This document shows positions 1-64,000 of a DNA stretch of 64,000 nucleotides, piece by piece. Location: assembly GCF_000151315.2 (NCBI RefSeq), contig NW_011887294.1, forward strand, positions 1,632,460 through 1,696,459. The letters are read 5' to 3'. Within the stretch, counting starts at the first letter, position 1. Each line of letters opens with the position of its first letter. The position numbers and the translations under genes were made by a program. The notes under the pieces were generated by a model. That model searched no databases. It had not been told where the DNA came from and was given only the letters and a program-made list of their open reading frames with translations. Source of the stretch: Capsaspora owczarzaki ATCC 30864 (Eukaryota > Opisthokonta > Filasterea).

Positions 1-737
1 GAAAGAGCGCGAAATGCGACCTTCTGATGCTGTAATGCATGTCAATGCTCCAACCCGTCGCGATTCATGTTGACTGACTGACTGACTGATTCATCACTGT
101 GTGGATGGGCGGATGGTAGCGGACTGGACAATGCTGGCAAGACGACCATTCTCAAGCGGATCAACGGGCAGGACATTAGCGAGACGTCGCCCACCCTCGG
201 ATTCAACATCGAGACTCTTGAGTACAACGGGTAGGTGCAGGGTTGGGGCCCGGTTGAAAGCGAGCCATGCAGAATGCAGAAGGCCCTGTCATAACCATAC
301 ACGCGCCACCAACAACAACTCTCACCTCATGTTGCAACGGATTGAACATGTCCTATCAACAACTTGATCTACTTTTGTGCAGATACCGCCTGAATGTGTG
401 GGACGTGGGCGGCCAAAAGTCAATCCGATCATACTGGCGCAACTACTTTGAGAGCACTGACGGCATTGTCTGGGTCATCGATAGTGCTGATCCGCGCCGC
501 TTCGAGGACTGCAAGAGAGAGCTTCATGCGCTCTTGCAAGAAGAGGTAGGTGTTGAACCTTTCAGGGTTTGTCTGTTTGTTGGTCCAGGCGAAGAACGCA
601 GCAGTTAGTTTGGGCAAAAACGTCGCTCACCAAATTTTCGACAGCGACTGGCAGGTGCGTCGTTGCTGGTCTTTGCAAACAAGCAAGATATTGCCGGCGC
701 CAGTTCGCTGGAAGAAATTTCACAGGTATTGCCAGCC

Positions 738-774
<37 letters not shown>

Positions 775-961
775 CTGTGTGAAGCTGTCTGACTTTTTCG
801 GCGGTTTGTTTGTGTCCTCCGGAAAGGCGCTCGCATTGTCGGGAATCGCGTCTCACCACCACTCGCTCCAGCGGTGTAGCGCAGTCACTGGAGAGCACCT
901 TCTGGAGGGCATTGAGTGGATCGTGCAAGACATTGCCTCGCGAGTGTTTGTCATGGAGTGA
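1..961 (+). CDS. ARL2: ARL2-like small GTPase (5' end outside window)
   Basis: Arf-like GTPase 2, which in other eukaryotes acts with tubulin cofactors and in ciliary or mitochondrial trafficking. Visible exons are 1-31, 120-230, about 382-545, 646-725 and 827-961. They encode the P-loop GLDNAGKTT, switch region [11 protein letters not shown], the [18 protein letters not shown] switch II block, the ANKQD guanine-specificity loop and the CSAVTGE loop, ending SRVFVME. All of these match the ARL2 family in order and spacing; only the N-terminal helix is cut off by the window edge. The start of the window reads KEREMR in one frame and LLML in the next, so one base appears extra near position 20 (see findings). 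The third intron holds a GA microsatellite. The gene converges on the minus-strand gene ending at 1113. Confidence 0.93.
741..772. repeat. (GA)n microsatellite
   Basis: About 16 uninterrupted GA units in the intron of the ARL2-like gene between the exons ending at 725 and starting at 827. Confidence 0.95.
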
Positions 962-1112
962 GATTTGGCCCAATTGTCGTTCGTCGCGCCATGCAGCAGC
1001 TCATAACACTTGCAGATGTAGAGTATTGTATATTATATGTTAACAATCAGATCCAGAGGGCAACAGAGATGCTTGCTTTGTTCACAACGACGCCAATGCA
1101 TCCAGCGTGGTG

Positions 1113-2651
1113 TCAAATGCGTTTTTGCGCTGTTGTCGCTGTGCTGCCCAGCTCTCGAAGTGTGGCTTGAATTTCCTGCACACGAGGAATTGGTCAAACA
1201 AGAGTCAGAATCCAAGAACAACGCAGAAAAGCAATCCGAGCACATGCGTTTGAGCTGAGAAATGAAAGCCATGACGTGTCGACTGACTCAGCTTTCCCGC
1301 CACCCATCCCACAGCACCAGCTCGAACGATGGGAATGGGCCAGCACATTGCCGACAAAGAGACAGCCGAGTTGTTCAAAACACTGGCTTTCTTTCAAACT
1401 CGAGTGGTCGGAATCATTCAGGTCTCGTCAACAGAACGAAAAAAAAAAAAAAAAAAAAAAAAGGACAAAAAGAAAGGGGATAGGAACAAGCGGGTGTCGA
1501 ATTTGGAACTGCGATGACAGACTGATGCACAACCGCTGCGCACATCATATCTGAACTTGGAAATTGCTTACGGCTCAATTGCGTCTCACAATCCCAGTGG
1601 CCCGCTTGTGAAAGTGGTGCTTGGGCACTCTTGTGTTAAGCAAACACCTCATGTCATTTTGGTGGCTGAAAGAACAGCACCTTGGCATTCCCCACCCTGC
1701 CCCCCAAAAGAAAGTGTTTGATTGCAAGCTGGAGCGGCGGAGAGAGAGAGAGAGAGAGAAGAGAGAAGAAAAAAAAAGAGAGATGCTCAAAGTATCCAAA
1801 GTATTCGTTACCTGTTGGGTCCGCGGAACCGCTGGGGCTGAATTAACTGGCGCAACTGGTTCGTGAGAGGGCACATCATCTGACATGTACATGCCCTGAT
1901 CCATGGCGGCGGCCTGGCGTTGTTGCTGGTCGTGCTCGATTTGGGCAAGAACGCGCGTCCGAGTCGCCGCTCCGTTGGTCAACGAGCTTTGCAGCAGCTC
2001 CAGCGTGTCATCGAGCCTGGATGCAAGCTCTTCGTTGGCCATGTTTGTCTACCAGCAAAGGTTTCATCACGTCGGGTGAGTTAGTTGCATGTGCATACAC
2101 GACGGACTGAGCGAGGCCAAATTTCGCCCTCCAAAGCCATCTTCATCGCCCCCCCCCCGGGCCTCTGAGCCAGTTTTCCGCCTTTGAGGGTCTGCTTGTT
2201 ATTCGCTTGAAGCGAGAGGGGGAGAGAGAGAAAGAGAGCAAGTATCACTGGTTGTCACACATGTGTGATTTCATGTTCCATGTGCGGCCGAGTGTTTCCG
2301 ACAATCATTGCCTAAGGAAGGAGTGCTCACCTGGCGACGGGTGCGCGAAGCAGCGACTGCTGCGGTTGCTGCCCGAATCGAAGCAGAAGCACCTGCACCT
2401 GCCGCAGCAACGCCTGCGAACGGCGACGGGAGCGCTGAGGTTTTGGCAACGGTCGAGCTGCTGCTGCTGCTGCCGCCCAAGCGTCGGCCAGCGCCAGTCC
2501 ACGCGCTCTTGGAGACGCCAGCATGCTTGACTGTCGTTGAAGAAGATGTTGATGATGATGATGATGACGAGGACTGCTTCTTGTTGCGATTGTGCTTGTT
2601 GGCGCTCTGCGTCTTGGTCTGCGACGGCCGCGCCATTGCCGTTCGTGTCAT
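1113..2651 (-). CDS. Unrecognised 206-aa protein, Ser/Ala-rich N-terminus plus helical segment
   Basis: I do not recognise this protein. A phase-consistent model has three exons read on the minus strand: 2651-2331, 2048-1812 and 1175-1113, all joined in phase 0 at GT-AG borders, giving 206 residues. The first exon is low complexity (runs of Ser, Lys/Asn-rich, Ala-rich). The second begins TNMANEELASRLDDTLELLQ and looks helical and amphipathic, as in a short coiled coil. The last exon adds EIQATLRELGSTATTAQKRI. The large second intron contains a 23-bp A run and a purine tract, so a missed internal exon is possible. An alternative start is the internal Met at 2042. The gene is divergent from the glutamyltransferase with only 206 bp between the two starts, suggesting a shared promoter. 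Confidence 0.5.
1440..1462. repeat. Homopolymer A tract
   Basis: A run of about 23 A within the presumed second intron of the minus-strand gene; a related purine tract of GA and A lies at 1739-1793. Confidence 0.9.
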
Positions 2652-2857
2652 TTCGAAAGCCCTTCCTTCACCCCCCTTTTTTGCTCGTGAATAATGAAGA
2701 GTGATGATACCTTTTTCATTTTGTCATGTTATACTTGCATACTACAAGTAAATCGTACTGCATTGACATTGAGTGAAGCCTTTTCATTTCATTTCACTCC
2801 CTTTTTGTTTCATTGTCGCTTCTCCGCTCAGCCACTCAACTTCAACAAGCAAACAGC
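2652..2857. promoter_or_regulatory. Short divergent promoter region
   Basis: Only 206 bp separate the start codons of the minus-strand 206-aa gene and the plus-strand gamma-glutamyltransferase. The spacer is T-rich toward the plus-strand gene. No recognisable factor site was seen; the shared-promoter role is inferred from geometry. Confidence 0.4.
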
Positions 2858-5533
2858 ATGTCGCGCAGCAGCAGTGGCGGTGGTCGCAGCAGTCATCGCA
2901 GCACATCTGCCGCTGGCGACGACCATCATGACGACAGGGGCCTTGGTGCAGCCGCTGCCGAGACCCACAACGAGCGAGCGAGCCTCATTGCTTCCTCGTC
3001 CTCGTCCTCGTCCTCTGGCGTCGTGACCATTGCGCCGGACTCCGGGTCCCGACGGCGCCCACCCCGCGGCTCCACTGCTTCGTCATCGTCGTCGTCGTTC
3101 GTGTCCCGCCTCTTCCAGTTCTCGAGGTGAGCGCTGTCGTTCGTACCCTTGTCTTGGGGGAGAGCGCTTCTGTATAATTCCGTCTTGGAGGAGCCCCATC
3201 CAACCCCATCCATCCCCATCTCAACCCATCATTGATCACTCCTTCCTATTGTGGTTGACATTGCATACCCCCCCCCTCACCTTCTCCTGCGTCCGCGTGG
3301 CTGGCTGAGCATGTTTTTAAGACCATGGTTTTTTTCCTTGTTTTTTTCTCCGTTCCTCTGAACGACGAGCGCAAAATGTTCCTTCATACTTGCAAATCGA
3401 ACAACAAAAGGCAATGACAGTCGAATCATGATAAATGGCCGGGGGGGGGGAGGCGGAGGGAATTTCTTGTCGGGACCAGAATCGTCTTGAATCTCAGTTG
3501 TTTCGTGCTGGAAGTCTGAGCTTTTGTTCGATTGGATCTCATGTTTGTTTGCTCTCAATCTCAACAGACGAAAGGTGTTTGCGCTATTGCTCGTCCTCGC
3601 GGTGATTCTTGCCGGTAAGAACGTCTCCTGTGCTTGGTTTGTAACTTTGCCGGTTGTGGATCCGTCTCATTCTCTGGTTGCCACATGCTCCGCAGTGGTT
3701 GGAGGACTGGGATACTTTTCGTCTTCGTCGTCGTCAAGTCAACCCATCCAATTCCAAGGCCACGGAGCCGTTGCCGCCGATTCAACCTACTGCTCTGAGA
3801 TTGGCGCGGACATTCTGCGCCAGAACGGCTCGGCCGTCGATGCAGCCATTGCATCGCTGCTCTGCATTGGCGTTGTCAACTCCCACTCCTCTGGCATTGG
3901 CGGGTAGGTTTCATGAGATGCAGACAAAATTCGATGAGGAAGTAGCTTGCCAACTTTGTTTTTTTTTTGTTGTCGATTTGCCCCTTCCCTCTCCCCCTCC
4001 CTCCTTCCCCCCAAAAAAAAAAACAGTGGCGGTTTCATGGTCGTCCACACGAATGATACCGACGTCGTGATTGACTTCCGCGAGGTCGCTCCGGCGGCTG
4101 CCTATGTCGACATGTTCAAAAACTCGTCCCAACTGTCGCAGGTTGGTGGGCTTTCGGCGGGCGTGCCCGGAGAGCTGGCAGGCATGGCCAAAGCACACGA
4201 AATGTTTGGCATTCTACCATGGGCCAAGCTGTTTGCGCCTGCCATCAAGCTCGCGCGTGAGGGATTTGTCTTGAACGAGCACCAAGCGGCTGCAATCACG
4301 TCCGAGCTCACGTACGTCCGCGCCGATCCCGGCCTTCGTGCTGTCTTTATCAAGGCGAATGGAGATCCTCTGGCCGCGGGCGATGTGTGCATCCATGCGA
4401 ATCTCGCCAACACCCTGGAGGCCGTCGCGACCAACGGAATTGACATTTTCTACAATGGGTCGATTGCGCACCAGATTGTCGACGACATTAATGCCAACGG
4501 CGGCAACATGACATACGAGGACTTTGCCAACTACCGGCCAGTCATTCGCCAGCCGCTCGTTGCCTCGTACAATGGCTTCAAGCTGGTGACGGCTCCGCCG
4601 CCGGCGTCGGGCGGTGTCACCATCTCCGTCCTCAACATTCTGGACGGGTTTGTCACGGCACAGACCAAGGCTCAGGAGACGGCGCGCCGACACCTCTACT
4701 CGGAGCAGACGGAGCCTGGACCCATGCAGCCCCGATCCCTCTTGGCCGTGCAGCGAACGACCGAGGCGTTCAAGTTTGGGTATGCCTTGCGCACGCGCAT
4801 TGCCGATCCCTTCGACACCGAGTATGCGGATGATATCGCTGCCACGCTGGCCGAAATGCAGAACGTGACGGAAGCCCTGAACAAGCGCTTCCGGATTCAC
4901 GACAACGAAACGTTCGACCCAGAGTACTACGGCGCCATTTACGACGTCGAGCCAACGCGCGGCACCACTCACCTGTCCGTCCTCGGCACCCGCGGCGACG
5001 CTGTGGCGGTTACGAGCACCATCAACACGTACTTTGGCGCCAAGTTCACCTCTCCGTCGAACGGCGTCATCCTGAACGACGAGATGGACGACTTTTCGTC
5101 GCCCAACATTACGAACGCGTACGGCGTGCCACCTTCACCCGCCAATTTCATCAAACCGGGCAAGCGACCGCTGTCCTCCAGCGCGCCTACCATCGTGTTC
5201 AACGCCAAGAACGAGGTCTACATGGTTGTTGGCGCTTCCGGCGGCACGCGCATCACTACCTCGACCATCCAAGTCATGCAGTCTGTACTCACCTTTGGCG
5301 AGGGCATCGACGATGCCATCACTCGCCCGCGCCTCCACCACCAGCTGCTGCCCAATATTCTCATGCTTGAGCCGGCCTTCCCGACAAATCTGTACACGGG
5401 GATGCAAGCGATTGGCCACAACGTGACCACGTCCACCTCCATTGCGGTTGTTCAGGGCATTGTGCAGTATGCTCCCAATGTGATTTATGCCAAGTCTGAT
5501 CCTCGAAAAGGCGGCGAGGCTGTTGTATTCTGA
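2858..5533 (+). CDS. GGT1: Gamma-glutamyltransferase (glutathione hydrolase), type II membrane form
   Basis: Cleaves the gamma-glutamyl bond of glutathione at the cell surface and self-processes into two subunits. Exons are 2858-3126, 3568-3614, 3696-3903 and 4027-5533 (676 aa). The N-terminus is a Ser-rich cytoplasmic tail. A hydrophobic segment spanning the short second exon (KVFALLLVLAVILA) fits a signal anchor. Family blocks follow in order: NSHSSGIGGGGFMV, the REVAP loop, PPPASGGVT, then the autocleavage site RGTTHLSVLG, where the Thr before HLSV is the expected nucleophile. EMDDFSSP, PPSPANFIKPGKRPLSS, GASGGTRI and the terminal DPRKGGEA all match animal GGT1. No catalytic residue appears missing. 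The residue count is somewhat above the human protein because of the longer N-terminal tail. Confidence 0.95.
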
Positions 5534-5681
5534 ATGTTGTTTGCGTTGTGTTGATTTTCGTTGTGTTGTTTTTCATTGTGTTTGTGTGGTGATTGACTGT
5601 ATCTTCTTCTCAAAATGCTCATTTTGTAATTGCACCATCAGTCTTTGATTCCCCCCCCCCTCCATCCCCATACTCTTTTCA

Positions 5682-5966
5682 ATGACGGAGCAGGACGAGC
5701 TCCCCAATGCGAAACGACACGCGACCATGCTCTCCAGCTCGCCCACGCCAGCCAACAGCCAGTCGCAACGCCCGTCGCTGCCATCCAATGCGTCGACGAG
5801 CGCTCTCTCAGAATCACCAGACGGCAGTCTCCCGCGACGGACGCCCGTGGACTGGCGGCCTGTCCCTGTGCTGCTCGCTGAGGTCGAATCCCACACGATG
5901 CCCACCGGTGAGAGCCTCCTCCGTCGTCAGCCTCGTTGTTCATCCCCCATCTCACATTGCTTTGGG

Positions 5967-6011
<45 letters not shown>

Positions 6012-7500
6012 GCAAGAGTGGACCTGCCAAAGCAGATGAGCGCCGTCATTGCGTTGTGTGTGTGTGTGTGTGTGTGTGTATTGTTATCGCTGCAACAGCT
6101 CGAGCGATCGTCGCAAGAGTGGACCTGCCAAAGCAGATGAGCGCCGTCATTGCGTTCATCCAGCAGTGCATGCAACCCGAGTCAGCTCGCCTGGAGCATT
6201 TGAGACGTGTTCGAAAACCATCCAGTGAGAACCTGCCAGCATGTCGAGATTTATGTGGGGGAGCGGAGAACATGTCAAACTCATGCGATTTCTGAATGTT
6301 TTGGTTTCCCGTTTTCGGATTTTGACATTCTCAGACAGCGTCATGCAAGTGTTAATATGCCTCGTAGACTCGGTGCCGCTTTTGCGGACGCACCACGAAA
6401 TATCCACGCCATCAGATACAAGTAGTGGGAGTGACGCTGCTTGCAACGGCAACTCCAGTTCGTCCCTAACCAGCGACCAGCTCTTGTTGGGCATCAAGAG
6501 TCTTCTCCAAAGCCGTGGCGTGGCGGACGACAAGTCTCAAGTCCTGGAGTCGTTGTCCCTTTGTGTAACTGACGTGCCGGAACGGATTGCGGCGAATCAA
6601 CAGCAACATGCGGCTGGTAATGCCTTGTGGCCTCTTGCCCACGCTTCAGCACTCACGTAAGAAGGCTCGCATTCGTCACTCGGCGCGCGTGTGTGTGTGT
6701 GGGGGGGGGGAAAGGAGGAGGAGTCTTGGTTCTTTCCTTTATGGTTTTGTTGCTTTTGAAAAGCCTTTGAGAAGGCGGGCTGGATTCAATCAAACTCACC
6801 AGAATGCGTCTTGTTTTTCATTCCCTTGGATCGATGACTTTAGCGCCGCAAAAAACTCGGCATTGGCCGAGATGTTATTTTCAGACGACGAGCTTCAACG
6901 CATGGACGGCTATATGGATATCGCAATTGCGCAGGCACAGGCGGCCAGAGCCCAAGGCAACGTAAGATGTGTTGTTGACATGTCTGCAATCTGACTCTGC
7001 AACTTGAGCATGTCGCTCACCGTGCGTTCTGATAGTCTCCAATAGGCGCTGTTGTGGTGGATCCAGCGACCAATACAATACTGGCATCGGTTGGCGATTG
7101 TTCCCGCGAGCACACGTTGGCGCACGCGGCGATGGTTGCCATTGCTCGAGTGGCGGATGCTCAGCGCCAAGAGTATCTAGCTGCATTGCAGCAGGGCGAG
7201 AACGGCGCACCCGCTTCGGCGGAGGCGGGCAACAGCAGGCCAGTCGCAGAGCTGCCCTACTTGTGCACCTCGTACGACTTGTACATTACTCGCGAGCCAT
7301 GCGTCATGTGCTCGATGGCTCTGGTGCATTCACGCGTTGGTCGGGTGTTTTTCGGCACGCCCCATCCCGACATGGGCGGCCTCGCCGGTGCGCGTCGGAT
7401 ACACGCCGAGCCGAAACTAAACCACCATTTTCTCGCGTTCCGAGGCGTAGCCGAGCGTCGATGCGCCGCTTTATTCTGCGATGGAGCGGACACGGAGTGA
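5682..7500 (+). CDS. ADAT3: tRNA-specific adenosine deaminase subunit ADAT3 (Tad3)
   Basis: Partner of ADAT2 in the heterodimer that converts A34 to inosine in tRNA anticodons. A phase-consistent model is 5682-5907, 6099-6224, 6335-6656, 6844-6961 and 7036-7500 (418 aa). The C-terminal deaminase domain contains AVVVDP, the first zinc-ligand helix LAHAAMV, then LPYLCTSYDLYITREPCVMCSMALVHSR with the PCxxC zinc ligands. The proton-shuttling Glu of the HAE motif is replaced by Ala, as expected for the catalytically silent Tad3-type subunit (Val in human and yeast). The RIHAEPKLNHHF ending is ADAT3-specific. A stretch of about 46 bp from the second exon, with its flanking GT repeat, is duplicated in the preceding intron (see findings). 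Confidence 0.92.
5969..6079. repeat. Duplicated (GT)n microsatellite plus exon fragment
   Basis: GT repeats at about 5969-6010 and 6055-6079 each flank a near-identical segment of about 46 bp (6010-6056 and 6110-6156), the second of which is coding in ADAT3. This is a tandem duplication inside the gene. Confidence 0.85.
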
Positions 7501-7618
7501 ACACGGTGTCAAAGTTGGTGATTTTCGCGAACGAGCTCAATAAACAGCGACCTGAGATGAGCTTCAACATGTCCATCAGTCATTTTTTTGGTTCATTCAT
7601 CCGTTATTGATCTCAGTC

Positions 7619-9574
7619 ATGCAAGCGCTGAGAGCTGAGGATTGGTCCTACCGAGGCGAAGGCGCCGCGAACATTGTCGTTTCGTTTACCGGCGATCAAG
7701 CGAGCAATCCAGAGCTCGAGGTTTGTCGGCAAAAACAAAAATACATTCGCACACCCTTTGCTTTTGCATTTCGGAAGCATGCATTTTTTGATTGTATGAA
7801 GGCTCAGAGGTGGTGAATGATGATGGTGATGCGCGGCTATTGGGAATGAATTGAATCCATAGGGCAAAGTGCTGCGAATCCGCAAGTCGCCGGTCGTTGC
7901 GCCGTCCGAGCCGAGGCAGACATTCTCGACAGAGCAAAACTACGCCTACTTGACGAGGCTGATTGCGCCGCTGCTGGGCGACGAGTACGTCAACGCAGGC
8001 CAGCTCGTGCCGTTGGCGGCGACCTTCCTGCAAGACCTCGACCAGCGCATCGCCGCCGAGCGCCCAGCCAAGCGTGTGCAGGCAGCCAGGCTCGACTGTG
8101 CAGGCAGCGCTGCTCAGCTGCTGCGCGACGTGGGTCGCCCGTTCATCCAGTCGCACGACCAATCCGACACGTTCTGCGTCGAAATCAAGGTGAGGGTTAG
8201 AGGGTTGGTTCTCTGAGAAACGAGGATGATTTTTCTCAGTGAGAAACAACGAGTTTGACAATCTCGCTGATGTACTCTTTTGTGTGCGGCGCTCACCCCC
8301 ATCGACTTGCACTTGTCGCCATTTTGGAAAAAAGCCAAAATGGGGCTTTCTGCCTACCTCGTCGTTCATCCACCCAAGCAACGCTACTGCAAAGCTCAGC
8401 AAGTGTCGCTACTGCATGCACCAATGGCTGAAAGTGTCGAACGGGAGCATTGATCGTCGCTCGCGGTACTGTCCGCTGGATTTGTTTTCCGGCACTCGGC
8501 ATCGCGTCGAGCGGGCGCTGCATTCGCTCGTTGATGTGCCGCAAAACAATGTGCGGGTGTTTCGAAACGGACGAGCTATTCTCACTGGAGACAAGGTCAG
8601 TATGTCAGTCGGATTGGAGCTTTGTATGGAGAGTTTTTTTTGATTCGGAAAATCGTGCCGACCTTTGGAGTTGTGGTGATTTTCAGGCTCCACCCGCCGA
8701 CTCAAACTCAAGGGCCTACATTGCCGAGTTGGATCGCCATCTGGTCGATCTTGTGCCTGCCGCCGCAGATGATTCGGACGCACAGCCGCCGCACGTTCAA
8801 ACATTTGTCTCGCTGCTTGCCGAGATTCTGCTGCAAGAGCCACTTCTTCAGCGATTACAAGCTGCCCAGCGCCTCGATCACCTCGACATCGAAGGGTTGA
8901 AAGGGTTGTATGATTCGGTGATTGAACGCCATCCCGTCGGCCAAGATCACTGGCTCTGGGACGGCCGGTTTGATGCGCCTGAGTGGAGTCGCGTTGTGCA
9001 GCAAGCTCTTGCTCGCTCGAGCACAGGTACACCCACCAGCCCGTCTCTTGCGTAGAATCCTTGGTGGCTTGCCTTTTTTTTTGTTCTTTGCCGTGCTAAC
9101 ACGTTGTTTGATTGGACTTTGTGGACGATGTCAGCGCCTTCACTGTCCGTGCATGATGTAGCTGCTCTCTCACTGGATGAGAAGGCTGCAATCATCGCCG
9201 AGTACCTTCTGGCAGCGACCGTCAAAGATTGTTCCATCATGGTTTCGGTTCAACGGTTGAGGTGAGTCAAGCTCGTTTGGATTTTTTTTTCTTTTTGGTT
9301 TGAGTGCTCCAGCAGCCGTGTCCTCAACTCCCCGATGCACGTTGCACTCGTCGTCCACAGCACGCCATCGGAAGATCCAGCGACGCATTTCAAGCACATC
9401 ACACACTCTGGCACCCGTTTCCGGTATCACGTCGCCGTTGTAGACTTGGATCCAAAGCTCTTCCGCAACATTCCCAAGTACCACCGCGACGATGGCGAAA
9501 TTGTCCAGCACTACATGGATCATGCAGACGACTCGACGTGCTACTGTTCCGGCCCTGCGCAGCCTGCTCAATGA
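7619..9574 (+). CDS. IPPK: Inositol-pentakisphosphate 2-kinase (IPK1)
   Basis: Phosphorylates Ins(1,3,4,5,6)P5 at position 2 to make phytate (InsP6). Six exons fit by phase: 7619-7720, 7863-8189, 8335-8595, 8687-9026, 9135-9261 and 9316-9574 (471 aa). The N-terminus reads WSYRGEGAANIVVSFTG and continues GKVLRIRK, the family nucleotide-binding start. EIKPKWGFLP, the CRYCMHQW zinc-binding segment, YCPLDLFSG, ATVKDCSIMVS and the terminal VAVVDLDPKLFRNIPKYH are recognisable IPK1 blocks. Compared with fungal IPK1 the length is typical of animal forms. The first intron has a slightly weak donor (gtttgt). The gene is head-to-tail with ADAT3 upstream, separated by about 120 bp. Confidence 0.92.
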
Positions 9575-9722
9575 CCGTTGGTTGTTTGCTTTTTGTTGTA
9601 ACTTTTTGTGTTGTTTCCACTTGTCCCCTCCAATTCCATTGAGACAACTGCCTACTGTACAATCCATTTTTATTTTATTATTCTTGTCACAACAGTCCCA
9701 GTCCTATTTTCACTCTTCTAAA

Positions 9723-12700
9723 ATGTCGTCCGTCTTCACGTTCAACGTTGGCGGCGGACGACCGTCAGCATCAGCAGCCAGCGTCGGGGGGTCGACCGCG
9801 ACCAGCAGCAACGCGAGCCGCCACACCACGCCGCCGCTCACGCCCCTGTCTGCAGCATCATCCGCATCGACGCCGACGCGGCCGACGACCCTGTCGCAGT
9901 CGCTGGCGATGGGTCGCGTTCCCATCTTCATGCAGCGTCCGCATACGCTCCAAGCAAACCTCGTCTCGCTGCTCAACGATCCCGATCCACAGGCATGATG
10001 ATGATGATGCAAACACAGAACTGTTGCTCAACTGTTGAACTCGCACACACACGAAACGCACACACGATCGCAACAATGGATGATGGGTTGACTTGGATGT
10101 CAGCCGGATTGGACCTTCTGCTATGAGCGATGATGAGCTACTCTTCATGACTCTCACTCACTGATACAACGACTACGACTATTACGACTATGGGATGACA
10201 CGACACTTGCATCTCAGTGCCATCGTTGCGCTTTTTTGTAATCACCCCTCAGCGACCGGGTGGATGAGCTGTTTGGTTCGTTTTGGACGTCCCTGTCAAA
10301 GTCAAACAAACCCTGACCGATCCCTTCAATGGAAGGAGAGGAGAAGGGGGGGGGGGTCCCATTCACCACCATCCACTCATTCATTCATAGTGCTGCCCCC
10401 CTGTGTTCCACTTTTTGTCGTGTCTGCTTGTTGTTCGGGCTTGCAACTAACCGTGAGTTGTTTCCTGGAATCGGGGTTTTTGACAGGCTCGTCGCGATGC
10501 GCAGTACATTTACACCAAGACCTGGGGCGAGAACTTCACCAACACGCCGACGCCACAGCCGACAATCGCGTCATTGTCATCGTCGTACTTGTCGTCGTCG
10601 TCTGCAAGCAGGGGATCGGGCACGAATGCCGCGGTCGGCAGCGGAATTGACGCTCTCCTGCCAGAAGTCAACCTGTCTCACTTTGAGGCGTACTTGTCAA
10701 AGACAGCCGAGGTGCGTAGCGTGGTCATTTGCGGTCAGAGTTTCATGGCGTGCAACTGCGCTGCTTATGAAGACGTGCTTGTTGTGATTGTGCGATTGTT
10801 TTTTTGTTTTTTGTTGTCAACTCAACACCTTGGAATGGCGCTCTGCTGCAGCGAAATCAACGGCGACTGCAATCGGCTGCAGGATGGAATGCCGAGCACC
10901 ATCGACGAGAGTCTTCAGCGACGCTTTCGGCAGGAGGTTCTGTCATGTCTGGTGGGTTGCTTTTGGCTTGTTTTGCCCCAGCAAACGCGACCTGTCCCTC
11001 CCTCACCCCCTATCGTTTCTTGCCGTCAAACTGTCCATACAGAATTCACCAAGGATGGCGTGCCAGTGTTGAGTCAAGTTCCATCGGTAAGGTGGCATTT
11101 GCAGCACCATTTGATCCACTTACGACCACTGACGACGCTATTCACACAACACCACCGCTCTCGCACAGATGTTCTTTGAGGCACAGCTTGACATGTCCGA
11201 TCAAGATGTTTTTGACACCATCATCCAAATTCCCTCGCTTGAGCATATTCGGGGCACTTCGCTCGCATCCAACTTGCAAGAGAAGGTTTGTTTCAAATCA
11301 AATGTTTTTTTTTTTAGAATGATGGCTGCGCTTTCCAAGTGCCAACCCACCATCTCACTCTTGTACACTGTCTCACCACATTGTTTTCTTGTCACCTCTG
11401 TTGACTGCGCTCCCGCATCAGCTCTCGCATTACCTCGACTTGGTCGAAATGCAACTGGCCAAGGCCGTTGCTCGCCGGTCTGACCAGTTCTTTGCCGCAA
11501 TGCGATCACAAGAAGAGCTGTTTATGGAGGTTCACGACACGGTCAAGACAATCAAATTCTTACGGTAAGAGAATGTGCGCTATTTTGTCAGATTTGGTTT
11601 TGTTTCCCCGCAGCACGTGAAACTAACCAGGGATTGTCTACCTTGCCCAATTTCGACAGGGCGCGAGTCCAAGCGATTGACAACATGCTAACTGTGCAAG
11701 GTCTTAATATCGTTCGAATGTCCAAGAAGGCAGAGCGCATCCAACGAGTCCTAGCTCAGGTTTGGTGTTGCACACATTTCTTTCGTGTTTTGTTTCTTGT
11801 TCATTTGCTTGCGTGTCTCATATTGCATCGCCCTCTTTCACAGTTGCGAATAATGTCGACCGTCATGCAAACACACCCGACAGTCGAATTGCTACTAGCA
11901 TCGTCGGATTTCATTGGCGCTTTGGATTTGTTGGCTACAACCCGCGAGGTGGTCAGCAGTGAGCTGAACGGCATACACAGCATGCGGTAAATCAATTTGA
12001 GGGGATGAACATGACATCCGTTTGCTATTTGGAGACCAGCTTGACTCATCCAGCCGCGTTGTGGTATGATTGTTGGTCCAGACATCTTTCGGAGCAACTC
12101 AAGCAAATGGAAGAGGATGTTGATATCGCGATGCAACAAGAGCTCCAAACCCTGGCGATCGAAGTCGCAACAAGTAATCGCGGCAACGTGTGGTCTTTGC
12201 GGCAGTTTGGTGCTGCAGCAGGTGAGTTTGCTGGTTTTTGTGTGCTTTTGCGAATGGGGCTGTTTGTCTCGCTTTTGGAATGTCATGATGGCCGTTCGCT
12301 CAATGTACTTGTTGTTCCACCAGATGAAAGACTGCCTCCTGCAATCTCGTTCGAGCAGCGAGTTGAGACGACGCAAGATCGCATCCTTCCCGTATTGTTA
12401 GCTTTGGTTCGGCAACGCAACTTTGAGTGCTTCATCGGGTATAAATCCCAGGTCCAGCTCAAGCTGAATGCGCTCATCAAAGATGTCAGTCGGATGTTGT
12501 TGATTTAGTTAGTCGATTGTCTCGTTGCGCAGTGTTCTCATTTGATTTTCACCCTGCCAACGTTTTTTGGCTACGCAGACGGTTGCCATGTTTGTTGCGA
12601 ATGCGGCCGAAGATGCGCACGATTCTGGTGATGCACAGGCCAAGCCAAGGTGCGTTTCGGGAATGCATTGTTCACAACAGTTGCCGATGCGTCTCACCTC

Positions 12701-14904
12701 CTTTTTTTTTTAAAAAAACAATGTTTGGATACTTCCGCGTTTCACAGCAAACTCACAGACTCCATTCGGCACCTCACATTCCGACAGTGGATGCAGCTGC
12801 TTGACGCCGTGTTTGCGACGTTGGTCGACATGCTGCAGGGGCTGCGGGCGGTGCATCAAGTTATTGCCTCCGTTGCAACCGCCTGTGTGCGCGACGAGAC
12901 TCCTCAGGGCGGCAAACCCGCTGCTTCTTCCGCCGCTGCCACAGTGTCGGCGTCCGCCTTGCGAAGACAGGGCAGCGAACTTGGGGCTGACGCTGGCTCG
13001 AATTCGATCGGAGCCACCGCCACCGCACTCGTCTCTCAGCCCCTCACTGCGGCTGCATTAGGCGAAATCCGATTCACGTTAACAGCCGCACACGCGCGGC
13101 GATTTGTCACAGATAGCGATGACATTGTCCGCTCGGCAGTCGAACTCGCTCAGCTTCGCTGTGGCAAAATTCTCGGAGTCCGTGCCAACCAAACGGATCG
13201 CTTGGCACCTCGCGACTTTGTCTCCTTCTACCAACTCGTGGACAAGTTTGTGATGGAGTGCGACCGTGTTGCCTCCAGTCCTTCCAACTCGCTTCGCTCC
13301 ACCATGGCCGCCCAGGCCAAGCGGTTTATCTCGGCCTTCCACGAGCAGCGGCTCTCCACGATGAATGCAACGCTCGAAAACGAGCGGTGGCGTATCGTTG
13401 ATGTTCCCGGTGAGTTCCAAACCCTGGCCAACGGCATTATTGAGCTGGCAGAGATGCCCGCCGACAAACGCGCTCAGTTTGCAGTTGGCGAACTGGGCGG
13501 CGCCGCCCGCCAAACTCTCCAGCATCCCTCCAAGCGGCTATCGCGAGCGGCCGACGACGACCTCTTTGGTCCGGCCAACTCGAACGGCCCAGCTGGAGGT
13601 GCCAGTCTGATGCGTCAACCGTCCATGGCCGCTGCCGATCTCGTGGCCGCCGAGGCCGCAGAGGCCGCTGCGGACGCTTCTGCATCGAGTAGCACTCTCG
13701 CGGCAGCCTCGGCGTCCGGGGTCACCAATCCCGTCCTGACTGTCGGAAATGCTACCTTCCGTCTGCCGAACTGCTCGCTGATGCTGACCAAGGCTATCAG
13801 CGACTACTGCCAGTGCGCACTCGGCCTTCCCGGCCTCACCACCGAGATTCAACGACGAGTCGTGGAGATTTTGAGGGTAGGGGCTGCCACGAGATGATGA
13901 TGCAGATTTTTTTTGTTTTTGGTTGTAGAGCGTTGTTGTTGCCCGATCTGCGACTCACTGAAATGTGTGTTTCCACGCTGCCAGTTATTCAACAAGCGCA
14001 CATGGGACTTGATTCTGGGTGCTGGTGCGCTCGAGCTGGCGGGTCTCAAATCCATCAATGCGAAACATCTCGGTAGACATTATGGCAGACATATTTTCGC
14101 GAGGCGGGGGCATGGGGGCGTCGGAAGCTCTGTCGCTAACCCCCTGCTTGATATGTTCCTTGAATGTCCTTCTCTTTTTTGCGTCAGGCCTTGCGGCTCA
14201 GGCGATCAGCGTGGTGCTGGAGTATCTCCCGTACATTCGTGCGATTTTGGCTGTCGGACTGTCTGTCAAGCAGCAGATTTTGCTGTCAGAGCTGGATAGC
14301 GTCACGCAAGATTACTTTCAGCACCGCGAGCAAATTTTCGACAAGCTGGCCATCATCATGGGAGCCGTGTTTGAGCGATTTTATGCTCCCGACTTTGTGC
14401 TCGAATCCAGCGAAGCAGACGCGGGGGTGACCGTCTCGCTCAAAAATGTTGTCAAAGAGACGGTCAAGCTGCACAAGGCCCTGTCAGAGGTGCTTTCTGC
14501 CAGCGACTTGGAGGTAATAGGCTGACGGTTGTTGGTGCTGGCAGGGTTGAAAGGGAAAAACTGACGCTGTGGTGTTTCGTGTTGCTAGATTGCAATGCAA
14601 AAGGTGTTTGGCGTGCTGAACAAGAAGCTATGCGAAGTGTTTGGCAAGTGCGACGCCAAGTCCAGCAACGGCAAGAAGCGGTAAGGCCGACCGCGCGTTG
14701 ATGTTTGTTTGTCTGATTGTGAATTGTGCGCTTGACTGATCTTTCGCTGCATCTCATTTCGCTGCTTCCTCCCACCCGAAAATTCTTGCCGACAGTGCTG
14801 TTGCCGACGTAGCCTTCTTTTCGAGCCAGCTCGGCTCGCTGAGCCACGCAGGAGATGCAGTGGGCGACGACGCGCATCACTTTGTGCTGACCCGTTTCGG
14901 CTAA
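9723..14904 (+). CDS. VPS54: VPS54, GARP tethering-complex subunit
   Basis: Subunit of the Golgi-associated retrograde protein complex, which tethers endosome-derived vesicles at the trans-Golgi. Sixteen exons fit by phase: 9723-9992, 10487-10711, 10883-10951, 11054-11086, 11169-11285, 11422-11564, 11660-11759, 11844-11986, 12082-12221, 12324-12484, 12579-12649, 12748-13876, 13985-14072, 14188-14513, 14589-14680 and 14796-14904 (about 1071 aa). Conserved VPS54 blocks include YTKTWGENF, LSHYLDLVEMQ, MQTHPTVELLLASSDFIGALDL, RFISAFHEQR..LENERWRIVDVPGEFQ and LILGAGALELAGLKSI, ending with ADVAFFSSQLGSL. A Ser/Ala-rich stretch replaces part of the animal mid-region. The first intron appears to use a GC donor. 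The small exons 3 and 4 are the least certain part. Confidence 0.92.
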
Positions 14905-15388
14905 TACAGTACATTTGATTTCGCGCCTCCTCCTTCCCTCGTGAATCTTCTTTCTTTTTATCAAGTCGGTGGTGGTGGTAATTCAATTCACGTCTTAAAA
15001 GCTTCACCGCGATCGTGATGACGCCAGTCACACGTTGATCACCGCGGGCGGTTTTCCTTCAAAAGCCGACGGTCCATTTTTTTCTATTTCCAATACGAAC
15101 GTTTCGCATCTGTCATTGATCTCGTCCGTTCCCTTCCTTGCTTGCACTCCTCTTCCCCCTTCCCCCATCTGTCTCTCGTCCATCTCACTCATGACCCTTA
15201 CCTCCGACACGACTCGCACACTGGACGGTTTCGGTCCAAAGTTCAATTGTCATGCTTTTTCACTCAACAGATTTGGTTTTTTCGGTTGAATTCTTTTGAG
15301 TCAACAAATCCAGTTACTCAGTCTTTTGTCTTCATCTTCTTCTCGCTCGCTCTCACCCCATTAGACACACACACTTTCACATCAGAAC
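14905..15388. other. Intergenic spacer
   Basis: 484 bp between VPS54 and the desaturase in tandem orientation. It is pyrimidine-rich toward the desaturase start; no ORF, RNA gene or recognised motif was seen. Confidence 0.6.
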
Positions 15389-17405
15389 ATGACGCTCGAC
15401 ATCTTCAAAGTCGGCCAGCAGCTCGTTCTGCCGGCTGCAGCGGCGGCGGTGTGCCTGACCTGGTCACTGACGGCGCAACCACATGTCCCTCCCACCTTCG
15501 CGTCCACGACTGTGGCAAACTCGGACACGGTGATCCCCGCGACGCCCCTCGCCACACTGCCCATCGCTGGCCGTGCTGTCGAGTTCACGCTCCCTGCTCT
15601 GCACTTGCCGACCGCGGTGCTCGCAGTCGCGCTGTACTACGTGTTTGGCTTTTGCTACACTGCGGGATACCATCGCCTCTGGGCGCACCAGGCGTTCGTC
15701 GCCCGTCTCCCGCTGCGTCTCGCGCTTGCTCTCGGCGGCGCTGCCAACTTTGTCGGCTCTGCACTCACCTGGAGCCGCGACCACCGTTCGCACCACCGCC
15801 ACATTGATACCAAAGACGTGAGTGTGATTGTGATTTTGTCTCGTGCTCGTCGTTTTTTGGATTTTGGTTTGTTTGTTCCTATTTTTTCGCCTTCCCTTCG
15901 CGTCGAACGCCGCCCCGGTTTTCCGTGTTTTTGTCGTTTCGCTCGTGTTGATTCAGTCGTCGTTGATTGCGCTGCGAGTCGAGTCGCGCTTTGACGTCCT
16001 TTCGTTCGCTTTTGATTTTCATCCTCAGTTGTCAAACTTTTTGCCGCTGTTTCAGAATTTTTCTTTTTTTTTTTTTTGTTGGGATTTTTTTTTTTTTTTT
16101 TGTTGGGGTTGATTTTTTTTTTTTTTTTCCATCGTTCTTTTCTTCACGTTTTGTTCTTCTTTGATTTTGATTCACGTTGAAAGTGACGCGAAACAAAACG
16201 AAAATCAATCAAAAGCAAAAAGCAAGAAGCGGGAAACAAACAAACAAACAAAAAAAAAAAAAAAAAAAGCCAGCCAAAGTTATCGCAAACTCGGACGCTC
16301 AATCCGATCCACTCTCCAAACAAACACCAGCCAACTAGGAAACACAGAGGTGGCGGGGAAAATGACGCGAGAAAGAGCGAGCGAAAAAAAAAAAGCAAAG
16401 AAGACAAAAAAGCGCAGTCTCTCAGACGAAAACAACCCTCAGATTGCCATTTGTTTTTTGTGCTCAAGTTTGTACATTCGTTGCTTGGATCAAAAATTCT
16501 AGGACCCGTTCAACATTCAAGCTGGCTTCTTCCACGTCTACCCTGCAAGCCTGTTTGCTGCCACCAGCAAGATTGGCACCGCTGATGTGAGCGACTTGAA
16601 AGCGGACTGGATTCTCATGCTGCAGCATGGCCTGTACATGCCGCTGGCGATCGCTGTTGGCTGGATTCTTCCCGCGTGGATTGCTGGCCACTATTGGAAC
16701 GACGCTGTTGGCGGACTGTTCTACGCTGGCGTTTTGCGCGCAGTCTTGTTTGCCCACATCCAGCGCTTCACCGACGCGCTCGGCCACACGATCGGCACGC
16801 AGCCATACTCGTCGCGTACGTCCGCTCGTAACAACGCCTTCTTGTCTTGCGTGACCTTTGGCGAGAACTTTTTGAACTTCCACTACGAATTCCCGCGCGA
16901 CTACCGCATGGGCATTCGCGCCTTCCACATTGACCTGACCAAGTGGGTCTTGAAGGCTCTCAGCTTGGTCTCGCTCGTGCACTCGCTTCATACCACTCCA
17001 TTGAAGGAAGCGCTCCTGCTGCGCGTCCAACGCAAGCAGGAAAAGCTGGATGCCATCAAGGCGGGCGTCAAGTTTGGACCCGAGCCTGAGCAGCTCCCAG
17101 TCATGACCCTTGCCGAGGTCAAGGCGCAGACAGGCACTGGTCGATCGCTCGTCATCATGGACGGACTGGTGCTGGACATGACCGAGTTTGTCACCGAGCA
17201 TCCCGGCGGCACCGCCATTTTGACGCCCAAGGTTGGCAAGGACATTACAATTGCATTCAACGGCGGTGTCCAACGCCACTCGAAGGCTGCTCGCAACCTG
17301 GCCGCCCTGATGCGCGTCGGGCGGCTGCCCGAGCTCGAGGCTGCTTCCGTCCTTCGTACCGCCAAATCCGAAGGCGAGTCGACCGAGCATGCCAAGCAAG
17401 CATAG
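15389..17405 (+). CDS. Acyl-CoA delta-9-desaturase-like protein with C-terminal cytochrome b5 (Ole1-type), third His box altered
   Basis: Two exons (15389-15817, 16503-17405; 443 aa) joined in phase 0. The layout follows Ole1: transmembrane N-half, first His box HRLWAH, second box HRSHHRH, a second membrane block, GTQPY, then a C-terminal cytochrome b5 domain with heme ligands in EHPGG and in GGVQRHSKAARN. However the third box, HNFHH in Ole1, reads LNFHYEFP, so two di-iron histidines are replaced by Leu and Tyr. The Asn of the NSLAH motif is Asp (TDALGH), and QHRHY is QHGLY. The enzyme fold and electron-donor domain are intact, but normal di-iron chemistry is doubtful. The single intron is unusually long (685 bp) and holds T and A runs. 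Confidence 0.85.
16068..16268. repeat. T-rich and A-rich homopolymer tracts within an intron
   Basis: Several T runs of 15-18 at 16068-16129 are followed by an A run at 16251-16268. The arms are complementary and could pair in the pre-mRNA of the desaturase gene; a role is not shown. Confidence 0.7.
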
Positions 17406-17738
17406 TGACCGTTATCCCTCCTTCCCCCTCCGCCGCCGCGAATTTGCTTTGGGCGTTTTGAAAAGCGCAGCAGTAGCCCAAAAACAAAATCGTGCTCATT
17501 CGTTGATATTGCCCCACCTCTTTTTGTTCTTTTCTTTTTCTTTTTCCAAATTTCTCACTGTGTCGTTGTGACTCTCTCTGTAATTAACATTTTCAACTGT
17601 ACACACATATACTGTACACCCTGGCGTTTTCTCCCCGCTTCATGTCAAGGCTTTGCACCTGGAGCACAATCCAAAGTTTCAACTCCCAGTCTTTTATGAC
17701 TACAATTCTACAGTACAGCGCAACACTCCCTTTCGTGT
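17406..17738. other. Convergent intergenic region
   Basis: 333 bp between the 3' ends of the desaturase (plus) and the 208-aa gene (minus). No gene or recognised motif was seen. Confidence 0.6.
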
Positions 17739-18365
17739 TCACTTTCTAATGGTCGACTCGAACAAGTCTCGCAGCTCTTTGTTGCCCGCGACGAAGGTGG
17801 AGAGCTTGGTGAGCTTCTCGACGACGTGCGGGGGCTGGCTGCTGATATACTGCACGAGCTTTGCGGGATCCTTGGCCATGGGTTGGATTTCTTGCATGAG
17901 CTTCATGACTGTCGGGTCACTGACATGCCGTGTGAGCTCAGCACGCGTCTCAGACGACAAGCGGAAGAGGCCCATCAGCAGCTTGGACGTGTCCATCCCG
18001 GGAATCCCTGCGCCGCCACCTGCGCCGGCTCCAGCGCGGCCACCGAGCGTTCCCAGCAGCGACTGTGCAAGCGACCACGCCGACTGCGCACTCCCCGCTG
18101 CGTCGGACGATGACGACGCCGTTGACGATGACGACGAAGCCACGGCCGCGCGTTCACTACTGCTGCCACTGCTGCCACTTGTGCCCGAGCTCACGACCCG
18201 CGCCTTGACTTCCTTGGCAGCAGCAAGACCAACGCCGCCCTCAGGAGCACCAGCACCAGCACCAGCACCAGCAGCAGACTTTGTGGCGCTCTCGACCACC
18301 TTTTTGCCAATCGCTCCGATAATGTTCTTGAACATGTTGGGTTGAGACTGAGACTGAGCTGACAC
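17739..18365 (-). CDS. Unrecognised 208-aa protein with Ser/Gly/Ala linker
   Basis: A single uninterrupted reading frame. I do not recognise the family. The N-terminus MFKNIIGAIGKKVVESATK (from the second Met) could form an amphipathic membrane-binding helix. Residues about 35-120 are low-complexity Gly/Ala/Ser. The C-terminal 85 residues are ordered and helical: KLLMGLFRLSSETRAELTR, LMQEIQPMAKDPAKLVQYI and KLSTFVAGNKELRDLFES. Together with GC-rich codon use and a short divergent promoter shared with KAT8, this supports a real gene. It has no visible catalytic or metal-binding motif. An alternative start at the internal Met (MFKN) would shorten it by about 10 residues. Confidence 0.65.
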   Translation of the reverse strand: MSAQSQSQPNMFKNIIGAIGKKVVESATKSAAGAGAGAGAPEGGVGLAAAKEVKARVVSSGTSGSSGSSSERAAVASSSSSTASSSSDAAGSAQSAWSLAQSLLGTLGGRAGAGAGGGAGIPGMDTSKLLMGLFRLSSETRAELTRHVSDPTVMKLMQEIQPMAKDPAKLVQYISSQPPHVVEKLTKLSTFVAGNKELRDLFESTIRK

Positions 18366-18518
18366 GCTTAGCGTAGACGAGGCTGAGATTTCGGTGACAG
18401 TCTCGTCGTCGCGTGAATTTGAATTTAGGAACAGAAAACAAAAGCTCAGAAACGAAAAGCTCAGAAACTAAAAGCTCAGAAACAAAAAGCTCAATCTTTT
18501 TTTTTTTTCTCTTCTTGT
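18366..18518. promoter_or_regulatory. Divergent promoter with four tandem AAAGCTCAGAAAC repeats
   Basis: Only 153 bp separate the divergent starts of the 208-aa gene and KAT8. From about 18434 to 18495 the unit AAAAGCTCAGAAAC recurs four times with a period of about 16 bp, each with an AGCT core. This arrangement suggests phased protein-binding sites, but no known factor was assigned. Confidence 0.45.
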
Positions 18519-20871
<2,353 letters not shown>

Positions 20872-21039
20872 GTTTGTGATGGGCTAGCTGTATTCTTTGT
20901 TGTGGTGTCAACACTCCTTCCTATTCCAAGTACATTGCTACTGCCTCATAGTGCTCAGGCAAGTGTTAGGCTCCCAGAATATCCCCAGAGCGCAATCTTC
21001 CGAGACTCTCAGTCTCCATTTTTCACTTCCAAACACAAA

Positions 21040-24000
21040 ATGTCGACTGCCAAGAAGAACCAAGGCGGATCCAAACCAGCCCGCAAACCAGCGCTTCGGT
21101 TTTTCCATGTCGACAGCGACGGCAACGACACTCGCCCATCGACGTCGACTGCATCCGCTGCACCGCTGTCGGACGTTGACATTCTCGGTAAACATTTTGA
21201 GCGGCTTTTTTTTTTTGAGTGCTGCGAACAACGAGCGTGATTTTTGAGTTTGTGGGACAATTGAATTGCATCCATGTGAATAGTGAATAGAGTGGAAGTT
21301 TGAAGTGTGTGGGGTCAAGGGGTAAGGCGGATTGAGAGGCGGATTGAGAGGCGGCCATGTGGAACCGTCCCCAGTACAAAGTCGCTTCGACCACCCCTTC
21401 CCCCTCTTGTCCACTCACCTTCCAATGTGAATGTGCATCGTTGTGTTCCATGTGTGTGTGTATTCTGATGATGTTGTGGCGTGCATTTGGAATCGTCGCT
21501 TTTGGTCCTCACAGCGGCCGATCTCGCTTCAGCCAGCAACGCACGAGGAGGCAAGCGACGCCACGAGCCCAGCGCCGATGGTGCGAGCAGCAGCAGCAAC
21601 AGCAACAGCAACAACAGAAACAAGATCAAGGAGGACCCGGTCATGCTGCGTGCGGCCAAGCGGGCACGGCAGTACCACCGCGGACTCGACCAGCACGCGC
21701 AGGAAGCAGCCTCGCGTGGACGACCGACTGCTGCTGCTGCTGCCGACAGCGACGACGACGACCACGAAGATCAAGAGGGTCACGGGGATCAAGATGACCA
21801 AGACGACGAGGACGCAGACCCAGTCATCTCGATGGCAACCAAGGAGCACACAAAGCGTCAACAGAACGCGCTCCTGCAAGGCGTCATTGCAGTCAACCCG
21901 TCAAGCGCAGTGCCAGACAAGCAGTCGAAGGGCAAGGGCAAAGGTCCGTCCAAGGATCAGGACGATGGCCAGCCTTCGTTGAATAGCACGGTCAAAGCCA
22001 TGTACAAGGTACGCCGATCGTTGCTCTGTTTCTCCTCTGCTGTCGATTTCTAACGCACCTCCGATGCTTTTGCTCGCGCTCAGAACGTGGATGACAAAAA
22101 GCTGAAGGCACGGCTGGAAAAGAACGAGCGCCAGATGTACGACTCGGCAATGAAGGCGGCTCGAGCTGAAGTCTTGTTGCCAGCGGAAGCAGGGTGAGGT
22201 TTACCAATCTTGTCATGATGTCTTTGTGCGCATGCCAACGACCCTTGCCACGCCAAATGTCTCAAACGTACTAATCATGCTGAAATGCTCACTCACTCTC
22301 TCTCTCGCCCATCTCACCACAGCTTCTTGGAAGCCGACGGTATTGAAAAGACCTACCAGTTCAAGCAAGCCCAAATCGCTGCCAATGTCGACATGAGCAG
22401 CGCCAATAAGGTGAACAGCTTGGTTTCGCGCAAAATGCAGCAACCATGCGCTTTCATCAATACTGACCGAGTTCTCTGGCTTGCAGATGTTTGAACTCGA
22501 TCTGCCAACGCTTGGCCCGTACCGCATGAGCTACACACGCAACGGCCGCCACATGGTCATTGCAGGCAAGAAAGGCCACGTCGCTACATTCGACTGGAAG
22601 ACTGGCAAGCTCGGCTGCGAGCTGCACCTCATGGAAACGTGCAGGGACGTCAAATGGCTGCACAACGAGACCATGTTTGCAGTCGCCCAGAAAAAATACG
22701 TGTACATCTACGACCATTCCGGCACGGAAATTCACTGCCTTCGCAAGCACATTGACGTCAACCGACTTGATTTCCTGCCCTATCACTTCCTCTTGGTATC
22801 TGTGGTGAGTAGTTCATTCGCACTCACTCATTTCGTTTGTTTTGCAGAGAATGTCGTCGAGTGCAACTCTGTTTCGTTCTCACGGTATCTCGTCGACTCT
22901 AGGGTAACGCTGGCTATCTCAAGTATCAAGATACATCTACGGGCCAACTTGTGGTGGAGCACCGAACAAAGCTGGGCTCTTGTGATGTGATGCGTCATAA
23001 TCCCTATAATGCAGTCGAGCTTTTGGGCCACACCAATGGTATGCTCTCGGTCGCGAGGGGAGGGGGGGGGCAGGAAGGGGCGTTAGAACTGTAGAACTTT
23101 TCGCTTGCGATACTGACCAAACATGATTGCTCGCGCGCAGGCACTGTAACAATGTGGAGCCCCAACATGACCACACCGCTCGTGAAAATGCTCTGTCATC
23201 GATGCATGTGACTCGCAAGGCTTGTACGAGTTGCTTGACTTTTCATCCCGTGATTACCCCCACTTTCACGCACACCTACTCAGCTGATTTGCTCTCGGTG
23301 TTTCTTTGCTTGTTTGCTTACTGAGCAGGTACATGACAACGGCTGGTCTCGATGGGCAGATGAAGGTTTGGGACTTGCGAACCTACAAGGAGCTGCACTC
23401 GTACTACACCCCAACGCCCGCCACGTCGTTGGACATTAGCCAGTCGGGCTTGCTTGCGGTTGGCCATGGACCGCACATCCAGGTCTGGAAAGACGCGCTG
23501 GCCACCAAAGTGCGTTCGCCATACATGTCGCATTTGGTCGCCGGCTCGATTGTCAGCAACATGCAATTCTGCCCCTTTGAAGACGTGCTCGGCGTTGGCC
23601 ATGCTCGAGGCATCTCGTCGCTGCTTGTTCCTGGCGCTGGCGAGGCCAACTTTGATGCTCTTGAGGCCAACCCGCTGCAAACCAAGAAGCAGCGCCAGGA
23701 GGCTGAGGTCAAGTCGCTCTTGGACAAGCTGCAACCCAACATGATCACGCTCGATCCATGGCAACTCGGAACCCTCCGCCGAAACGACGCAAACACTCAG
23801 ATGGCCGCGGCTCAAGCCGCCGAGCAGGCCGAGCAAGAAGCTGGCATGGAATACGCACCTCGCCAGCGCTCTCGCGGCCGGAGCTCTACGATGCGTCGCT
23901 ACATCCGCAAGCAAAAGAATGTTATGGACGAGAACAAGGTGTGCAATTTGCGCGTTGGGGACACTGGGGATGGAAGGGGAGGAGAGATTTGCGTTTGCCA

Positions 24001-24204
24001 TTTGCTCAGTGCACTCAATTGTCGTTTGTGTGGTTTGTTCTCTCCGTCTATCTCTTTCTACTACGACTCTTCCATCAACAGCTTGCCCTCAAGACCAAGC
24101 TCGACGAAGAACGGAAAGCCCGTATTCAGCAGCAGGCTGGGCCCTCGGCTCAAGCGCCCAGCAAGCCCACCGCCCTGGATCGATTCTCGTTTACACGTCG
24201 TTAA
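21040..24204 (+). CDS. WDR46: UTP7/WDR46-like SSU processome WD40 protein
   Basis: Nucleolar WD-repeat protein needed for 18S rRNA processing in the U3 small-subunit processome. Exons are 21040-21187, 21515-22008, 22084-22193, 22323-22410, 22487-22804, 22903-23038, 23141-23207, 23329-23938 and 24082-24204 (about 697 aa). An acidic, Lys-rich N-terminus precedes family blocks: [68 protein letters not shown] and [18 protein letters not shown], then [23 protein letters not shown]. It ends with the characteristic terminal DRFSFTRR. Between KMLCH and TTAGLDG about a dozen residues of a blade seem to be missing (see findings). It converges with the Mis18BP1-like gene, 133 bp away. Confidence 0.92.
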
Positions 24205-24337
24205 CCCACATTCTTGCCTCTTTTTTTTATAAACCGACATTTGCTTCAGTGTTTGTTGATATCTATCTCAATTATTGATTCAAGCAGTCACAACCCATAC
24301 CCAACGATAGCGAAAACACAAAACACGACGCTATTCA

Positions 24338-26876
24338 TCATCGCTCATCCTCATCACTCCAGTAGTAGTCCCGCTCTTCACCACTTTCGTGGTCAGAATG
24401 TTGGTCCTTGCCTTTGTGCTTGGTGAGGGCTGCACCAAGCTTCGCAGCAGCCGTGCTCGGGGTGAGCGGGGGCGACTTGGTCTGGGGACGCCCGCCCGTG
24501 GTCCGCTTTGTCGTCGGTGTCGAGGCAGAAGCTCGGTTACGTTTGTCTTGGACTTGGGTTTGACGGACGTAGCTCTCGGCCATATCGCGATCCACCGGTC
24601 GAAGCATCCCTGGACTGACGCCCATGGTGGAGGGCGATCCTGCAACCGGCGTGCGAGCCAGACTGGCACTCGACTGACGGTGTGTTGAAGGAGTGCGCAT
24701 GTCGGCACGCCGGCTGGGGCGGGAAGACGCCGCAAAGTCGTCGTCGTCAGCATCCGGAGGGACCGAGGCAGTGACGGCCTTCGCAATTGCATCCTGCTTG
24801 AGCGAGAGTGTGGCTTTGGCCTTCCGCAAGGGCGACGATTCAAAGGCATCGTCCTGATGATTTTTGTTGACGTGGTCAAGCAAATGGCGAACTTGCTTTT
24901 TGCGCAACAACGAGCCCTTACGAGCGGTGAGTTCGAGAACGCCTGCTGCTGCTTCACTGCTGGATGACGTGGATGCCTTCTTGTCGGCAGCGGCCTTCTT
25001 GGTGGCAGCGAGCTTCTTTTTGCAGGCTTGTGGACGCCCGTGCTGGAGGTCATTTGGGCCAGGCATTCATCCGCTGTCCGCGATTTCACGCGCTTCGCAA
25101 TGTGGAGCCAATACCGGGGTCGCGTTGGAACGACTGCCGCCACAGCCTTTTTCAGCGCGGCCAGTTCGCTTGCCGTCCAAGGCTTTTTCTTTGTCGGCGT
25201 GGTTGGGAGGCTGCTGGATTTGCTCAATTTGACTGGGCTGGCAGATTTCGACTTGTTCTTGCGGACTTTGCTCTTGTCCGTTCCAGCTTTGCTCGGGGTT
25301 CCGGGCAAGCTCGACGACAAAGCAGCTGCCGCTTCGGGCTTTGGCCCTTTCTTTTTCCTCTTGGGAGTGGCAAACAAGAGCTGAAAGTCGTAAGTCGTGT
25401 GGTCAATCGAGCCGGGGAGGAAGGCTTTGAAGTTTCCCTCAGTGTCGGTGATTTGTCGCTGATTTGCCCAGTAGGCCATTGGCGGCTTGACCGATCGACC
25501 ACTGCTTGTTCGCGGAAGTGCCTCCGGTTGGAGCAGCGCCAACGGCGTCAGCACTTTCGCAGCCCTGCTCGGAGTGTCACTCGATGCAGCAGAGCTTGAA
25601 GTCAATGTTGTTGCCGTTGCTCGAGCGACGGCCGGATCGGCGTGCGCTTTCGATGCTTGCGGGGTGGCAGGCGCCGCCGCGTCTTTGGTCGTCGTGGCAT
25701 GGGGGATGGCACGGGAAGCTTTTGTCACGGACTTTACGCCAGACCCGTTGCTTGAGGCTGTTGCCTTTGCACTCGAGGAGCTGGTAGCAGGTGCAGCCTT
25801 TCGAACACTGGATGGCGTGGAAGAAGCTGCTGGCGTGGAAGAAGCTGCTGGCGTGGAAGAAGCTGCTGGCGTGACAGCCAAGCGAGCCGAAGTTCGAGGC
25901 GGCGTGGTCGAGTCATCTGTGGTATCTTCGCTTGGTTGGTTCACCGACGAAGGGGCATCGGCAGCGGAGACAGGCGTGGTCTCGCTTGCCGTTGACTTGA
26001 CGGGCTTCTTCTTGTGTGAATGGCGCGGGGTTGCCTGCTCAACCTCCATTGGAGTCGCATCGGTCGATGAAGGGTCGGTCTCGCTGGTCAAGCGAGGCTT
26101 TTTCGATGATCGTGCCGGAGAAGGTTCATTCGCCGCAGTATCGTTGCCAAGTGTCTCGCTGGCTGAATTGCCAGCGCGTTTCCGGGGAGTAACCGGCGCT
26201 GGATCAACTGCAGCAGCCGCGGGTGGTTGGGAATCGGCCGCGGAGGCGTCGGTCGAGCCAGCCGAGGAGACAGGCGCGCTGGACACTACTGCTTCTGCTG
26301 CATTCGCATGATGCACATGAAGTGGGAAGCTGCTGGCAGATCGTGCGAGCAAGGTTTGAGGCAACAACGGCTTGCGAAGCGCCGGCTGAGGGGATGAAAA
26401 CTGCACTGACGGTCGCGCTCCATGCAATCCATGAGCTGCTTGTCCTGCGAAATGGGCAGGTGCAATTTTCGACAAAGCGGGGAATGGGCTTGCGCTTGTC
26501 GTGCCACGGATCTGAGGAGAATGGGGACAAAGCAACCAAAAAGGAGGGGTGAGATTTCCAACGCTTCCACCCTCCGCCTTCAAACCTGGAGAACTGAGAT
26601 GAACAAACAAAAGAAGAAAAAATGACCACGGCAAAAAGGAGCAGTGTTCGGTACCTTTGGCAGAGGACTGATGCCGAGCGGTACCGCTTGACCAGTTGGG
26701 CGGGCGCTCTGCTGCTCGGCTTCCCCCGCAGCAGCAGCGCCAGCAGCAGCAGCAGCAACAACAGCACTCGTCGTGTGGCTGGCGGTCTTGCCCGCAGGGT
26801 GCGCGGCAGGGGACGAGCGGACGCCCGAAGGGGTCGGCGAGGCTTGCGCGGGACTGCCAGAGCGTCCGTAGCTCAT
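24338..26876 (-). CDS. Mis18BP1/KNL2-like centromere protein with SANT domain and CENP-C-like motif
   Basis: Predicted licensing factor for deposition of the centromeric histone CENP-A. Exons read on the minus strand are 26876-26655 and 26511-24338 (about 800 aa). The N-half is disordered Ser/Ala/Pro-rich. RTSSGRSVKPPMAYWANQR resembles the CENP-C-like motif of non-mammalian M18BP1 and plant KNL2. A SANT/Myb domain follows: KPWTASELAALKKAVAAV..RPRYWLHIAKRVKSRTADECLAQ. The C-terminus carries vertebrate MIS18BP1 tail features, LLRKKQVRHLLDHVNKNHQDDAFESSPLRK and VSPGMLRPVDRD. No SANTA domain was found. The SANT half and the C-terminal half lie in different frames, one base apart at a five-A run (25017-25021). 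An 18-bp unit encoding PAASST repeats three times near 25815-25870. Confidence 0.8.
25815..25870. repeat. In-frame 18-bp tandem repeat, three copies
   Basis: Three copies of an 18-bp unit (gcgtggaagaagctgctg on the plus strand) inside the disordered N-half of the Mis18BP1-like gene. The number of bases per unit keeps the frame. Confidence 0.9.
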
Positions 26877-27829
26877 CGGCGGGGCGCGCACGGCCTGTGG
26901 CTTGTGCAATCTGAAGCGATCGTGGTGCAAGGTGAGTTTTGACAGCCGGGGATCATCATGATCATCGAGTGAGTGAGTGATGCACTTTGACACATTGTCA
27001 AAATAAAAAAGAAAAATCAAAAGATTTTTGGCGCCAAAATCGCGCGCTTTTTGTTGTTTCGCGTTGTTTTCCATTCAAAACTCGCACGGTGGAGGGGATG
27101 TGTTGTGCACTTGTGATGCGGCGCAACAGAAGAAGGGAGCAACGTACGGAGGTGGCAGCTTGGCGCTGGACGACGACGCGGCCGTGGGTGCAGGGTCGTG
27201 GCTGCGGTGATGGTGATGGTTGGCAGAGTGAGACGAGTTGCTGCCGCCGCCGCCAAACGATGAGGGAATGCTTGTGCGAGAGGTGGTTGAGCATGCCCAC
27301 AGCCACCGGTCGATGCAATGCGGCGGCGGCGGCGGTGGTTGAAGCAGTTGTGCCGTGAAAGGCAGCGCGGGGTGAGCCCGGTGCCGACGACATTCAGACT
27401 GCTCAGGAAGGATTGAAAGCGGAAACGACTGAGCCCTCAAGATTAGTTTGATAGGTTTTTCGGGTGGTGTGGGCGGCCGATGGCGGTTTAGTGCGATGAA
27501 CCGTTCGTTGCTCGTCCGATTGACGAGCTAAAGTTGACCCGCACAATCCATCATCACACGGGCAAACTGGTGATTGTGCGAGTGAGAACAGACAAGCTGG
27601 AGTGCAACAACGTGAGGTGTGGGGCTGGATTGAACTGGAATGATTTGTTGTACAGCACTTTATCAACATTTGAAACACAGGTTTTGCAAAACAAAACCAC
27701 GAAGGGAGCATGTCCTGTGGCCGCCAGTATTCTGTTCACTCAATACGGGTTAGCAGCCACCACAGCAAAGCTGCATGGCATCAACATTGCGGTCGTGGTG
27801 ATTTGTTGGGGGGGGGGTCTTTGCGAACT
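26877..27829. other. Upstream region of the Mis18BP1-like gene
   Basis: About 950 bp between the MsrA 3' end and the Mis18BP1-like start, both on the minus strand. Apart from the E2F-type module at 27024-27050 it holds no convincing ORF. A 5' untranslated exon is possible but not provable. Confidence 0.5.
27024..27050. promoter_or_regulatory. E2F-type palindrome plus CGCGCGC module upstream of Mis18BP1-like gene
   Basis: The palindrome TTTGGCGCCAAA (27027-27038), a textbook E2F/DP consensus, is followed almost directly by TCGCGCGCTTTTT. It sits about 150 bp upstream of the Mis18BP1-like start codon. A nearly identical module occurs in RRM1 at 59579-59607. Confidence 0.65.
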
Positions 27830-28751
27830 TCAGGACTTTCGAACAACCCGATGGCAAGCGCCGCCGCCATTCTTGGCAAAGTAGTGCTGATGGTAGTCCT
27901 CCGCGGGATAAAAGACATCAGCGGCGGTGACTTCAGTGCTGATTGGCTTGGACCATTGCTTCTGCTCGGCTTCGCGCGAGGCCAAGGCAGCGTCCTTCTG
28001 CGCGTTGTCGACGTAAAAGATTGCCGAGCGGTATTGCGTTCCGTGGTCGGGACCCTGACGATTGAGTGTGGTGGGATCGTGATGGTCCCAAAAGACCTTG
28101 AGCAGCGCATCGTAGCTATATATTTGCAGATCATCAAAGAGTAAGTCTCAGAAAGTTGACAAAAACAGACAATGCCAGTGAAAACGACACACAAAGCATA
28201 ACACGCTGCTCACCACCATCGCCCCCTTTTTTTTATTGCTTTTCTCCACAAGCTCATCATCGCATCCCAATCTCACATCACAGGTTGGGCAATGACGATG
28301 ACCGGAAATTTTATGGCATGGTTGCGAACAATTCGCCGTTTCGGTGCGCGCAGACAACCAATAATTCTGGTGCCATTTCGTCCAGTCCAACCACTACCAA
28401 CCACTACTACTACGACAGCAAAATAGCTACGCAGCTCACAACGCGTTTTGTGACTGAAAGGGGCCCTCCTCCTCCTCCTCCTCACCTGACGCGGGCGGGA
28501 TCAAAGACAATCTTGACGGCCTCGGCGTGACCCGTCTCGTTGTAGCAGACCTGCTTGTAGGTCGGGTTTTGCGTCTTGCCGTTCATGTAGCCGACCGCCG
28601 TGTCGACCACGCCGGGTGTCTCGGCAAACAGCTGCTGAACGCCCCAGAAGCAGCCGGCAGCGACATACGCGGTCTGGGCGGTGGGTGGGATGGCGGACAT
28701 GGTTGGAATCGATGCTGAAGATGAAAAGTACGATCGAAGCACCTGTAGCAT
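27830..28751 (-). CDS. MSRA: Peptide methionine-S-sulfoxide reductase MsrA
   Basis: Reduces Met-S-sulfoxide in proteins using a catalytic Cys recycled by thioredoxin. Exons on the minus strand are 28751-28486 and 28115-27830 (183 aa from the upstream Met, 166 aa from the internal Met at 28700). It has AAGCFWGVQQLF with the nucleophilic Cys, then GYMNGKTQNPTYKQVCYNETGHAEAV, VFWDHHDP, DHGTQYRSAIF and the C-terminal HYFAKNGGGACH, whose Cys is a candidate resolving residue. The upstream start adds MLQVLRSYFSSSASIPT, basic and Ser-rich without acidic residues, as in mitochondrial presequences. Two in-frame starts could therefore give mitochondrial and cytosolic forms. The gene is divergent from the aconitase-like gene. 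Confidence 0.93.
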
Positions 28752-29315
28752 GTAAGAGTGAAGGAAAAGACTGAGACAGGCACCTTACACCATTCCAATT
28801 CATAGAATAGTAGTACCAACAAATATCGCATATGGAGATAGCTGAATGAAATAATACTAGGAATGCCAGTTAGTTCAGTCTTCACTCCGAGTGGTCAAAA
28901 CATGGACACCTCGCTTTGGCGAACTCACCACCCGTACCAGTCGATCATCCGGCAGCTCCACACTGGCGATGAGGTCTGCCGCGTCTTTGATCTTGCATCG
29001 CTCGATGAAGCGGCCTACGGTACGCAAAAACATCAACCGAAAGTCGCACGGAGCGTCTCAGACTGTAGCTGTCAAACCCTGATTTGTCAGCTTGCTGCTG
29101 TTTTGTTTCCGCTCTGCGTGTTCTGCTGATACTCTGTTGCAATTGACTGTTTTGATTGAGCACGGATCGAATGTTACTCTCTCCGATCACTATGATGACT
29201 GACTTGCTATTGTTCCGCTTTGCCGGTTTGCTGCTCTCTCTTCTTGGCTTGGCTTGCCGCGTATCTCAATTGTTCCCACACACACACACAACTCAACCTA
29301 GACCGACTGCCAATC
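28752..29315. other. Divergent intergenic region with a short minus-strand ORF
   Basis: 564 bp between the MsrA and aconitase-like starts. It carries the 52-codon ORF at 28875-29033 listed separately and a short CA repeat before 29293. No other element was recognised. Confidence 0.5.
28875..29033 (-). CDS. Possible 52-aa small protein
   Basis: A complete ATG-to-stop frame encoding 52 residues beginning MFLRTVGRFIERCKIKDAAD and containing LIASVELPDDRLVRVV. The composition is balanced and protein-like, with an amphipathic N-terminal helix. I cannot assign a family. It lies just upstream of MsrA on the same strand and could be a small gene, an upstream exon or an uORF-like element. A GT donor-like site (gtgagt) lies within its codons near position 28927. 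Low confidence because of short length. Confidence 0.3.
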   Translation of the reverse strand: MFLRTVGRFIERCKIKDAADLIASVELPDDRLVRVVSSPKRGVHVLTTRSED

Positions 29316-32300
29316 ATGCTGCGAATCGTGCTGGAATCGCTCGTCCGGCACTGCGACGGGCGGCTGGTCACCAAGGACGACGTCGAGCGCGTCTTGTATG
29401 CAGCCAGCACAAAACCACCACCAGAGCGAGAGACCGCAACAGCCACCCCGAGTGCATCCACGCATCACACGCAGTCGAGTATGGTTGCCACGCACGGCGG
29501 CGCAACGACCAAGGCAGCAGCAGCAGCAACAGCAGCAGCGACAGCAGCGGAGGCGGCTGCAGCGGCGGCGAATTCAGTCCACGCGGGTTTGTCGGAGCTT
29601 GTGGCAGACCACCACCACCACCACCAGCCACGCGCGGTAGTCGCCAGCGCTGCGCACGGTGCCAACTCGACACTGTCGGTCGTTTGGGAGGGCTCGGAGG
29701 GCTCGCCGGCAATGGCGGGCGGCGATGGCGTGGTGAGCATGCCGCGTCCACTTGTCTCAGAACTGGTCATCCCGTTTCTACCAGGGCGAATATACATGCA
29801 GGATCAAGCAGCCATGCCCGTGCTGATTGATATTGCTGCAATGCGCGATGCCATTGCCCGGCACGGCGGCGATCCGCGGTCGTTGAATCCGATTGTGCCG
29901 GTTGATGTGGTTGTCGCCGAGCAACAAGCTGCGCAGCCGGGCGGTCTTGGTACCGACGATGCTGCCGCTGTCGCCACATCCTTGGCCGGAACAACTGTTT
30001 CAGTCGGCAAAGCATCCTCCGGGAAGGCTCCGACGGAAGATATTGAAGCGTACGTTGAGTTTTTTTTTTTTTTTTTTGGCACCCTTCGATTTGGCTGACA
30101 TTTGACTTGCCCATTTGACTCATGGAATGGCATGCTCATTTGTGTTTTTTTTGTTGCTGGATTGCTTGTTTTGTGTGTATGTGTGTCTTGCTTTGTGGAC
30201 ATGGATAGCGCCGTGACACCCAACATTTCAAAAGGTGCGGCGATTCTTGCCGAGTTTGACCGGAACACGGAGCGCTACCGTTTTCTCAAGTGGGCTGCAG
30301 GGAATATGCAGTACCTACGAGTTGTCCCACCCGGCACGGGCTTGCTGTTGAACAGCATTGTGCTGAGCCTCTCGCGCTCAATGCTCGTCCTGGGCCCGGA
30401 CAATCGCGAGCTGCCCGAGTCACTCGTTATTCACCCCCGAGCCAAGCCGAGCCTCGCGTCCCTGCCACCCACAGCAACGCCATCAAGTCCAGTTCGTGGT
30501 TCGAGACGATCTTTGGTGGCGCCGACCGTTACTCCTACTCCCGGGAGCAGTAATAACGTGTCTGATCGCTCGCAGAGTGCGCCTCGCATTCAGCACGTCG
30601 CCAGAGATGGCGGCTTTCTCGTGATGGATACTGTTGGCACGTCTGATTCGCATGCTGCCCTCAGCAATGGTGCTGGTATTTTGACGGTTGCGGCCAACTG
30701 CGTCGATCTGGCCGCAATGGTGCTCGGTCAGCCCGCGGCACTACGGCTGCCCTCCATTGTCGGCTTTCGCATTTCTGGCACCGTTCCTACAATTGCCACC
30801 TCCACCGATGTGGTGCTGGCCATCATCAAGTCGCTCCGCGAGCACACCCTGGATGGTGCCTGCGTTGAATTCTTTGGCCCGTCCGTGTGCTCTCTGTCGA
30901 TTGCCGACCGCTCCACCATTTCCAACATGGCGCACGAGTACAATGCCCAAATCGCCTACTTCCCGCCAGACGACGAGCTTGAACGGTACATTACGCAAGC
31001 AGGCAAATCCGATGCGTTCGCCCCCAAATTCCGCCAGTATCTGTCTGTTTTACGATTGAGCAACGGAGGCTCTGGCAGCACGCTTGGCGACGCTCGCAGT
31101 TACTGCAGGGTCATTCCGTTTGATCTTTCCAGTGTCCTTCCGTCGTGCACCGGTCCGCGAAACATGAGTGCTCGTGTTGGCGTCTTCCATCTCAAGGATG
31201 ATTTTCATCAGGTGAGTGTTGTCGTTGGCTATGCAGATCATGTTGCTCGAGTAGTCTTCTTCCAGCCTTCCCCCGTTTGACAATGGTTGCCTGTTTTTTT
31301 AATTGATTTGCGGTGGCAGTGTTTGTCCAACCGAGATGGTTTCCGAGGGTTCAACCTCACCACCGAACAGCAAAAGCAGCATGCCGATGTTGAAATCAAT
31401 GGCGAAATCCACCGGCTCGGTCACGGTGCTGTTGTGATTGCAGGCATCACGAGCTGCACCAACGCTACAAACCCGACTGTCATGCTTGCTGCAGGTATAC
31501 GTTTAATCGAGCCGCTTGCTTGTGACGTCTTGGTTTGTTGTTGTTGTTTGTGTTTGTTGAGCGAGATTTTCACCAACTCCGAGCTGCCGCTTCTTGTGGT
31601 ACCATGTCATTTGGCTTGTAGGATTGCTTGCACGCAAGGCAGTAGAGCACGGCCTGCGAATCAAACCTTATGTGAAGACGATGCTTTCACCCGGCTCCGG
31701 CTTGGTGACTTACTATTTGAATGAGAGCGGCGTCACGCCTTACTTTGAGCGACTCGGGTATGAATGTGCTCTTCGGGGGGAAGGGGTTGTGGGCACGCCA
31801 TCGTCGCTCGTTTCCTTTTACTCAATCACGAGTCATGTTGAAATCAGATTCCCAATCACCGGTTACGGCTGCATGACATGTGTCGGAAATGGCGGCGCTT
31901 TGCACGATTCCATCGAGAGCGCCATCCAAAAGAACGATCTCGTCGTCTGTGGCGTGCTGTCAGGCAACCGCAATGTCGAGGGTCGAATCCACCCTCTCAC
32001 AAAGGCCAACTATTTGGCTTCCCCGCCACTGGTTGTTGCCTATGCCATCGCTGGCACGATCGACATTGATCTTGAGCGCACTCCGCTTGGAACGTCGATT
32101 CTTACGGGACATCCCGTGTACCTCCGCGACATTTGGCCCTCCCGCGATGAATTGCAGCAGATTGAGCGTGCGCAAGTCCTTCCTGGCATTGTTGGCGATG
32201 CCGTACGGCGGCTTCAGGTAGGCATTTGGTTGGTCGTGTGTGATGTCGTTGATCCAATCTTTTTTCTATTTTTTTTTCTTTTTTTTTTCTGGGCTCGACG

Positions 32301-33881
32301 CTTATTCGCACTTCAATGCGCCCCACAGGCCGGCCACCATCAATGGGAGCAACTACCATTGATTCGCTCGCCTCTTTACTCTTGGGACCCGCAGTCAACA
32401 CAAATTACTCGACCACCCATGTTCGATGCCATGGTAATGCCGAGCTTGTATTCCGCATGCTCTTGGCGCATCATCCTGCCTTTTTTGACTCACTGAGCTG
32501 CACTCTATTCTCATGCAACAGGAGGAGCCAGCATGGGAATGGCAGGACCTTCAGCATGTTGATATTCTCGTAAAGGCGGGTGATGCAGTATCAGTCGACA
32601 TGATCTCTCCATCCGGTCACATTGCAAAGGCCAGTGGAGCTGCCCAATTCTTAACTAGTCGAGGGTGAGTTGTTGGATGTGGTTGGCAGTGATGTTTGTT
32701 TTTGCTTGTTCGGTTTTTTTTCTGAACTTCCTCCCCTCGCTTTCTTTTTCGGTTTGTCAGCCTCGCGCCTCGTGAATTTGCTTCGTTTGGTGCCCGTCGT
32801 GGCTGTCATGAGCTCATGATGCGGGGCACCTATTGCGGACTCAAGTTCCGCAACGTGTTGCTCGAGAACGTTGTGGCTGGACTTCGCAGCATCGATGCAG
32901 TGTCATCGTCTGCGACCGTCCCTGCCGGCAGCGTTTCTGTGGGAACACCTCATGTTAACAAGGCGATCGGAAATTGGCTCGCACGGATGCCCGACGCACA
33001 CGCACGCGCTGCGTTCATGGCGCAGCTACAAGCAGCGATAGCTGCGCCTGCTCAGCAAGGGTGCAAAACCATACACACACCATCCTTGACCGTTCTTGAC
33101 ATTTGCGATGCTTCTGCACGATACAAGAGCGACAAGATCTCTCGATTGCAGCAAATTCTGAACAAGCGTGCTGCCGCGGCGGGAATTAACGTGGCTGACA
33201 TTGCGAGCTCCTTGCTGACTTCCTTGCCACAGGCTGCTGTGACTCCAGTGTTGGCAGTTGTCGCTGGCAAGGACTATGGCGGGGGAGCTCCGCGCGAGTG
33301 GGCGGCTCGCGGCCCCTGGTCGGTTGGCATTCGCTGCATTCTCGCCGAATCCTTTGATGACGACCATCGTCGCCACCTTGCGCAGATGGGCATTCTTCCT
33401 CTCCTGTTGCCTTCCAGTGCGCTGACTGAAGAAAGCCGCGGTCAGCTGGCTGCCTCTCTGTCGTTTAGCGTTCGTTTGGTTCAACGTGGGGAGGACTGCC
33501 AGCACTGCCATTCCTCGGCAGGTCTACCGAGTCCTTCAAGTACACCCAGCCCTCTGACTGGGCGAACCGGGAAGCCCATATTGCCGCCGCGTGCGAAATT
33601 CCATGTTCAGGTGAGACTTGGCCGTTGTTTTTTTCAAAAGGGTTTTTTCCGCTTTGGTGTTTTTGGAATGGAGTGTTTGTGACATCTATGGGTGCTGACC
33701 ATGTTTTTTTTTTTTTCGCTGTACTTGCGTTTTTCGTCGAATCAACGAACAGTTTGATACTGGCTTGGTTTTGCACTGCTCAAGCGCGCTGTACACTATT
33801 GCAGATGTTGCCTACTATTGCCACGGTGGCTTGCCGCGCCTTGTTCTGTACACGCATCTCAACCCAGCCAAGCTTTGGTGA
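29316..33881 (+). CDS. Diverged IRP1/aconitase-like protein, probable pseudo-enzyme
   Basis: Nine exons fit by phase: 29316-30049, 30209-31211, 31320-31494, 31622-31757, 31848-32217, 32329-32433, 32522-32664, 32761-33610 and 33753-33881 (about 1214 aa; animal IRP1 is about 890). Collinear with IRP1/cytosolic aconitase: [103 protein letters not shown] and [14 protein letters not shown]. The three Fe-S cysteines and the GNR..GR, ARRG and PREW arginines are kept. IRP1 catalytic sites are not: the Asp-His of VIDHS is Ala-Glu, the His of SGIIHQVN is Leu, and SSRDW is APREW. Extra length comes from low-complexity inserts. It may sense Fe-S or bind a ligand or RNA rather than isomerise citrate. Confidence 0.85.
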
Positions 33882-34331
33882 TGCCATTGTTGTCTGGTGT
33901 TTTGGGAATGCTCCGTGTATGTTGATTCAAGCGTTGCGTAAAGCTGTTGTTTACTGTATGCGTTCAATATCAAACCTGCGCATTGATTGCTGGCATGGTA
34001 TGATGAAATTGCTGCCCACATTTTCGAGACCACAATTAGTTTTTATATTAGGAGTCGAGGACGACAGACAGTCATTTGTACTTGTCATTTGCTTTGCTGC
34101 AGCTTTTGGAGATGAAACCGGACGACAACAAGTACAAGGACGACCGTCGCCGTGCAGCACAGGTCAAGAGCCACGCCGCGTCAGGATCTTCCCCCAGCGG
34201 CAGTGGCAGCAATAGCCACAAGACGTGGGAACAGCAGCAGCAGCAGCAGCAGCAGTAGTACAGCTGGCGGTGCTTCGGTGAGCGACCGCCAGACCGAGCA
34301 AGGCAGGCGACCAGCCTCAGCGACCAAGCAG
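33882..34331. other. Intergenic or 5' region of the LDELL protein gene, with CAG repeat
   Basis: 450 bp holding a possible in-frame upstream exon (Met at 34112, then PDDNKYKDDRRRAAQ) and a (CAG)8 run at about 34232-34255. I could not join this exon to the downstream frame with a normal intron, so it is left out of the gene model. Confidence 0.4.
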
Positions 34332-35597
34332 ATGGATGACGAGGAAGCCGAGGCTGCGGCTGCAGAGCGGCGCAAGTACCAAGCGCGTCCCAAGACGAGC
34401 AACTGGGAGAAATACGACAAGACAAGTTGCGTTCAGAATCTGCAATGGAAGTCTGTGGAGACACTCATGTTGCTCACAATCGCTCTGGAATTGCGTTTGA
34501 TAGAAATGGAAATGCTCCTGGATGATCGTCTGAATTTGGATTTGGTTGGTGCGGATTATACGAGCTTGCTACAAGCACAAGCAGGTGAGTCGTCGAGCTG
34601 AACAACGTTGAAGGCCAACCTTTATGTGCTAACTTGTCCTCCCCCATGCACTCTGCGGAATACTTTGTAGCTGTCATGCTGCCCGAGGAGGCGTACTTTC
34701 GCTTCAAGGACGAGCAGGTGGCCGAGAATCAGCCGACACCCGCCGATTTCGATGCTGTGAGCCAGTGAAATTTGTTTTTTTGTGCTGTGTTTCTTCTACT
34801 TCTGCATCTCCAACTAACCAAAGCCAAATCAACGCTTGGCATGTGCAGGATGCAATTGCCTTGCTATCTGTCAACAGCCATGCAGTCGCCTCGGCACTGG
34901 CAACCTTGCCATTACACGTCCAACTGAACATTGACTCTCGCTACTTTGAGGTAGGTCTGATGGCACTGTGTTGGGCTTCAAAGCTTGTTGAAGCACGACA
35001 AACGGGTTGTTTATGCTCATTGATTTGCTGCTTGATGGCAAAGCGTGCACTGCTCGACGATTTCGAGTTGGAAGCGCAGTCCAATTTGACAAAGTGGAAC
35101 GAAGCGCATCCTGCTCCCGAAGTGGAACGAAGCGCATCCTGCTCCTGTGCCTCCTGCTCAAGCGGCCGCCGCCGTGTCAATAGCACCAACTCATAGCGCA
35201 AAGCCCGTTCAGAAGCCAGAAATAGCGCAGCCCGCGACGCTCGCACCACCATCCTCGATCGCGGCGGTCGTGCCCAAGCCCGCCGAAAGCGAACTGGATG
35301 AACTATTGGCGCTAGACAGCGGTCCTCCTTCGATCAAACCGGCGGTAATTCCGACTGCCAGCGTTGCTGGGTTTGGCATTTCATCCGCAGGTACGAGATG
35401 ATTGCACTTGTTTTGAGGTTGCTTTTGGTTTGGTGTGTGGGTTTGTTGTTTGTTGGTTTGAGAGGCGTTGTGTTGATCATGACTGTCATGCTTTGTCAGG
35501 TTCATTCATTCCAGCAGTGCCGGCAGTCGTGGCTCCAACATCGTCTGGAGGACGGACTGCAGACGATGACTTTTTGGACGAGTTGTTAGGTGCTTGA
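34332..35597 (+). CDS. Unrecognised protein with C-terminal LDELL motifs; frame shifted by a 28-bp tandem duplication
   Basis: Family not recognised. Probable exons are 34332-34584 (perhaps with an intron 34424-34501), 34671-34756, 34849-34950, 35044-35390 and 35500-35597. The N-terminal part starts MDDEEAEAAAAERRKYQARP and then NWEKYDK, followed by helical segments (YFRFKDEQVAEN, AIALLSVNSHAVASALATLP). The C-terminus is Ala/Pro-rich with two similar acidic motifs, ELDELLAL and DDFLDELLGA, the latter at the very end. Such repeated acidic-leucine motifs often act as short interaction peptides. Within exon 35044-35390 the segment 35092-35117 is repeated at 35120-35145 with a 28-bp period, which throws the two halves into different frames; without one copy the frame runs through. 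The upstream start is uncertain. Confidence 0.5.
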
Positions 35598-36362
35598 AGT
35601 CAAACAGCGGAGGTCATGTATGATAAACTGTATGCTTTTGTATTCCTTTTTTTTCGTATCTTGCTTGAAGCAAGCGCGAAACACGGGGCTAGCCGCTTGT
35701 TTTGAAACGCTGCTTTCGTGCAATTTTTTTTTTTTTTTTTTTTTTTTTTAGTTAGCATCGTTGCAACACCACCCAAACCTCCCCCCCCGCGCCTCCGTGC
35801 CTTTGAGCATCATCTCTACCACAAGTCAACAGCATACGCATGTGTGCAACGGTTGGCTGAAGGCGGAAGGCGCTGGGAAGAGCGATGTGTGGATGTTTCA
35901 GACTTTTGGAATGGGCGGATTGGGCTTGAATTTGAAATCTCCCGCCAAACGAGATTCCAAATTAGTCGCTCCAACTCGATCTCTGCCTCTTTCCTTGGGA
36001 AAATCCCCTCAATTTCAGGCCTCCTTGCTCTATCTATACATTCTATCGCATCGGACGACGCTGTATGGGTTGCCAGACTGACAGGTGCTCGTTCGTGCAG
36101 AGCTTCAATTTTGGCGGGAAAACGCATTTTTTTTTCACTCTTTTTTTTTTTTTTTCCCTTTCGTCCACTTTGTGTTTTCTTGTGAGTGCGTTTTCGCCAC
36201 GCGTCGCCTGTTCTGACTCACTCGCTGAACACACAACTCCTTTGCTCTCATTGTTTCCCTTGAGTCGGGGGGAGGGGTTGGTCGTTTGTGCTCCGCTGGG
36301 CACTGGAGGCCCCTTGCTTCCATCGCTCTCGGCTCTTCGCCTGCCTCCACGAAGCTGCTTCT

Positions 36363-36405
<43 letters not shown>

Positions 36406-36821
36406 ATCCATATTAAAGTGGCTTGCATTCGTGTGCTGCTCTTATGTCGTCTCTCGCTTTCACAGCGCGTTGCTTGACTCGATTCGCTGCTTCTGCTGAC
36501 TTATTGCTGACTTATTGCCTTCAATCTCGCAGACTACAATCTCCAACCAAGTCCATCCGTCTTGATTTCCAACGTTGCATTGCACGCGCTGAGGATTCCA
36601 CATTAAAGTCTAGCCGGAACGGTGGAGCTTTGCAATCCGATCTCGTCCCTCGTGCCGCAAGCTGCTTCTCGTTGATCCAACCAAAGGCACCAAGGCCTGG
36701 ATCGCCATCTCTTTGACTCTGCCTGCAATTTTTGGAGCTTCTAAACATCGAGGAGTCGACCTGCGGGTTAAATCAGCTCAGACTAGCGTCCATTCAGGTG
36801 CTCAGGGAGCTGTTGCGCAAA
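35598..36821. other. Long spacer upstream of EXO1, with E2F-type sites
   Basis: 1.2 kb without a convincing gene. It contains a T run of about 29 at 35720-35749, a CT microsatellite near 36365-36401, and two E2F-type sites listed separately. Short ORFs here (e.g. 36423-36716) look like chance or untranslated leader. Confidence 0.5.
35938..36122. promoter_or_regulatory. Two E2F-type sites upstream of EXO1
   Basis: TTTTGGCGGGAAAA at 36109-36122 and, on the opposite strand, TTTGGCGGGAGA at about 35938-35949. Both match the TTTSGCGS E2F core. They lie 700-880 bp before the EXO1 start, in the gap after the preceding gene. Confidence 0.5.
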
Positions 36822-39800
36822 ATGGGAATTCAGGGCTTGCTTCAAGTGCTCAAATCCATCGGGCAGAAGACGCATGTGCAGCAGTTTGCAGGTCAGCGCG
36901 TCGGCATTGACGCATATGGTTGGTTGCACCGCGCTGCATACGCTTGCGCGGCCGAGTTGGCGCAAGGCAGGCCGACCGATGTGTAAGGCTTCTGCTCAAC
37001 AAGTGTCTGCAATCTCGTGCTTGTCATGCTTATGGGATGATGTGGGTGGGCTTGTTGGACAGGTTTGTCAAGTCGTGCATGCTGCGAGTTGAGATGCTTT
37101 TGCATTACAAGGTCATCCCAGTTCTCATTTTCGATGGAGCGCCTCTCCCTTCCAAGCGAAAAACCGAAGAAGAGCGACAGCAGTGAGTTGACTGTTGTTT
37201 GAGTGCTGAATGTTGTATTTGAATGAGGCGGAGAGGCGCGGGGGGGGGTGGCAAGGGCATTGTCGCGGTTTCTCCCTTTTCGCGAGCAACTCAACTCTCT
37301 CACTCCATTCCGCCATGCAGACGACGGGACTTTTACACCGCCCAGGCAGCTGCATCGCTCAGAAATGACGACCATTTTACTGCTTATCGGCATTATCAAA
37401 AGTGCGTTGACGTGACGCCCGAGATGGCACTCCAATTCATCAAGGCAAGTCCCTTGATAAAAAAAAAACGTTGAGCTGTTTTGAGGAGAGGTATCCAATC
37501 ATGTTCGTCGACTCATCCGTTCTCGCTTTTGTGAGATAGGCTTTGCGAGCAATCAACGTCGAGTACATTGTTGCTCCCTACGAGGCGGACGCGCAGCTTG
37601 GCTATTTGGCGCGCGAAAACTACATTGCAGCAGTCATCTCAGAAGACTCTGACTTGCTGTTATTCGGCTGTCAACGCGTCCTATATAAGATGGACAAGTT
37701 TGGCGAAGGTGTCCTGATTGATCAGAAGGACTTTGCAAACTGTTTGGAGCTTGACTTGCAAAATTGGACGCTGGACCAGCTTCGACGCATGTGCATTCTA
37801 TCCGGTTGTGATTATCTGGATTCCATCAGTGGCATTGGTCTCAAGACGGCCAACAAGCTGTTGATACGGTACAAGACCGTTCAAAACGTAAGCTCGGTTT
37901 GTTTTTTGTTTGTTTGTTTTGTTTTTGGGCGGGCGAGCATTCCTCTTCACTTCATGACGCAACCCCGTCCTCCCTCCCCTTGCCAGGTGGTCACCCATAT
38001 GCGCAAAAAGATGATGGACGTCCCACGAGATTACGAGGATCTCTTTTTGCAAGCAGAAAACACGTTTAAATACCAGCGCGTCGTTCATCCCGGATCTCTC
38101 GAGCTCACACACGTCACCCCTGTTCCCGATGCCGTCGATATTTCTCAGATGGACTATATTGGACCGTAGGTTGAATTGGGCCTGTGTTGTTCAGTGGATG
38201 GGCGCCTTCTAACGGTTTTTGCTTTTCTTTTTTGTTTTTTTCTTTTGCTTTGTTTGTTTGTTTTGTTTTTTGGTTCTTTGCTGGTGATTCTCAGAATACT
38301 CGAACCTCATGTCGCACGAGGAATTGCGCTGGGAAATATCAACCCCAACACAATGGCTTGCATGGATAACTATGATCCAAATGCAACCATGGTGGTCAGT
38401 TCCAAGGAGGTTGTGGAAACAGATGCTGACTCTTGTGCTGCCCCATGTGCCAACACTGAGCCTTCATCGACCCGCCTGACCATTCCCAAACCTATGTGGA
38501 TTGCTCCAAAGGCGTTCAAAAACCGCTTTAGCGCTTTCAGCGCAACAAGCAACCTGGCGCCTTTGCAAAATCAGGCATCCATTCTTCAATTCCTCAAGCC
38601 TTCAGAAGGTGCCTCCAGAGGGTTCAAGGCACCTGCACAAGCGCCAGTAGCACCACCGGCGTCGCCTCCGGCTGGAGATGTGCCAATCACTCCTCTGCGA
38701 AGGTACCCAGCCTCCGACGCCCAACCCCGCATTTCCAAGCAATCGGCCGCCATCATTGGCTCGTTTGCACGAAAGCGTACTTTTGAGCAGGCTAGCTCCG
38801 ATCACGCCGAGCAATCGGAAGACCAATCCGAATCCGCGGCACAAGCGTCGATGGCAGAGGAAGAAAACGACGAGGATGTCTTCTTGTCGCCCGAGCTCGC
38901 TCAGGAGGCCTTGATGCCAAACGAGACGGCGGATCCATCGTCGGCTGTCAATCTATTTGGACCAACCTGGTTGGAGGACATGCGCACCTACCTGGTGCAC
39001 CAGCACGAAGAAGCTTGTGAGGCTGAAGCTGTGGAAGCTCCTCGCTCGGCCAAAAAGCCCAGACACGAAGACTTCTCCCATACCCCAGCGTCTGGTCGCA
39101 GGGCATCGAGCTCTGCATCATCTGAAAAGAGCTCGTCGGCTGAACGCGTGCAAGTAATTTCGCGATTTTTTGCACCGACGCGTACAACGGCTGCAGCCGG
39201 CGCGGCAGCAACAGCAACAATAACGACTCACACGTTTGCCGCAACAACCACCACGTCAGCAACAAGGATGACGATCGCAGAAACGGCGTCCGTCACCACC
39301 GTCACAAAACCCAAACCCGCCTCCCTTGCAATTCCAAGTCAATCATCTTCAACCATGGGCCTGCCACCAGTCAATCATCAACACCTGTCGGGCGTGGCTT
39401 CCTCGTCCTCGGCATCCTTTCTGGCAGCCCGTTTCAACTCGAGCGATCTGCTACTGTCAGAGTCAAGTAATGTCGATCTCTTTGGCGAGCCATCGCTCTT
39501 GGAGCATAGATCGCAATCCATGAGCGGCCAGCAGACAGACGAGGAAATATTTGCGGATGACTCGCGCGACAGCTCTGGTCAAGCCGAAGAGCAAGAACAC
39601 TTGGCAAGTTCATCTGTTGCAGGCGCGGAAGTGAGAGTGCAGGCGGCTCTGGACAGTGCAGTGGACACTTCTCAGCGGCCTCTGTGGGACTTGCTGCCGA
39701 CGCAAACCACGGCTCCGCCGCGCTCTTCCTATTATCACTCCAACCGAGACTCGGATGCCGCCGATGAAGAGGACCAAGCAACTCCCGATGAAGAGATTTT

Positions 39801-40944
39801 GGACGACGACATGGCTGTGAGCGTCGACCTCAACGAGGTGTACAAGCGAGACCGCAGCAGTCTCGTCGACAAAGGCGACAGCATTCAGGTGGACAACTCT
39901 CAGCGTGCATCGCCAATGGCAGCAGCAGCTAGCTTCAGTTTGTTCAGCGCAACCGTTCCCTCTCATGCACAGTCTGAGCACTTGCAAAGTGTCGACCACG
40001 CAGCCCATCCGCCATCGCGGGACTTGTTTAAAACCCCGCCCCGTGCTGCAGCAAACGCCGCCGTTGCAGCGCCAGGCGACTCTTCTTCGCCCCAAATGCG
40101 CTGGTTTCTCACGCCGCCTCAACGAGTGTCGCCTGCTGCATCTCGCTCGCCGCAGCGTAATGCATCGAGTGGTTCACAACTTGATGCTCCGCCACAGCCT
40201 TCTACGCTCAACTTTTTCGACAACACGTCCGATTTACGCAATGCTTTTGCCCACCTGACCGGGTCCGAGCCTTCCGTGGTCCACGCCGAGGTGCGCCGAC
40301 AAGCCCTTGAGGCTGCACCTGGGTCTGCGGTGGTCCGGAATGCGCGCGCTGCATTGTACACGTCGGGTCGTGGGGAGTCTCAAGCTCCCATCTCCAGTCA
40401 TGAGAATTCAAGTACGGATACCAGCGGCAAACCGTCGCCTCCCTTGGAACCCCATGCTTTGCTCGCCCGGTCCATTGCAGAGGCTGCCGCAGTCCAAGCG
40501 AGACGAAAAGCCAGTCCATTTGGGCTGCGACCTTCCCTGGCGAACGCTGCCACCAGTGCTGTCAGTCCCGGAGAGTCCTCCAAGGCCATTGCAATGGGTG
40601 GCGATCCTGAGCGCTTCAAGAGCCCGTTTGTCAAAGAGCACGGACGCATGCGACCTATCGGCCTGGCGCGCCCTGGCTCCAGCAGCGCGCGAAAGCATTC
40701 CAAGTCGGCCTCGCTTGCTCGCCTTCCTCTGCGCAACGTTTCTAATGATTTGGAGTCGACCAGTGATGTTGAAAGTGACGACGAGGAAGCAGTCGCTGGC
40801 CAAGCCGACGAAGCCGCCACCACCACCGCTCTTCGATCTTTTGTGCAAAGTTTCTCTTACAACCGATCGTCGCAGCGATCCTTGTCGCAAACCGGATTTA
40901 TTTTTCTTCTGTGCAACATAATATGCCACTATGAACGCTTGTAA
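36822..40944 (+). CDS. EXO1: Exonuclease 1 (XPG/FEN family)
   Basis: 5'-to-3' exonuclease and flap nuclease in mismatch repair and end resection. Exons are 36822-36982, 37063-37182, 37321-37444, 37540-37887, 37987-38165 and 38295-40944 (about 1193 aa; human about 846). The N-terminal nuclease starts [14 protein letters not shown] with the catalytic Asp in [34 protein letters not shown] and [11 protein letters not shown] follow, then [10 protein letters not shown], so all metal-binding acids are present. The long C-half is disordered. It carries a PCNA-binding-like QASILQFL near residue 403, a PIP/MIP-like VISRFF near 596, and repeated NLFG/DLFG/NFFD motifs. The intron after 37444 uses a GC donor (gcaagt). 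The stop codon overlaps TAATAAA, a likely poly(A) signal. Confidence 0.94.
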
Positions 40945-40961
40945 TAAACTGTAATAAACTC
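40939..40961 (+). terminator. EXO1 polyadenylation signals
   Basis: Two AATAAA hexamers lie at about 40943-40948 and 40954-40959. The first overlaps the EXO1 stop codon; the convergent TFB gene ends 33 bp further on. Confidence 0.6.
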
Positions 40962-40976
40962 TTGCAATCCAGTGAT

Positions 40977-43142
40977 TTATTGTTCATTGTCCTGATTGTC
41001 TTGGGGTTCTTCGACGTCATCGAGGTCAGTCTCGACCCCTGTTTGACCGTTGATGTAGGAAAACTCATTGGAAAGGCCAAGTCTTTTGCGCAGCTCAATA
41101 ATAACGTCCAACAGCTTGAGCAGTTGACCGACTGTCAGGTTATCTATACAATGCGACGGCGGAATGCCCAGCTTGATCAAATCAATGTCATGGCCAGGAC
41201 CCAGTTGTCTGACACCATCCAGCGAGTTAGTCAATACCGTTTTTTTTTTTTTTGTTTTTTTTTGTTTTCCACGCCACAATTGTGTTTCTGAAAAACAAAA
41301 AACGCTCATTGTTCGTACCGAATACCGCGCTGTACTGATTGCCGACCGAGTCGTAGGCAGAGCTCGCGAAGGATCGTGAAGTGGTCAATCGTGCGTAGCA
41401 AGCTGATGGATCTCGGAACGAGCCGAATGAGGCATCCTGGTGCTGGCGGGAGCGTACGCTGGAGTAGCGACGAAAACAGAAAAAAAAAACAAGAAAAAGA
41501 AAACAAAACAGTGAGCAGCAACGCCAATGGTTTTTCTTTTGTTCGTCCATGATCCAGAATAAAGAAGAGAACTTGCCCCGAAGCTGGTGTGAAATTCGGC
41601 GACTGGATAAATGATGCTGGTTGCTTCGAATAATAGCATATAAGTAATGTCGATATAGCTGTGCGACCCGACAATGGTCGAGTCTGTCACGGGCGCCACG
41701 GTCCCGTCGGGCCGCGCTGCAGTTAGGGTGCAGGCAAACTTGCGGACATTCGCGAGAACGGTAAACGGAATCCGGCCAAAGTGAAAAATGCCGCGACGAG
41801 CAATCAAGTCTTCCAGCAGTTTAACTGGCGCCCATCGCCCCCCTCCTCCAACGACTTCCACGGACGGCTCTGTGTGCAATGTGAATTCGAGGATATCGAC
41901 GAATAAGCAAACTCCCACTTCAAATGCAGCGAGCAGAGAGCCCCAAAAGAAAAGAAGGAGCTTCAGTTCCTACCCTCATCCCAAGAGCGTTTGGGTGCGT
42001 TCCAGAGTCGCTCTGGTAGGATGGGAGTGTCCAAATCCCGTGGCCAGCTCGTTTGCCAAAGCGCGAATCGGTGGTTGGATCTCTCCGCCAGCTCCTACTC
42101 GAACAGCACGGGCTCGATGAGTCAGCGCGACACACGGTTTCAGGTCGGGATCGAGAAGCAGGCACGTCCTTACCATGTAGTGCCCCATCACTCCACTCGA
42201 TTGGTTGGTGCCAAGCACATGGGCTGCCCCCTTATTGAGCAAAAGTCGGCTAACAAGCCCGACACCTAAACCCAGCGTTGGGAATGAAACGGCCAAAAAA
42301 AAAACAAACCAAAAAAAAAAAAAAAAAAAAAAAAAGGTGGGCATTACAGACCACCTTGTAATCTTCCTCCCTCTCTTCCCCCCCCCCAAAAAAAAAAAAC
42401 ATCAGCAGGCCTCGTACCACAATTGACATCAACAAAGGTCTTGCCACGAACATCCCCGAGCATGTTCACCAGCATCTCTGTCCCAAATCCAAACCAATAA
42501 CACGCAGAGGCGAAAAATGAGTCACTGCGCTGTCTCGGCGTTGTCCCGGTGTGCAACTTGTTTACTCAACCTGCTACCAGTGGCGATCTGATTGTATCCA
42601 GGGGATGCTTTCGTGCAAGGGCGCGCTGTCTAAGTTGTGGAGAAAAACAAACCATTGAGAAAAAAGTCAGTGCGAGTTCTGCGCAACAATCGTCCCCATC
42701 ACAGAATCTGGCCATACCGACTGTCAAACATGAGCGTTGCCAGTGGATTGAATGGCGGAGCCTTCCCAGGTGGCAGTGTGCTTGCAGCAGCAGCAGCAGC
42801 TTGGCTCGCTTGGCTCGCTCCGGATTGCACATGCGCCCCGTCCCCGTCCGTCCCTGTCACCGCCGGGCTCGGGGTAGCCTCGCTCTTGGTCGTGGACACT
42901 CTTGATCGACTGGACGCCTTGGTGGGTGCCTTTGCCTGGACCGTGTCCGGGTCGGTCTCCTTGGTCTTGGTCTTGGTCTTGGCTTTGACCTCAGTCTCGG
43001 CCTTGGTCGTCTTGGTCGTCTTGGTCGTCTTGGTCGCTGCAGCCAGCATTGCTCCACCAGCAGCCACCGTGCCGAGCTGCCTGGTCGCCAGACGAGTGTC
43101 CCGCAGCAATGCAGATCCAGCATGCAGACTCGCTTGGAGCAC
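40977..43142 (-). CDS. Mitochondrial TFB-type (KsgA/Dim1 fold) rRNA adenine dimethyltransferase-like / transcription factor B
   Basis: Eight minus-strand exons fit by phase: 43142-42703, 42629-42578, 42475-42418, 42265-42174, 42094-41974, 41917-41577, 41458-41319 and 41208-40977 (491 aa). The N-terminus MLQASLHAGSALLRDTRLA is basic and hydroxylated without acids, a typical mitochondrial presequence, followed by a Lys/Thr-rich linker. The fold is read from TFVDVNCGVGLVSRLLLNKGA (SAM motif I position), FHFGRIPFTVLA (NLPY position), PAPGCLIRLVPR (the PPPKVDSAVVRL block) and LIKLGIPPSHCIDNLTVGQLLKLL (the C-terminal helical block). Motif I is degenerate and the Asn of NLPF is Arg, so methylation may be lost, as in transcription-only TFB2M. 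The intron between 41576 and 41459 has a GC donor. The family call is from pattern, not search. Confidence 0.72.
42308..42335. repeat. A-rich homopolymer tract
   Basis: A run of about 25 A (T on the coding strand) in the TFB-like gene's intron before exon 42265-42174, acting there as a long pyrimidine tract. Confidence 0.8.
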
Positions 43143-43547
43143 GAGTTGTCCTCATGGTCATCATGGTCTGCAGCATCAGAATGGCCGTTCTTGAAACTGA
43201 GACTGAGACTGAGACTGAGCCAGACAAACGAATTATTCATTCAAGTCGAACTCATCCATTGCATGCAGAGCTGCCCCTCAAGCAGTCAGGTTCCGATTCA
43301 GCTCAATTCCGCTGATCTGTGCTCAGCAATCCGACCGGTCTCTCGTTCATTCCCACTGTCGTCTCAAAAACATCAAAAAAGACGCACAAAACAAGTCTCA
43401 AGTCTGAGTTTTGATTTTACTGTTGTTTATTCTTCTTTTTCTTGGTTTCTTTTTCTTTTTTTCTTTTTTCCCCGCAGCGCTCATCAGCTCCGATCAAGAT
43501 CTTTGCCAATCGAAGTGTGTGTGCGTGCGTGTGATCATCAAGTAACA
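43143..43547. other. Divergent spacer between TFB-like and UBR genes
   Basis: 405 bp between divergent starts. It contains CTGAGA/GACTGA repeats near 43197-43220 and a pyrimidine tract before the UBR start; no specific site was identified. Confidence 0.4.
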
Positions 43548-46500
43548 ATGGATCCGCTGTTGGTTGGACCGGCGCTGGTTGACTTTCTCGCGTCCACGGC
43601 GCCTGCGTTGCTGCAAGTCCATGCCGAGGTGCCGCGGCGACCAGAGCACGACGTCCGCCTCGATGCTCTCACTCAACAACAACAGCAACAACAACAGCAA
43701 CAGCAGCAACAACAACAGCAGCAGACGCGGCCGAGCGCACGACAGCTGGAGCGAGCAGCAGCGCGGCCAAAGCTCAAGACGGCGCTGCCAACCGCAGTCC
43801 AGAGCTACACCGAGTGCATTGCTGCGATTCGCCGGCAGCAGCAGCAGCACAGACGCGTTGACAAGCACGCCCAGCGACCGCCATCAGCCGCAGGAGGTGC
43901 AACGCGAGGAGGAGGAGCAGCAGCAACGCAAAGTGCACTGCCCTCGGTTTCAGCAGCGCGTTCTTCCACAGCCACCGGTGCTGGTGCTGCTGGTGCTGCG
44001 GCTGCTCGTGCTGCTGCTGCTGCTGCCTCGTCAGACATGGCCACGGATGGTGCAGCCACGACGGCAAACACCCCCGCACACGCATTGCTGCGGACGCTGC
44101 TGGCTGCGCATCGCCGAATGCAGCAGCAGGAAACCGATGACGCCCGTCAAACGGGTGCCTCCGCTGCCTCGTCCTCAACCCCAACGCCCATGGCTGCAAC
44201 TGCTGCAACAACTGCTGCTACGGATGCAGGCACCCGAGCTGGAGGCCGAGCGGGCGCTTCGAGTGCGCGTCATGCCTCGAGGACGGCTGCGACAGCGACG
44301 ACGACGAGGACGACGGCTTCTACCGCTGCGAATGTGGATGACGACGATCGTCAGGATGGCTCCAACGATGAGCAAGCCATGGTCGCAATGCATGTTTCAG
44401 GTCATCACGATGACAATGATGATGATGAAGAGGACGACGACGACGATGACGACGACGAGGACTTGTACTACGACTCGGAGGATTTGCCGACGCACTTGGG
44501 GCATGGCGCCTCCCTTGTTGCGGGTGATGATCGTGACGATGACGATGATGATGATGATGATGATGATGACGAGAACGACGAGGAGGAGGACAATGGCGAT
44601 TACCCCTGGCTCAACGAAGACGACGACGATGACGATGACGCCTTTGACGAAGAAGACAACGACGAAGACAACGACGAAGACAACGACGAGAACGAGAACG
44701 AGCACGGGCTGGAGGCGTTTGATGCCAACGCCGATGAAACCCTCAACGACGACAATGACATGGACGCCGACATTGACGACGACAACGACGAAGACAACGT
44801 CCTGCTCGCCCAACTCGCTCAGCAACTCGCTCAAATGGCACCAGCCGAGCTACCCGACTACCGCGAGTGGTCTGTGGCGGAAATCATGTCCTTCATGCAC
44901 CAAACCCGACTTCGGCGTCGGCTGCGCTTGCGTCGGCTGCGCCGCCGTCGCGCGCTGGCTCGCCGACAGCAGGAACAAACTCTCCGCCAGACCGGCCTGG
45001 AGGACTACAACCAAGTCAACCACACAGAGCAACTGGATGCTGCCATTATTGCCACCGCTGTCGCGGCGGGCAGCATCAGTCCGCAGACGGGCAGCATTAT
45101 GGTGAAGGCCATGCCCGTCACTCTCTGCACGCCTGCCCTCGCCAAGTGCTTTGGGACGGTCTGGGAAGGGTTGATGCAGATTGTCCTCGGCCCAGATAGC
45201 GGACAAGTTTTGGAGCAAATCGGCAAGTCCAACCCCAAGCCCACGTCCTGTGGCCATGTGTTTGTCAAGGGCGAGACCACGTATCACTGCCGGTAAGGAA
45301 AAGGGAGGCGGGACGCAAAGGTTGCAAAACGAACGCCAGAAAGGGGAGAAGCACGAGCAGCCTTGAGTTGTCATGTTTTGGAGCTGGGGCAAAGCTGATT
45401 TTTGATTTTGCATATTCACTGCGGGAAATGCTTGTTCTCCCTTGTACGTTAGCGACTGCGGGAACGATGCGACGTGCGTGCTTTGCACAGACTGCTTCCG
45501 AAATGGCCCGCATGTCAACCACAACTATCGCATGTCATCGTCGCATGGCGGCGGTTGCTGTGATTGCGGCGAGATCGAGGCGTGGAAGTGCCTTCCGAGC
45601 TGCGCGACCCATTTGAAGGCGCAGGAAGAAGCGAGCAAGCTTGCCAGCCCCATTTCTTCCATTCCAGCACAAGTCGCTGCAACAGCCTCGTCCGCCTTCC
45701 CGGCGCTGCTTCGCTTCATTCTGGACGTTCTTTTGCTGTCGCATTCGGGCGGCGTGGAGAGTGACTCGCGTCTCCCTCTGGACCGCGTCCGTAGCGCAGT
45801 CTCTCTCGCCCAAAGCGAGGTTGCGCTCAAAGCCGCTTGTTTTGTTCGAGACTCTGCGGAAGCTCCATCTTGGGCGAACGTGGACGAGTTTGACAATCCC
45901 GAGCTGTTTGTTGTCGTGCTGTACAATGACGAAAAGCACTCATTCGACCAAGTCATCAACCAGCTGAAGCGCGGCGTGGGCATGTCGCCTTCCGACGCCA
46001 AGCATACCGCGATGGTTGTTCATGCTGAGGTAACATCACATCATTGTGTGACAAGCGGTCGTGGCTGCTTTCAAGAGAGGAAGTGTGAGTTGATGCTAAC
46101 TTTTGTTGTGTGTTGTTATTGTTGTTGTTGCTGTTGTTTTGTTCAGGGTCGCGCTATCGTGTGCTCTGGTACCGAGGATGAATGTATGGAGGCTCGTCGC
46201 CGTCTTCAGCGAACTGATTCATCCAACACGGAGCCACTCTACGTTGGAGTGCATCCTGCCATTCTGATTCATTTGCAGTACCTGGCACTTGTCGCGCTAC
46301 GCTTCTTGATTGAGCTTAGTTCGGTAGGTTTTTGTGTTCATTTTGAGCCCAGCTACTGGGTTGCTGCTTTTTTTGTTGTTGTTGTTGTTGTTGTTGTTGT
46401 TCTTGTTTCACGTCGTGATTGACTCGTACCCTTTGTATTTTTCTCACACAGAGCCACGCCGGCTTCCAGCACCTCATTTGCGCCGCCCTGGTCAACCCCA

Positions 46501-49500
46501 TGGATTACCATGACGTACTGGATAAAGACGAGATTGGCGAAGGCTCGCCGGTAGACCTCATTTTCCGCGCAGACACTCGGCTGTGGAAGCACGTGCGCAC
46601 GGCACTGCACGATCTCCTGATGGCGACAATGCTTCGGGACCAGGTGTTCAAGGGCCAGTTTGGCGTCATCATGTGCCGGAACTACGCCTATTGCCAGTGG
46701 CAGTTCTTGGAGGACTCGCACGCGCTGTCCGACTCCATCATGTCTGTTTCGGTGCAGATCTTCACCGTCCCATCCATTGTGTGCATGCTGGTGGAGCAGC
46801 ACAATCTCTTGGGCAATCTGCTCACCGTCCTCAACGCAACCTTCCGGACGGCGCTCGTGCCCAACACGATGATTGATCGAGGTTTGAACGATCAGCTCGT
46901 GGGTGGGCTCACGATGGATTGTCTGAGCAACTTGATTCGCTCGCGTCGATACTTTCACATTCTGCTCGACCTCCGCTATGTTGCGCGGCACCTGTTTCCC
47001 GTCCCGGATGTTCGCGCTGATTTGGGCAGCTTTTTGCAGTTCCTGGGCATGATGCACGAGATGGATTCGATTGCTCGCGAACGGGTGGAACACGTCCTTC
47101 ACGAAACAGACTCTTGGACGCATGCGCTCACGCTGTACCTGTACATCATGTCGATCATTCCGTCGCTGTCGACCATCTTTTCGCCGACGCCGGGCGATTT
47201 CCAGATTTGCTGCGACGCGACCGTCGATGCCATCTTGCAGAGCGGAGAACGGCGACTGCTTGCACTGCATCCCGTGGTCTTCTCGACCAGCCTGGGCACG
47301 ACCGCCGCGCTCGATTACGATGTTTCGCTGCGACCGGTTTCGCTGCACATTCCGCTGCACCGTTTCCTCGCCGGACTGATTGCAGAGGCTGCAGCCAAGC
47401 ACATCAACCTTGCCACAGTCATGTCGCGCGCAAACCGTGGATTTTTGCTCCATGTGATGGAGCATCCTTTGCGGCTCATGATTCTGCTGGCTCAGTCGCG
47501 CCCCAATCTCTGGGTTCGCAACGGTGCCTCTTTAATCAATCAGCTCTACAACTACTCGGGCATGATGTTCCGCGAACACACGCTTGAACGCGATTTGATG
47601 CTCATTCAGGCCGTCGCGGCTCAGACGCTTGCTGGTGACGACGACTCCAATGTCAGAGCGATGCAGACCGAGACAAGTCAGCCTGCCAGCTCCACCGTTG
47701 ACAGCCGTGCCACGAGCTTTTTGCTGATGCTGATGCGTCGCTTTGCCGTGGACAATTGGTTTGAGGCCGATCCCACCGCCGTCCCACCGCCAGCTGTCTC
47801 GGCCGCCGTGGAAGCCCAGGCTCACTCTGATCGACGCGTGCAAACCGTGCTTGTGGAAGAGTTCCTTCACTTTGTGATTGCCCTCTTGACGGAGCGTTGG
47901 AAGCTCGGCGTCGGCCAAGTCACCATCACGGACGTGATTCAGCGCCACATTGTGCACCGACTCTACTTGTCATCGGCCCCGCACAGCGAGTTGGCCTCCT
48001 CCATCTCAAAGTACATTGTCGAGCATGCAGAGTTTGACTCTGTTCTGCGGCAAGTGGCCACGTTTAAACAGCCCGAGCGCGTCGCCGACTCTGGCGTCTA
48101 CGAGTTGCGGGAGCAGTACGCTGTTCAGTTCGACCCGTTTTTTTTCGCTTACGGCCGACGCGACGGAGATCTGGCTGCAGACAATCGCCGAATGCGGCTC
48201 CGGCGCACCGCCGCTGCCCTCAGTCCCCCTGGAGGCGCTGTTGTGGCTCCCGAGGACGTTGCGTTCATGGCTTCGCCCGCACCACCACCCTTCACCTCGA
48301 CTTTTGCGGCGCTCAACAACCTGCCGCTGTCGAAGGCCTACTATCACATGATTGTACGGCCTCTGCGTCGCGCAATGACCGGGAACAGTGAAATGTTTTC
48401 GGACATGGTCGTTCAACAAGCTCTCCGCTTGTTGGTGATTGGCATTCAACTGCAAGGAGAGGCTGCTGCTGCTGCTGCTGCACCTGCCGCGCCGACAACT
48501 CCGGTTCGTCCGACTGGCCCTCGAGGCCAGGCCGCGGCACGTGGCAGCGCTTCGTCTGCTTCCTCCACGGCGCTCCCTCCGGGCCATGTCGCGACTGAGG
48601 TGCCTGTCACTGCAAATGAATTTGTTCGGGTCATGTGCGCCTTGGATTTGGAGCTCGGCTCTGGCTGGCAGGGTCTGTTCCCCACACTGCTCGCGCTGCG
48701 TCTCCAAGACCACCTCAAGGCTTTCAAATCCTGCATCACTTGGGTGTTGAAGAGCTTTTACTCGTGCCCCTCTGCTTCCGAGCGTGTCAAGTCCATGCTG
48801 GCTCCCTTGTTTGCGGCTGCCAGCGGCACTGGAACCGGTGCGAGTGCCGGCAACAGCGAGGCGCCTGCCGACGCCGATGCACAGACGGAGCGTGCCCGTA
48901 AAGCTGCCATTGCCAAGCAAGCACGTGAAAAGGCGTTGGCCCAAGTATCCTTGATGCAACGCCAGTTCAAGGACAAGCACATGGACCTGTACCACGAAGC
49001 GTCCGGAGAATCATCGCCTGCACTCAGTCGCAGCCCTTCAGTCTCCAACACGCCTGGCATTCCCAACCGCTCAGGGGCGAGCTCCCCGGCGCTGAGCCTT
49101 TCGATCGCGTCTGCCACCACTCAGCCGGGCTCGCCCTTTGGCACGGCGGCTGCTGCTGCTGTCGGCTCGGACGCTTCACCCATGTCGACTGCGCTGGGCA
49201 ACAGTCTCTCTTCTGACATGCTGCACGTGAGCACGAGCCTGCGGTCGGTTGCGTCGGCTGCGGTCGATGACATGCCTCAGTTCCAGGACTTGGCCACCGC
49301 GCTGTGCATTTTGTGCCAGGAGGAATCTGTGATTTCCAACGACAGCGCCAATCCGATGGGACTGGTGGCCTGCACGCAAACGTCCAGCGTGCTGGCCTCC
49401 TTGAATGCCCGTGGTGACTGGACTGCCCAGTACCGACAAGCGCATGATGCGCAATACCAGAACGAAAGCGCAGCCGTCCTTCGCCAGGCAAGCAAGCTGT

Positions 49501-52500
49501 ATGGCGCTGCCATTCCCGCGCTTTCTCAACCCCAGCCAGCGAATGGAGGGGCATCGACCCCGACGGCGCGCAATCTCTTCCGTAGCTTGTCGCATGCATC
49601 CAGTCCCAGCGTGAACGCCCCGGCTGTCGTCTATCCTGGAACGCCCCCACCAGCTACTCCGCCCACTGCGCCCGTGCGCCCCAACAACAACAACGCGCCT
49701 CCGACCGGACTCACGAGTGCACCCTCATGGGAGGACGGCTTGCACCACGAATTTTACGAGCGGCTTCAGCTCTCTCGTGCAGGCAACCGTGCAAAGGCGC
49801 TCTCGGACACGCGAGACTTGGACCCGACCTCTCGCGAGGCAGTTGACTTGGGAGGTGCTGCTCGAACGCTCTTCCGACAGCTCGACGGCGACCGCGGCAT
49901 CCACGTATCCAGCTGTGGACATGCCATGCACATTGAGTGTTGGACGCGCTACACGGCCGGTCTTCGCTCCCAGCCCTACCACGCTCGCCGGCCTCAAATT
50001 GAAAACCTCGATCTCGAAGAGTATCTCTGCCCCCTGTGCAAGACTCTTGGAAACACCCTGCTTCCACTGGTGTCTGTGGGCCAGCTCTGCGCGCCGCCCA
50101 TGCTGTGGTCACCCAACGCTGGCAGCCAAGCCGCGAGCGATGACGGTTCGAGTGACTACCGCGGTGCGTTTGCAAGCCAAGGCTTTGCTGGCAGCGAGAT
50201 CGACAGTGAAGGCCACGTTGATTCAAACGATGCTCATCAGGAGGGGGACGACACTCAGCCACTGCAGCAATCCCGCAAAATCCTGCCCGCAACTGGGCGT
50301 GCCTTGGGGCGCACGAGGGCATCCACTTCGCTCTCGTTCGACTACGACCATTCGTCGTCGTCCGATGTGGATGAGGACGGCGAGGATGTTGTGCCAGGAC
50401 GCGCCGCAAACCGACCGGAGGTTCGCCTCAGCAGCAGCCCAGGCAGTCTTGGCGCGGGCTCTGGGCCCCGCTTTTCATCTCGAACCTCTGCTGTCGGCAG
50501 CGGCGGCATGCTTGGCGATGCAATGACTGCCAGCGCTCACGCCAACGCGCAAGATTCGCAAGTCGCACGGTCTGACGCCTTGTTCCTGCAATGGCTCACT
50601 GCTGTTGCCGAGTCGGCTGTTGCCGCTCCGCTTGCTGGCCCGTCGTACAAAGAGATTGATGTGGCGCCGGTGAACAACCCGCCCACTAGCTTCCACGACA
50701 TGCTCGATCTACTGAATCCGGTTGAGCGAGCACCGTTTGCACCAATGTCTGGTGCGCCTCCTCGGCTTGAGACCGTTGTGAGTGGTGGTGGTGCTGGTGG
50801 TGGTGGGGACATGGGCGATTTTGGCTCTGCTCCAGAGAACTACCCCCGCCCGCGCTCGTTTACCGAGTTCCTCTCGCGCAACATTCGTTATGGGCTCATC
50901 CCAATGTTGCAAAACATGTCTCGGGGCGCGTTTGAAACTCTCAACCGTTCGCGTGGACGCCGGCAAGTCGATGCCGTTCTGGGCGCCAACGCCGACGGTC
51001 GTGAGACGAGCAGCAACGAAGCCAAGGACTTTGGAGCGGCCCAAGAAACGCAGCGCCGCTTGGTCGATCGGCTGCAATACCAACAAATGCAGATCAACGA
51101 CATGTTGCGCCGAGCTCTGCTTGCCCTTCCGTGGCGTGTGTACTCGATGGATGCGCACCGAAGCGGCGACATCCATGCGGCGTCCATTGCGCCCCCTTTG
51201 GCCGGAGCCTCATCCACAGATCTCAAAGTGAGCGCCACCACCTGGTCGAGTTGCGCATACACGATCGCCAGCGCCGAGGTGGCCGCGCGTCTCACGCCAA
51301 ATCCCCAGGGCAAGTTTGTGGTCGAGCTGATCAGTGAGCGACAGCTCCACTTCCTTCGGTCGTTAACGGCTGCAGTCGTGGCACACAGCCAGCTGCGCAC
51401 GGAACGCCCTGTTGCATTGTCCCAGTTCTTTTTGCTCAGCCTGCTTGGCACTGCAGACAATCCCCAGTCGCCTGCAGCGTTCGTCCTGTCAGCCTCTGCT
51501 TCCGGCTCTTCGCCCTTCATTGTCAATTCCAACAGCAGTAGCAGCAGCAGTAGCAACAGCGTTGGCAGCGGCAGCAGCAGCAGCAGCAGCAGTGGCGATG
51601 GTGCTGCTGTTGGGCTGGGAGGCAAATCGCTGCCGGATGGTCCCGCCGCTTCCACATTGCTCTCCCAGCAACCGTTTGCCTCGCTCTTGAGCCCGTTGCA
51701 TTTGCCGCTGCTCATGGATCCGTTCAACGCGCTTGTTGCCTCGCAGTTCCTTCTTGCGCCACACCTCTCGTCGGCTGTCGGCTCTGTCAAGCGCCTGCAT
51801 TACATGGTGCGCTTGCTATACGTTCTTGCCTTGACGCAAGCGTTGCTTGCTGTAGTTGCCGCGCGTATGAGTGTTGGCAAGGCTCGTGCCGCGTCGACCA
51901 ACTTTTGGGACGAGGAGCAGCGTGCCCTGGTTCAGGAATTGCTTGCAGAAGAGGCAGCAGCAGCAGCAGCTTCCAAGCAGGTTGTTGGCGGCAAACCGCC
52001 CCGTAGTGACGATGATATTATCGGGAACACTCGCGGAGCTGAAGAGGAGCGAGATGACGACGAGGACGAAGAAGATTTTGATGATGATGACGACGATGAT
52101 GACGATGACGACGACGACGACGACGACAGCCAATCAGCCGATCGCGACGCTCTGGTGCAGTTCTTCCGTTCCATTCTTTCGTGGCTGAACGTTCGCAAGC
52201 TGGATCAGTACAGCAACGTGATCGATGCCCCTCGGTTCCAACGTCGCTTGGCTGCCTTTGTGAACGACGTCACGCTGCCGTTCTTGCGACGCGCTGCCAT
52301 CTTCTCCTTTGCCATTTGCAATGGAGGAGACTTGACTACCGCACCCCCTGCCAGCGGCACCCCAGCCCGCCGCCTTGCACCGTGGGCGCAGCAGCCCGAT
52401 GCCAGCGACGAGACATTGCGTCTCCAGCAATACCTTTCGCTGCCCTCGTACCATCGCCTCTTGGCCCAGGGAAGCTCGGTGCCAGTCGTCCAGGAGCTGG

Positions 52501-53240
52501 CGCGCTTCTGGGTGGTCGCGACTGCCGACCAAGTCAAGGCGCGTGCGCTCGCCCGCGTCTCAGTTGCGTCGTCGCCCTTGGCTCCGAGCCGCTCGCGGCA
52601 CGGACAACCCGGCACGCCCTCGGTTGCCATGGCTGATCCCGTGGCCATGTCTTCGTCGCCGCCCTTGCTGTCCTACATGGCGCTGCCGTTTGTCGGATCG
52701 GGTGCTGGCAGCGAGCTCAGCGCCGAGCGCTTTTTGCACGATCTCGCCAAACTCGTGCCTGTGCCACGCCCCATTCGCAGGCAGGCGCTTGTTCCGCTGC
52801 CCGAGAACTACAACGACCTGTTCCACGAGGCTGTGCGAGTGACGTGCAGCGCGTGCGGACAGATTCCAAACAACCCCGCGTTGTGCCTGGTCTGCGGCAA
52901 ATACCTGTGTTCCCAGGCCCAGTGTTGCATGACTGGTCAATCGCCCGTCGGTGAGTGCGCTGCACATGCCGTCTCGTGCGGCGCGGGCAGCGGCATTTTC
53001 CTCCACATTCGTCGGTGTGTCATTGTCCTCCTTCACGCCACGCTCGGCACCTTTGTCAACACGCCGTACCTGGACGCGCACGGTGAAACGGACGTCGGTT
53101 TGCGGCGTGGCCATCCCCTCAAGCTCAATCGCCAGCGCTACGAGCAGCTCAACAAGATTTGGGTCTCGCACCATGCCTGGTCTGAGACTGTGCGATCGTT
53201 TGACGCCAACCCCAATGCGGTTGATTGGGTTGCGTTTTAA
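43548..53240 (+). CDS. UBR1/UBR2-type N-recognin E3 ubiquitin ligase, giant form
   Basis: Recognises N-degrons (basic and bulky N-termini) and ubiquitylates them with a Rad6-type E2. Exons are 43548-45292, 45453-46029, 46147-46323 and 46452-53240 (about 3095 aa; human UBR1 1749). An N-terminal part of about 430 residues has poly-Gln and long Asp/Glu runs. The UBR box follows: GHVFVKGETTYHCRDC, CVLCTDCF, CDCGEIEAW. A ClpS-like type-2 domain reads FVVVLYNDEKHSFDQVINQL. The RING starts CILCQEE, has a long insertion, and resumes at SCGHAMHIECW and YLCPLCKTLGN. The C-terminal UBLC/cap domain has CLVCGKYLCSQ, GIFLHIRRC, ETDVGLRRGHPL and ends NAVDWVAF. Large disordered and poly-Asp inserts explain the extra length. 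Confidence 0.95.
43675..43723. repeat. Poly-Gln (CAA/CAG) coding repeat
   Basis: About 16 consecutive Gln codons, mixed CAA/CAG, near the UBR protein N-terminus. Confidence 0.9.
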
Positions 53241-53747
53241 GATTCGGATTCTTGTTGTTGCTGCTTCAACTTTTTTTTCTTCTTTGTTTGGGTTGTATTG
53301 TTTGTGTGCATGCTTTTGTGTCGCTACTCTGTAGCATTGTACTGGTTGTTTTTGGTTGAAACGAACAAATACTGTAATCATCGACGCGTCGGTGTTTTAC
53401 AAAAAGTAATGGTTGAATTGAAACTGACAACACTAGCGACACACAAAATGGAGAGATCGGATCGGAGAGCAAAGATAAACAACCGAAAGAACAGAAGAAG
53501 AAAAAAAAACACACACGCACAAAAGAGAACCAAACGAATGTGACAGATTTGATTGACAAAGGAGGAGGGGAGGAGGGGAGCAAAGAAAAATTAGTAGAAC
53601 GAAGGCAACCCGTCGTAATACATGAAACGAGATGAAAAAAAGAAAGAGAAAAAGCTGGTGCAAAATACAAGCGAGCCAAGAAGGAGGTGCGGAGAAGACA
53701 ACGACGATCGAGCTCGACGTGGGGAACAGTGGAAGTCTGTGAACGCG
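53241..53747. other. Convergent intergenic region
   Basis: 507 bp between the UBR and B56 3' ends, A-rich on the plus strand in its second half; no gene recognised. Confidence 0.6.
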
Positions 53748-56700
53748 TTACTGGCTATCTGCTGCTGCTGGTGCTGGGGCTGAGCTCGAGGATGCTGGTG
53801 TAGCTGGTGTGGCGGTGCTGGGTGCGGTCGCCTCGGCAGCAGCGGCTGCGTCTTCGTCCGCTTCGTTGTCGGTCTGAGCACAGTCGTGCGGGTGCTCGTA
53901 CTCGAAGGCGGCCGTTTGCTCCGAATCAGCTTGCTGCAAGTCATCAGATGGTGCGTCGATGGCGTCTGCGCGCGTGTGCTTGCCCATAGCGAGAGCGACA
54001 TCAATGTCTTGCGGAAGAACAGACTTGCGGCGCATGCCGGCGCTGAAAATGGCAGGAGCTTCGACCTCGGTTGTTCGAAGAGGCTGTTGAGGGAAATTTG
54101 GGGTTGGGGGGGGGGGGAAAGAGGGCGGGTCAGCCACCTCCTTTGCACAAAAAAAAAAAAAAGTGCAAATCCGACCCAAAAAAAAAAAAAAAAAGCAAAA
54201 CCACTTAATCTATACCTGCACTTCGTCTCGCAACTTGTCAATGTCGTCCTCAGGGTAAAACAGCGAGTCGGATCGGGCTCGAGATGAAGCCTTGCCCTCG
54301 CGCACCGTGCCGTTTCGAAGAGGCCCGTTGTTGTCGCCAGTCTTGGCAAGAATCTCAATTCGCTGCCACATTTGCTCACGCTCGGCGAGCTTCTCCTTTT
54401 CTCTGTGATTGGCCACACGTGCAAGTCAGTCAAGGCAAATTAAAAAGTTGCAAAACACAAAATAAACAAAAAAAAAAAAAAAACGAAGAAAAAAACACCT
54501 GGGTGACACTCTTACCTTTGTCGCTCGCTCTTGTACTGATGGGTGCATTCGTCAAACAAACGAGGGTTCATGTCCATGAACAGTTTGAGGGCGTTGTAGA
54601 CAAGACCGTGGATGGTTCGATTCCAGTGCGACTTGGAATTCTTGTATAAAGAAGCAAACATGATGGGCAAAATAATCTCGCTGTTGTCGTTGATGAGGCT
54701 CATGATGTACTCGTTGTTCCAAAAGTACAGTGCACGCTCGGCCACCTGTTATGTGTGTGTGTCACGGGGAAGGAGACGCAGACAAACAGTAAGATTCAAA
54801 GCAGCAACAGCAGAGCAAAAGCACCACGACATCGGCCTTTGCTGGCAACATACCTGGAAATGCGGGCTGGCAACGCATCGAGCGAGCTGTCGGAACAGAG
54901 GTTCGGCAATACGCTTGAACTCGATCGGCTCAATGACGTCCAAAATTTCCTCGACTTCGCTCAAAAACATGACTTCCTTTGGGCTGTTTGTCTTGGGCCA
55001 AAACTTGAGCAAGCCAATAATAACCTGGAAGTGCACCGAAAATACAGGCAGAAGACACACAGTTAGAACAACACAAAATCCAATTCAGCACACGCACGCG
55101 TGATGAAGGCGAAGTTACGCACCGGCTCTGTCAACGATGGGTCCTTCTCCAAGAACTGGACAACGCAGTACGCCAGCTGAGGATGGTACAGTGAAAGCGA
55201 TCGCACTTTGTGCAGCGGGATGAGGACACGCGTCAAAAAGACCTTGTGTTCCTCCTTGAGCGGAAGTGCAAATCCATTGATGATGCTGCCGAGGATTTCA
55301 AGCAGCTCGGCAATGCCGTTATGGTGCCCCTTCTCATAAATAAACTGATAGAAGATGTTGTTCATCGAGCGACGAATAAACGCGCGCAACGTCAAGAATT
55401 TTCCGTAAATGCGATGCAACGTTGTCTTTAAAAAGTCGCGCTCACGGGGATCTTCGCTGTCGAATAACTCGAGGAGCTGTGTAGCGTGCGAACAGAAGGT
55501 GAGGAAATGAGGGACAAAGTGAGTGGCAAATTTCGTCCCCAAAACGACGAGCACCACCAACAACACCACCACCACCACCAACAACAAGCGAAAAAAAAAC
55601 CATCAACAAGGAAAAAAACAGAACAACACCAAGTGAAGAAGCTTTACCGAAGTGACGAATTTTTGCTCAATGTACTTTTTGCCAATGTTGGGCTGGAAGT
55701 CTGGCGACTCGAGGAATCGCAGGAAGAACTCGTAGACAATCTGGAGATGGGGCCATGAGGCCTCGAGCACGGGCTCGTCTTCCTCGGGGTCGAACGCATC
55801 GCCGGTGGGGTTGGAAGAAGGCGGCAACGTGCGGAAGAGATTGCTGGCAAACATGCTCACGGCCTCCGGGTAGACGGCCTCGGTGATGATGCCCCGGTTG
55901 TTGGTCACGTACTCGACCAGCTCGTGGAGCGATGCGCGCTTAATCTCCTTGCCGCGGAGATCGCTGAGCGCATCTGAAAAGTCAAAGCCCACCGAGCACT
56001 GGCGCAGCTTTTGGCAAAACAGGGCCTCCCGCTCCGTCGGCGGGACATCCTTGAGCAGGCTCAGCTTTTCGAGCTCAACCTTGGCCGTTGCTCGGAAGCG
56101 CGACGACGTCTGGCGCTTCGGGGCCTTGGCAATCAGGTTGTCGCCCTTGGACTTTTTGAACTTGTCAAACACGACGCCCGCCTTTGGCGGCTCCTGCGGC
56201 GAAGCGTGTCTCTGAGGCGAGAGCATGCGCTGGCAGGAAAGTATTTGCAGACGAACAAGAACAAGGAAGATTTGTGAGTGAAAGTGAAAGTGAAAGTGAA
56301 AGTGAAGTAACGAGAAAGTAGAGGAAGGTGATTGTTTGTGTGCTTTTTTTCTGGTTTTGCTTTTTTTTTTTTTTTTTCAACTTCACCTTTGCGACGCTGT
56401 TGTTGTTTTTTTGCATTGCGACTTTGTCATCATGCGAGTGCACACAGCGCGATGAAATGCGGAATCGAATCGCAGGGACGGCGAGGAAAATCGAGCGATG
56501 GGCAAAGAAACAAACAAAACAAAAAAAAAAAGGTCTTTGCTATGGGGAAAAATCGCTTAAAATGAAATTTGGATAGGATGTGCTCACGACGCATGTGAAG
56601 AGAAAGGTAGTCAGAGTGCATTTGCTTTTTTAGAGCCGATTGCGTTTGCTCTGCTGCTTTGGGCTCTCGCCGAGCTTTTGCCCCCCGCGCTACGTTGGTG

Positions 56701-57493
56701 AAATCGTTTGCAATGCTGATCGGACCACCCCCTCGACGGCATTCGACGGCATTCGATGACCGAGCCAATTCCTCAATGGAAAAGGCAATGCAAACAAAAA
56801 CCCACAAAAAAAAACTCAAAAAAAATAAAGTAAAAAAAAAATAAAAAAAAAATAAAAAGGTCAGGTTTTTTGTGATTGACGCACGATTGACGCAAAAACG
56901 CCGCGTCGCGCTCAGCCGTCAGAGCAGAGCAAGCAGAGCAAGCAGACTGAAAGGCGTAGAATGGAGTCTGGTCGAAATCTGGGCTCCGTTGTGCTCGAAA
57001 TTGGCGGGGGGGGGGGAGCGAGAGAGAGAATGGAAAAAGGATTGAGATGCGTATTGGCAAACAACGCGCTCTCCAACGCCGCTCGCAGCAGCAGACTCCA
57101 TGACGAGAGTGGCAAAGGAGAGGAGAGCAAGAAGGCATCTCGCCGCTCGCAGCGTGGGGGGGGGGAAGCAGCAACACAGCCAGACAGAAACAGAGACAGA
57201 AGCAGAAACAGAGACAGGAAGGAACGGCAATGCAATGAAAATCACTGCTTTTTTTCTTTTTTTTTTTTTTACTTTTGGTTTTGTTAAGTTGCTGCTGGCT
57301 TTCGATGGATGATCGCGCGCTCCTGCACCTTCCCTTGTGTCGATTGGCATCCCACAGCCCCTCCTCTCCCCCTCCCCCATTCAATGAAACAACAAGCAGG
57401 ACACTCAAACAGGAATCAAAGAAAAAAGCGAATTGTTGATTTTTATTTTCCCCTTTGATTTTTTTTTTTTTTTTTTTTTACCTCAGGCTCCAT
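53748..57493 (-). CDS. PPP2R5: PP2A regulatory subunit B56 (B')
   Basis: Substrate-selecting subunit of protein phosphatase 2A built from HEAT-like repeats. Minus-strand exons are 56229-55648, 55476-55123, 55024-54854, 54745-54516, 54402-54216 and 54083-53748, plus a proposed first exon 57493-57482 encoding only MEPE (about 623 aa). Conserved blocks: [162 protein letters not shown] and [22 protein letters not shown]. The C-tail is acidic and Ala/Ser-rich. If the first exon is wrong, translation starts at the Met at 56226. Confidence 0.95.
56279..56305. repeat. GTGAAA hexamer tandem repeat
   Basis: About four and a half copies of GTGAAA just inside the proposed large first intron of the B56 gene. 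Confidence 0.85.
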
Positions 57494-57781
57494 TGTCGAT
57501 TTCTGAAAAAAAGTGAAAAGAAAACGAAAACTGAGCCGCGTTGCTTTTGATGTGATGATGGATGAAGATAAATACGGGAATGGCATGGACCAGACGGAGT
57601 GGCTGTCCTGAAGGCCTGATCGTTCGTTCGCTCGCTGGGTTGTGTGTGTCAAAGTCAAGCCACACATCCAAAAACCAAATCGCCGTCGGTGCAACTGTCT
57701 CAGCTATTTCGCAGAAAAATGAAATGTGTTGAAAACCAAGGCTCACTTTCCATTTTATCATCATCAGCAGCAGCAGCAGCA

Positions 57782-58662
57782 ATGGAACAAGAACTCACAC
57801 AAGCCGTCAACAAAATGTATGGACTTGCATTGGCACTCATCACGATCCAGTTGTTTTCTCCGCCAACCAATCCCCCGCCGCCTCCCACGCGCCAATGTCA
57901 GCAGCACGACCTTCTTTGCCTTGGCTGTGATCCCCTCGTGCGATGGCTGGAGACGGCGAGCGCAGCAAGCCCAGTCAAAGGACGAGGAATAGAAAAAAAA
58001 AAAGCAAACTTTTGCTGGACTTCCATTGCGCCAGTTCCAATGGAAAGATCGTCCTTGCGGCCCCTTCCCCCCCCCCTCCCGGCGCCCAAGAGTCGTCTGT
58101 CTGGTGCCGTGTAACGGCTGATGAACGAGCAGCACAGCAGCTGGGAGGAGGGATGGACTGCAACTGCAGCCTTGGCTCTTACCATCACATGTTCCCTCTC
58201 ACTCACCCAGCAAGCATGGACCCGTGTGGAACTCACTCTTGCATCCATTGTTGTTGTTGTTGTTGTCGTCGTCGTCGTCTTTGAACACGTTGCTTAGTCA
58301 CCAAGACGGCGCACTCGGCGTTGTTGCTGCAGACCGCCAGGGTCTTTGCCTCGCTGCTCGCGGCACTGGAACCAGCTCGGCCGCATCGTTCGTCTCGCTC
58401 CTTGCCCAGCGCGCCAAGTCCTTGTCAAGCACTGCAGAGTCCCCCGTCGTTGTTATTGAGGCGGATCACTTGTGAGTTTTTGGGTGCCAGCTTGTGTTTC
58501 TGCCTCACTTGAGCCCGCTTTGTGTCACTGCAATCTCACTTTGATCGTTGACGTTCTTTTGTGTGTTTGTGATGTCGCCCATGCGTGTGTTGTTTGCTGC
58601 ACAGCAACGTTCTGATCTCCCAACAGAGCGACGTCACGACAGCCATTTGGAAGCAGGCCTAA
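57782..58662 (+). CDS. LAMTOR5: LAMTOR5 (HBXIP), Ragulator roadblock subunit
   Basis: Small roadblock-fold subunit of the lysosomal Ragulator complex, which anchors Rag GTPases and mTORC1. Three exons, 57782-57816, 58298-58471 and 58605-58662, join in phase to give 88 residues (human 91). The reading is MEQELTQAVNKIHQDGALGV, VAADRQGLCLAARG, SFVSLLAQRAKSL, ESPVVVIEADHFNVLI and a terminal DVTTAIWKQA. This follows human LAMTOR5 (GVLCTDSQGLNLGCRG..., IMIQKHDGITVAVHK) in order and length. No single ORF is long enough to reveal it, so it is easily missed. It is divergent from the B56 gene's proposed first exon, 288 bp away. Confidence 0.88.
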
Positions 58663-59214
58663 TCGCCAAGTCGTCAGTTGTTTGCAGTCGTGCTTTTCTT
58701 TGTTTCTGCTTGTTGTGATTACAGTGCTTCGTTCATTTGCGTCTTTCCGATTAGCAGTGGCTTGTACATGCGGTATTGTTGGTGGAGATGAGGTCGAGCT
58801 GCAGTCCTTCATTGAAATGTATTGAAAATGCGTTGTACGAGAAGTTGTGTCTTGGCCTTCAAGTCGGCCTTGGTGTCGACTCGGTCTGGTAGTTTTGCAT
58901 TATCGTGTCGTCAGCAGGATGAATAGTCGGAAACGAGGCGGGTGGTGCTGGTGATTTGGACGCTGCAATGCTCGAACAGCGCGCTAGCTTTTCAAGCTGA
59001 AAATTAACAGCTGTAAATCTACTTGCCGCGTTTCTGCTCATCCAGCCAAGCGCTCCCCGCCAACAACAACAAAACCAACATTATCATAAATATTGATACT
59101 ATTTTGACTTTGTCCTATTCTTGATTTCAATTGAAAAGCCGAATCCGCATTTGGGCGCAAAGTCATTCTTTCTTTTTTGGTCGTTCAAATTTCCGTGTAT
59201 TTTCCGTCCAGAAA
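58663..59214. other. Spacer upstream of RRM1
   Basis: 552 bp between LAMTOR5 and the first RRM1 exon. A near-E2F match (TTTGGGCGCAAA) lies at 59150-59161; otherwise nothing was recognised. Confidence 0.5.
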
Positions 59215-62200
59215 ATGTTCGTCAAGAAGCGTGGTACGTTTTTTTCTTCCTTCCTGCCTTCCTGCCTTCTTGCTGTGCGCAACAACTCTTCTGTGCATGG
59301 TTTTCTCTTCATCTTTGTGACTATCGCAATCCCCTTGGAGCGGATCTGTCCATGAGCAACGGGTGATGATCCGCTTTTTAAATTTTTGGCGCCCATTTTC
59401 CCGCGTAAAATTTTCCCGCGTTTTTTTTCTCCGGTTGTTTCTTTCACCCATCTGCCCTTCAGTTACCTCGCCGACATCGGCAAACACTTGAAACATGTTG
59501 CCAACAGTGTGGATGACACATGGGCTTTGTAGCATCGCGCAAACCGAGTGCTGAGTGAGGCTTTGGCGTTTTCATTTCTTTGGCGCCAAAGTTCGCGCGC
59601 TTTTTTTTATTTCATTCAACCACCGCGGTTTGCACGCGTTTTTCAGCATCTTCCTGCTGCGCTTCTGCCATCGCTCCGCTCTGCATACCATCCTTGTATA
59701 TTTTTGTTCAAACCAACAGCAATGAACGGGGATGAAATGGCTTGATTGTCGCGGAATGGGCGTGAAACGAAAATTTTGGCGCGATGCTTAAAAAATTTTG
59801 GCGGGAACCTTGGCGCGCTTTTTTTTCTTTTTTTTTTTTTTTTTCTGTTTGAATTCTGTCTTGTCTGCTTTGTCTTGGCTGAATTAAACGTCTCACCTCG
59901 CTTCCTCTGCCTCCCTTGCCCCTGCCTCTGCTCCTGCTCCTCTTTACAGATGGCCGCACCGAGAAGGTCATGTTCGACAAGATCACCTCGCGTGTCAACA
60001 AGCTCTGCTACGGCTTGAACTCGGACTATGTTGACGCTGTTGAAATCACACAAAAGGTCAGTCACCCAACGCAAACCGGGCCCCTCGCCTCACGTCCAGC
60101 CCCACCAGCCCACCAGCCGTGAACGGTGAATCAGTGACAGTACTGGGATTGCTGGGGGAATGGGATGCTGACCCCCGGCGCCGAGACTGACGCCATAACG
60201 TTCGCACGTGTGCCGTTTGGTTCTTGGCGGTCTCATCACTGTCACAAGCGCTCCAACGCCGTGGCGGTGCAGCCCAGCCTCGATTTCTGCAACATGGAAT
60301 GACCTACATGGCCTTGCTAGTCGATTGGGTGTGGCTTGAGGGTGGATGGGCGCTCGTGGCGCGAGCAGTGTCGTGTCGGCGTTTGCACGTCCTTTCTTGC
60401 GCTTCAACGTCAACGTCAACGTCTCTCCGACCTCTCAACGTCCTGTCCTGAAAAGAAAAAAAATCATGTTCTTGTGTCGACAACATCCTCCCTTTTTTTT
60501 TTTTTTTTTTTTTGCTCACTTGCCTGAAATTCTCCATCACGGTGTCTACCCCGGCGTGACCACCGTCGAGCTGTCTACCCCGGCGTGACCACCGTCGAGC
60601 TCGACACGTTGGCTGCCGAGACGGCCGCGTACCTCACGACCAAGCACCCCGACTATGCCATTCTGGCTGCACGCATTGCCGTGTCCAACCTGCACAAGGA
60701 GACCAAGAAGCAGTTTTCGAGCGTGATGCGCGACCTGTACGAGTACCAAAACCCCAAGACTGGCAAGCCCGCCCCGCTGCTCGCCGACGACGTGTACGAG
60801 ATCATCCAGCGCAACGCCGACATTCTGGACTCTGCCGTCATCTACGATCGCGACTTTAGCTACTCGTACTTTGGCTTCAAGACCCTCGAGCGCTCGTACC
60901 TGCTCAAGCTCCACGGCAAGATTGCCGAGCGTCCCCAGCACATGCTCATGCGCGTGGCTGTGGGCATTCACAAGGAGAACATTGATCTCGTGCTCGAGAC
61001 GTACAACCTCATGTCTGAAAAGTGGTTTACGCACGCCTCGCCCACGCTGTTCAACTCTGGCACGCCCCACCCGCAGCTGTCGTCGTGCTTCCTCCTCACC
61101 ATGAAGGACGACTCGATCGAGGGCATCTACGAGACGCTCAAGACCTGCGCCATGATCTCGAAGACGGCCGGCGGCATTGGCCTCAACGTGCACTGCATTC
61201 GCGCGTCTGGCAGCTACATTGCCGGCACGAACGGCCACTCGAACGGCCTGGTGCCCATGCTCCGCGTGTTCAACACGACTGCACGCTATGTGGACCAGGG
61301 TGGCAACCGCCGCCCCGGTGCCTTTGCCATGTACCTCGAGCCGTGGCATGCCGACGTGTTTGACTTTTTGGAGCTCAAGAAGAACACTGGCAAGGAGGAG
61401 CAGCGCGCCCGCGACCTCTTCTTTGCGCTGTGGATTCCCGATCTCTTTATGAAGCGCGTCGAAGCCGACGGCAACTGGTCGCTCATGTGCCCCCACGAGT
61501 GCCCCGGCCTGGAGGAGACGTACGGCGACAAGTTTGAGGAGCTGTACACCCGCTACGAGCGCGAGGGCAAGGCCCGCAAGGTCATCAAGGCCCAGAAGCT
61601 GTGGTTTGCCATCCTCGAGTCCCAGACGGAGAGCGGCACGCCGTACATGCTGTACAAGGACGCCTGCAACATCAAGTCAAACCAAAAGAACCTCGGCACG
61701 ATCAAGTGCTCCAACCTTTGCACGGAGATTGTCGAGTACAGCTCGCCCGACGAAGTTGCTGTCTGCAACCTTGCCTCGCTGTCGCTGCCCATGTTTGTCC
61801 GCTCAGACCGCACGTACGACTTTAAGAAGCTGCACGAGATCACCCAAGTCGTCACCAAGAACCTCAACCGCATCATTGACATTAACTACTACCCCGTGCC
61901 CGAGGCCGAAAAGTCGAACATGCGCCACCGCCCGATTGGTCTGGGCGTTCAAGGCCTGGCCGACGCCTTTATCCAGATGCGCGTTCCTTTCGACAGCGAG
62001 GATGCCAAGAAGCTCAACCGCGAGATTTTCGAGACCATCTACCACGCCGCCCTCACGGCCTCGGTCGAGATGGCCAAGAAGAGCGGTCCCTACGAGACGT
62101 ACGCCGGCTCTCCGGTCAGCCAGGGCATTCTGCAGCACGACATGTGGGGTGTCAAGGAGACGAGCGGCCTGTGGGACTGGGACGCGCTGCGCGCCCAAAT

Positions 62201-62792
62201 TGCCCAGCATGGCATTCGCAACAGTCTGCTTGTTGCTCCCATGCCCACAGCCTCCACTGCTCAGATTCTCGGCAACAACGAGTCGATCGAGCCCTACACT
62301 AGCAACATTTACACGCGCCGCGTGCTCTCTGGCGAGTTCCAGATTGTCAACCAGCACCTGCTGCACGATCTCATGGAGCTTGGTCTGTGGAACGACCGCA
62401 TGAAGAACAAGATTATCTCTCAGGGCGGCTCGATTGCCGGCATTGAGGAAATCCCCGCCCACATTCGCGCCCTGTACAAGACTGTGTGGGAGCTGTCCCA
62501 AAAGACGCTCATTGACATGGCTGCCGACCGTGGCGCCTACATTGACCAAAGCCAATCGTTCAACGTGCACATTGCCGAGCCCAACTTTGGCAAGCTCACT
62601 TCGATGCACTTTTACGCATGGAAGCGCGGCCTCAAGACCGGCATGTACTACTTGCGTACTCGGCCTGCTGCTAACGCCATCCAGTTTACTGTCGATCAAA
62701 AGGCCCTCGCCGCACCACAAAAAGTGGACGAGGAGGCAGCCATGGTCTGCTCTCTGCAGAACAAGGAGGCTTGCCTGATGTGCAGTGGTTAA
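59215..62792 (+). CDS. RRM1: Ribonucleoside-diphosphate reductase large subunit
   Basis: Class I ribonucleotide reductase alpha chain, which makes dNTPs. Exon 1 (59215-59233, MFVKKR) and exon 2 (59950-60056, [22 protein letters not shown]) join in phase; the last exon runs to 62792. Landmarks: [112 protein letters not shown] and the C-terminal redox pair CLMCSG. All active-site Cys/Asn/Glu motifs are present. At the start of the last exon a perfect 29-bp tandem duplication (60543-60571 and 60572-60600) breaks the frame and leaves its acceptor unclear. Intron 1 holds a cluster of E2F-type sites. Confidence 0.93.
59380..59820. promoter_or_regulatory. Cluster of E2F-type sites in RRM1 intron 1
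   Basis: At least six matches to the E2F core lie within 440 bp: TTTTTGGCGCCC near 59384, TTTTCCCGCG at 59396-59405 and 59411-59420, TTTGGCGCCAAA at 59579-59590, TTTTGGCGCG at 59774-59783 and TTTTGGCGGGAA at 59796-59807. RRM1 is a classical E2F/MBF target in animals and fungi. Confidence 0.7.
60543..60600 (+). repeat. Perfect 29-bp tandem duplication in RRM1
   Basis: The unit beginning tgtctaccccggcgtgacc occurs twice without mismatch. The second copy reads [10 protein letters not shown] in the RRM1 frame; the first copy, read on, is out of frame by 29 bp. Confidence 0.97.
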
Positions 62793-63026
62793 TTGTTTAT
62801 GTGTGTGTGTGTTGTAGTTGGTGTGGTGCTGTTTTTTTCGTTGTGGTGTAGATGTTTAAAATGAATCGCTTTTTTTTTTCTCGCTTTTCTGAAGTGATTC
62901 ATGAGAATTGCATTGCGGCTGTGTCAATTTTGATATCAAAGCCCATTGGACATTGACAAGGCTCCGTGAGGCATTCTCTCTATTTCAAATGCCAATGATG
63001 GCATCCAACATCACAGCGCAAGCGAA

Positions 63027-64000
63027 TCATCCGTTCGTGTTGCTCCTCCCTCTCACCAAGGCCCCCAAATCGCGAACTGAGCCTCTGGGTGGACGGAGCG
63101 GCTGGAGCAAACCCACACAATCGGCAAACGAAGGACGCGCAGAGGGATCCCATTCCCAGGTCGCCAACATTAGCGAGTAGAGCTGTGCAGGACAGGTGGG
63201 TGGTTGTGGCAAACGATCTCCGCGCTTCAGACCCACAAGGTACTGGTCCCGCTCGACATCCGCCCAAGGTGGCTGGCCCATTGTGAAGAGTTCCCCTAAT
63301 TTTCAAGTGCAAGCGTGAGCAACGAAACGTCGTGTTATTCACGAGTGCTTGTGGTTCATCACTCCGCCTTACAAAGCACAACACCATACGAAAATACGTC
63401 CGATTGGCTCGAGAATTTGCGGTAGTTGAGTGTTTCGGGTGCCATCCACTACGATGCACGAATCCGGTGAATACACAAGGACAAGAAACAACACAACCCA
63501 GACTCGACCATTCTCAATCAACCGACTTACGCGAACTGGCAGCTTTTGCTTTGACTGCAACTTGTAGTAGTCCTTGTCATTGAGCTCCCTGGATAGACCA
63601 AAGTCGGCAATCTTGGCCACCAGATGCGAGCCAACAAGGACATTGCGGGCGGCCAGATCACGATGAAGCACTCGTGCTTGCTCCAAATACCCCATGCCCG
63701 CAGCAATACCGGTGGCCACGTGAACATACTCTTCTGGCGACCAGGCAACATCGCACTTTGCCGACTGACGAAGCAGATTGCGCAAATCACCTGTACAGAG
63801 CATACAAGAATCGTAAGTGAGTGAGCGCCAACGAATTCCGCTACACCGCCTGGAGCTACGACTGTACATCAAGGACTTACCGTACGGTACATACTCTAGA
63901 ACGAGCATTTGCGGCTGACCTCGGCCAGCTGGAAGCACTGCGAGGACATTGACAATGTTGGTATGATTTAGCTTGCGCAAGAGCTCGGCTTCCAGCACAA
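63027..64000 (-). CDS. Tyrosine kinase, C-terminal part of catalytic domain (partial, N-terminal part beyond window)
   Basis: Minus-strand exons 64000-63881 (open at the window edge), 63790-63531, 63448-63373 and 63295-63027. The visible part begins in helix C with the Glu of LEAELLRKLNH and passes the hinge VLEYVPYG. The catalytic loop VLHRDLAARNVLV (the HRDLAARN form typical of tyrosine kinases), DFGLSRELNDKDYY with paired activation-loop tyrosines, and LPVRWMAPETL follow, then SDVFSYGVVLWELFTMGQPPW and RPSFADCVGLL. All catalytic residues seen are intact. The tail after the kinase is only about 25 residues. Whether it is a receptor or cytoplasmic kinase cannot be told from this window. Abundant tyrosine kinases are a holozoan hallmark. 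Confidence 0.92.

Follow-up and report, generated by a model that had tools for sequence, protein, structure and literature searches.

The window analysed here (64,000 nucleotides of Capsaspora owczarzaki ATCC 30864) contains an IRP1-type gene of 10 exons at 28902-33881 on the + strand. It encodes 1258 amino acids with 0 internal stops, its introns are GT-AG with intact splice sites, and the remaining five frames of the coding sequence contain 22-36 stops. One intron, of 90 bases at 31758-31847, is itself free of stops. The preliminary description placed the gene start at 29316. The true start lies 414 bases further upstream, reached through an extra exon at 28902-29019. A start at 29316 was rejected because homology extends upstream of it, into an exon that has a donor and fits the frame. 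Within this exon a 16-letter stretch of residues aligns opposite the AcnA consensus GLSRLPFSIKVLLEN.

Synonymous codon use over the whole coding sequence was coding-like (+0.105 bits per codon vs. a mean of -0.44 after recoding by intron base composition). The bias is below that of three reference frames (0.28-0.67 bits), and the scores of exons 7, 8, and 9 are negative (-0.05, -0.32, and -0.02). The features of the gene, all on the + strand, are as follows, with their source in brackets.

28902..29019, +, exon 1: N-terminus, overlooked in the preliminary description (ATG at 28902, donor GTACGC, frame joins 29302)
29302..30049, +, exon 2: start of domain 1; Q206 kept (gene model, alignment)
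Residues 73-167 and 173-190, +: inserts in exon 2 (alignment)
29916-29927, +, exon 2: Asp-His pair lost, A245 E246 Q247 Q248 (alignment)
30209..31211, +, exon 3: remainder of domain 1 and domain 2 (gene model, alignment, Foldseek)
30348-30350, +, exon 3: Leu336, the His147 equivalent (alignment)
Residues 435-437, 528, and 532, +, exon 3: Asp-Ser-His, N528, and E532 kept; KRPQD loop altered (alignment)
31320..31494, +, exon 4: cluster cysteine C669 at 31455-31457 (gene model)
31622..31757, +, exon 5: domain 3 (gene model)
31848..32217, +, exon 6: C735 and C738 (31870-31881), R768, R773 (gene model)
32329..32433, +, exon 7: linker (gene model)
32522..32664, +, exon 8: D911 and S914 kept, H912 replaced by M, His918 as the N685 equivalent (gene model, alignment)
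32761..33610, +, exon 9: most of domain 4, the swivel domain (gene model, alignment)
Residues 968-1028, 1061-1096, and 1194-1207, +: inserts in exon 9 (alignment)
33287-33292, +, exon 9: Ser-Ser pair as A1109 P1110; R945, R946, and R1111 kept (alignment)
33753..33881, +, exon 10: C-terminus and stop (gene model)

Family membership and genome context

The protein belongs to the aconitase superfamily by fold, as both PF00330 (Aconitase, 334.2 bits) and PF00694 (Aconitase_C, 62.5 bits) exceeded their cut-offs. Within it, the protein is a member of the AcnA/IRP1 subfamily, nearer to this group than to mitochondrial aconitase, LeuC, or homoaconitase. The subfamily model NF006757 scored 703.9 bits (cut-off 686), and the equivalog of functional AcnA, TIGR01341, reached 718 bits against a cut-off of 945. 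In phmmer searches the top match was IRP1 (3sn2, E 1.9e-196), followed by IRP2 (6vcd, 3.7e-186), with mitochondrial aconitase 1c96 at E 3.7e-28; identity over ~540 aa was 45% to IRP1 and 46% to IRP2. Predicted structures of exons 3 and 9 had a mean pLDDT of 63.5 and 61.5, and Foldseek ranked IRP1 entries first for both (E 1.3e-14 and 2.1e-05) at low query TM-scores (0.42 and 0.25).

In the intron-rich 27.5-Mb Capsaspora genome this locus was the sole AcnA/IRP1-type gene found, together with three further aconitase-family genes, two mitochondrial-type and one homoaconitase. The preliminary description had suggested looking for a separate intact aconitase; base serine and Asp-His are indeed present in all three, while one of the two mitochondrial-type copies has SA instead of SS. 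At L009 the regular expression for R447/R452 gave no match and NRNFTAR is present; at L010 that for N258/E262 gave no match and NMGAEVG is present. A first scan of viral contigs yielded 4 AcnA relatives out of 41 matches, and when a 386-residue piece of the Capsaspora protein served as query, 4 pattern matches and 0 relatives resulted.

Active-site residues lost and kept

A total of 84 AcnA loci (80 genome, 4 viral) were collected for comparison, and 10 were removed before counting: L031, L048, L072, and L095 had the search motif in no frame, and the frames of L020, L058, L067, L069, L079, and L084 were not 850-1100 residues long. The resulting alignment held 74 AcnA proteins, from 71 prokaryotic genome loci and 3 viral contigs. 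The genome loci were the best 80 of at least 588 relatives, chosen by pattern, and "invariant" is valid for that sample. Residue numbers of mitochondrial aconitase (mAcn), the list of 21 active-site residues, and the IRP1 domain limits are in part background values.

The catalytic losses named in the preliminary description were all confirmed in the DNA and are spread over three exons: the Asp-His pair of VIDHS in exon 2, the His of GIIHQVN (Leu336) in exon 3, and the Ser pair of SSRDW (A1109 P1110) in exon 9. MAFFT sets Q247 Q248 against the Asp-His pair and a match by eye sets A245 E246 there; the pair is lost both ways. Thus 5 of the 21 active-site residues are lost relative to the 74 AcnA proteins (SS to AP, Asp-His, and the His near the free iron), equivalent to S642, S643, D100, H101, and H147. 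The catalytic base of mitochondrial aconitase is Ser642 (PMC8184944). Likewise as first described, the three cluster cysteines (C669, C735, and C738) remain, as do the arginines R768 and R773 (GNRNVEGR), R945 and R946 (ARRG), and R1111 (PREW). In mAcn numbering the kept residues include R447, R452, R580, R644, Q72, D165, S166, and H167, and the cluster loops are kept as SCTN and one 10-residue stretch. From these residues it is well supported that the protein is not an aconitase, and loss of aconitase activity is strongly indicated: base Ser, Asp-His pair, and His147 equivalent are missing. Of the features of a catalytic aconitase, the three cluster cysteines are present.

The losses reach beyond catalytic residues, with 56 of the 171 columns invariant in the 74 AcnA rows altered. 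They include H912 (TTDHIS to SVDMIS), T672, S673, the GWGVGGIEAE segment, and R, P, and D of the KRPQD loop. Domain 3 kept 43 of 51 invariant columns vs. 72/120 elsewhere (Fisher p = 0.002, a contrast picked post hoc); domain 1 kept 29/54 and domain 4 24/37. Active-site residues were not preferentially retained (16/21 vs. 99/150 other invariant columns, p = 0.46). Proton-transfer residues were lost more often than binding residues (4/8 vs. 1/13, p = 0.047, again a post hoc contrast).

Alternative explanations

An RNA-binding regulator, in which the apo-protein would bind mRNA hairpins like animal IRP1 and IRP2 with iron acting via the cluster, is quite unlikely. In its favour, the protein sits together with IRP1 and IRP2 in the tree, outside the 74 AcnA rows; R699 is kept, which is R in 12/74 AcnA rows; and R269, T438, N439, S681, P682, R713, R780, and W782 are kept. 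These eight residues, though, do not vary across the 74 AcnA rows. The preliminary description had read RNA binding into the retained arginines, and this had to be given up: R269, R536, R541, R712, R713, and R780 (IRP1 numbers) are present in 74/74 AcnA rows and so are general aconitase residues. Five IRP1 residues have been mutated for binding of iron-responsive elements (IRE): R269, S371, K379, S681, and N685 (PMC4693282). R269 and S681 are kept in the Capsaspora protein, and the others read S371T, K379R, and N685H, with the loop adjoining K379 altered. The K379R change is tolerable, since it is also found in IRP2 (our alignment) and in IRPs from sponge and earthworm (PMC7034838, PMC4184891), and N685 is absent from the impaired mutants named in the relevant passage of PMC4693282. 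D781, which bonds the C8 base of the IRE (PMC4184891), is E here.

Searches of limited reach for partners of such a regulator weigh to some extent against it. A limited search of the genome gave 0 ferritin candidates, and the same kind of search did recover a short two-piece NifU_N/IscU gene. Two hemerythrin-domain genes were found, with no F-box/LRR seen by eye in ~3.3 kb around each, and no FBXL5-like protein was found. In the genome, 82 of 13315 IRE_I candidates were scored and gave no match; nothing in the window reached an Rfam gathering score, and four gene regions contained no IRE at E up to 1. Rfam hits at E<1 in L108 (snoR125, mir-2278, Mnt IRES) were far under their gathering scores and were rejected. 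A weak IRE-like motif at 31317 (mean 0.1 hits in a single-base shuffle of that strand of the window) was also rejected, as it straddles an intron-exon boundary and 4/5 of its upper-stem pairs are G-U by eye. In the open-licence literature no paper joining Capsaspora with IRP1 was found. A paper that mentions both Capsaspora and "iron-responsive element" names Capsaspora in a species list, and one that mentions Capsaspora and aconitase deals with the loss of metabolic genes.

A different enzyme, that is, a new hydro-lyase using the cluster and another base, is rather unlikely. The cluster cysteines, Asp-Ser-His, and four substrate arginines are kept, and aconitase X (AcnX), which acts on other substrates, shows that the chemistry of the superfamily can shift (PMC8184944). 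However, the alignment offers no evident substitute for Ser642 or His101, and AcnX itself retains a serine base, Ser70 (PMC8184944). A purely structural or scaffolding role, with cluster binding given up, would fit the large inserts (95, 61, 47, 36, 36, 21, 18, and 14 residues), the erosion of domains 1 and 4, and the precedent of IRP2, whose cysteines are kept without a cluster (PMC4056636). It is improbable given that the cluster loops and all three cysteines are kept and that domain 3 is the best preserved domain. Decay without present function is highly improbable: the very long branch (3.06 vs. 0.27 for IRP1 and 0.67 for IRP2), the lost invariant positions, and weak codon bias (negative in 3/10 exons) speak for it, but the frame runs over 1258 codons without stop or frameshift, splice sites are intact, the cluster loops are conserved, and the identity to IRP1 and IRP2 is 45% and 46% over ~540 aa.

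Proposed role and known systems

We tentatively favour reading the protein as a fast-diverging AcnA/IRP1-type aconitase without catalysis, most plausibly a non-enzymatic sensor resembling IRP2. The original proposal of ligand or cluster binding without catalysis is supported in part: the base is missing along with the equivalents of His101 and His147, the three cysteines stay, the reading frame is unbroken, and other genes of the genome keep base serine and Asp-His. Its argument from RNA-binding arginines is not supported. The protein, presumably cytosolic like others of its family, would have given up catalysis and diverged fast, and probably still carries an Fe-S cluster within its aconitase fold. 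This cluster might be gained or lost in response to iron, oxidant, or NO, and/or a tricarboxylate might bind in the leftover Arg-Gln-Ser pocket. Citrate can bind without the base, since PDB 1c96 is titled "S642A:citrate complex of aconitase". Either event could shift domain 4 and so alter interaction with a partner, protein or RNA. The residues hint weakly at such a sensing role, and the pseudo-enzyme is a good candidate rather than a demonstration.

A bolder version is rather unlikely: that a eukaryote outside the animals turned its only IRP1-type protein into a dedicated Fe-S regulator without enzymatic function, in effect an "IRP2" of separate origin, while its genome has no detected ferritin or FBXL5. 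If true, the split between aconitase and regulator arose more than once. A second loss of catalysis, independent of IRP2 and leaving the cluster site in place, would raise the question of what the fold senses once freed from enzymology, and also that of whether animals alone regulate through cytosolic aconitase.

IRP1 is the textbook case of bifunctionality, while IRP2 is the known example of an inactive protein of the aconitase fold; these are the nearest tree rows. Animal IRP1/cytosolic aconitase (ACO1), the top sequence match, shares full family length, cluster cysteines, and substrate arginines. The Capsaspora protein differs in lacking the general base, the Asp-His pair, and the His147 equivalent, in some altered IRE-contact residues, and in length, its inserts adding about 370 residues relative to the 888-residue IRP1 chain. 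IRP2 shares the fold and, in our alignment, the same three cysteines, and is reported without aconitase activity and, in a review, without a cluster (PMC4056636); cysteine retention alone is therefore no proof of a cluster. In both, the same domain-1 loop carries an insert (residues between anchors: IRP1 20, IRP2 92, Capsaspora protein 57); the Capsaspora insert (268-303) differs in having no cysteine. In IRP2 the match ends at the Asp of the pair, which is intact, as is the His of AHQ and of TTDHIS, and the protein has NSRDW and GNKNFEGR. The Capsaspora pattern is different and wider, and we infer an independent origin of its loss. Bacterial AcnA (TIGR01341, NF006757) is of the same subfamily by HMM, with the catalytic residues that are gone here. 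Aconitase X likewise has a changed active site within the superfamily, but in the AcnX that has been characterised other ligands hold a [2Fe-2S] cluster and the serine base is kept, the reverse of the Capsaspora protein (PMC8184944).

Gene structure and family placement

The IRP1-type gene is spliced and lies on the forward strand at 28902-33881, with 10 exons encoding 1258 amino acids and 0 internal stops; its nine introns (88-282 bases) are all GT-AG. The genome comprises 27,456,641 bases in 29 contigs, and the window sits on contig C3. The preliminary description had placed the gene start at 29316, which proved to be internal to the gene, as an in-frame exon with AcnA-consensus homology precedes it:

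28902-29019, + strand, upstream exon (donor GTACGC), joined in frame to 29302 (acceptor CCTAG)

The product of this splice aligns opposite AcnA consensus GLSRLPFSIKVLLEN. If codon positions were independent, about 25 in-frame stops would be expected, and none was observed; the spliced coding sequence has 22 to 36 in each of its remaining five frames. GC content by codon position was 0.635/0.505/0.602 vs. 0.447 in the introns. Codon use, scored against a training set of three long frames from the window (themselves at 0.28-0.67), came to +0.105 bits per codon, whereas synonymous recoding at intron base composition averaged -0.44; exons 7, 8, and 9 scored below 0. Reading frame, stop counts, GC by codon position, and codon-use score together show the locus to be a gene, although its codon bias is weak. 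Intron 5 (31758-31847) has 90 bases, a multiple of three, and is stop-free; its retention would insert 30 residues directly before the cluster loop GYGCMTC. Neighbouring frames are:

28482-28718, - strand, frame with AAGCFWGVQQ, a peptide-methionine sulfoxide reductase A motif; divergent to the aconitase gene, starts roughly 200 bases apart
45406-53240, + strand, very long frame (2273 aa) with a UBR-box-like Cys/His segment ahead; by eye, looks like an N-recognin E3 ligase
60528-62792, + strand, frame similar, by eye, to ribonucleotide reductase large subunit

Pfam Aconitase and Aconitase_C both scored above cut-off in the protein. The closest solved structures were IRP1 (3sn2, 1.9e-196; 2b3x, 1.4e-195) and IRP2 (6vcd, 3.7e-186), with mitochondrial aconitase a much weaker match (1c96, 3.7e-28). 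AcnA ranked top in NCBIfam with a score of 718, below the equivalog cut-off of 945, and the broader NF006757 was passed (703.9, cut-off 686). Structure models of exons 3 and 9, each built with 30 locus homologues, had mean pLDDT values of 63.5 and 61.5, with domain 2 blocks at or over 90; the top three Foldseek matches of both models were IRP1 entries, and the query TM-scores were low, at 0.42 and 0.25. A 77-row tree comprised this protein, 74 AcnA sequences, and IRP1 and IRP2 as the only other eukaryotic rows; in it the AcnA rows formed a single group (support 100/98, branch 0.67), and the other three fell outside. The branch of the IRP1-type protein (3.06, vs. 0.27 for IRP1 and 0.67 for IRP2) drew a program warning of uncertain placement, owing to its length, and of a deviating letter composition.

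Active site and cluster residues

The AcnA rows derive from 84 loci (the best 80 of 588 genome relatives and 4 from viral contigs), of which 10 were dropped. They share 171 invariant columns, 115 of which are retained in the IRP1-type protein. By domain, with limits that we assumed, retention was 29/54 in domain 1, 17/25 in domain 2, 43/51 in domain 3, 2/4 in the linker, and 24/37 in domain 4; domain 3, the site of all cluster cysteines, is better preserved than the remainder (p = 0.002, post hoc).

The active site was represented by 21 residues (mitochondrial aconitase numbering), a list that in part reflects our own assumption. S642, H101, H147, D165, H167, and the three cysteines are named in PMC8184944. 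The protein retains 16 of the 21: Q72, D165, S166, H167, N258, E262, C358, C421, C424, N446, R447, R452, D568, S571, R580, and R644. Lost are D100, H101, H147, S642, and S643. The alignment bears out the preliminary description, which had reported the three cluster cysteines and arginines as kept and the Asp-His pair, the His of SGIIHQVN, and the Ser pair as lost. As a class these residues were not lost more often than the other invariant columns (16/21 vs. 99/150 retained, p = 0.46); within the class, 4/8 proton-transfer residues were lost vs. 1/13 binding and cluster residues (p = 0.047, post hoc).

Since Ser642 is described as the general base of aconitase (PMC8184944), the protein is very unlikely to catalyse isomerisation through the known mechanism, and the sequence argues strongly that aconitase activity has been lost. 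Loss of the base would be compatible with ligand binding, as PDB entry 1c96 is titled an S642A:citrate complex. The retained cysteines and the well-preserved domain 3 make binding of an Fe-S cluster likely, though not certain, because IRP2 retains the same three cysteines and has neither cluster nor aconitase activity according to a review (PMC4056636). A regulatory or sensing role is plausible.

Other aconitase and iron genes

Aconitase searches of the genome found four genes, the sole IRP1-type gene among the matches being the one under study. The others are:

C6:387394, mitochondrial aconitase (TIGR01340, 1078.6 bits, cut-off 825)
C7:149222-151805, second mitochondrial-type aconitase (three tested pieces, all matching TIGR01340 best)
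C3:1409508, homoaconitase (TIGR00139, 669.7 bits, cut-off 530)

The preliminary description had suggested looking for a separate intact aconitase. All three retain Asp-His, His147, DSH, the three cysteines, and the base serine, so aconitase activity is probably supplied from elsewhere in the genome. The C7 copy (region C7:147500-152500) reads GEGSAREH for GEGSSREH, with Ala at the equivalent of Ser643, the second active-site serine; it also carries a long low-complexity N-terminal extension.

A whole-genome search for the ferritin family (E 0.001) returned no match and 0 candidates, with 14/14 control genomes positive, and introns could hide such a gene; the same kind of search detected a short NifU_N (IscU) gene in two pieces. 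Two hemerythrin-domain genes were found, and visual inspection of ~3.3 kb around each revealed no F-box/LRR part. One of the domains (C19:93165-93521) lies within a 618-aa frame rich in hydrophobic segments, possibly a membrane protein.

RNA contacts and likeness to IRP2

The retained arginines had been read as a sign of RNA binding. They are invariant in 74/74 AcnA rows, as are R269, T438, N439, S681, P682, R713, R780, and W782 (IRP1 numbering), and are therefore no evidence for it. IRP1-distinctive or more specific contact positions gave a mixed picture: R699 is kept (R in 12/74 rows), and S371, K379, N685, and D781 are changed to T, R, H, and E, respectively, the loop SGPKRPQD of IRP1 with S371 and K379 reading TGPRNMSA. 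Mutants of R269, S371, K379, and S681 are described as reducing IRE binding 8- to over 100-fold while aconitase activity persists (PMC4693282). K379>R also occurs in IRP2, and likewise in earthworm (PMC4184891) and sponge (PMC7034838) as described there. A genome-wide IRE_I search (E up to 10) gave 0 matches, with only 82/13315 candidates scored and 6/14 prokaryotic controls signalling below cut-off. Scanning the IRP1-type gene, both mitochondrial-type aconitases, an Nramp gene, and the window for the IRE motif yielded one weak site, at 31317, which was rejected as it straddles a splice junction. IRE-type RNA binding is not supported by these comparisons but may still occur.

Compared with the 74 AcnA rows, domains 1 and 4 of the protein hold eight inserts, seven measuring 18-95 residues and the eighth 14. 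A 73-residue insert specific to IRP2 has been described in domain 1 (PMC2854138, PMC2267205). One of the inserts here, without cysteine, occupies the domain-1 loop in which IRP2 also has extra residues. Between matched anchors this loop measures 20 residues in IRP1, 92 in IRP2, and 57 in the IRP1-type protein.
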